Virus record (IMG/VR): IMGVR_UViG_3300048034_000287
Coordinates: 1-28,243 of that record
Length of the DNA: 28,243 nucleotides
From: a virus
Direction: 5' to 3' (one strand)
Made by a program: the position numbers and the translations under genes. The notes under the pieces were generated by a model. It did not search any database, was not told the origin of the DNA, and was given only the letters and a program-made list of their open reading frames with translations. This document shows positions 1 to 28,243 of the stretch, piece after piece. Position 1 is the stretch's first letter, and each line of letters begins with the position of its first letter.

Positions 1-1
1 C

Positions 2-172
2 TTTGTGCCGGAGGCTGCGGCTAGGGGCACAGTCAACAACGCCACTAGCAAGGCTATGCGGCAGGACGATCTTCCGGTGGCTTTACACGCAAACATCAAC
101 GCCGTGCTTAGGGCTGCAATGTTTCAAGGCGAAGACCGTCTAACTAACAGCGGCGGCGCACTAGAAGAGTAA
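2..172 (+). CDS. C-terminal end of an unidentified protein (partial at 5' edge)
   Basis: An open frame runs from base 2 to a TAA at 170-172 and gives 56 residues ending in SGGALEE. The gene begins outside the window. The next gene starts 10 bases later on the same strand, so it is probably the last part of a virion-module gene co-transcribed with the two genes that follow. The visible sequence contains no recognisable motif, so no function is proposed. Confidence 0.6.
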   Translation, partial: FVPEAAARGTVNNATSKAMRQDDLPVALHANINAVLRAAMFQGEDRLTNSGGALEE

Positions 173-181
173 GGAAACGCA

Positions 182-697
182 ATGGGATTGTTAGATATTT
201 TCAAGGCCGCAGGCGATGCCAAGATGGACATCATGAACAAGTTCATGGATCCCAACGGCGACGGCATGTACGGCAAGGCGTCTCAGTTCTTGGGTGGAAT
301 CGAAGATCGCAAGAACGAGCTGTTTAATCCAGCAACCTCAACGCTTGGGGCGCTGGGATTCGGGCAGAACAACTTTGCAATCCGTGGCGCTGGAGAGATG
401 CCTCAGATTGAGGAGATGCGAGCAGCCGACACGGCCAAGATGATGCAGAACTCACTAGCGTCTATCGGGGCCATGAACCCCTCCGCTGGCATGGTGTCCG
501 ATGGCCTCGTAGACCTATCAACGCCAATCCCGCAAAACCCTTTCGTCGGAACGCCTATTGATTTCGACAGTGCGGCCAAGCGAGAGAAAGAGAAGATGCT
601 GCTGGAGGAGGCGAGCCAAAGCTCAGGCATGCTCAACGATCCCAATCAATTCACACCCACCCCGGAGGCTGGTGTACTTGATATGAGGATGGCTTGA
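182..697 (+). CDS. Hypothetical virion-module protein, 171 aa
   Basis: The ATG is preceded by an AAGGAAA ribosome binding site at about 7 bases. The protein is moderately acidic and rich in Met, Asn, Pro and Gly. It begins with a short amphipathic segment (MGLLDIFKAAGDAKM) followed by low-complexity Pro/Asn stretches, with no signal peptide or membrane helix. It sits directly upstream of the large polyvalent protein and downstream of a partial gene, in the position where podoviruses keep internal or accessory virion proteins. That role is inferred from position only; I do not recognise the family. Confidence 0.75.
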   Translation: MGLLDIFKAAGDAKMDIMNKFMDPNGDGMYGKASQFLGGIEDRKNELFNPATSTLGALGFGQNNFAIRGAGEMPQIEEMRAADTAKMMQNSLASIGAMNPSAGMVSDGLVDLSTPIPQNPFVGTPIDFDSAAKREKEKMLLEEASQSSGMLNDPNQFTPTPEAGVLDMRMA

Positions 698-698
698 T

Positions 699-3308
699 AT
701 GAGCGTTACCGCACTTACCCGCTTTATTTTAGAGGGCGGTAAAAAGATTATTGGGGATATTGACCCTTTACCCGGCGCTCCGGGGAGGGCAAACATTCCA
801 GAGCAAGGCGCTACTTTTATCGGTCAAAACCCTGCCATCATGCGAAGCGCCGAGGAGTACGCGGAACGCTCCGGCATACCGTTGCGTAACCCTACCGAGT
901 ATAAAAGGATAGACCGTCCCTTTGCCGAGATGACTGCGGACTACTATGACCGTATGCCACACAACCCCAACGACTACCGAACCAAGCAGGCATACGACGC
1001 GCTTGGGAGAGAGACAGAGGCTCAGTTCGAGCAGATGCTGCGAGACGGTGTGAAGCCGTACCTGTTTTCTGACAAAGATCCGTACCCGAATTCTCCTTAT
1101 CAAGCGCTGCAAGACATCTACGAGAACCAACGCCTCGGTGTCTTCAGCACACGAGCGGGTTTTGGCAGCGATGATAGCTTCGATCCTACTGGTAACCCGC
1201 TGCTGCAAGAGATGGATTACCAGATCGATGGTCAGCCCATCTTTTTGAACGACGCATTCCGAGCAGTCCACGACTACTACGGCCACGGCAAGCACGGTTT
1301 TGGATTCCGAGCCGGTGGTGAGGAGAACGCATTCCAAGCGCACAGCGGAATGTTTAGCGACTTGGCAAGACAAGCCGCAGCGTCTGAGACACGGGGGCAG
1401 AATTCTCTGCTAAACTACGGCCCGTATGGCGACAGCAACAGAACAGCCAAACTGGAAGACACTGTCTTTGCAGATCAAAAGACCGGGCTGTTGCCAAACA
1501 TCGTTTCAACTGGCAGGACACCCATCGCTGATGAACGAAGACGACGAATTGATGCAGATGGCGCATCTGGACTTCGAGGTAAACTTGAGGGCGCAATCAA
1601 TCCAGATGGGATTGTTGAGGCAGTCCACTACGGCAACAGGGAGTTCGACTACCTCGACCCAAGCCAGTATGGAAAGGGGTTGTCTGGACGGACTGTCTCT
1701 GAAAGAAATATGGCAGCGACGCCAGAATTCTATGACCGAACCTTCGCCGGATTAAACACCACCGACAACCCCTATCGTCGAGAGCAGGGGATTGGCCCAG
1801 TAGAGAACACCGTGCAGCTACCTGTTGAGCAGGTGTACGACATCCTCGCAGACCCGGACAACATCAAGGGTGCTGTTGGAAACTCGCTAGACCCCTACTC
1901 AAGATACACCGCGCTGACCAAGAAGATATACGACGCAGGCTATTCTGCCGTCTTCCAAGACCACCCGCAGATGGGCAAGATCCTGTCTATTGTTGACCCG
2001 CTGAAGACCGGCAAGATACTCGCCGCCGTGCCTGTTGCTGCGCTTGGGACAAAGGCCGCTATTGGCGCTGGCTTGACAATGGCCGCGCTGGCACCGCAAG
2101 AGTCACAAGCTGGATTGCGAGCGTTCCACGGTTCGCCGTTTAGGTTTGACAGTTTTAGCACCGACCAGATCGGCACGGGCGAAGGCAATCAAGCGTATGG
2201 TCGGGGGCTTTACTTTGCGGAACGAGAAGAAACTGCACAGAGCTATGAAGACGCATTGAGTAAATCGGGAATGCACTACGATGGCGTTCCCATCTCAGAT
2301 TTACCTTTAGCCAAAAGAAGCGCTATCGCTAGGCTAAGTGGTAGCGTTGCAACACAAGTGGACGGTGCGGAGGCTGCTGTAGCTCCTATGGCAGAAAAAA
2401 TGAAGGACGAGATAACCTTTTACCGTGACCTTTATAAACAGCTTGAACAACAGGGATCAGATAAAGCAGAAATAGCTCATATAAGGAAAATAGCGCAGCA
2501 AAGCGAAGACGTTCTGGAAGAGCTGCAAAAGCTCGACACCTCAAAGATGCGTAACACCTCTGGCGCTATGTATGAAGTTGATCTGGATGTTACAGACGAT
2601 GATCTCCTTAACTTCGACGCGCCAATGAACCAGCAACCAGCGAAGATCAGAGAAGCCTTTGCCAGCCTCATCGACCCAATGGAATCAGACGCGCCCGGAG
2701 AGATGCGCGGCATGGATTTACTAAGAGACTTGAGCAACAAAAAAGTCGGGGATGATTACCAGTACAATGGCGTTGAGGCCGTAGAGGCTTTGATGGCTGC
2801 GGGTATCAAAGGAGTCAAGTACGCAGACGCTCAGACCCGATTCTCGGCAGGGCCGAAGACAAGCAACTACGTCATATTTGATGACAAACTGATTACTATC
2901 ATGCGCCAGTATGGCGTGCCTTTAGCTGTGGCTGCCCAGATGGTTGCACCAGAAGAAGCGCAGGCAAGCCCACGCACAGGCAGAACGCCAGCGGAGCCGG
3001 GCGCAGCTAAAGAGTTTGGAGCTGGTCTGTTGAGCGCAGGAATGGATTACATAGACGGCATGAGACCCACTGTTCCGTATGATCCTTACGGCGCTATGCA
3101 AGGCACACAGCTTTACGATGATGTGCAATCCGGGATGACCACTGAGCAGTCTCTGCCGCGTGAGCAACAGGCTACTTCCACCTACAGCAATCCGTTCCTA
3201 AGAGGGATTCTGGAAGAGGAGTACATGCAAGACCGGCAAAAAGCTGGACGCGCACGTTCCGCTGGAAACTTAGCAGGCAACACTGCTCTGTTGTTTTCAC
3301 CACTATGA
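699..3308 (+). CDS. Large polyvalent protein with ADP-ribosyltransferase-like domain, 869 aa
   Basis: The ATG follows the previous stop by one base and has a GAGGA-type site upstream. The protein is modular. Residues about 184-245 hold a conserved-looking block with H191-D-Y-Y-G-H-G and a GEENAFQAH segment, of a type seen in phage polyvalent proteins. Residues about 385-440 form a small alpha/beta-looking block. Residues 443-470 are an Ala-rich hydrophobic stretch. Residues about 473-735 resemble an ADP-ribosyltransferase fold of the polyvalent class: FHG at 476-478, then GRGLYFAE at 501-508, later GIKGVKYAD and NYVIFDD. A second hydrophobic stretch lies near 738-750, and the tail is Pro/Gln-rich. 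Proteins of this class are thought to be packaged and injected with phage DNA, where an ADP-ribosyltransferase could modify host proteins. The activity and target here are inferred. The ATG of the next gene overlaps the stop (ATGA). Confidence 0.75.
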   Translation: MSVTALTRFILEGGKKIIGDIDPLPGAPGRANIPEQGATFIGQNPAIMRSAEEYAERSGIPLRNPTEYKRIDRPFAEMTADYYDRMPHNPNDYRTKQAYDALGRETEAQFEQMLRDGVKPYLFSDKDPYPNSPYQALQDIYENQRLGVFSTRAGFGSDDSFDPTGNPLLQEMDYQIDGQPIFLNDAFRAVHDYYGHGKHGFGFRAGGEENAFQAHSGMFSDLARQAAASETRGQNSLLNYGPYGDSNRTAKLEDTVFADQKTGLLPNIVSTGRTPIADERRRRIDADGASGLRGKLEGAINPDGIVEAVHYGNREFDYLDPSQYGKGLSGRTVSERNMAATPEFYDRTFAGLNTTDNPYRREQGIGPVENTVQLPVEQVYDILADPDNIKGAVGNSLDPYSRYTALTKKIYDAGYSAVFQDHPQMGKILSIVDPLKTGKILAAVPVAALGTKAAIGAGLTMAALAPQESQAGLRAFHGSPFRFDSFSTDQIGTGEGNQAYGRGLYFAEREETAQSYEDALSKSGMHYDGVPISDLPLAKRSAIARLSGSVATQVDGAEAAVAPMAEKMKDEITFYRDLYKQLEQQGSDKAEIAHIRKIAQQSEDVLEELQKLDTSKMRNTSGAMYEVDLDVTDDDLLNFDAPMNQQPAKIREAFASLIDPMESDAPGEMRGMDLLRDLSNKKVGDDYQYNGVEAVEALMAAGIKGVKYADAQTRFSAGPKTSNYVIFDDKLITIMRQYGVPLAVAAQMVAPEEAQASPRTGRTPAEPGAAKEFGAGLLSAGMDYIDGMRPTVPYDPYGAMQGTQLYDDVQSGMTTEQSLPREQQATSTYSNPFLRGILEEEYMQDRQKAGRARSAGNLAGNTALLFSPL

Positions 3309-3748
3309 TCATCGAAGCGGTAGCAGCGGTTACGGCGGCGTGCAAGACGCTAGAGATGGCGGCTGGCGCGGCCAACAACATCGAGTCCCTTGGTGCCTTT
3401 ATAGGCCGCATGGGCGCTGCCGAGTTTGATCTGCAAAAAGCCAAGAACTCTACCCGAACCATGAGCGAGGCCGAGGCCGCCAAGGCGGTGATGGCAGAGG
3501 AGATGGTTCGTCAGTCCCGTCAAAGGATGAAGGATTTATTCCTGTCCCTGAACCGAACTGACCTCTGGGATGACATGCAGCAGAAGATGGCCGAGGCTAG
3601 AAAGAACCGTCAGGAAGAGGTCAAGAGACAAGAAGCTCTGGCAAGGAAAAAGAAAAAGCAACTGATTGAGATACTGATAGCCATCGCCATATGCCTAGGG
3701 CTAGTCCCGTTGGCTATTGGCTTGGTGCTTTGGTGGGCAACAAGCTAG
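3305..3748 (+). CDS. Coiled-coil protein with C-terminal membrane anchor, 147 aa
   Basis: The start overlaps the preceding stop by four bases (ATGA), implying translational coupling to the polyvalent protein. Residues 1-45 are Ala/Gly-rich and weakly hydrophobic. Residues 50-120 are highly charged and helical, with a basic end (KRQEALARKKKKQ). Residues about 121-145 are a clear transmembrane helix (IEILIAIAICLGLVPLAIGLVLWW) preceded by Lys residues, which predicts an inner-membrane protein with a large cytoplasmic N-terminus. The position at the end of the virion module would fit an injection, membrane-remodelling or lysis accessory role, but it does not look like a classical holin or spanin. 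Function unknown. Confidence 0.8.
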   Translation: MIIEAVAAVTAACKTLEMAAGAANNIESLGAFIGRMGAAEFDLQKAKNSTRTMSEAEAAKAVMAEEMVRQSRQRMKDLFLSLNRTDLWDDMQQKMAEARKNRQEEVKRQEALARKKKKQLIEILIAIAICLGLVPLAIGLVLWWATS

Positions 3749-3756
3749 GAGGACAC

Positions 3757-4014
3757 ATGCCAACGCCACGGAAAGGAAAAGCGAAAGTAAAGGTCACCGC
3801 ATCGGGCAAGAAGGTCAGCTACGGCCAAGCCGGTAAGGCCAAGGGCGGTGGCGCACGGGTCAAGCCCGGCACCAGCAAGGGCGACAGCTACTGCGCCAGA
3901 TCGCTGGGGATCAAGAAGCGCCTGCCGAAGAAGAAGGCCAACGACCCCAACACACCAAACAACCTGTCACGAAAACGCTGGAAATGTTCCGGCGCTAAAT
4001 CAAGGAAAAGCTAA
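3757..4014 (+). CDS. Small basic Cys-containing phage protein, 85 aa
   Basis: I chose the ATG at 3757 because an AGGAGG site lies 5 bases upstream; an in-frame ATG at 3691 lies inside the previous gene and lacks support. The product starts MPTPRKGKAKVKV and is very rich in Lys, Gly and Arg. It has a central GDSYCARSLGIKK segment and a C-terminal LSRKRWKCSGAKS segment, each with one cysteine. Proteins with this pattern occur as short genes near the end of virion modules in marine phages. A nucleic-acid-binding or packaged structural role is an inference from charge. Confidence 0.85.
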   Translation: MPTPRKGKAKVKVTASGKKVSYGQAGKAKGGGARVKPGTSKGDSYCARSLGIKKRLPKKKANDPNTPNNLSRKRWKCSGAKSRKS

Positions 4015-4175
4015 TGCCTGCAAAAAAGAAAGGACTCTACGCCAACATCGCCGCGAAGAAGAAGCGGATAGCGGCAGGCTCAAAAGAGAAGATGCGGAAG
4101 CCGGGAGCCAAAGGCGCACCCACCGCTAAGGCTTTCAAGCAGGCCGCAAAGACCGCCAAGAAAAAGAAGAAGTGA
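4014..4175 (+). CDS. Very short Lys/Ala-rich basic protein, 53 aa
   Basis: The ATG overlaps the last base of the previous TAA (TAATG), a typical coupled start. The product begins MPAKKKGLYANIAAKKKRI and ends in a run of lysines. About a third of the residues are Lys, with many Ala and Gly and almost no acidic residues, resembling a histone-tail-like DNA-binding or condensation peptide. It is the last gene before the att/integrase intergenic region. The tight overlap, codon-level continuity with its neighbour and similarity in style to other marine phage genes make it a real gene despite its length. Function unknown. Confidence 0.8.
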   Translation: MPAKKKGLYANIAAKKKRIAAGSKEKMRKPGAKGAPTAKAFKQAAKTAKKKKK

Positions 4176-4217
4176 ACCAAGTGAGTACCATCGGTCTGTA
4201 AGTGACTGATTTATATG

Positions 4218-4246
4218 GCCCCTGATCCCACCCATCATCGGGCCGA
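4218..4246 (+). terminator. Weak hairpin after the virion module, possible terminator
   Basis: GGCCC at the left and GGGCC at the right can pair, with an inner GAT/ATC pairing, around a pyrimidine-rich loop. It lies about 45 bases after the last late gene. There is no clear U-tract, so termination is only a suggestion. Confidence 0.3.
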
Positions 4247-4265
4247 TTTCCTCACAACACATAAC

Positions 4266-4298
4266 AATCAATAACTTAGCCTCACTAAGCCATTGATT
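4266..4298. other. Candidate attP core: 33-bp interrupted dyad
   Basis: Two 14-base arms, AATCAATAACTTAG and the inverse of AATCAATGGCTTAG, face each other across the 5-base centre CCTCA. Twelve of 14 arm positions match. This is the layout of tyrosine recombinase core sites: inverted arms around a short overlap region. The dyad lies about 80 bases upstream of the integrase start, where attP commonly sits. As RNA it would also form a hairpin (stems of 7 and 5 base pairs with a 2x2 internal loop), so a bidirectional terminator is the alternative. The assignment rests on position and shape alone. Confidence 0.5.
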
Positions 4299-4311
4299 CA
4301 ATTGCCCTAAA

Positions 4312-4338
4312 ACCCTTGTCAACACACGCTTGTCAACG
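4312..4338. repeat. Pair of direct repeats upstream of the integrase
   Basis: CTTGTCAAC occurs at 4315-4323 and 4329-4337, inside 13-base units that match at 11 positions and are 14 bases apart. Each contains TTGTCAA, a small dyad. They lie between the candidate attP core and the integrase start, so they could be arm-type integrase or excisionase binding sites, or operators for integrase transcription. Both roles are inferred. Confidence 0.5.
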
Positions 4339-4375
4339 TATGCTCACGGTCAAACTGTACCAGAGGGTGTACCAA

Positions 4376-5353
4376 ATGGGTGTGATACAAAAACGTGGCG
4401 ACAGCTACCGGGTTCTAATACGCAAGGCTGGCATGCCAGCAATCTCCAAGACCTTTCCCAAGAAGGCACTGGCCCAGTCGTGGATGACTGAGACCGAGGC
4501 CGACATAGCCAAGGGCAACTACCGCGAAGACGAGATGAACTTCGGCAGGTGCGTCGATAAGTACATCGACGAGTACGGCCCTTTTGGTGACACCAAGCAG
4601 GGCGTGCTGCGGCTGGTGCAGCGCAACATAGGCCACCACCGCCTCAAAGACCTCAAGTCCTCGACACTGATCAGCTACGCCAACGGCAGGGCCAAGGGCG
4701 CGCAGGCCAGCACGGTGCAACAGGACATGATCTACATCGGCGTAGTCCTCAAGGCCGCCGAGGCAGCGTGGGACTGCAAGCCCAAGATCGACGAGTACGA
4801 GAAGGCCATGCACTTCCTGAAGTCCAAGCAGGTTATTGCCGAGTCCAACGAGCGCGAGCGCCGCGTGACAGATGCTGAGATCGATCTGATCTTGCAGCAT
4901 GCAGACACCCGCTTGCCGCTGGCAGACCTGATAAGGTTCAGTGTGCTGACGGCTATGCGGCGCGGCGAGGTTTTGAGCATGACATGGGACGAGCTGGGCG
5001 ACGAGGGCCGCAGCATTGGACTGTGGCGCAAGCACCCAGAAGGCAAGCGATACTCGCGTGTGCCACTGTTGCAGGAGGCCGCCGACATCATCCAGCGCCA
5101 GCCGCGCACCGATGCCCGGATCTTCCCGTTCAATGGCGAGACCGTCAGCGCAGCATTCCAGCGGTCACGCAACCGCATTGGCCTCGATGTCCGCTGGCAC
5201 GACCTGCGTCACGAGGGTTGCAGCCGGTTGTTCGAGCTAGGTCTCGATGCCATGACGGTGGCGTTGTTCTCGGGCCACCGGGACATCAACATGCTGCGCC
5301 GATACACGCACCTGAATGCTACTCAGGTTTTGCAAAGACTTGGCTCTCAATGA
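4376..5353 (+). CDS. int: Tyrosine recombinase / phage integrase, 325 aa
   Basis: This integrase would join attP with a bacterial attB site to establish lysogeny. The chosen ATG has an AGAGGG site 9 bases upstream; an in-frame TTG at 4316 has no ribosome binding site. Residues 1-50 resemble an Arm-type DNA-binding domain, and about 52-150 a core-binding SAM-like domain. The catalytic domain spans about 165-320 and shows the expected residues: R195 in TAMRRGEVL, K224, H275-x-x-R278 in WHDLRHEG, H301 in SGHRD and the nucleophile Y310 in RRYTHL. All catalytic positions are present, so the enzyme is probably active. Its 3' end overlaps the convergent DUF3310 gene by 35 bases. The candidate attP lies just upstream. 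Confidence 0.95.
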   Translation: MGVIQKRGDSYRVLIRKAGMPAISKTFPKKALAQSWMTETEADIAKGNYREDEMNFGRCVDKYIDEYGPFGDTKQGVLRLVQRNIGHHRLKDLKSSTLISYANGRAKGAQASTVQQDMIYIGVVLKAAEAAWDCKPKIDEYEKAMHFLKSKQVIAESNERERRVTDAEIDLILQHADTRLPLADLIRFSVLTAMRRGEVLSMTWDELGDEGRSIGLWRKHPEGKRYSRVPLLQEAADIIQRQPRTDARIFPFNGETVSAAFQRSRNRIGLDVRWHDLRHEGCSRLFELGLDAMTVALFSGHRDINMLRRYTHLNATQVLQRLGSQ

Positions 5354-5588
5354 GCTTACCGAGGTACCACGCGGCCTTTCGCAGATCATCCACCGGGGCG
5401 TCCTTGTAGCGCCAGCGGTGGAGGTACTTTTTGATGTTGCCCTCCAGATAGTACGGGTACCCGTCCCCCAGATTGTCCTCCAAATAGTTAATGCACTCGA
5501 TCTTCCCGGTGTTGTAATGCGGCGGGTGGTTGACTATGTCGGTTTTGCTCTCGACCCACTCGGCAAATGCCTTCCCGTTTTCGCTCAT
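5319..5588 (-). CDS. DUF3310 family protein, 89 aa
   Basis: The protein contains the signature VNHPPHYNTGKIECINYLED near residues 18-37, followed by GNIKKYLHRWRYKD and a Leu-rich helix (DDLRKAAWYLGKLI). This is the DUF3310 family, short phage proteins sometimes annotated as nucleotide-kinase-like; their biochemical role is not established. The ATG overlaps the stop of the upstream HTH gene (ATGA) and has a GGAG site. It is the last gene of the leftward lysogeny operon, and its 3' end overlaps the integrase gene by 35 bases in convergent orientation, so transcription of one could interfere with the other. Confidence 0.85.
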   Translation of the reverse strand: MSENGKAFAEWVESKTDIVNHPPHYNTGKIECINYLEDNLGDGYPYYLEGNIKKYLHRWRYKDAPVDDLRKAAWYLGKLIESQVFAKPE

Positions 5589-5806
5589 TGGTTGTGTACT
5601 CCACTTTTGGTTGTAATTAGCTGCAAGCCTTCAAGGCGTCGAGCCTCAAAGAATGCCTCCACGACCTGTCGGTCTGCCACGCGCTGCTTGCCTAGTCGGT
5701 AGGTTGGCAGCGGAAACTCCTCCCGGGAGATAGCATTCAACAGACCTCCCTTGCTCATGTTGAACAGCTCGGCCAGCTCATCTGATGTGAGGTAGGGTCG
5801 ATCCAT
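5585..5806 (-). CDS. Small HTH regulator, PrtN/excisionase-like, 73 aa
   Basis: I chose the ATG at 5806-5804 because it overlaps the repressor's TAA by one base (TAATG) and yields a compact domain; an upstream in-frame extension would run inside the repressor gene. The product, MDRPYLTSDELAELFNMS onward, has a winged-helix/excisionase-like pattern: a DELAELF helix, a GGLLNAI recognition-like helix, then LPTYRLGKQRVADRQVVEAFFEARR. The ending resembles the pyocin activator PrtN family and also MerR-type excisionases. Lying between the repressor and the integrase, it may act as an excisionase or as a regulator of lysogeny. It is translationally coupled to both neighbours. Confidence 0.7.
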   Translation of the reverse strand: MDRPYLTSDELAELFNMSKGGLLNAISREEFPLPTYRLGKQRVADRQVVEAFFEARRLEGLQLITTKSGVHNQ

Positions 5807-6450
5807 TAGTATCCATCCAAATAACGTGTCAGCTTGGTTCCGCCAACAGTGTATTTTTTCTTCTGCGGGTTGCTGAACCGCAGCACCATCTCGTTGCCCT
5901 CCCGCGTTGCGTGCTTGGCCCAGACCTCTGGCCTGACCCACAGGAAATCAAACGACAAGCTGAAGGTGTTGGTACGCACCGCGATGATGGTGCTGATGTC
6001 GCTTATAACCGACATGCTGAAGGCAGCAGATAGGCTGCCTTTCTTACCCTCCGCCAGCCGGACAGCTATATGGTTCTGCTGCCCTTGGTAGATTGTGACG
6101 ATGTCTATGTTTTTATGGTCGTTGTCGAAGGCTGCGCTGTAACCCTTCTCAAGCAAGAAGCTCATCAGCGCGTAAACCGCAGCGTCCTGACGCCCCGCCG
6201 CCTCCCTGCGCTTCTCAATCTCACCGTGGGAAGTCCCAAGCGCAAGCCAGACATAGTCCACGCCAAGCAGCTCGGCCAGCTTGCGGCCCACTGCTGACTT
6301 TGGTTTGCTGTCGCCTGCGAACCACTTACGGACAGCCTCTTGGGACACCCCAAGGCGCTGCGAGATATATGTCTGCTCACCCTTCCCGTATTCGGGTATG
6401 TCGGGATTGTCCCGACACGCCTGCCTCAACCGCGTGGAAAACTCGCTCAA
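5806..6450 (-). CDS. CI-like HTH repressor, 214 aa, TTG start, no visible S24 peptidase
   Basis: Residues about 27-48 (YISQRLGVSQEAVRKWFAGDSKP) form a Cro/C1-type helix-turn-helix, followed by AVGRKLAELLGVDYVWLALG, the usual end of the domain. The C-terminal 130 residues lack the Ser-Lys peptidase motifs and Ala-Gly cleavage site of LexA/CI proteins. The start is TTG: no ATG lies between the in-frame TAA at 6462-6460 and the domain, and an AAGGA site lies 6 bases upstream. A weak start may keep repressor levels low. Inverted repeats just upstream (6463-6505) suggest autoregulation. This is the likely master repressor; its induction mechanism is unknown. Confidence 0.85.
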   Translation of the reverse strand: MSEFSTRLRQACRDNPDIPEYGKGEQTYISQRLGVSQEAVRKWFAGDSKPKSAVGRKLAELLGVDYVWLALGTSHGEIEKRREAAGRQDAAVYALMSFLLEKGYSAAFDNDHKNIDIVTIYQGQQNHIAVRLAEGKKGSLSAAFSMSVISDISTIIAVRTNTFSLSFDFLWVRPEVWAKHATREGNEMVLRFSNPQKKKYTVGGTKLTRYLDGY

Positions 6451-6462
6451 TGCGATTCCTTA

Positions 6463-6477
6463 ACAACCTAAAGTTGT
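6463..6477. promoter_or_regulatory. Operator ACAAC-N5-GTTGT upstream of the repressor gene
   Basis: A perfect 5+5 inverted repeat with a 5-base centre lies 13 bases before the repressor's TTG start. The same dyad occurs at 11692-11706 and 14952-14966. It is positioned to control the repressor's own transcription. Confidence 0.7.
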
Positions 6478-6488
6478 ACATCCTACAC

Positions 6489-6505
6489 CGTCAACCTTGA
6501 GTTGT
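6489..6505 (-). promoter_or_regulatory. Second operator-like dyad and possible repressor promoter -35
   Basis: TCAAC-N5-GTTGT at 6491-6505 differs from the consensus by one base, and its centre is 28 bases from the first operator. On the minus strand TTGACG (6494-6489) overlaps it and could be the -35 box of the repressor promoter. The matching -10 (TAGGTT, 18-base spacing, inside the first operator) is poor. The dyad overlaps the helicase stop codon. Confidence 0.4.
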
Positions 6506-7852
6506 CGCCATGCGGAATTGTTCGACGAATGTAAGCAGACGGTTCTGCGCGACATCCTTATCGTTCAATGCGGCTCTTACCATCCTGTCGGCAGCGGTGT
6601 CTGCCAGTATGTGGATCACACGAACCGGGCGCGTTTGCCCCTGACGGTGCAGCCGGGCATTGAACTGTTGGTACAGCTCCAATGACCAAGACAGGCCGAA
6701 CCAGACGATCAGAGATCCTCCGTGTTGTAGGTTCAGTCCGTGTCCTGCACTGGCAGGGTGCGCCAACATAACCGGCACCTCTCCCCGGTTCCACTTATCA
6801 ATTAAGTTTGGATCTTTTTTGAGAACCTGTGCGCCCTTGATGTGTGACACAATTCTCTCTGCGTCCGACTGGAAGTTATACGCAACCAACACCGGCTCGT
6901 TGGATGCCTCGACGATTTCCTTCAGCGCCTCGATCTTGGCGTCGTGAAGAACCTCGTAGCCGTCCCCGGTGTAGAGCGACCCAGAGCTGACTTGCAGGAG
7001 CTTGTTGATCTTCACCGCCGCGTTGGCGGCAAGCACCTCGCCCTGCTCCAGCTCTATCAGGAATTCATCCTGCATCTGTTTATATGCCTTCTGGCCCTTG
7101 GGCGGCAGTGCGACCACCACGTCGCTGTCGATTCGCTGCGGCAGTTCGAGGTAATCGTCTGCGTCCATCCGCAGCACCAGATCAGCAACCCTCTCCTGCA
7201 ACAGATCAACGCGGTCAGGTCTGACCTCGAACTGTGACCATTGCGGGTTGCCGACTTGGCGGCAATAGGTATCAAGGAACTTCCCTCTGGTGTCGCCAAG
7301 GCGCTTACCCTTATCCAGTAGATAAATCTGGGGCCACAGCTCCATCAGGCTGTTGGGTGCCGGTGTCCCGGTGAGCTGCACCATGCGCTTGATCTTTCCC
7401 GACTTCACCACCTGACGCAGTGCCTTCCATCGCTGGCTGCTGTGACTTTTGAAGCTGCTGCTTTCGTCGATGATTACGGCGTCGTAGTGCCACTCGCGCT
7501 GCAAAGCGTTTACCAACCACGGTACGTTCTCCCTGTTGATTATGTGAATAGGTGCCGAGGAATGCATCGCCTCCTCGCGCTTGGCGGGGCTTAGCCCCGC
7601 GATGACTGAAAAGCGCAGCGCCCGGAGGTGCTGCCAGTTTTTTATCTCGGCAGGCCATGTGTGTTGCGCCACCCGCAACGGTGCTATGACCAGCACTTTT
7701 TTGATGTTCTTGGTGACCAGTAGATCGACCAGCGCCGTTAACGTGCTGACGGTCTTGCCTAGCCCCATGTCTACCCACAGCGCCGAGTGGCTATTGTCTT
7801 TGATGAACTGCGCGGCCCGAAGCTGGTACTGGTGAAGATCTGTTAGTTTCAG
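6491..7852 (-). CDS. SNF2/DEAD-like superfamily 2 helicase, 453 aa, probable CTG start
   Basis: ATP-dependent DNA translocase of the SNF2 type. Motifs in order: a Q-motif-like LHQYQLRAAQFI near the N-terminus, motif I MGLGKT, Ia APLRVAQHTW, II DESSSFK, III LTGTPAPNS, V SAGHGLNLQ and VI QFNARLHRQGQTRPVRV. The first in-frame ATG (7768) encodes the Met of motif I itself, so it cannot be the true start. The frame stays open upstream to a TGA, and the only plausible starts are CTG (7852-7850), which overlaps the VRR-NUC stop as CTGA, or ATT three bases earlier. An AGGGG site lies 8-11 bases before them. It is the last gene of the leftward replication operon and probably works with the polymerase and nuclease in phage DNA synthesis or recombination. 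Confidence 0.9.
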   Translation of the reverse strand: MKLTDLHQYQLRAAQFIKDNSHSALWVDMGLGKTVSTLTALVDLLVTKNIKKVLVIAPLRVAQHTWPAEIKNWQHLRALRFSVIAGLSPAKREEAMHSSAPIHIINRENVPWLVNALQREWHYDAVIIDESSSFKSHSSQRWKALRQVVKSGKIKRMVQLTGTPAPNSLMELWPQIYLLDKGKRLGDTRGKFLDTYCRQVGNPQWSQFEVRPDRVDLLQERVADLVLRMDADDYLELPQRIDSDVVVALPPKGQKAYKQMQDEFLIELEQGEVLAANAAVKINKLLQVSSGSLYTGDGYEVLHDAKIEALKEIVEASNEPVLVAYNFQSDAERIVSHIKGAQVLKKDPNLIDKWNRGEVPVMLAHPASAGHGLNLQHGGSLIVWFGLSWSLELYQQFNARLHRQGQTRPVRVIHILADTAADRMVRAALNDKDVAQNRLLTFVEQFRMATTQG

Positions 7853-8109
7853 AATAGGAGTTTCCCCTGCTCGATGTTGTCAACGACGTAGACGTGGAAG
7901 CCATGCTCCTTCAGTCGTTTGTGGATTGCGTGCTGGTATGAGGTTGCGGACTTGCCGGGTGCCTTGAACTCAATCATCAGGCACTCGCCGTCTTTGAAAT
8001 AAATCATGTCGGGCACCCCGCGCTGCGAGGGAGATGTCCACTTGAACGCCAGCCAGCCCCTGTCCCGGGCGTAGCGATTGACGGTTCCTTCTATGTGGGA
8101 CTCCCTCAC
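7849..8109 (-). CDS. VRR-NUC domain nuclease, 86 aa
   Basis: A stand-alone VRR-NUC (PD-(D/E)xK superfamily) nuclease. It has RESHIEGTVNRYARDRGW at the N-terminus, GVPDMIYF containing the catalytic Asp, MIEFKAPGK with the E-x-K pair, then QHAIHKRLKEHGFHVYVVD. Length and order match phage stand-alone members, which cut branched or structured DNA. The start is GTG, overlapping the polymerase stop as GTGA. Its own stop overlaps the probable CTG start of the helicase. Pairing with an SNF2 helicase is common in phage replication modules. Confidence 0.92.
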   Translation of the reverse strand: MRESHIEGTVNRYARDRGWLAFKWTSPSQRGVPDMIYFKDGECLMIEFKAPGKSATSYQHAIHKRLKEHGFHVYVVDNIEQGKLLF

Positions 8110-9983
8110 TTGCGGTACCTGTCGGCCTCGTAGCCTTCAACGTCGATTGGCAGACCCTTGGCCCAGTCGGGAAGCTCGCACATTAATGTGTTGAACTCGT
8201 CGAGAGAGCCGTGGCCGATCTTGGTGTCGGCAACAATCTCATCATGAACTGTCATGATGGGGTCGTAGCCAGCGGCGTCGAGCTTCAGCAGGGCGTGCGC
8301 CAGCAGGTCACGGGCCACTGCCTGCGTGATCGACTGCACCAGTGAGCCGCCGTAGGTCTCGATGGTTCCCCACTTATGAGTGAAGTTGTTCATCCCTTGG
8401 TAGGTGATCTTGTTGCTGATCAGCGCGGCCTGCGGGAACGAGAGGCACCGGCCAGACGGCAGCTTAAAAAGCAGGTCGCCCTTGACCATCATGAAGTCAC
8501 CGGCCCGAGTCTCCTCGCGCCTGCCATATTGGATCGCGTTAGATGCGGCGCGTTCGACCTCATGCCACAGCTTCACAATGGGTCTGTTGGCGGCCCTCCA
8601 ATCGTCTCGGATCTTCAGCGCCGTGGCATCGTCAACGTCGGTTCCGTAGTTGGCCGCCATTTTGGTAAACGCTCTCGACCCACCCTGATACCCCAAGGCT
8701 AAGACGGATATTTTTCCATCGAATCGTTGATCCTTATCGACGGCGCTGTACGGAATCCCGTACATGTCCGAGGCCGTAACCTTGTAGAGATCCAGTCCCT
8801 CTCTGAAAGACTGCAACACGGTCTCATGCCCCGCCAGCCACGCCAGCACCCGGGCCTCGATGGCCGAGTAGTCGGAGACGATCAGCCTGCGTCCCTTGCT
8901 GGCGATCAGCATCCCGCGCAGGCATGAGGCCAGAAGAGCCATCGGCTCTCCCGGGAGCTGATCCGGGCAGCGGTACCGCAGTGCATCGATGATGGGGTCA
9001 ACGTCATCGACTATGGGGCGCGGGAGATTCTGCGGCTGGAAGTGTCTCCCAGACCAGCGCCCGGTAGCTGCCCCGTGGTACATGCCCGTGCCATGGGCGC
9101 GGCCATCCCGACCCAAGCAGGCCAACATCGCTTGGAACTTCTTTGTGCTGGACTTCGACAACGCCTGCCGGATTTGCAGAAAGCGGTAAACCTTGGGTGG
9201 GCACACCCCTTCGAGGGCGCAGGTCACCGCTGCCTTGTCATAGCTGTCCATCACCAGACCCTGCCTATTAATCCACTCCAGCGACTTGGCCCGTGAGGAC
9301 GTTGATGCCAGCTCGCCGTCAGTCAGCTCGAACACCTCTTGGTTCAGTTCGGCCTCAACTTTCTTGATGATCTCGATGGCGTGCTCGCAGTTCGCTGCGT
9401 CTAGTTTCACACCGCGCAGGTTCATGCGCTGGTCTGCCTCCCAGACCAATCGCTCACTGGGGTGCAATGGCCGCAATTGCTTGCGGATCTCGGACTCAGC
9501 GACAACGTCTTGAAGACAGTAGTCGTACAGCTCGCGCAGCAGATCCTGATCGTGGACTCGCTTGCCCCGGTAGGGTTTGCACAGCCGTTGGATCAGGTAC
9601 TTCCCGCGCTTATCCTTCGCGGCGTCCCCGGTCATGCCCATGAAGTCGCCGCACTTACCGAGGGCGCGGGGGTAAGCCTGCGCCGCAGCCAGTGCAGCGG
9701 TGTCGTTCCACTGCGCGATCGGTATCGTCGGCCACATCAGCACCCGCTGCCAGATAGCCAGCTCGAAGAAGCTATTCCAAGCCCATACCTCAGCCCCGCG
9801 CTCGATCAAGCGGAACAGCTCAATCGGCGCAGGCATGTCCGGCGTCCAAAGCTCAGGCGGCTCGTCGTTAACCGCCCAAGCTAGGCACAGCACCTCGGTG
9901 CTGGGGTGGTCGGCATACGCCCACGCGCCCGCAGCCCTGATGTCGCACTCGGAGTAGGTCTCAAAGTCGAGGCTTACGATCAA
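8106..9983 (-). CDS. Family A DNA polymerase with 3'-5' exonuclease, 625 aa
   Basis: The phage replicative polymerase. The exonuclease domain (about 1-170) shows D6-x-E8 in LDFETY, D94 in WNDTAALA and Y155-x3-D159. The polymerase domain has motif A DYSAIEARVLAW (D371), motif B R420-x3-K424-x7-Y432, and motif C VHDEIVAD (H580-D581-E582). At the position equivalent to E. coli Pol I Phe762 there is Leu428. There is no 5'-3' exonuclease domain, as usual for phage enzymes. The start is TTG, overlapping the DUF2815 stop as TTGA, so translation is coupled. It sits among DUF2815, VRR-NUC and SNF2 genes, the usual neighbourhood for this polymerase type. Confidence 0.96.
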   Translation of the reverse strand: MIVSLDFETYSECDIRAAGAWAYADHPSTEVLCLAWAVNDEPPELWTPDMPAPIELFRLIERGAEVWAWNSFFELAIWQRVLMWPTIPIAQWNDTAALAAAQAYPRALGKCGDFMGMTGDAAKDKRGKYLIQRLCKPYRGKRVHDQDLLRELYDYCLQDVVAESEIRKQLRPLHPSERLVWEADQRMNLRGVKLDAANCEHAIEIIKKVEAELNQEVFELTDGELASTSSRAKSLEWINRQGLVMDSYDKAAVTCALEGVCPPKVYRFLQIRQALSKSSTKKFQAMLACLGRDGRAHGTGMYHGAATGRWSGRHFQPQNLPRPIVDDVDPIIDALRYRCPDQLPGEPMALLASCLRGMLIASKGRRLIVSDYSAIEARVLAWLAGHETVLQSFREGLDLYKVTASDMYGIPYSAVDKDQRFDGKISVLALGYQGGSRAFTKMAANYGTDVDDATALKIRDDWRAANRPIVKLWHEVERAASNAIQYGRREETRAGDFMMVKGDLLFKLPSGRCLSFPQAALISNKITYQGMNNFTHKWGTIETYGGSLVQSITQAVARDLLAHALLKLDAAGYDPIMTVHDEIVADTKIGHGSLDEFNTLMCELPDWAKGLPIDVEGYEADRYRK

Positions 9984-10534
9984 GCCAAGAACTCCTCTGC
10001 TTCTTCGGCAACGTCGGCGGCAGTCTCGCCGCTGATGTCATCGAAGCCGTCGAGGGCGTTACCGCCTCCGCCGAACCGCTCACCCTCGCGCACGAACTGA
10101 ACAGCCTCAAGGCTGCAAAGCACGCCAGAGAATGCAGCGCCAGATGACCATGCGTAGAAGCGCACCTTTGCGTTCACATAGTCACCGCCCTGCGGTCTAC
10201 CATCCTCCTCTACCAGCGCCGACAGATCCTTGTCGATGATTGGCACCCGCTTGCGGTTGTTGGCCTTCACGATGTACTTGTTCTCGTACTCGGCGCGATC
10301 GGTCTCGTCGCCGTCTTGCAGCGACAGGAACAGTTTCTTTGGTTGCTTCTCTCCCCACTTTTCCTTCGCCAGCTCGCTGACAATCTTCCGCAGGTTCTTA
10401 ATCTGCTCGGCGTCGGCATCCTTGTCGAGAATGAACGTACCGCTGTACTTCAAATTGTCGGAGCCTTCAAACGCCGATGGCGTGAAGAGGCTTGGGAAAC
10501 TCAAACGTGCGTTTTCTATCTTTACCGTAGACAT
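9980..10534 (-). CDS. DUF2815 family ssDNA-binding-like protein, 184 aa
   Basis: The N-terminus MSTVKIENARLSFPSLFTPSAFEGSDN and the central segment with VKANNRKRVPIIDKD and GGDYVNAKVRFYAW match the DUF2815 family, an OB-fold-like group associated with single-stranded DNA binding. The C-terminus is strongly acidic (ETAADVAEEAEEFLA), like the protein-interaction tail of SSBs. The ATG has an AAGGA site 7 bases upstream. It probably protects the template strand for the polymerase encoded next, with which its stop codon overlaps (TTGA). Confidence 0.88.
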   Translation of the reverse strand: MSTVKIENARLSFPSLFTPSAFEGSDNLKYSGTFILDKDADAEQIKNLRKIVSELAKEKWGEKQPKKLFLSLQDGDETDRAEYENKYIVKANNRKRVPIIDKDLSALVEEDGRPQGGDYVNAKVRFYAWSSGAAFSGVLCSLEAVQFVREGERFGGGGNALDGFDDISGETAADVAEEAEEFLA

Positions 10535-10544
10535 AGTTTTTTCC

Positions 10545-10940
10545 TTAATCGTCTATTGCGTCGAAGCCATCCGTTGCTTCCAGTGCTGGTCTCCGATCGG
10601 ATACCGGCACCAAAGTCGGCCTGCCTTCTGGTTTGACGATGAGCGCGTTAACGTCATCGCATTCTTTCCCCAGCATGGCGATCGCCCTGCTCGGAGAAAT
10701 TGGTTTCCGGCTCATCACCGGCTCGTTAGTCAGCAGAGTCATGGCGCGAATAGCTGCCTCATCGTCTGACCACTTTCTGTTGGTGCGGCTGGTCACGAGC
10801 TTGTAGCCCTCAATGGGTACGCCAGAGAGCGCCAGCTTCTCTGCGTGCTTTGCGACGGAGTCGCACCAGCTCTTAATTGTGGCGAGGTGCGGCAGCAGCC
10901 CTGCGATCTCCTCGTGGCTCATGGTCTGTGCGTCTCTCAC
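10545..10940 (-). CDS. C-terminal part of a split DUF2800 protein, 131 aa
   Basis: The sequence MSHEEIAGLLPHLATIKSWCDSVAKHAEKLALSG, then GYKLVTSRTNRKWSDDEAA and PTLVPVSDRRPALEA, corresponds to the C-terminal region of full-length DUF2800 proteins. Here it is a separate frame. It starts with GTG overlapping the stop of the nuclease half (GTGA at 10940-10937), so the two halves are probably translated together. The -1 frame relationship could reflect an ancestral frameshift that was kept, or a sequence error; no slippery heptamer is visible. The product probably acts with the nuclease half. Confidence 0.8.
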   Translation of the reverse strand: MRDAQTMSHEEIAGLLPHLATIKSWCDSVAKHAEKLALSGVPIEGYKLVTSRTNRKWSDDEAAIRAMTLLTNEPVMSRKPISPSRAIAMLGKECDDVNALIVKPEGRPTLVPVSDRRPALEATDGFDAIDD

Positions 10941-11671
10941 TTAAATCCCTCCCCCAACTTGTCAAAAACGTGCTCCGCAAGTGCCCGGCAGGTCGGAGCG
11001 GCCTTGCAGTACCGACATTGCGATTCGCCGGGATTGAACGGTGGCTTGCTGCTCAAAGCTGCCTCCGCTGCCGGTGCCAGCACCTCAGCGCCCCACTTCA
11101 GTAGATCCCGGTGCCGCATGGTGTGGGTGTCGATGTGCCCCAGCCGGGGCTGGACAATCGTCATATGTATGGTGTCTAGCTGGGCATCGAAGCCGTGCTT
11201 GTCGAAGACGCCGAGGGCGTAGCACTTGAGCTGGTCGCAGTCGGCATCGACTTGATTGCGTCCGAACTTCGCGTCCACCACCCAAGCCTCGCCTTCCTTG
11301 ATCGACAAGAAGTCTGCGGTGCCGAAGCCGCCCTCTGCCCACATGGAGTAATCCAAGCGTTGCTCAATGTGTGTCCGCGTTTGCGGCAGTGATCGACAGT
11401 GATTGACATACACCCTCGCCATGTTCGCTTGCTCTAAGTTGATGACATAGCCATTGAAGATCTCGCCCATCAGCTCGTGCGGCTCCAGCCCTTTGTGCAG
11501 GCAGGTCTCTGACAGTTCGTGTAAGGCCGTGCCTTCTTCAGCGGCTGGGCTGCTCTCATCTGGCAGACCTTCCTGCGCCTTCACGCTCGCAGGGCAGGCG
11601 ATCCATCGGTGTGCAGAGCTGGCACTGAGCTTCGCGTGCGCTGGCCCTAGATCAATCTCGTACTGCTTCAA
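10937..11671 (-). CDS. DUF2800 nuclease half (Cas4/RecB-like PD-(D/E)xK), 244 aa
   Basis: I chose the TTG at 11671-11669 because a strong AGGGAGG site lies 5 bases upstream; a longer frame from a TTG at 11722 would run through the operator. The protein starts MKQYEIDLGPAHAKLSASSAHRWIACPAS. The nuclease core shows a helix with EEGTALHELSE, D120 in GTADFL and D133-x-K135 in VVDAKFG. Four cysteines, C26, C219, C222 and C228, are placed as in the iron-sulfur clusters of Cas4 and AddB nucleases. It probably processes DNA ends in phage recombination or replication. First gene of the leftward operon; operator 11692-11706 lies in its leader. Confidence 0.85.
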   Translation of the reverse strand: MKQYEIDLGPAHAKLSASSAHRWIACPASVKAQEGLPDESSPAAEEGTALHELSETCLHKGLEPHELMGEIFNGYVINLEQANMARVYVNHCRSLPQTRTHIEQRLDYSMWAEGGFGTADFLSIKEGEAWVVDAKFGRNQVDADCDQLKCYALGVFDKHGFDAQLDTIHMTIVQPRLGHIDTHTMRHRDLLKWGAEVLAPAAEAALSSKPPFNPGESQCRYCKAAPTCRALAEHVFDKLGEGFK

Positions 11672-11691
11672 CTCAACCTCCCTAGTGATAT

Positions 11692-11706
11692 ACAACCTGC
11701 TGTTGT
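11692..11706. promoter_or_regulatory. Operator ACAAC-N5-GTTGT before the leftward replication operon
   Basis: A perfect dyad extended by one more pair on each side (TACAAC and GTTGTA). It lies 20 bases before the DUF2800 start codon and downstream of the predicted leftward promoter. Bound repressor here would block the operon that encodes the replication proteins. A degenerate copy (ACAAC-N5-ATTGC, 11719-11733) lies 27 bases away, the same spacing as the pair beside the repressor gene. Confidence 0.7.
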
Positions 11707-11741
11707 AAGATGAACTCGACAACGATCAATTGCAAATTATG

Positions 11742-11771
11742 TTGACGAAGATAAATAGCGTCCGCTATCTT
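11742..11771 (+). promoter_or_regulatory. Predicted rightward early promoter
   Basis: TTGACG (11742-11747) and TATCTT (11766-11771) are separated by 18 bases, giving a predicted start near 11778, about 25 bases before the Cro-like gene. It overlaps the leftward promoter within one imperfect palindrome. Confidence 0.5.
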
Positions 11772-11776
11772 GTCAA
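11748..11776 (-). promoter_or_regulatory. Predicted leftward early promoter
   Basis: On the minus strand a perfect -35 box TTGACA (11776-11771) is followed after 17 bases by TATCTT (11753-11748). The predicted start near 11741 lies upstream of the operator(s) and the DUF2800 leader. Its boxes overlap those of the rightward promoter. Confidence 0.55.
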
Positions 11777-11803
11777 ACACTTTAACAAGGAAGCCAACAC
11801 AAA

Positions 11804-12055
11804 ATGAAAAGCAAGGACGCAGCGCGAGTCAATTCCGCGCTTAATGAAACCAAGAAGGCGTTGTCGCTTAAGAGCGACAGACAGCTTGCCATCAAGCTAG
11901 ACGTTAGCCGTCAGGCCGTGGGCCTGTGGCGCATGCGCGGCGAGATGCCGCCAGCCAGAGCCTTGCAGCTTGAGTGGCTGACAGACAAAAAAGTTACATG
12001 GATGCAGATGTGCCCAAACTTAGTCCGAGAGTTTGCGGAGATCGAGGCACGATGA
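11804..12055 (+). CDS. Cro/YdaS-like HTH regulator, 83 aa
   Basis: A single small DNA-binding domain: residues about 22-50 contain SDRQLAIKLDVSRQAVGLWRMRGEMPPARA, a helix-turn-helix with the pattern of Cro and YdaS-type phage regulators, followed by a short helix. It is the first gene rightward from the divergent promoter region, the position of cro in lambdoid phages. The predicted role is to promote lytic development by acting on the shared control region. The start is an ATG with an AAGGA site about 13 bases upstream. Its stop overlaps the next start (ATGA). Whether it binds the ACAAC-N5-GTTGT sites is unknown. Confidence 0.82.
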   Translation: MKSKDAARVNSALNETKKALSLKSDRQLAIKLDVSRQAVGLWRMRGEMPPARALQLEWLTDKKVTWMQMCPNLVREFAEIEAR

Positions 12056-12180
12056 AATTTCAAGCATGGCGAGCATTGTGGTTCGTGGCGAAGGTTCTCA
12101 AGGACATCTTCTACTGGGTCGCGGACAGGCTGGACGATCTGGAGAACTGGGCCGACAAGAACTGCGCCAATCACGTTTAG
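12052..12180 (+). CDS. Tiny amphipathic protein, 42 aa
   Basis: It starts at the ATG overlapping the previous stop (ATGA) and ends 9 bases before the primase gene. The product MKFQAWRALWFVAKVLKDIF continues to YWVADRLDDLENWADKNCANHV: a Trp/Phe-rich hydrophobic N-terminal helix and an acidic helix, with one cysteine. It could be membrane-associated or bind a partner protein. The coupled start and position within a compact operon support it as a gene; function unknown. Confidence 0.65.
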   Translation: MKFQAWRALWFVAKVLKDIFYWVADRLDDLENWADKNCANHV

Positions 12181-12189
12181 GAGATAGGG

Positions 12190-14451
12190 ATGATCAATCA
12201 ATACGGGCATCGCTTAGTTGAGCGAGGCTACAACATCGTCCCGTTGTTGGCGGGAAAGAAGCGGCCACCGGGCAAGGACTGGCAGAAGATTGTCAGCACC
12301 CCTGAGATGGTTGCCGGATGGATAGAGCAGAACGCGGAGTTTGGTATCGGTGTCCTTTGCGCCACTACCTGCGCCGTGGACATGGACTGCCGGGACAAGG
12401 CGCTGAACAACAAGATGCTGCACTGGCTCAAGGACAATGTCGGGCTGGCAGCGATACGAATCGGTGAGAACCCCAAGTGCGTCGTACCGTTCCGCAATGA
12501 AGAAGGCTTCAAGAAGATGCGCTCGACGGAGTTTGAGGACTCTGAGGGTGTGCGGCACGCGGTAGAGATACTTGGCAAGGGCCAGCAGTTTGTGGCCTAC
12601 GGGATACACCCCAAGACCATCAAGCCCTACGAGTGGGTGTCTGGCCCGACGCTGGCCGACGTGTTCCACGACGATCTGCCGGAGCTGACGAGTGAGCAGG
12701 CAAGCAGATTCATCGAGTTCTTTGAGGCGCAGGCAGCGGAGCTTGGCTGGGTCGAGGTGAAGCCGGGCAGCAGGCAGCAGGCCGAGGAGCAGGATCACCT
12801 GATGAACCTCAAGGCATCGCTGGACATGACCGCCGAGGAGATCAACGAGATCCTAGAAGTTCTCGACCCCGACGATCACCACGACAACTGGGTGCGCGTC
12901 GGTATGGCGCTGCATCATCAGTTTGGTGGCGACACTGACGGTCTATATCTGTGGGATGAGTGGTCATCTCAGGGCAGCAAGTACCGGGAAGGCGAGTGTG
13001 CCAAGCGGTGGGAATCATTCGGAGACTACTCGGGCAGTCAGGTCACTATGGCCTCGCTGAAGTTCGAGGCAAAAAAGTCAGACAGCGTCGAGGTCGTTGA
13101 GGAAGAGTTGCCCTCGATGCTGCGTAACTGGGCGTTTGTCCAAGTCGAAGGCTCTGCCCGTGTGCTGCGCGAGGAGCTGGACAGCGACCAAGTGATGCTC
13201 TTTAAGACCGAGGATCTAAAGAAGGAGTTCGCCAACCGGGAGGTGCTGGACGAGTCTGGCCGTAACCCGCGCATGGTTAACCTTGTCGATCTGTGGCTCA
13301 AGCACGAAGACCGCCGGACTTACCCGGCAGGTATCTGCTTCGCGCCAGATAACGAGGTTCTGCTGAAGTACAACCTGTGGCGAGGCTGGAGCTACCGCCC
13401 GGTAGAGGGCGAGATGAAGCCCTTCCTAGACTTTGTCACGCAGGTAATCGCCAGCGGGGTCGAGGAACACGCGCATTATATTTTGGGGTGGGTGGCGCAG
13501 ATGATTCAGAAGCCGCAGGCCAAGGTAGGTGTGGGTCTGGTGCTTCGAGGCTCCAAGGGGTCAGGCAAGACGTTCTTTGGCGAGCTGATCGGCGGACTGT
13601 TCAAGCAGCACCACCGCATCGTGAGCAAGGCCGAGCATGTTACCGGGAAGTTTAACCGGCACCTTGAGGACACCCTGCTGCTTCAGTGCGACGAGGCATA
13701 CTGGGCACGCAACAAGGCAGCCGAGGGCGCGCTAAAGGATCTGCTGACCAACAGCCGCATCACCGTAGAGCGCAAGGGCATGGACTCCTACTCGTCTGCA
13801 AACTACACGCGCATCCTGTTCAGCTCGAACGAGCAGTGGGTGGTGCCAGCATCTCTCGACGAGCGCCGGTTCGCTATCTTCGACGTGGCAAACGTGAAGC
13901 AACAGGACGCCAAGTATTTTGGCGCACTGCGAAACTGGTACAACCGCGGCGGTGCCGAGCACATGCTTCATTTCTTTAAACACTTCGACCTAAACACCGT
14001 CGATGTTAGATCGGCACCCAAGACCGCGGCGCTCGATGAGCAGAAGCTCTACTCTCTTGACTCGGTCGATCAGTGGCTGATGGACTCGATCAACGCCGGG
14101 GAGTTCAGGGAGCAAAGGCTTAACGGTGAGGTGCTGGACTTCGGCAAGGACGAGCCGAAGAACGCGCTCTACCAGTGCTATGTCTCCAGCGTGAAGGGCA
14201 GGTTCGAGCACGCGAAGAAGGAGTCAATGTTCTGGAAGCAACTGCACGGCATGCCCGGGCTGATCGCTGGCGAGACCCGGAGGCGTGTAGGCAATAGGCA
14301 GGTGAGGTTCGTACAGTTCGTGATCCCGCGGCTGGCGCTGAAGGCTTTCAACCTGTTCCACAACATCGAGGAGAACGTGTTCGAGGCCGAGGCCGTCGAG
14401 GAACTCGATCCGTTAGACCCCGATAACTGGGCAGATGATGTGCCTTTTTAG
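12190..14451 (+). CDS. Primase-helicase (Prim-Pol + PriCT + SF3 helicase), 753 aa
   Basis: A three-part replication initiator. Residues about 1-180 are a Prim-Pol (archaeo-eukaryotic primase) domain: GYNIVPLLAGKKRPPG, the metal-binding D64-x-D66 in AVDMDC, then VEILGKGQQFVAYGIHP with H140. Residues about 205-290 (LDPDDHHDNWVRVGMALHHQFG onward) look like a PriCT-type domain. Residues about 440-600 form a superfamily 3 / DUF5906-type helicase with Walker A GSKGSGKT (454-461), Walker B LLQCDEAYW (D501, E502), a sensor-like ILFSSNEQ and an arginine-finger-like SLDERRF. It would make primers and unwind the template for the family A polymerase encoded on the other strand. The ATG has an AGGAG site 8 bases upstream. 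Confidence 0.92.
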   Translation: MINQYGHRLVERGYNIVPLLAGKKRPPGKDWQKIVSTPEMVAGWIEQNAEFGIGVLCATTCAVDMDCRDKALNNKMLHWLKDNVGLAAIRIGENPKCVVPFRNEEGFKKMRSTEFEDSEGVRHAVEILGKGQQFVAYGIHPKTIKPYEWVSGPTLADVFHDDLPELTSEQASRFIEFFEAQAAELGWVEVKPGSRQQAEEQDHLMNLKASLDMTAEEINEILEVLDPDDHHDNWVRVGMALHHQFGGDTDGLYLWDEWSSQGSKYREGECAKRWESFGDYSGSQVTMASLKFEAKKSDSVEVVEEELPSMLRNWAFVQVEGSARVLREELDSDQVMLFKTEDLKKEFANREVLDESGRNPRMVNLVDLWLKHEDRRTYPAGICFAPDNEVLLKYNLWRGWSYRPVEGEMKPFLDFVTQVIASGVEEHAHYILGWVAQMIQKPQAKVGVGLVLRGSKGSGKTFFGELIGGLFKQHHRIVSKAEHVTGKFNRHLEDTLLLQCDEAYWARNKAAEGALKDLLTNSRITVERKGMDSYSSANYTRILFSSNEQWVVPASLDERRFAIFDVANVKQQDAKYFGALRNWYNRGGAEHMLHFFKHFDLNTVDVRSAPKTAALDEQKLYSLDSVDQWLMDSINAGEFREQRLNGEVLDFGKDEPKNALYQCYVSSVKGRFEHAKKESMFWKQLHGMPGLIAGETRRRVGNRQVRFVQFVIPRLALKAFNLFHNIEENVFEAEAVEELDPLDPDNWADDVPF

Positions 14452-14468
14452 GCGTATAATTTCACGCC
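14451..14468 (+). promoter_or_regulatory. Hairpin with TATAAT directly before a start codon
   Basis: GGCGT and ACGCC pair around an 8-base loop and end exactly at the base before the HNH gene's ATG. TATAAT at 14455-14460 is a perfect -10 box; transcription from it would begin at or next to the ATG. No -35 and no Shine-Dalgarno sequence are visible. Confidence 0.4.
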
Positions 14469-14948
14469 ATGAACACAAAAATCTGCGTCGTATGCCGGGA
14501 GGAAAAAACGACGGCGCGGTTCTACAAGCGGCCAGATGGTTCTGTCGAGAACACCTGCCGCCCTTGCAGGACTCGCGCCGAATTTAAAACACAACACAAC
14601 AGCCCACGGGACTACCTGCGGAACACGCTCGCCAAGGCCAAGTACGGTGCAAAGAAGCGCAACCTAGCCTTTGCGCTGGACATCGATCAAGTCATGAAGA
14701 TCTGGGACGAGCAGCGCGGACGCTGCGCCCTGAGCGGTGTCCTGATGCAAGCCGCCAAGGACGGCAAGGGCCGGAAGGGTAAAGACTTAAACGTATCGTT
14801 AGATCGTATCGATCAGGACAAGGGCTACCTGTTCAGCCCCCGCAACGTGCAGCTCGTCTGCCTGCGGGTGAATCTCATGAAGCACGACATGGAGGAGTCC
14901 GACCTCTATTGGTGGTGCCAAAATATCCTCGAAAAAAGTTTGCGTTAA
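14469..14948 (+). CDS. HNH-like zinc-finger protein, 159 aa
   Basis: An N-terminal zinc-finger-like motif, C6-x2-C9 and C30-x2-C33, is followed by a basic linker. A C-terminal HNH-type block follows: GRCALSG at 84-90, SLDRID at 110-115, GYLFSPRNVQLVC ending at C131, then N135 and K138. The order matches phage HNH endonuclease-like proteins, but the usual first catalytic His is replaced by Asp (LDRID), as in several related families, so cleavage activity is uncertain. It may be a homing-type or packaging-associated nuclease. No ribosome binding site is visible; the ATG abuts a hairpin. An operator and promoter follow its stop within 20 bases. Confidence 0.75.
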   Translation: MNTKICVVCREEKTTARFYKRPDGSVENTCRPCRTRAEFKTQHNSPRDYLRNTLAKAKYGAKKRNLAFALDIDQVMKIWDEQRGRCALSGVLMQAAKDGKGRKGKDLNVSLDRIDQDKGYLFSPRNVQLVCLRVNLMKHDMEESDLYWWCQNILEKSLR

Positions 14949-14951
14949 GAG

Positions 14952-14966
14952 ACAACAAACGGTTGT
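14952..14966. promoter_or_regulatory. Operator ACAAC-N5-GTTGT over a promoter
   Basis: A perfect dyad extended by a G/C pair (GACAAC and GTTGTC). It overlaps the first bases of the -35 box at 14963, so a bound repressor should exclude RNA polymerase. It shares its sequence with the sites beside the repressor gene and the leftward operon. Confidence 0.72.
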
Positions 14967-14990
14967 CATTACCACAGATGTCTGTATGAT
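14963..14990 (+). promoter_or_regulatory. Promoter for the small-gene operon
   Basis: TTGTCA (14963-14968) and TATGAT (14985-14990) are separated by 16 bases, close to the sigma-70 consensus. The predicted start lies near 14997, about 30 bases before the first gene of the operon. The operator overlap implies repression in the lysogen. Confidence 0.7.
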
Positions 14991-15027
14991 CTGTCTTGTC
15001 TTAACAAGAAACACAACGGAGATCGAC

Positions 15028-15435
15028 ATGACTAACGACATCAAAAAACCTCTTATCGCAAAGATCGCTGAACTCAAGACAGAGATCGCTGACAGCAACA
15101 TCGACTGGGAAACCGCGAAGGCTGTTTATGACGCGCAACCTTCTTTAGATGACGCGATGGCGAGCTTCGAGTATTTCATGGCAAACGGCGACGCAATCGC
15201 TGTCTACCAGAATCACAAAGAGATTGCGGATTACGAAGAAACTCTGACTATGGATCTGGCTCAGGTAACCACCCGATACGTCATCACAGACGGTAACTTG
15301 ATTTCACCCGCTGGCTTTCACCCATCAAGTGGCGTGTACGTCAAGAACGATGTCTGGGTCGAGACCGATCGACTGCCTCGTGTGTTGAGCGGCCTATACG
15401 CCTTTGATTTGCAGAAAGACAAGGAGGCCGCGTAA
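15028..15435 (+). CDS. Hypothetical protein, 135 aa
   Basis: I chose the ATG at 15028, with a CGGAGA site 7 bases upstream, over an in-frame ATG at 14986 that lies in the promoter's -10 box. The N-terminal 60 residues are predicted helical (KKPLIAKIAELKTEIADSNIDWETAKAVYD). The C-terminal half is beta-rich (TTRYVITDGNLISPAGFHPSSGVYVKNDVW). No membrane segment or cysteines. It is the first gene under the repressor-controlled promoter and ends in a hairpin that contains its stop codon. I do not recognise the family; an early host-takeover or accessory role is possible from context. Confidence 0.78.
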   Translation: MTNDIKKPLIAKIAELKTEIADSNIDWETAKAVYDAQPSLDDAMASFEYFMANGDAIAVYQNHKEIADYEETLTMDLAQVTTRYVITDGNLISPAGFHPSSGVYVKNDVWVETDRLPRVLSGLYAFDLQKDKEAA

Positions 15436-15441
15436 GCGGCC
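15426..15441 (+). promoter_or_regulatory. Intercistronic hairpin, copy 1, stop codon in GTAA loop
   Basis: GGCCGC and GCGGCC form a perfect 6-bp stem capped by GTAA, a GNRA-type tetraloop as RNA. The upstream gene's TAA is the last three loop bases. The ribosome binding site of the next gene follows immediately. A second copy lies at 15663-15676. Confidence 0.65.
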
Positions 15442-15455
15442 CGGAGGAGATAGAC

Positions 15456-15671
15456 ATGAAATTTGAAATCGGAAACACCTACACCACTCGAAGCGCCTGC
15501 GACCACAACACCATCGTAACCGCTGAAGTCCTGAAACGATCCGCTAAGTTCGTGACAGTAAAGACGCAGATGGAAGAGTCCAAGCGTTGCGGCATCCTCG
15601 TTATCGACGGTGTTGAAACCATCAAGCCTTGGGGTTCTTTCTCCATGTGCCCAATCATCAGAGCCGCGTAA
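15456..15671 (+). CDS. Hypothetical protein, 71 aa
   Basis: The ATG has a GGAGGAGA site 6-8 bases upstream. The product MKFEIGNTYTTRSACDHNTIV onward is beta-rich, with VTAEVLKRSAKFVTVKT resembling a small SH3-like or OB-like barrel, and three cysteines (CDHN, RCGIL and MCPII). No family recognised. It is flanked on both sides by the near-identical GTAA-loop hairpins, so it forms a cassette within the operon. Confidence 0.75.
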   Translation: MKFEIGNTYTTRSACDHNTIVTAEVLKRSAKFVTVKTQMEESKRCGILVIDGVETIKPWGSFSMCPIIRAA

Positions 15672-15676
15672 GCGGC
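15663..15676 (+). promoter_or_regulatory. Intercistronic hairpin, copy 2, stop codon in GTAA loop
   Basis: GCCGC and GCGGC pair around GTAA, with the TAA stop of the 71-residue protein in the loop, followed by CCGGGGAGGA as ribosome binding site. It shares an 18-base block with copy 1, covering the end of each gene and the start of each leader. Confidence 0.65.
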
Positions 15677-15690
15677 CCGGGGAGGAAGGT

Positions 15691-15978
15691 ATGCAACGAG
15701 CAGCAAAAAGCGGAAGGCGCGTGACCGTCTACTGGCAGGCGGTGTCGCCACAGGAGGTGCTGACCAACAAGCGGTACAAGGTAGTAGGAGTGCCCCTCAA
15801 GGACTGGCTGGTTTGCAGCCAGTGCAATCGGCAGCAGCGGCACCACGCGCAAAACGGTGGCGACTTCGACACCAAGTGCTGGGAGTGCGGTGCTGACAGC
15901 AGCAACTTTATGTACATGGATGAACGTGCGCGAGAGTTGCTGCCAACCAACGAAAACCTGTACAGACTGAAGCGATGA
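15691..15978 (+). CDS. Zinc-ribbon protein, 95 aa
   Basis: The ATG has a GGAGGAAGG site immediately upstream; an in-frame ATG at 15610 lies within the previous gene. The centre carries two CxxC pairs, CSQC and CWEC, about 27 residues apart, a classical zinc-ribbon spacing. The N-terminus is basic (MQRAAKSGRRVTV). It is probably a small nucleic-acid- or polymerase-binding accessory protein. It is the last gene before a structured non-coding stretch. Confidence 0.78.
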   Translation: MQRAAKSGRRVTVYWQAVSPQEVLTNKRYKVVGVPLKDWLVCSQCNRQQRHHAQNGGDFDTKCWECGADSSNFMYMDERARELLPTNENLYRLKR

Positions 15979-15985
15979 CAGGCAC

Positions 15986-16013
15986 GGTGCGGAATAACCC
16001 CGGCACCCTTTTA
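15986..16013 (+). terminator. Possible weak terminator
   Basis: GGTGC (15986-15990) and GCACC (16003-16007) pair around a 12-base loop and are followed by CTTTT. The stem and U-tract are short, so termination would be partial at best. Confidence 0.35.
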
Positions 16014-16020
16014 CCGCATA

Positions 16021-16069
16021 CAGTCACAGCGTCGAGCGCATAGCATGGGTGCGCTCCGCGATGCGACTG
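16021..16069 (+). other. Long interrupted hairpin between genes
   Basis: An inner perfect 7-bp stem, GAGCGCA (16034-16040) with TGCGCTC (16050-16056), sits inside an outer CAGTC/GACTG pairing (16021-16025 with 16065-16069) plus a CA/TG step. In RNA it would be a stable stem of about 14 pairs. It may be an RNA processing site, a 5' leader structure of the next gene or a protein-binding dyad. No U-tract follows. Confidence 0.45.
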
Positions 16070-16105
16070 CATCACAACATTAACTGACATCCATGGAGGG
16101 ATGAC

Positions 16106-16420
16106 ATGACACTACGAGAATACGCCGAGGATCGACGCCTAGAAATGTACGCCGCTGCACACGGCGCGAAAATTAAAATGGTCGGCGGTATCGCCATCGA
16201 GTCCGGGATCGAGATGCCCAAGAGGACAAAGAAGCTGGAGGGCATGGCAGCCGTGGCGGCCAAGATGAAGGTCGGTGACAGCGTTAAGCTGCTGATCCCA
16301 GAGGGCGGCAGCGCTGGGTACACCTCCTCGTCGCTTCGGTATCACCTGAAAAAACTAAACCGCAAGTGCTCTCACCGCGTAGTCGATGACGGTAAGGCGG
16401 TAAGGATCTGGAGGGTTTAA
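16106..16420 (+). CDS. Hypothetical protein, 104 aa
   Basis: The ATG is preceded by GGAGGGA at 5 bases. The C-terminal half has VGDSVKLLIPEGGSAGYTSSSLRYHLKKLNRKCSHRVVDDGKAVRIWRV, a pattern found in small phage proteins: a GDSV strand, a helix with basic residues, then a V-x-R-I/V-W-R-V ending. That suggests a compact winged-helix-like nucleic-acid-binding domain, but the function is not known. The leader carries the long hairpin at 16021-16069. Confidence 0.75.
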   Translation: MTLREYAEDRRLEMYAAAHGAKIKMVGGIAIESGIEMPKRTKKLEGMAAVAAKMKVGDSVKLLIPEGGSAGYTSSSLRYHLKKLNRKCSHRVVDDGKAVRIWRV

Positions 16421-16571
16421 CTAGATTCCGGGGCATCTCCCGCAGGGGAGCGGCGGCCTCAGTGTGTGCTGGCTCATATGTCCAGACGTGAAACAGGATC
16501 GATGACCGCGGGTGGCCCCTCTAGTCACGACACCCCAATCGATCCACACCGCCGCAATCACTTACAACCAA

Positions 16572-16856
16572 ATGGAGTATCAACGACAGATGAGTGATAG
16601 ATTCTACCAAGCGACTAGGGTGGTCATGGATGGCCGCCTTGGGCGCATGTTCACCGGCCCAAGGGCCAAGGGCGCGAGCACGCGGATACGGCTCGACCAA
16701 GATCCACGGATCGTCGAGGGCATCGTGTCCGGCAGCCGCAAGGGCCACTCGCCGCAGCAGATCGCCAACGCGCTGGGCATCTCGCCGTCCTCTGTCATCA
16801 AGGTCAGGGGGCTGTTCCGGTCACGCTGGCAGGGATACATCGAGGAGAAGACATGA
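16572..16856 (+). CDS. Small HTH protein, 94 aa (start uncertain)
   Basis: The frame can start at GTG 16512, ATG 16572 or ATG 16590. None has a strong ribosome binding site; the best is a GGAG 12 bases before 16590. The conserved-looking part begins at MSDRFYQATRVVMDGRLGR. The C-terminal half, RIVEGIVSGSRKGHSPQQIANALGISPSSVIKVRGLFRSRW, is a clear helix-turn-helix. A 39-codon frame (16478-16597) overlaps the start and could be a leader peptide, but it has little support. The stop overlaps the next gene's ATG (ATGA). Possibly a late regulator or DNA-binding accessory, given its position before the packaging genes. Confidence 0.65.
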   Translation: MEYQRQMSDRFYQATRVVMDGRLGRMFTGPRAKGASTRIRLDQDPRIVEGIVSGSRKGHSPQQIANALGISPSSVIKVRGLFRSRWQGYIEEKT

Positions 16857-17029
16857 AGACACTGATAGGACTGGGGCTGACGGCCCTCACATTCGCCCTG
16901 CTGGGCATCACCGGCACCTCAGACTTTGAGGTCGCTATGGCCGAGGAGGCAGCGTACTGCGCCCGTGTGGCCGATGGCAGCCACTCCGATTACTTAGACA
17001 TCATCGAGGTGTGCAATGACCGTCACTGA
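16853..17029 (+). CDS. Small exported protein with two cysteines, 58 aa
   Basis: The ATG overlaps the previous stop (ATGA). The N-terminus MKTLIGLGLTALTFALLGITG is a signal peptide or membrane helix. The rest, with EEAAYCARVADGSHSDYLDIIEVCND, is acidic with two cysteines 19 residues apart that could form a disulfide in the periplasm. Small phage proteins with this C-x2-V-x2-G...DY...C layout are common in accessory regions. It overlaps the next gene by 14 bases. A role in the envelope, such as superinfection exclusion, is possible but not shown. Confidence 0.7.
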   Translation: MKTLIGLGLTALTFALLGITGTSDFEVAMAEEAAYCARVADGSHSDYLDIIEVCNDRH

Positions 17030-17195
17030 TTTCCTGTGCGATAAGTGCAACAAGCTGTGCGACGTGATCGAGGAGATCTCTATCGACATGGAGCCTTACG
17101 GCGACCAGTACGTCGAGCGGCGCACATACGAATACTGGTCTATCTGCTGCCGTGCAGGCGTCGAGGTGCTGGAGAACGAGGAGATAATCCATTGA
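17016..17195 (+). CDS. Small zinc-binding-type protein, 59 aa
   Basis: It starts at an ATG within the end of the previous gene. The sequence MTVTDFLCDKCNKLCDVIEE then ISIDMEPYGDQYVERRTYEYWSICC has C8-x2-C11, C15 and a C44-C45 pair, consistent with a zinc ribbon. It is acidic. The following gene's TTG overlaps its stop (TTGA). The dense overlaps on both sides support it as a genuine gene. Function unknown. Confidence 0.7.
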   Translation: MTVTDFLCDKCNKLCDVIEEISIDMEPYGDQYVERRTYEYWSICCRAGVEVLENEEIIH

Positions 17196-17404
17196 GGCCG
17201 TCACGCGACGAGGGCAAGGAAGCGCAGCGCAGGGCCACCGCTAAGGCGCTACAGGAGTACCTCGATCAAGGCGGTACGATCCAGCGGTATGGCGCTGATG
17301 CGTACAAGCGTGAGGCCGGTACGCTGTCTAGGGATCAGGTAGTCAAGACCTTTGCCTACCAATCCCAGATAGGTAAGATCAAGAAAGAGCACCCACGCTC
17401 GTAA
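17192..17404 (+). CDS. Small basic protein, 70 aa, TTG start
   Basis: The TTG start overlaps the previous stop (TTGA) and has a GAGGAG site 8 bases upstream; an upstream ATG at 17045 would only extend through the neighbouring gene. The product MRPSRDEGKEAQRRATAKALQEYLDQGGTIQRYGADAYKREAG then QVVKTFAYQSQIGKIKKEHP is basic and helical, with an ALQEYLDQGGTIQRYG segment seen in small phage accessory proteins. It is the last gene before a strong terminator. Confidence 0.75.
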   Translation: MRPSRDEGKEAQRRATAKALQEYLDQGGTIQRYGADAYKREAGTLSRDQVVKTFAYQSQIGKIKKEHPRS

Positions 17405-17427
17405 GGAGGTGACCCTCTCCCCTCTCC

Positions 17428-17463
17428 AAGCCCTCCCGGCTGTGAAGCCCCGAGGGCTTTTTT
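17428..17463 (+). terminator. Strong rho-independent terminator
   Basis: AAGCCCTC (17428-17435) pairs perfectly with GAGGGCTT (17452-17459), and the stem runs straight into six T residues (17458-17463). It ends the small-gene operon 24 bases after its last stop and insulates it from the packaging region. Confidence 0.9.
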
Positions 17464-17869
17464 ATGCCCGGAGTGTGCCGGGGAGTCGGGGTTCGCTGAA
17501 ATTGTGCCGGGATCTGAGATTCTTACCCGGAGCAGGTAAGTGCTTGTTTTTCTTATCTTTTTTTCTTTAATTTAAGAGAGAGATAAGAGAGACAAGATAA
17601 AAGTGTATCCAGAGGGATAAGAGTAAAGGAGAAGAAAGTAAATCTCATATGGATTGAAAATTTAACCCGGCACATGGCACATACCCGGCAAGCCCTTATG
17701 TGGCGAGGGCTGGAGCGCACTGGGGTTGTGCCGGTGAGTCAGGGTACCTGAAGACGTAGAGGCGTAGAGGCGTAGAGTCAGAGGAAAAACAACTCCCCGT
17801 GGTATAGCCAATCGCTGGTTGTAGGTGCATACTCCGCACTCATAAGCAACTGATTTCCAAGGGAATTGC
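17464..17869. other. Repeat-rich non-coding region before the terminase genes (candidate pac/cos or origin)
   Basis: No gene is visible in these 400 bases. It contains the motif TGTGCCGG near 17475, 17504 and 17728 and its inverse near 17666; the first and last copies extend to about 19 similar bases. There is a dyad CTTACC-N7-GGTAAG (17522-17540). A T-rich block and a purine-rich block face each other as TCTTATCT (17551-17558) and AGATAAGA (17581-17588), followed by a purine run to about 17640. Another dyad is AGCCCT-N9-AGGGCT (17691-17711). TTGTTT-N16-TTTAAT (17544-17571) is a possible weak promoter. Position immediately upstream of the small terminase suits a packaging site; the AT-rich core would also suit an origin. 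Confidence 0.5.
17754..17777. repeat. Three tandem 8-bp units (R-CGTAGAG)
   Basis: ACGTAGAG followed by two copies of GCGTAGAG, head to tail, 93 bases before the small terminase start. Short phased repeats near terminase genes often bind the small terminase subunit; here that is inferred from position. Confidence 0.55.
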
Positions 17870-18247
17870 ATGGGTTACAACAAAGAGATTGATCTCGACG
17901 AGCTGTATCACTACGCGCAGATAGGTTTGTCGGAGCAGCAGATCGCAGACATGCTGGGTATTCATGTGTCTACGATGACGCGCAGGAAGAAAGAGGACAC
18001 AGAGTTTGCGGATGCATTAAAGGCGGGGAAGGCCGCTGGTGTCCGCGCCGTGACGAACGCGCTGTACGATGGCGCTACGAACCCCGACAAACCCTCTACC
18101 AGTGCCCAGATCTTCTTCCTGAAGAACCGTGGCGGCTGGACTGACCGGGCTGAGGTCGAGCACAGCGGCACGGTGGGCGTGGATGTACAGCTCGACGCTG
18201 CCATCGAGGCGCTGAAGGACGCAGGCATTGACCCGTCGAAGCTATAA
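17870..18247 (+). CDS. Terminase small subunit, 125 aa
   Basis: The DNA-recognition subunit of the packaging motor. The ATG has an AAGGGAA site 5 bases upstream. Residues about 8-40 form a helix-turn-helix (LYHYAQIGLSEQQIADMLGIHVSTMTRRKK). Residues 45-95 (FADALKAGKAAGVRAVTNALYDGA, then AQIFFLKNRGGWTDR) are the oligomerisation helices typical of small terminases; the KNRGGW segment is characteristic. The gene precedes the large subunit, with a short gene candidate between them, and follows the repeat-rich region it may bind. Confidence 0.9.
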   Translation: MGYNKEIDLDELYHYAQIGLSEQQIADMLGIHVSTMTRRKKEDTEFADALKAGKAAGVRAVTNALYDGATNPDKPSTSAQIFFLKNRGGWTDRAEVEHSGTVGVDVQLDAAIEALKDAGIDPSKL

Positions 18248-18349
18248 CGCCCGATACGGCATGGGGCCAATGTCTAGCTGTGACGGGGATTAGTCAGTGA
18301 TTGGTACAGTTAACGGTACACCCATCCTTCGGGCCTGGGAAAAAGTCTC

Positions 18350-18496
18350 ATGAAATCAATGACTTACGAATCTCAAAGCCGTCAAGGTTCTGGGGGGCGA
18401 TCCGGGTCAGACCGGCTTCGCAAATCCGGGACTCCGCTACGGGGCGGCTACGGGGGGTATATCGAGTTACACACAGAGGGCGGTTTGTGGCAGTAA
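18350..18496 (+). CDS. Candidate hidden small gene, Gly/Arg-rich, 48 aa
   Basis: A complete frame from ATG to TAA lies between the two terminase genes. It overlaps the start of the large subunit by 10 bases and otherwise fills the gap. The product begins MKSMTYESQSRQGSGGRSGS and ends GGYGGYIELHTEGGLWQ. It is rich in Gly, Arg and Ser, with an aromatic C-terminus. A GGGA sequence lies about 10 bases upstream. An automated caller would mask it by extending the terminase frame back to a TTG at 18301. Third-codon base use does not decide between the frames, so this stays a candidate. Confidence 0.4.
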   Translation: MKSMTYESQSRQGSGGRSGSDRLRKSGTPLRGGYGGYIELHTEGGLWQ

Positions 18497-19974
18497 GCAC
18501 TTCAAAAAAAGCGGTTCGCAAAAAAGGGACTCCTGAGCTGACAGAAGAGCAGCAGGAAAAAGCGGCGGAGATAGCCAAGGCCATCGCTGTCGTAAAGGAG
18601 CACAAGCGAACCCACCGGCTAGACCACTTCAAGCCTTACCCGTGGCAGAAAAAGTTCTACAAGTCCGGGAACGAGAACAAGCAGCGCCTGCTGATGGCGG
18701 CAAACCGAGTCGGCAAGACCGCATCAATGGCGGTAGAGGTCGCGTATCACCTAACCGGCGAGTACCCGGAGTGGTGGAACGGAATCCGTTTCAAAAAACC
18801 AACCTCGATCTGGTGCCTAGGGGTGTCAGGAGAGCAGCTCCGCGATGTTGTGGTAAAGGAGCTGTTTGGTACCTATCTAGGCGACGGCAAATTCGACGGC
18901 AACGGCCTGATCCGGCAAGACCAGACCTATCAGGTCACACCGGCCATGGGTACGCCACGCCTCCCGCGTGATGTTGCGGTACGTCACGCCACCGGCAACA
19001 CGTCGCTCGTCAGCTTCAAGTCCTACACGCAGGGCCAGCACGTCTTGATGGGATCATCACAGGACTTTATCTGGATCGACGAGGAGCCAGTAGACCCAAC
19101 GATCTACCCCCAGTGCCTGACAAGAACCGCAACCGGCAACGGTGGTGAGGGCGGGTACGTTACGATGACATTCACGCCAGAGAACGGTGTCACTGAGCTG
19201 GTTGCCCAGTTCATGGACAACCGGCAGCAGGGTCAGCACCTCGCAAACGCGACATGGGAGGATGCGAAGCACCTAAACAAAGAGACCAAGGAGCAGCTAC
19301 TGGCTGCGATCCCGGAGTATCAGCGCGATATGCGCTCCAAGGGCATCCCGGTGCTTGGCGAGGGCATGGTATTTGCGCTCTCCGAGGAGGTGGTGAAGTG
19401 CGATCCCTTCGAGATACCGGCCCACTACAAAAAGCTGGCGGCCATCGACTTTGGGATAACCCACCCCACCTGCGTGGTCTGGACGGCCTACAACCCAGAC
19501 AACGACTGCATCTTTGTGTACGACATATACAAAAAAGAGGGCGAGATACCGGCGGTACACGCCTCGGCCATCAAGTCACGAGGGAAAACCATCCCGATGA
19601 TTTACCCCCACGACGGCGACTCCACCGAAAAAGGCTCTGGCAAGACACTGGCCGAGATGTATTTGGAGGCCGGGGTGCTGATGATCGGCAAGTTCACCAA
19701 CCCAGACGGCACCAACTATGTGGAGCCGGGGCTGATGGAGATGCTGGAGCGCTTCCGCACCGGCAGGTTGCAGGTGTTCAGCAACCTATCCCCTTGGTTC
19801 GAGGAATTTAGGCGGTATCACCGCAAGAAGGGGAAGATTCACAAGGAATTCGACGATTTGATGGACGCAACGCGCTACGCGGCCATATCGGTGACCAGAT
19901 TCGGTCAAAACAACGCAGAGCAGCAGCAACTTGGTACAAAAGAAGGATACCTGAGCAATGAATATGACTATTGA
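18487..19974 (+). CDS. Terminase large subunit, 495 aa
   Basis: The ATPase-nuclease that packages DNA into proheads. I chose the GTG at 18487, which has a GAGGG site 7-8 bases upstream and gives a length close to P22-type large terminases; the frame is open back to a TTG at 18301, but that extension looks non-coding and has no start signal. Motifs: YPWQKKFY adenine-binding region near residue 45, Walker A AANRVGKT (72-78), Walker B FIWIDEEP (D198, E199), coupling motif TFTPENG, and the RNaseH-like nuclease with D321 in AIDFGITHPT, IYPHDGD, and Asp residues near 456-460 in FDDLMDAT. All key residues are present. Its end overlaps the portal start by 17 bases. Confidence 0.95.
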   Translation: MAVSTSKKAVRKKGTPELTEEQQEKAAEIAKAIAVVKEHKRTHRLDHFKPYPWQKKFYKSGNENKQRLLMAANRVGKTASMAVEVAYHLTGEYPEWWNGIRFKKPTSIWCLGVSGEQLRDVVVKELFGTYLGDGKFDGNGLIRQDQTYQVTPAMGTPRLPRDVAVRHATGNTSLVSFKSYTQGQHVLMGSSQDFIWIDEEPVDPTIYPQCLTRTATGNGGEGGYVTMTFTPENGVTELVAQFMDNRQQGQHLANATWEDAKHLNKETKEQLLAAIPEYQRDMRSKGIPVLGEGMVFALSEEVVKCDPFEIPAHYKKLAAIDFGITHPTCVVWTAYNPDNDCIFVYDIYKKEGEIPAVHASAIKSRGKTIPMIYPHDGDSTEKGSGKTLAEMYLEAGVLMIGKFTNPDGTNYVEPGLMEMLERFRTGRLQVFSNLSPWFEEFRRYHRKKGKIHKEFDDLMDATRYAAISVTRFGQNNAEQQQLGTKEGYLSNEYDY

Positions 19975-22036
19975 CGAGCAGGAGCTGCTCTCGACACTGG
20001 AGCGAAACATCGACGCAGCCGACACCTACGCCAACAGCGAGGTAGGCGACCAGCGCGACAAGGGCCACCGATACTATTACGGCGAACCCATGGGCAACGA
20101 GACCCGTGGCCGCTCGCAGCATGTGTCCCGCGACGTGTTCGACGCCGTTGAGGCCGTAAAGGCCATGATGCTGGAGACCTTCAGCGCGGATAAGAATATC
20201 TGCCGCTTCGACCCTCAGTCGCCAGACGATGTGAACACCGCCCGGCTGGCAACCGCGTGGACTAACTACAACTTTTACCGCCAGAACAACGGCTACAAGA
20301 TCCTCGCGGACGTTATCCACGATGCGCTGGTTGCCAAGACCGGGGTGGTGAAAAGGTATTGGAAGGCAGACTACCGCTACGAGTCCGAGGAGTTTGAGCA
20401 ATTCAGCGAGAACGAGTTCAACGTCATGATGTCAGCGCCCGACGTGGAGCTGATTGAGATGATGGAAGAGTCTATCGAGGTCGTGGACGAGCAGACCGGC
20501 ACCGCCTACTCGCAGCTTGCCCTCTCTGGCACCACCCGCCGCCGCTACGACACCAGCAAGGTATGCGTCGAGACCGTGGAGCCTGAAGACTTCTTGATCA
20601 ACCCCCGAGCTAAGACGGTGCAGGACTCTGACTTCTGCTCGCACCGCATGGCGCGTACCCGAGGCGAGCTGCTGTCTGAGGGCTTCGACCCCGATGTGGT
20701 CGCCAAGCTCGACGAGGAGGACATGCTGAAGGAGGACGGCTCGATTGGCCGAGACTCCGTCGATAGCTTCCGCCACGACCGCTTCGGCTTGGATGACGCC
20801 CGTGACCGTGAGTATGTGACGCTGTACGAGAGCTACATTAAGCGCCACGACCCCGAGATCAACGAGTGCGTTTACTACAAGTGCATACACAGCCGCCGGG
20901 TGATGCTGGACATCGAGCTGGTGGCCGAGATGCCGTTCCGCACCTTCACGCCCTTCCCGTTACCTCATCGATTCTACGGCATGTCACTGGCCGACCAGCT
21001 CTGTGATCTTCAGAAGACCATGTCGAGCCTGAAGCGCGGCGTGGTCGATCACCTGATGCTGACCACCACCAGCCGCTGGGTTGCGAACCTCAGTCTAGTG
21101 AAGAACCCACGCGACCTGCTCGATAACCGGGTAGGTGCCGTGGTGGATGTGATGTCTCCCAACCCGGAGTCTGTGGTACGGCCCCTGCCCACGCCGCAGC
21201 TCAACGGCAACGTCTATACGGCGATTGAGAACTTCGAGCAGGAAAAGGAGCAACGCTCTGGATCGAGCAGGATGTCTCGCGGCATGGACTCGACGGCGAT
21301 CAGCAAGCAGAACTCAAGCGACCTGATCAACACCTTCATGAACGCCAGCAACCGGCGGATCATGGTCATGTGCCGCAACTTCGCTGAGAACTTCCTGAAG
21401 CCTCTGATGCAGGACTTATACCGGCTGGGCGTGGAGTACGAGAACGAGACTGTAATGTTACAGCTCGACGGTGCCTTCCAGCCTGCTACGCCCTCCGCGC
21501 TTGGTGACCGCACCGAGATGACCGTGGCGGTTGCCCTGACCCCGGAGGAGCAGCAGGCAGAGGCCCAGAAGCTGCTGACTCTGGACACTCAGTTCACATC
21601 CAACCCAGCCGACCCGACTGTTGGCGGCCTCTACGGCCAGCAGCAGCGCCACGCCCTGCTGTCTCGGGCCTTTGAGCTGCTGAACATCAAGGACGGCGCA
21701 TCGTTCCTGCAAGATCCAAACAGCCCAGAGTTCCAGCAGATGCAGCAGCAGCAGCAGCAGATGCAGCAGGAAATTCAGGCGCGTCAGGAGGAGATGGAGA
21801 AGTTCAACGCAGGCATGACCGCCCGGCAGGTGTCGGTGCTAGAGGGCCAGCTTGAGCTGGATGTTGTGAAGGAGCAGAACCGCATGATGCTGGAGCTTGA
21901 GAAGCAGGAGTTCACTGAGGAAGAGAAAGAGGCTCGCCTGATGCTGGACACTGAGAAGCACCTGCACGACATCGAGCGCGATCAAGCGGAGCTGGAAATA
22001 GAACGAGAACAGAAGAGGAACGTAAGCATTGGCTGA
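19958..22036 (+). CDS. Portal protein (P22-type), 692 aa
   Basis: Forms the dodecameric portal ring at the capsid vertex through which DNA passes. Length and placement directly after the large terminase match P22-like portals. N-terminal features include YYYGEPMGNETRGRSQHVSRDVFDAVEAVKAMMLETF, typical of this family; the central region has the wing and clip segments. The C-terminus (about 590-692) is a long Gln/Glu-rich coiled coil, starting with a QQMQQQQQQMQQE run encoded by near-pure CAG repeats, and may form the barrel that reaches into the capsid. The ATG at 19958 is used; a second in-frame ATG is 6 bases later. Confidence 0.93.
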   Translation: MNMTIDEQELLSTLERNIDAADTYANSEVGDQRDKGHRYYYGEPMGNETRGRSQHVSRDVFDAVEAVKAMMLETFSADKNICRFDPQSPDDVNTARLATAWTNYNFYRQNNGYKILADVIHDALVAKTGVVKRYWKADYRYESEEFEQFSENEFNVMMSAPDVELIEMMEESIEVVDEQTGTAYSQLALSGTTRRRYDTSKVCVETVEPEDFLINPRAKTVQDSDFCSHRMARTRGELLSEGFDPDVVAKLDEEDMLKEDGSIGRDSVDSFRHDRFGLDDARDREYVTLYESYIKRHDPEINECVYYKCIHSRRVMLDIELVAEMPFRTFTPFPLPHRFYGMSLADQLCDLQKTMSSLKRGVVDHLMLTTTSRWVANLSLVKNPRDLLDNRVGAVVDVMSPNPESVVRPLPTPQLNGNVYTAIENFEQEKEQRSGSSRMSRGMDSTAISKQNSSDLINTFMNASNRRIMVMCRNFAENFLKPLMQDLYRLGVEYENETVMLQLDGAFQPATPSALGDRTEMTVAVALTPEEQQAEAQKLLTLDTQFTSNPADPTVGGLYGQQQRHALLSRAFELLNIKDGASFLQDPNSPEFQQMQQQQQQMQQEIQARQEEMEKFNAGMTARQVSVLEGQLELDVVKEQNRMMLELEKQEFTEEEKEARLMLDTEKHLHDIERDQAELEIEREQKRNVSIG

Positions 22037-22232
22037 TCTATCAAGGTTCGATGACCTGCTTAACCGGGCGAAGGAGAAAAAGAAACCCAAGCCCGACATC
22101 AAGCAGGTGTTCAAAGAATTCGAGGCATACAGGGCGCAGGCGGCTGCCCCTGTAGCTGAGAAAAGTGCGGGAAGTGAAAAACCCGAAAAACCTAAAAAAC
22201 CAAAGCAACCCGAAAAGGACTTTTTAGTATGA
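22029..22232 (+). CDS. Small Lys/Pro-rich protein, 67 aa, TTG start
   Basis: The only available start is TTG at 22029, overlapping the portal's stop by 8 bases, with an AGAGGAA site about 10 bases upstream. The product MADLSRFDDLLNRAKEKKKPKP then KQVFKEFEAYRAQAAAPVAEK ends in a low-complexity EKPEKPKKPKQPEKD tail. It is probably intrinsically disordered apart from a short helix. Lying between portal and scaffold, it may be a minor head-assembly factor; this is positional inference. The next gene's ATG overlaps its stop (ATGA). Confidence 0.7.
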   Translation: MADLSRFDDLLNRAKEKKKPKPDIKQVFKEFEAYRAQAAAPVAEKSAGSEKPEKPKKPKQPEKDFLV

Positions 22233-22492
22233 GCGAAGTAGAGACAATGGAAATGCACGAACTCCAAAGCAAGGCAGACGCGGCAAGCGCGATGCTGAAC
22301 TCTGAGGTGTTCAACGAGGCGTTCCAGAGAATGAATCAGGGGATAGTTGACCAGATATTATCTACGCCAGCCGAGGCACCCGAGGAGCGCGAAAGGCTCT
22401 ACGCGATGTTTAAGGCAGGGCAAATGTTTGTGCAGCAATTTGCTACATTAATCAACAACTTAGAGTTGCGTAAACAACAAGAGGATGAGTAG
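22229..22492 (+). CDS. Hypothetical head-module protein, 87 aa
   Basis: Starts at an ATG overlapping the previous stop. The sequence MSEVETMEMHELQSKADAASAMLNSEVFNEAFQRMNQGIVDQIL then RLYAMFKAGQMFVQQFATLINNLELRKQQEDE is all-helical and acidic. Small helical proteins of this size between portal and scaffold genes are usual in podovirus-like marine phages, but their function is unknown. Confidence 0.78.
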   Translation: MSEVETMEMHELQSKADAASAMLNSEVFNEAFQRMNQGIVDQILSTPAEAPEERERLYAMFKAGQMFVQQFATLINNLELRKQQEDE

Positions 22493-22493
22493 A

Positions 22494-23456
22494 ATGGCGG
22501 AAGCTAACATTGATCCGGCAGAGCAACCCTCCCAAGACTCTTCGGAACAAGACACGATTGACAGATTGACCACGCTGTTGGAGTCCGATCTGGACGAACC
22601 AGAGGTTGAGGAGCAATCCGATCAAGAGGCCGATGAGGCCGACATAGTAGACGAGGAGTTCGAGGAAGCGCCCGAAGAGGATACCGCCGAGGCAGAGGAG
22701 GTCGAGGAAGACCCAACCGATGAAGCCGAGCAGGAGGAACCGGAAGAGCTGACGTTTGAAGTGGACGGCGAGAGCCTGACCGCCGAGGAACTGAAGCTGG
22801 GATACCTCAGACAGAGCGACTACACAAAAAAGACGCAGGCGGTAGCCGAGCAGCGGAAGGCTTTTGAAGCCCAAACCGCAGAAGCCGAGGCGACCATGAA
22901 TGCGTTGATGTCCGCCGCTGGCGCTGACATTTCGCGTTTTCAGAACGTGAACTGGGAGCAGGCAGCGATAGACAACCCTGAACAATACAAGCAGGCCAAG
23001 GCGGCCTTTGAGCAGGCACAGTCCACCTACAACTTAATTAAGGCGCAGGCGGATCAGTTCCAGACTCAGCAGCAGCAACAGACCGAGGCGGCGCAGAAAG
23101 AGGCCGCAAAAGAAAGTCTGACTGTCCTGAAGACCAATATCCCTAACTGGAATAACGATCTTTATTACAAGATCGGGGAATACGCTCAAGGTTTAGGTGT
23201 CAGCGGTGAGGAGTTCAATAAGGTCTCCGATCACCGATTGATTACCGCGCTATGGAAGGCCATGCAGTTTGATCAGGCAAAACAGGTGACGGCTAAGAAA
23301 AAAGCGAAGTCATCACCTACAAAAACTTTGTCTGGCTCCAAAGCCGACTCGACAAAGGCCGTTCAGTCCGAAAGCGCCCGTAAAACACGGGAGCGATTGA
23401 GAAAGTCCGGCACTGTTGATGACGCAGCGGCAGCCCTCTTGAACAGGATGCAATAA
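22494..23456 (+). CDS. Capsid scaffolding protein, 320 aa
   Basis: Two in-frame ATGs lie 9 bases apart (22485 and 22494). The second is preferred because GAGG is 9 bases upstream and it begins MAEANIDPAEQPSQD. Residues 1-90 are extremely acidic (runs of Glu and Asp). Residues 95-230 are Gln/Ala-rich and helical (KKTQAVAEQRKAFEAQTAEAEATMNAL, with a QQQQQ run). The C-terminus is basic (AKKKAKSSPTKTL then KTRERLRKSG). Acidic N-terminus, central coiled coil and basic C-terminus binding the capsid protein are the hallmark of podovirus scaffolds. It lies directly before the capsid gene, as expected. Confidence 0.85.
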   Translation: MAEANIDPAEQPSQDSSEQDTIDRLTTLLESDLDEPEVEEQSDQEADEADIVDEEFEEAPEEDTAEAEEVEEDPTDEAEQEEPEELTFEVDGESLTAEELKLGYLRQSDYTKKTQAVAEQRKAFEAQTAEAEATMNALMSAAGADISRFQNVNWEQAAIDNPEQYKQAKAAFEQAQSTYNLIKAQADQFQTQQQQQTEAAQKEAAKESLTVLKTNIPNWNNDLYYKIGEYAQGLGVSGEEFNKVSDHRLITALWKAMQFDQAKQVTAKKKAKSSPTKTLSGSKADSTKAVQSESARKTRERLRKSGTVDDAAAALLNRMQ

Positions 23457-23457
23457 A

Positions 23458-24357
23458 ATGCCAACAGTAAGCGGCACTCTAAAAACTTTCGATCAGGTCG
23501 GTAAGCGTGAAGACGTAGAAGACATCATCTACGATATTTCGCCTACGGACACACCCATGCTCACCAGCATCGGAACCTCTACTGCTGGGGCAACTTTGCA
23601 CCAGTGGCTGCAAGACTCTCTTGCCCCCGTAGCGACCAACGCTAACGTGGAAGGCGCGGACGCAGGCACGGCCTCTACCATCACACAGACCGTCAAGACT
23701 GCTAACACGCAGATCTTTGACAAGGTTGTGCAGGTATCAGGAACCGCCGAAGCGGTAGGCACCTATGGCCGTACAAGCGATCTGGCGTATGCCATCGCCA
23801 AGGCCGGTAAGGAAATCAAGCGCGATATCGAGCACAGCTTTGTAGGCGCTGGGCAGGCAGGAACCGCTGGTAACAGCAGCACTGCACGTCAATTGACCTC
23901 CGCTGCCAACCAGATCAGCGCGGCCACCACCAACACCGCTGGCTCGAATAGAGCACTAACGGAAGCACTCGTCCTCGACGTAGCACAAAAAGTGTACGAA
24001 AAAGGCGGCGATGCCTCTCAGATGCAGGTAACACCCTCGCACTCTGTAGTGGTTGCAGGCTTCGCTACGGCCTCTGGTCGCCAGCGAGACTTCGGCAGCA
24101 GCACGACTGTTGTGAACTCGGTAGACATCTTGGTAACGCCATTCGGAACCCTGAATGTTGTGCCTAACCGTCTGCTCGACGCCAACACGTCTCTGATCCT
24201 CGACACCGAGTATTGGTCACGCGCAGTTCTGCGACCCATGCAGACTGTTGTTTTGGCTAAGACCGGCGACAGCGATAAGCGTCAGATGCTGACTGAGCTT
24301 ACCTTGGTGTGCGAGCACGACGAGGCAAGCGGCAAGATCGACGCACTGACCGCGTAA
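23458..24357 (+). CDS. Major capsid protein, DUF5309/SU10-type, 299 aa
   Basis: The sequence MPTVSGTLKTFDQVGKREDVEDIIYDISPTDTPMLTSI is the characteristic start of DUF5309 capsid proteins, with a middle GTYGRTSDLAYAIAKAGKEIKRDIEHSFVGAGQAG and a C-terminal RPMQTVVLAKTGDSDKRQMLTELTLVCEHDEASG. It would take the HK97 fold and build the icosahedral shell. It starts one base after the scaffold stop. A two-hairpin terminator region follows, consistent with its need for high expression compared with genes downstream. Confidence 0.92.
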   Translation: MPTVSGTLKTFDQVGKREDVEDIIYDISPTDTPMLTSIGTSTAGATLHQWLQDSLAPVATNANVEGADAGTASTITQTVKTANTQIFDKVVQVSGTAEAVGTYGRTSDLAYAIAKAGKEIKRDIEHSFVGAGQAGTAGNSSTARQLTSAANQISAATTNTAGSNRALTEALVLDVAQKVYEKGGDASQMQVTPSHSVVVAGFATASGRQRDFGSSTTVVNSVDILVTPFGTLNVVPNRLLDANTSLILDTEYWSRAVLRPMQTVVLAKTGDSDKRQMLTELTLVCEHDEASGKIDALTA

Positions 24358-24360
24358 AGT

Positions 24361-24383
24361 TTGCTCATCCCTCCCCTGAGCAA
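24361..24383 (+). promoter_or_regulatory. First hairpin after the capsid gene
   Basis: TTGCTCA and TGAGCAA pair perfectly around a 9-base pyrimidine-rich loop, starting 4 bases after the capsid stop. No U-tract follows directly; it may stabilise the capsid mRNA 3' end. Confidence 0.5.
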
Positions 24384-24384
24384 C

Positions 24385-24419
24385 GGCGGCCCCTTCGGGG
24401 GTCGCCACCCTTTTCTTTT
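24385..24419 (+). terminator. UUCG-loop terminator after the capsid gene
   Basis: GGCGGCCCC (24385-24393) and GGGGTCGCC (24398-24406) form a 9-bp stem with one G-U pair, capped by the very stable TTCG loop. ACCC and a T-rich run (TTTTCTTTT, 24411-24419) follow. It would terminate or attenuate transcription between capsid and tail-connector genes. Confidence 0.85.
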
Positions 24420-24430
24420 GAGGTGGAAGA

Positions 24431-24730
24431 ATGTCTGAATTGAAATCCCACATTGTTCACGACGAGATTGAGGACAAGCTGCATGTGGCCCACACGCAGG
24501 ATATTGCCCCAATCATCGCGGACAACATCGCCCGATCTAACGAAATTGATAAGCACGCCAAGTACGGCGAAACAGAGCGCGTGGCCTCTATACCTATGGT
24601 CTTAGTAGTTCAATGGATGCAGGAGGGGATCAACGTCATGAACCCCACATACGAGGATCAGAAGAAGATCAAGCAGCGCCTGAACAGCCCGGAGTATGCG
24701 TACCTAAGAACCCGAGGCGGTAGACTATGA
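24431..24730 (+). CDS. Conserved-type small head protein, 99 aa
   Basis: The ATG follows a GAGGTGG site. The product MSELKSHIVHDEIEDKLHVAHTQDIAPIIADNIA then KYGETERVASIPMVLVVQWMQEGINVMNPTYEDQKKIKQRL and a basic end resembles short proteins encoded between the capsid and adaptor genes in marine podovirus-like phages. No enzymatic motif is visible. A decoration or connector-linked role is possible. Its stop overlaps the adaptor start (ATGA). Confidence 0.8.
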   Translation: MSELKSHIVHDEIEDKLHVAHTQDIAPIIADNIARSNEIDKHAKYGETERVASIPMVLVVQWMQEGINVMNPTYEDQKKIKQRLNSPEYAYLRTRGGRL

Positions 24731-25329
24731 GCCTATCAACCTACGACGGCCTGAAGGTCTCGGTAGCCGATTGGCTGAACCGGGAAGACCTAACCAACGT
24801 CATACCAGATTTTATCGAGCTTGCGGAGAACCGTATTTTCCATGAGCTTCGCGCCCCAGTTAACGAGAAGACTATCCTTCTAACCCTGAGCAGCGACGGC
24901 TATGCGACTTTGCCGTCGGACTTCTTGGAGGCCAAGGATCTTTTCTGGAACTACAACCCGATTTCTCGCGTAACACTTGCACAGATCCACAGCTACACCG
25001 AGCGCACAGGTGCAGCGCCAGAGGTTTTTGCCCGTGAGACGTATCGACTTCGCTTTTACCCGGTACCGACTGCCGAGGCCAGCGACGAGCTGCGGATGAT
25101 TTACTACTACGACCCCGGCAGGCTCACATCGAGCGAGACAAGCAATGTGGTGTTTGCCGCTGCCCCGGAGCTGTACCTCTACGGCACACTGGCAGAGGCG
25201 GCCCAATACCTTGGCAGCGACGGCTCTCGCTGGGAGGGTGGCTACCAGAACGCAATGGGTCGATTGATGCAGCACGCTGCGGTTGCGGAGAACGCGGGAG
25301 CGACGGCAACAGTCCAAATGGGATATTAG
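24727..25329 (+). CDS. Head-tail adaptor protein, 200 aa
   Basis: The sequence [44 protein letters not shown], then [24 protein letters not shown], and [42 protein letters not shown] has the layout of phage adaptor proteins (T7 gp11/P22 gp4-like helical bundle with an inserted beta domain) that bind the portal ring and receive the tail nozzle. Length and position fit. It overlaps the previous gene by 4 bases and is followed after one base by the tail fibre gene. Confidence 0.85.
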
Positions 25330-25330
25330 A

Positions 25331-28243
25331 ATGTCTGGATTTTTTAAGGATAACCCGCCTGCCACGCAGGTAGGTTCTGAAGACGCAACCGAGTCCACCA
25401 TCCAAGAGGACGCGGTAACCCAGACCGACACCTCTGGTGGCTTTTACCAAGGCTCCCCCGACCAGACCACCACCGATGCCTACACGGCAGATGCGCTGGC
25501 GAGCAAGAACGCCGCCGAGGCCGCCAAGGTAGCAGCCGAGGCAGCGCAGGCAGCGAGTGAGTCAGCGAAGACCGCAGCCGAGACTGCGGAAATTAACGCC
25601 GAGACTGCGGAGACGAACGCTGAGACGGCTGAGACAAACGCCGAGACTGCGGAGACGAATGCCGCAGCCAGTGAGAGCGCGGCAGCGACATCTGCCACAA
25701 ACGCCGCTGGGTCTGCTACCACTGCCACCACCAAGGCCAGCGAGGCCGCAACTTCGGCAACGAATGCGGCTACTAGCGCGACATCTGCTGAAACAGCCAA
25801 GACCGCAGCAGAGAACGCTGAGACAAACGCCGAGACGGCAGAGACCAACGCCGCATCTAGCGCATCGTCGGCATCTACCTCTGCCAGCAACGCATCGACA
25901 TCTGCTACCGCAGCATCAGGGTCTGCCAGCGCGGCGAGCACCAGCGAGACCAACGCGGCTACTTCTGCGACTAATGCTGCAACCTCAGAAACTAACGCCG
26001 CAACGTCATCGTCAAATGCGTCTACCAGCGAGACCAACGCAGCCGCATCGGCTACGTCTGCCTCCAACAGCGCCTCTACAGCCACAACAAAAGCGTCTGA
26101 GGCTGCGACTTCTGCTTCGAGCGCGGCGACATCTCTGAGCAACATAACATCGCTGTCTGCGGCAACGGGCGCGGCGGGATCTAGTGCTTCATACGACAGC
26201 AGCACTGGCGTTTTGACTGTTCCACGGGGCGACACTGGCGCAACTGGATCGCAGGGAGCTACCGGCCCACAGGGCGCTACCGGCCCACAAGGAGCCACCG
26301 GCCCTCAAGGCCCAACAGGTGCAACAGGTGCCGCTGGTGCAGATGGAGATGATGGAGCCACCGGCCCTCAAGGTGCTACCGGCCCTCAAGGTGCCACAGG
26401 GCCACAAGGCCCAGCAGGTAACGACGGCGCTGACGGCTCAACTGGCGCTACCGGCCCAGCAGGAGATACGGGAGCTACTGGCGCAACCGGCCCACAAGGA
26501 GCCACCGGGGCAACAGGTGCTACTGGCCCAGCGGGTGCTGACGGAAACGACGGAGCCACCGGCCCCCAAGGCGCTACAGGCCCACAAGGCCCGGCGGGTA
26601 ATGATGGGGCCGATGGCGCAACAGGTGCCACTGGCGCACAGGGGCCGCAAGGCCCAGCGGGTGATGACGGCGCTACGGGTGCCACTGGCGCACAAGGCCC
26701 AGCAGGCCCAACTGGGGCCACAGGAGCGCAGGGGCCAGCCGGATCTGATGGCTCACCCGACACTGCCGCAGAGGTCTTAACAAAGATAAAAACTGTGGAC
26801 GGCTCTGGGTCTGGCTTAGACGCTGATCTGTTGGATGGTCTGCATTCTACTAGCTTTGCGCCAAGCACATTTAATGTGTCAACCGGTGCGTCTACATCCG
26901 ACCCTAACTCTAGGACTGATTCACATTTTTTAACCAATAACGGTAACGCACCGTTTGGCGGCATTTTTTCACACATCCAAAACCATTGGTGGAGTACCGT
27001 CGGGGGCAATGTTGCTCAACACGCAACAACATATAACGGATCTACATCCAGATTTGCTGTCAGGCACCGATATAGCAGCACTTGGAGGTCTTGGTCTGAA
27101 GCATGGACTAACAACAATGATGGCTCAGGTTCTGGGTTAGACGCTGACTTACTTGATGGGCTTCATGCTTCTTCGTTTATGAGAGCATCGGCTGTCGCTA
27201 GTCTCGACATGAACGACTACAACATCGTTGATGTTACAAATATCCAGACTAATGGTTCAAATGCTGACGTAAAGTTCTCTGTTTGGGACGGCACCACCTA
27301 CGGCATCGGTATGACCAGCGGAGTTACGCTAGGTCACCTAAACGACTACGCCATGACGTTCTGCATGAACGATGATGCGGATAGAGGTTTCTGGTGGGGA
27401 TATAGCGGTCAGGGCAAGTCCGCAGGCGCGATGTCACTAACAACAGGCGGAAGGCTATGGGTAACTAACGATGTCACTACCCCAACCCTCCGTCTCGGTG
27501 ATGGTAACGATGGTCGTTTTTACTCAGATAATAACGGAAGAACTGCTTTCGCCGATGGCGATTTCTACATTCAAAACACTGTAGGCAACTACTATAACTA
27601 TGCTACAAATCAGTACCTTGGTGATAATAGTGGAGACAACATTTATGTCCGAGGTAATACTCTTTCTGGAGATGGGTGGTCTCTTACAGGGGCAGGTGTT
27701 TTAGACTTAAACGGCGGTCATGGCGCACTAAACATAACTAACTCGTCAATCCTTTCATCCGCCGTATCAAACTGGACGGGCAATCCCGGCGCATCAGGAA
27801 AAATTCAGTACCACTCTAACCGTTGGTACATCGTCGGTGACCAGTCATCGAACAGGATTGTGCAGTTCAGACGGGATGGTTCTGATAAGTCTTACATTGA
27901 CAACAACGGCTCTCTGATCGGCGGGGGTAACTGGTACACTGGCAACGACGGCTCAGGCTCCGGCTTAGACGCTGATACTGTTGATGGAGTTCAGGGGTCT
28001 TCACTGGTCAGAAGCGATGCCATCACATCAATGACCTCCGCTGGTATCGGTAGAAATGACCACCATCTCGGGCATCTTGTTGGCAGCTATAACAACGTAG
28101 GCGCAAACAGCACTAAAACTAATCCGATATATTCTATCGGCACGAATTATGTTCCGAGCGCGACGGCTCTTAATAACCATTATGGTATCGGGTATTCCCA
28201 CGCCAATTTTTGGGGTTCTGGGAACGGCAAGCCAAGTGGTTGG
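25331..28243 (+). CDS. Tail fibre protein, at least 971 aa (3' end outside window)
   Basis: The frame is open from the ATG at 25331 to the window edge without a stop. Domains: residues 1-50, a short unique N-terminus that should attach to the tail; about 55-280, an Ala/Asn/Thr/Ser/Glu-rich repeat (units such as AETAETN and NAATSAT), typical of trimeric coiled-coil shafts in lambda Stf-like fibres; 300-476, 59 uninterrupted Gly-X-Y triplets forming a collagen-like triple helix; from about 490, a beta-rich distal part. The motif [14 protein letters not shown] starts at residues 490, 597 and (as DADTVDG) 873, marking repeated modules. Near the end there is [17 protein letters not shown], typical of fibre tips. 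It should recognise the host surface. An intramolecular chaperone may lie beyond the edge. Confidence 0.9.
26228..26758 (+). repeat. Collagen-like Gly-X-Y repeat region
   Basis: There are 59 consecutive Gly-X-Y triplets, mostly GAT, GPQ, GPA and GND/GAD. The underlying DNA is a diverged 9-base and 18-base repeat with many GCC ACC GGC-like units. Long open frames on the opposite strand here are artefacts of this composition. Such stretches commonly expand and contract by recombination. Confidence 0.93.
26798..28006 (+). repeat. Three spaced copies of a 20-residue fibre motif
   Basis: [16 protein letters not shown]-type units occupy about 26798-26857, 27119-27178 and 27947-28006 in the tail fibre frame. 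The first two differ mainly in two residues before SF; the third is diverged ([10 protein letters not shown]). They punctuate the distal fibre and probably mark module boundaries. Confidence 0.8.

Follow-up and report, generated by a model that had tools for sequence, protein, structure and literature searches.

The window analysed here, an IMG/VR virus record 28,243 bases long, encodes a polyvalent protein of 869 aa, whose modules are joined by a "cassette" composed of a hydrophobic stretch and a characteristic octet; in many phages this junction is found again, between modules of different types. Our favored explanation, to which we give a probability of about 0.5, is that an SU10-like temperate podophage uses the gene to make a multi-effector ejection protein, in which the modules are linked by the cassette and most likely cut there. 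Cleavage and its protease are the least certain part of this explanation.

Genomic context of the polyvalent gene

The phage was typed from its genes as SU10-like. Profile matches identified the SU10-type head genes at 18301-25329 (+), namely terminase, portal (PF23899, E=4e-152), scaffold, major capsid (PF17236, E=1e-84), and adaptor (PF24175), as well as a tyrosine integrase (4316-5353, +), so we regard the phage as temperate. The polyvalent gene (699-3308, +) is an open ORF with an ATG start, and synteny with relatives places it last among the large genes of the late (ejection-protein) operon. The gene order common to three relatives (G001, G005, and G006) comprises a nozzle-like 518-aa protein, a homolog of the 460-aa ORF, an ORF of ~440-484 aa, an ORF of ~664-733 aa, an ORF of ~150-177 aa, the polyvalent gene, and the integrase; in all three the polyvalent gene is thus located among virion genes and closes the late operon. 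In the window it starts one base past the end of a 171-aa ORF (182-697, +), and its stop is overlapped by a 147-aa ORF (3305-3748, +) with a C-terminal transmembrane-like segment; both of these neighbors are syntenic in G005. The relative G001 (39,427 b, 99% to the window phage) is probably near-complete and circularly permuted, because a gene spans the ends of its record. The length of the protein in the polyvalent slot varies, from 393 aa in G005 to 743 aa in G006 and 869 aa in the window, and in G005 the module corresponding to the second ADP-ribosyltransferase (ART2), junction, and tail is a separate gene of 393 aa with its own start, beginning MSAIASVLREKLRAFHG.

The genes gp20-24 of SU10, at the end of the operon, encode virion proteins that are lost when the genome is released (PMC9509320). 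Ejection of the polyvalent protein with the genome is likely, because its gene sits where SU10 gp20-24 lie, and the fold match of ART2 to a pre-ejectosome protein, described below, also favors it. We considered the large upstream ORFs as homologs of SU10 gp20-23 and rejected this assignment, as the similarity was only weak (e.g. the 460-aa ORF vs gp22, E 0.016).

Two other loci of the window deserve mention. A DUF2800 (PD-(D/E)XK-like) nuclease at 10545-11722 (-) is spread over two overlapping ORFs, one at 10937-11722 and the other at 10545-10940; its counterpart in the relative L570 (17377-18501) is apparently one ORF of 374 aa; the difference may reflect a frameshift, a split gene, or a sequencing error. 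A long fiber gene at 25283-28243 (+), whose repeats are partly collagen-like (GxT/GPQ) and partly alanine-rich, extends beyond the end of the window; a relative's copy matches Collagen (PF01391).

Domain architecture of the polyvalent protein

A preliminary description, made from the window sequence, identified an 869-residue polyvalent protein with an HDYYGHG block, an ART-like block (FHG, GRGLYF), and two Ala-rich hydrophobic stretches ending in similar octets at domain borders. Our analysis bears out this layout: HDYYGHG starts at residue 191 and FHG at 476, and the chain is a polyvalent protein, with at least two domains of disparate kind in one phage protein. It comprises three domains, i.e. 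an N-terminal HDxxGH domain, a probable first ART-fold domain (ART1), and a HYD-type ART2. ART1, just N-terminal to the first hydrophobic stretch (~304-441), had been overlooked.

The HDxxGH domain (aa 20-271, 756-1511, +, phrog_3170) is widespread in polyvalent proteins. H191, D192, G195, H196, E208, and H215 are invariant, E230 is also conserved, and the structural model of this region is mostly confident. Its relatives in viral contigs number 80 (L327-L406) and are mostly giant polyvalent proteins of 2,000-3,500 aa from many phages. Searches with this domain yielded no family-level match in Pfam (scattered chance-level matches only), no match in NCBIfam or PDB sequences, and no convincing PDB fold. 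The conserved His and Glu residues suggest a metal site. The HD-x-x-G-H arrangement resembles the iron site of aromatic amino-acid hydroxylases; PAH was found only at a Foldseek E-value of 6, and we do not assign the domain to that family. As to the zincin motif, HDYYGH has HxxxxH spacing, and HExxH is absent from the entire 869-aa protein.

ART1 (aa 304-441, 1608-2021, +), with H310, is a probable ADP-ribosyltransferase-fold domain according to matches of its model to 6kyf (Z 6.0, the best) and ParT (Z 5.2), with the model being poor in this region. We take 6kyf to be AcrIF11, an ADP-ribosylating anti-CRISPR protein. ART1 occurs together with the HDxxGH domain in five relatives (L331-L334 and L347).

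ART2 (aa 473-741, 2115-2921, +) resembles the ART-PolyVal family and is better defined, with H477, Y505, D728, and D729 invariant among 19 diverse relatives; these residues match the H-Y-D site described for ARTs in polyvalent proteins (PMC5512222). Against Pfam PF18760 the domain scores 21.9 bits, under the 31.2 cut-off, while its homolog L094 scores 54 bits, above it. The ART2 model (mean pLDDT 72, higher in the ART core) matches PARP-type folds (tankyrase, Z 8.0) as well as MbcT (Z 7.5), and its best fold match is to residues 1418-1664 of 9k3a chain B (Z 10.3, but with an rmsd of 6.5 over 186 residues). That chain is the pre-ejectosome protein of cyanophage A4, identical to A-4L gp27 (1717 aa). 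ART2 is predicted to ADP-ribosylate a host molecule. We also observed an ART-like stretch (LYHGT...GSGTYFS) close to the C-terminus of A-4L gp27 (L568, 20116-25269, -), and a homolog of ART2 in L086 (4918-6081, +), which is gp5 of Sulfitobacter phage phiGT1, annotated as hypothetical and encoded between portal and scaffold genes.

The first hydrophobic stretch (aa 441-464, 2019-2090, +), recognized from the sequence and the model, is Ala/Gly-rich and leads into the octet APQESQAG (aa 465-472, 2091-2114, +). The second, YGVPLAVAAQMV (aa 738-749, 2910-2945, +), can likewise be called Ala-rich and hydrophobic but is short, with only ~12 residues, and precedes the octet APEEAQAS (aa 750-757, 2946-2969, +). 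Both octets fit the pattern described below and lie at domain borders: AlphaFold confidence drops under 50 for residues 434-469 and 751-819, beside the confident ART2. The C-terminal tail (aa 758-869, 2970-3305, +) is mostly disordered in the model, is conserved in L002, L003, L005, L020, L022, and L027, and ends with LLFSPL. Short hydrophobic C-termini are found in several junction-bearing proteins (window 3290-3305; L009, L010, L040, L072, L094, L128, and L156), e.g. LLFSPL, ALFSPI, FLSPI, TEFLL, MDVAL, and DVVPL, in tails that are otherwise unlike each other; a packaging signal is a possible role for them.

The junction cassette

The two octets were confirmed at the places described. Octet similarity as such is at chance level, since the protein contains 24 bare octet pairs that agree at 5 or more of their 8 residues vs 17.6 +/- 6.7 in shuffled sequences, and we therefore rejected the octet repeat alone as evidence. 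The composite of a hydrophobic stretch and P[EDQST][EDQN][AS][EQDN]A[GSA] is a different matter: the protein has two copies, a number reached in 0 of 20,000 shuffles. Because this pattern was set after the two copies had been seen, it was tested on other data. When viral contigs were scanned for codons of APEEAEA, 20 of 67 occurrences followed a hydrophobic stretch, compared with 1 of 46 for a control with scrambled codon order and identical bases. Among 1,936 ORFs, a set that includes loci fetched by the APEEAEA scan, the cassette matched 41 times vs once for the reversed-order control.

The two junctions of the window show no sign of a recent DNA duplication, because the 38-aa stretches that end in the octets share only five residues, all within the octets, and the DNA of the two octets is identical at 15 of 24 positions. 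With flanks that have nothing in common beyond the octets, we also rejected a duplicated ART-junction unit. Across 66 cases the octet codons appear in 49 different 18-nt versions; the codons are free to vary and the peptide is kept, which points to selection on the protein. In 20 dereplicated junctions (with Ala at -1 required by the pattern), Pro is found at -6 in 16 and Gly, Ala, or Ser at +1 in 19, and the 12 residues after the site carry a mean charge of +1.10, positive in 85%.

Distribution of the cassette among relatives

The cassette recurs in unrelated phage polyvalent proteins, with up to two copies per protein; two are present in each of L145, L154, L156, and L094, where they lie at the ends of modules. 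The octets are likewise kept in relatives of the window protein, as the preliminary description would require. To analyze the association between the octet and the domain arrangement, we used relatives of ART2 collected with queries not picked for the octet and clustered at 55%. A hydrophobic stretch past the last strand of ART2 is present in almost all small and mid-size relatives. An octet-type motif was found in 12 of the 20 clusters in which at least 50 residues follow, vs 2 of the 45 in which the protein stops (Fisher p=2e-6, a test that takes no account of phylogeny, by which the association is partly confounded); in 43 of the 45 clusters with a C-terminal ART, the stretch is kept without the octet. 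In giant proteins (2,000-3,500 aa) that contain the same ART, both the stretch and the octet are missing.

Relatives of ART1 exhibit the same correlation. In L332-L334 the chain stops with ART1 and a hydrophobic end, and the octet is lacking; in the window and in L331, ART1 is followed by another module and APQESQA occurs. L331 retains the whole N-ART1-APQESQA part, with the next module being DUF7178 in place of ART2, and in L128 the junction is followed by a GNAT-like module. Thus, the modules downstream of the junction differ, as exemplified by ART2, DUF7178, and the GNAT-like module in these three proteins.

Proposed mechanism and alternatives

According to the explanation that we favor, the protein would be synthesized late, packaged into the head, and enter the host together with the genome, and the conserved C-terminal tail may act as the packaging/ejection part. 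The cassette, of the form [hydrophobic 10-20 aa]-[AST]-P-[EDQ]-[EDQ]-[AS]-[EQ]-A/[GSA]-[basic leader] (the slash marks the putative cut), would let effector modules swap, and on entry it would most likely be cleaved behind the final Ala, or opened in some other way at the membrane, with the modules then working singly and one or two ARTs ADP-ribosylating a host target. Cutting at the junctions is plausible, and the A-x-A-[GSA] motif, together with the tie to a following module, suggests that it would fall behind the final Ala. As a wider proposal, put forward tentatively, the cassette could be a general processing or membrane-release signal, at which a host protease splits ejected polyproteins into effectors on entry.

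If the modules are indeed strung as interchangeable effectors on one ejected chain, the phages would possess a "plug-and-cut" system, which bears on the question of how large multi-domain proteins get out of the phage head and through the envelope and then function as individual enzymes. A conserved junction between swappable modules provides exact sites for mutation and exact expected new N-termini, and the junction signature could find injected effectors that are missed by domain libraries, such as ART1, the HDxxGH domain, and several unnamed modules found here.

Nearly as likely as cutting is that the cassette stays uncut and serves as a membrane-seeking hinge, in which a short hydrophobic segment and a PEEA helix cap act as a spacer between modules and let them unfold and pass the portal and the envelope in turn; we regard this as a serious possibility, if one short of even odds. 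It agrees with the retention of the stretch in the 43 clusters that have a C-terminal ART and no octet, and with the disorder of the junction regions in the models. Moreover, [ST]-P-E-E-A is also an ordinary sequence at the start of helices. A hinge, however, leaves unexplained both the A-x-A-[GSA] motif and the near-confinement of the octet to proteins that continue beyond it.

It is less probable, and on balance unlikely, that host signal peptidase I cuts the cassette at the inner membrane during ejection, the cassette then being an internal element akin to a signal peptide. The classic c-region of signal peptides consists of a helix breaker, A-x-A, and a small residue, and the junctions have a hydrophobic core, the helix breaker Pro at -6, A-x-A at -3/-1, and Gly, Ala, or Ser at +1. 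A host enzyme would also be needed, because no phage peptidase of the S78, ClpP, S49, or S26 families was found in four related records (two of which look near-complete and two possibly incomplete), while control genomes matched. However, the junctions break the rule of no positive charge after the site, as the basic character of the following 12 residues would normally hinder export, and Glu or Asp at -4/-5 is unusual. In addition, cleavage by this enzyme would leave ART2 in the periplasm, where NAD+ is scarce. These three points led us to disfavor signal peptidase I, and the internal position of the sites is a further argument against it.

That a phage prohead protease or zincin domain cleaves the protein prior to its packaging, a route proposed for P1 DdrB, has precedents in P1 (PMC5512222, PMC12810830) and is nevertheless improbable here, given the lack of the four peptidase families in the related records, the lack of HExxH in the protein, and the scaffold-type head genes. 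Least probable of all is the reading of the octet as a scar of module exchange, which would owe its conservation solely to domain recombination at that point. The exchange of the C-terminal module in L331 and the variable length of the protein in the polyvalent slot might suggest it, but the octet DNA is not conserved either among the 66 cases or between the two copies, which implies selection on the protein.

Comparison with known systems

The polyvalent gene of the window resembles those of the SU10 ejection proteins gp20-24 (PMC9509320) in the types of head genes that accompany it and in its place downstream of the nozzle gene, where the late operon ends. At the sequence level the polyvalent protein has no detectable homology to gp20-24 (best blastp E 0.027), and SU10 gp24 contains no junctions of the hydrophobic-octet type. 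The protein of cyanophage A4 (A-4L gp27), like the proposed ejection protein, is a virion protein, and its residues 1418-1664 provide the best fold match to ART2; it differs in its length of 1717 aa, has no sequence-level match to the window protein, and has no visible PEEAxA junction. AcrIF11 (6kyf), the best fold match of ART1, is a stand-alone protein of 137 aa, and the comparison involves an ART1 model of low confidence. phiGT1 gp5 contains a 37% identical homolog of ART2, but there the ART is C-terminal, with a short hydrophobic end bearing QAQDVQA and no module after it. ART2 shares with Tox-ART-HYD2 and ART-PolyVal (PF18760) the ART fold with His in strand 1, Tyr in strand 2, and Asp near the last strand, and differs from them in its sub-threshold Pfam score and a long helical insertion.

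Among the closest known systems are also the polyvalent proteins (Iyer et al. 2017, PMC5512222), which unite multiple enzymatic domains of unrelated kinds in a single phage polypeptide, with ART as the commonest protein-modifying one, and which are predicted to enter the host with the DNA. For these proteins processing by zincin metallopeptidases was proposed, whereas the window protein lacks HExxH. The text of that work mentions no "signal peptide", "transmembrane", or hydrophobic-octet junction, and the literature searched contained no recurrent hydrophobic-PEEAxA junction between modules. The "undescribed host-takeover system" of the preliminary description is not supported in that form, since polyvalent proteins that carry ARTs and are injected have formed a known class since 2017 (PMC5512222), and it is the junction element that we regard as the new part.
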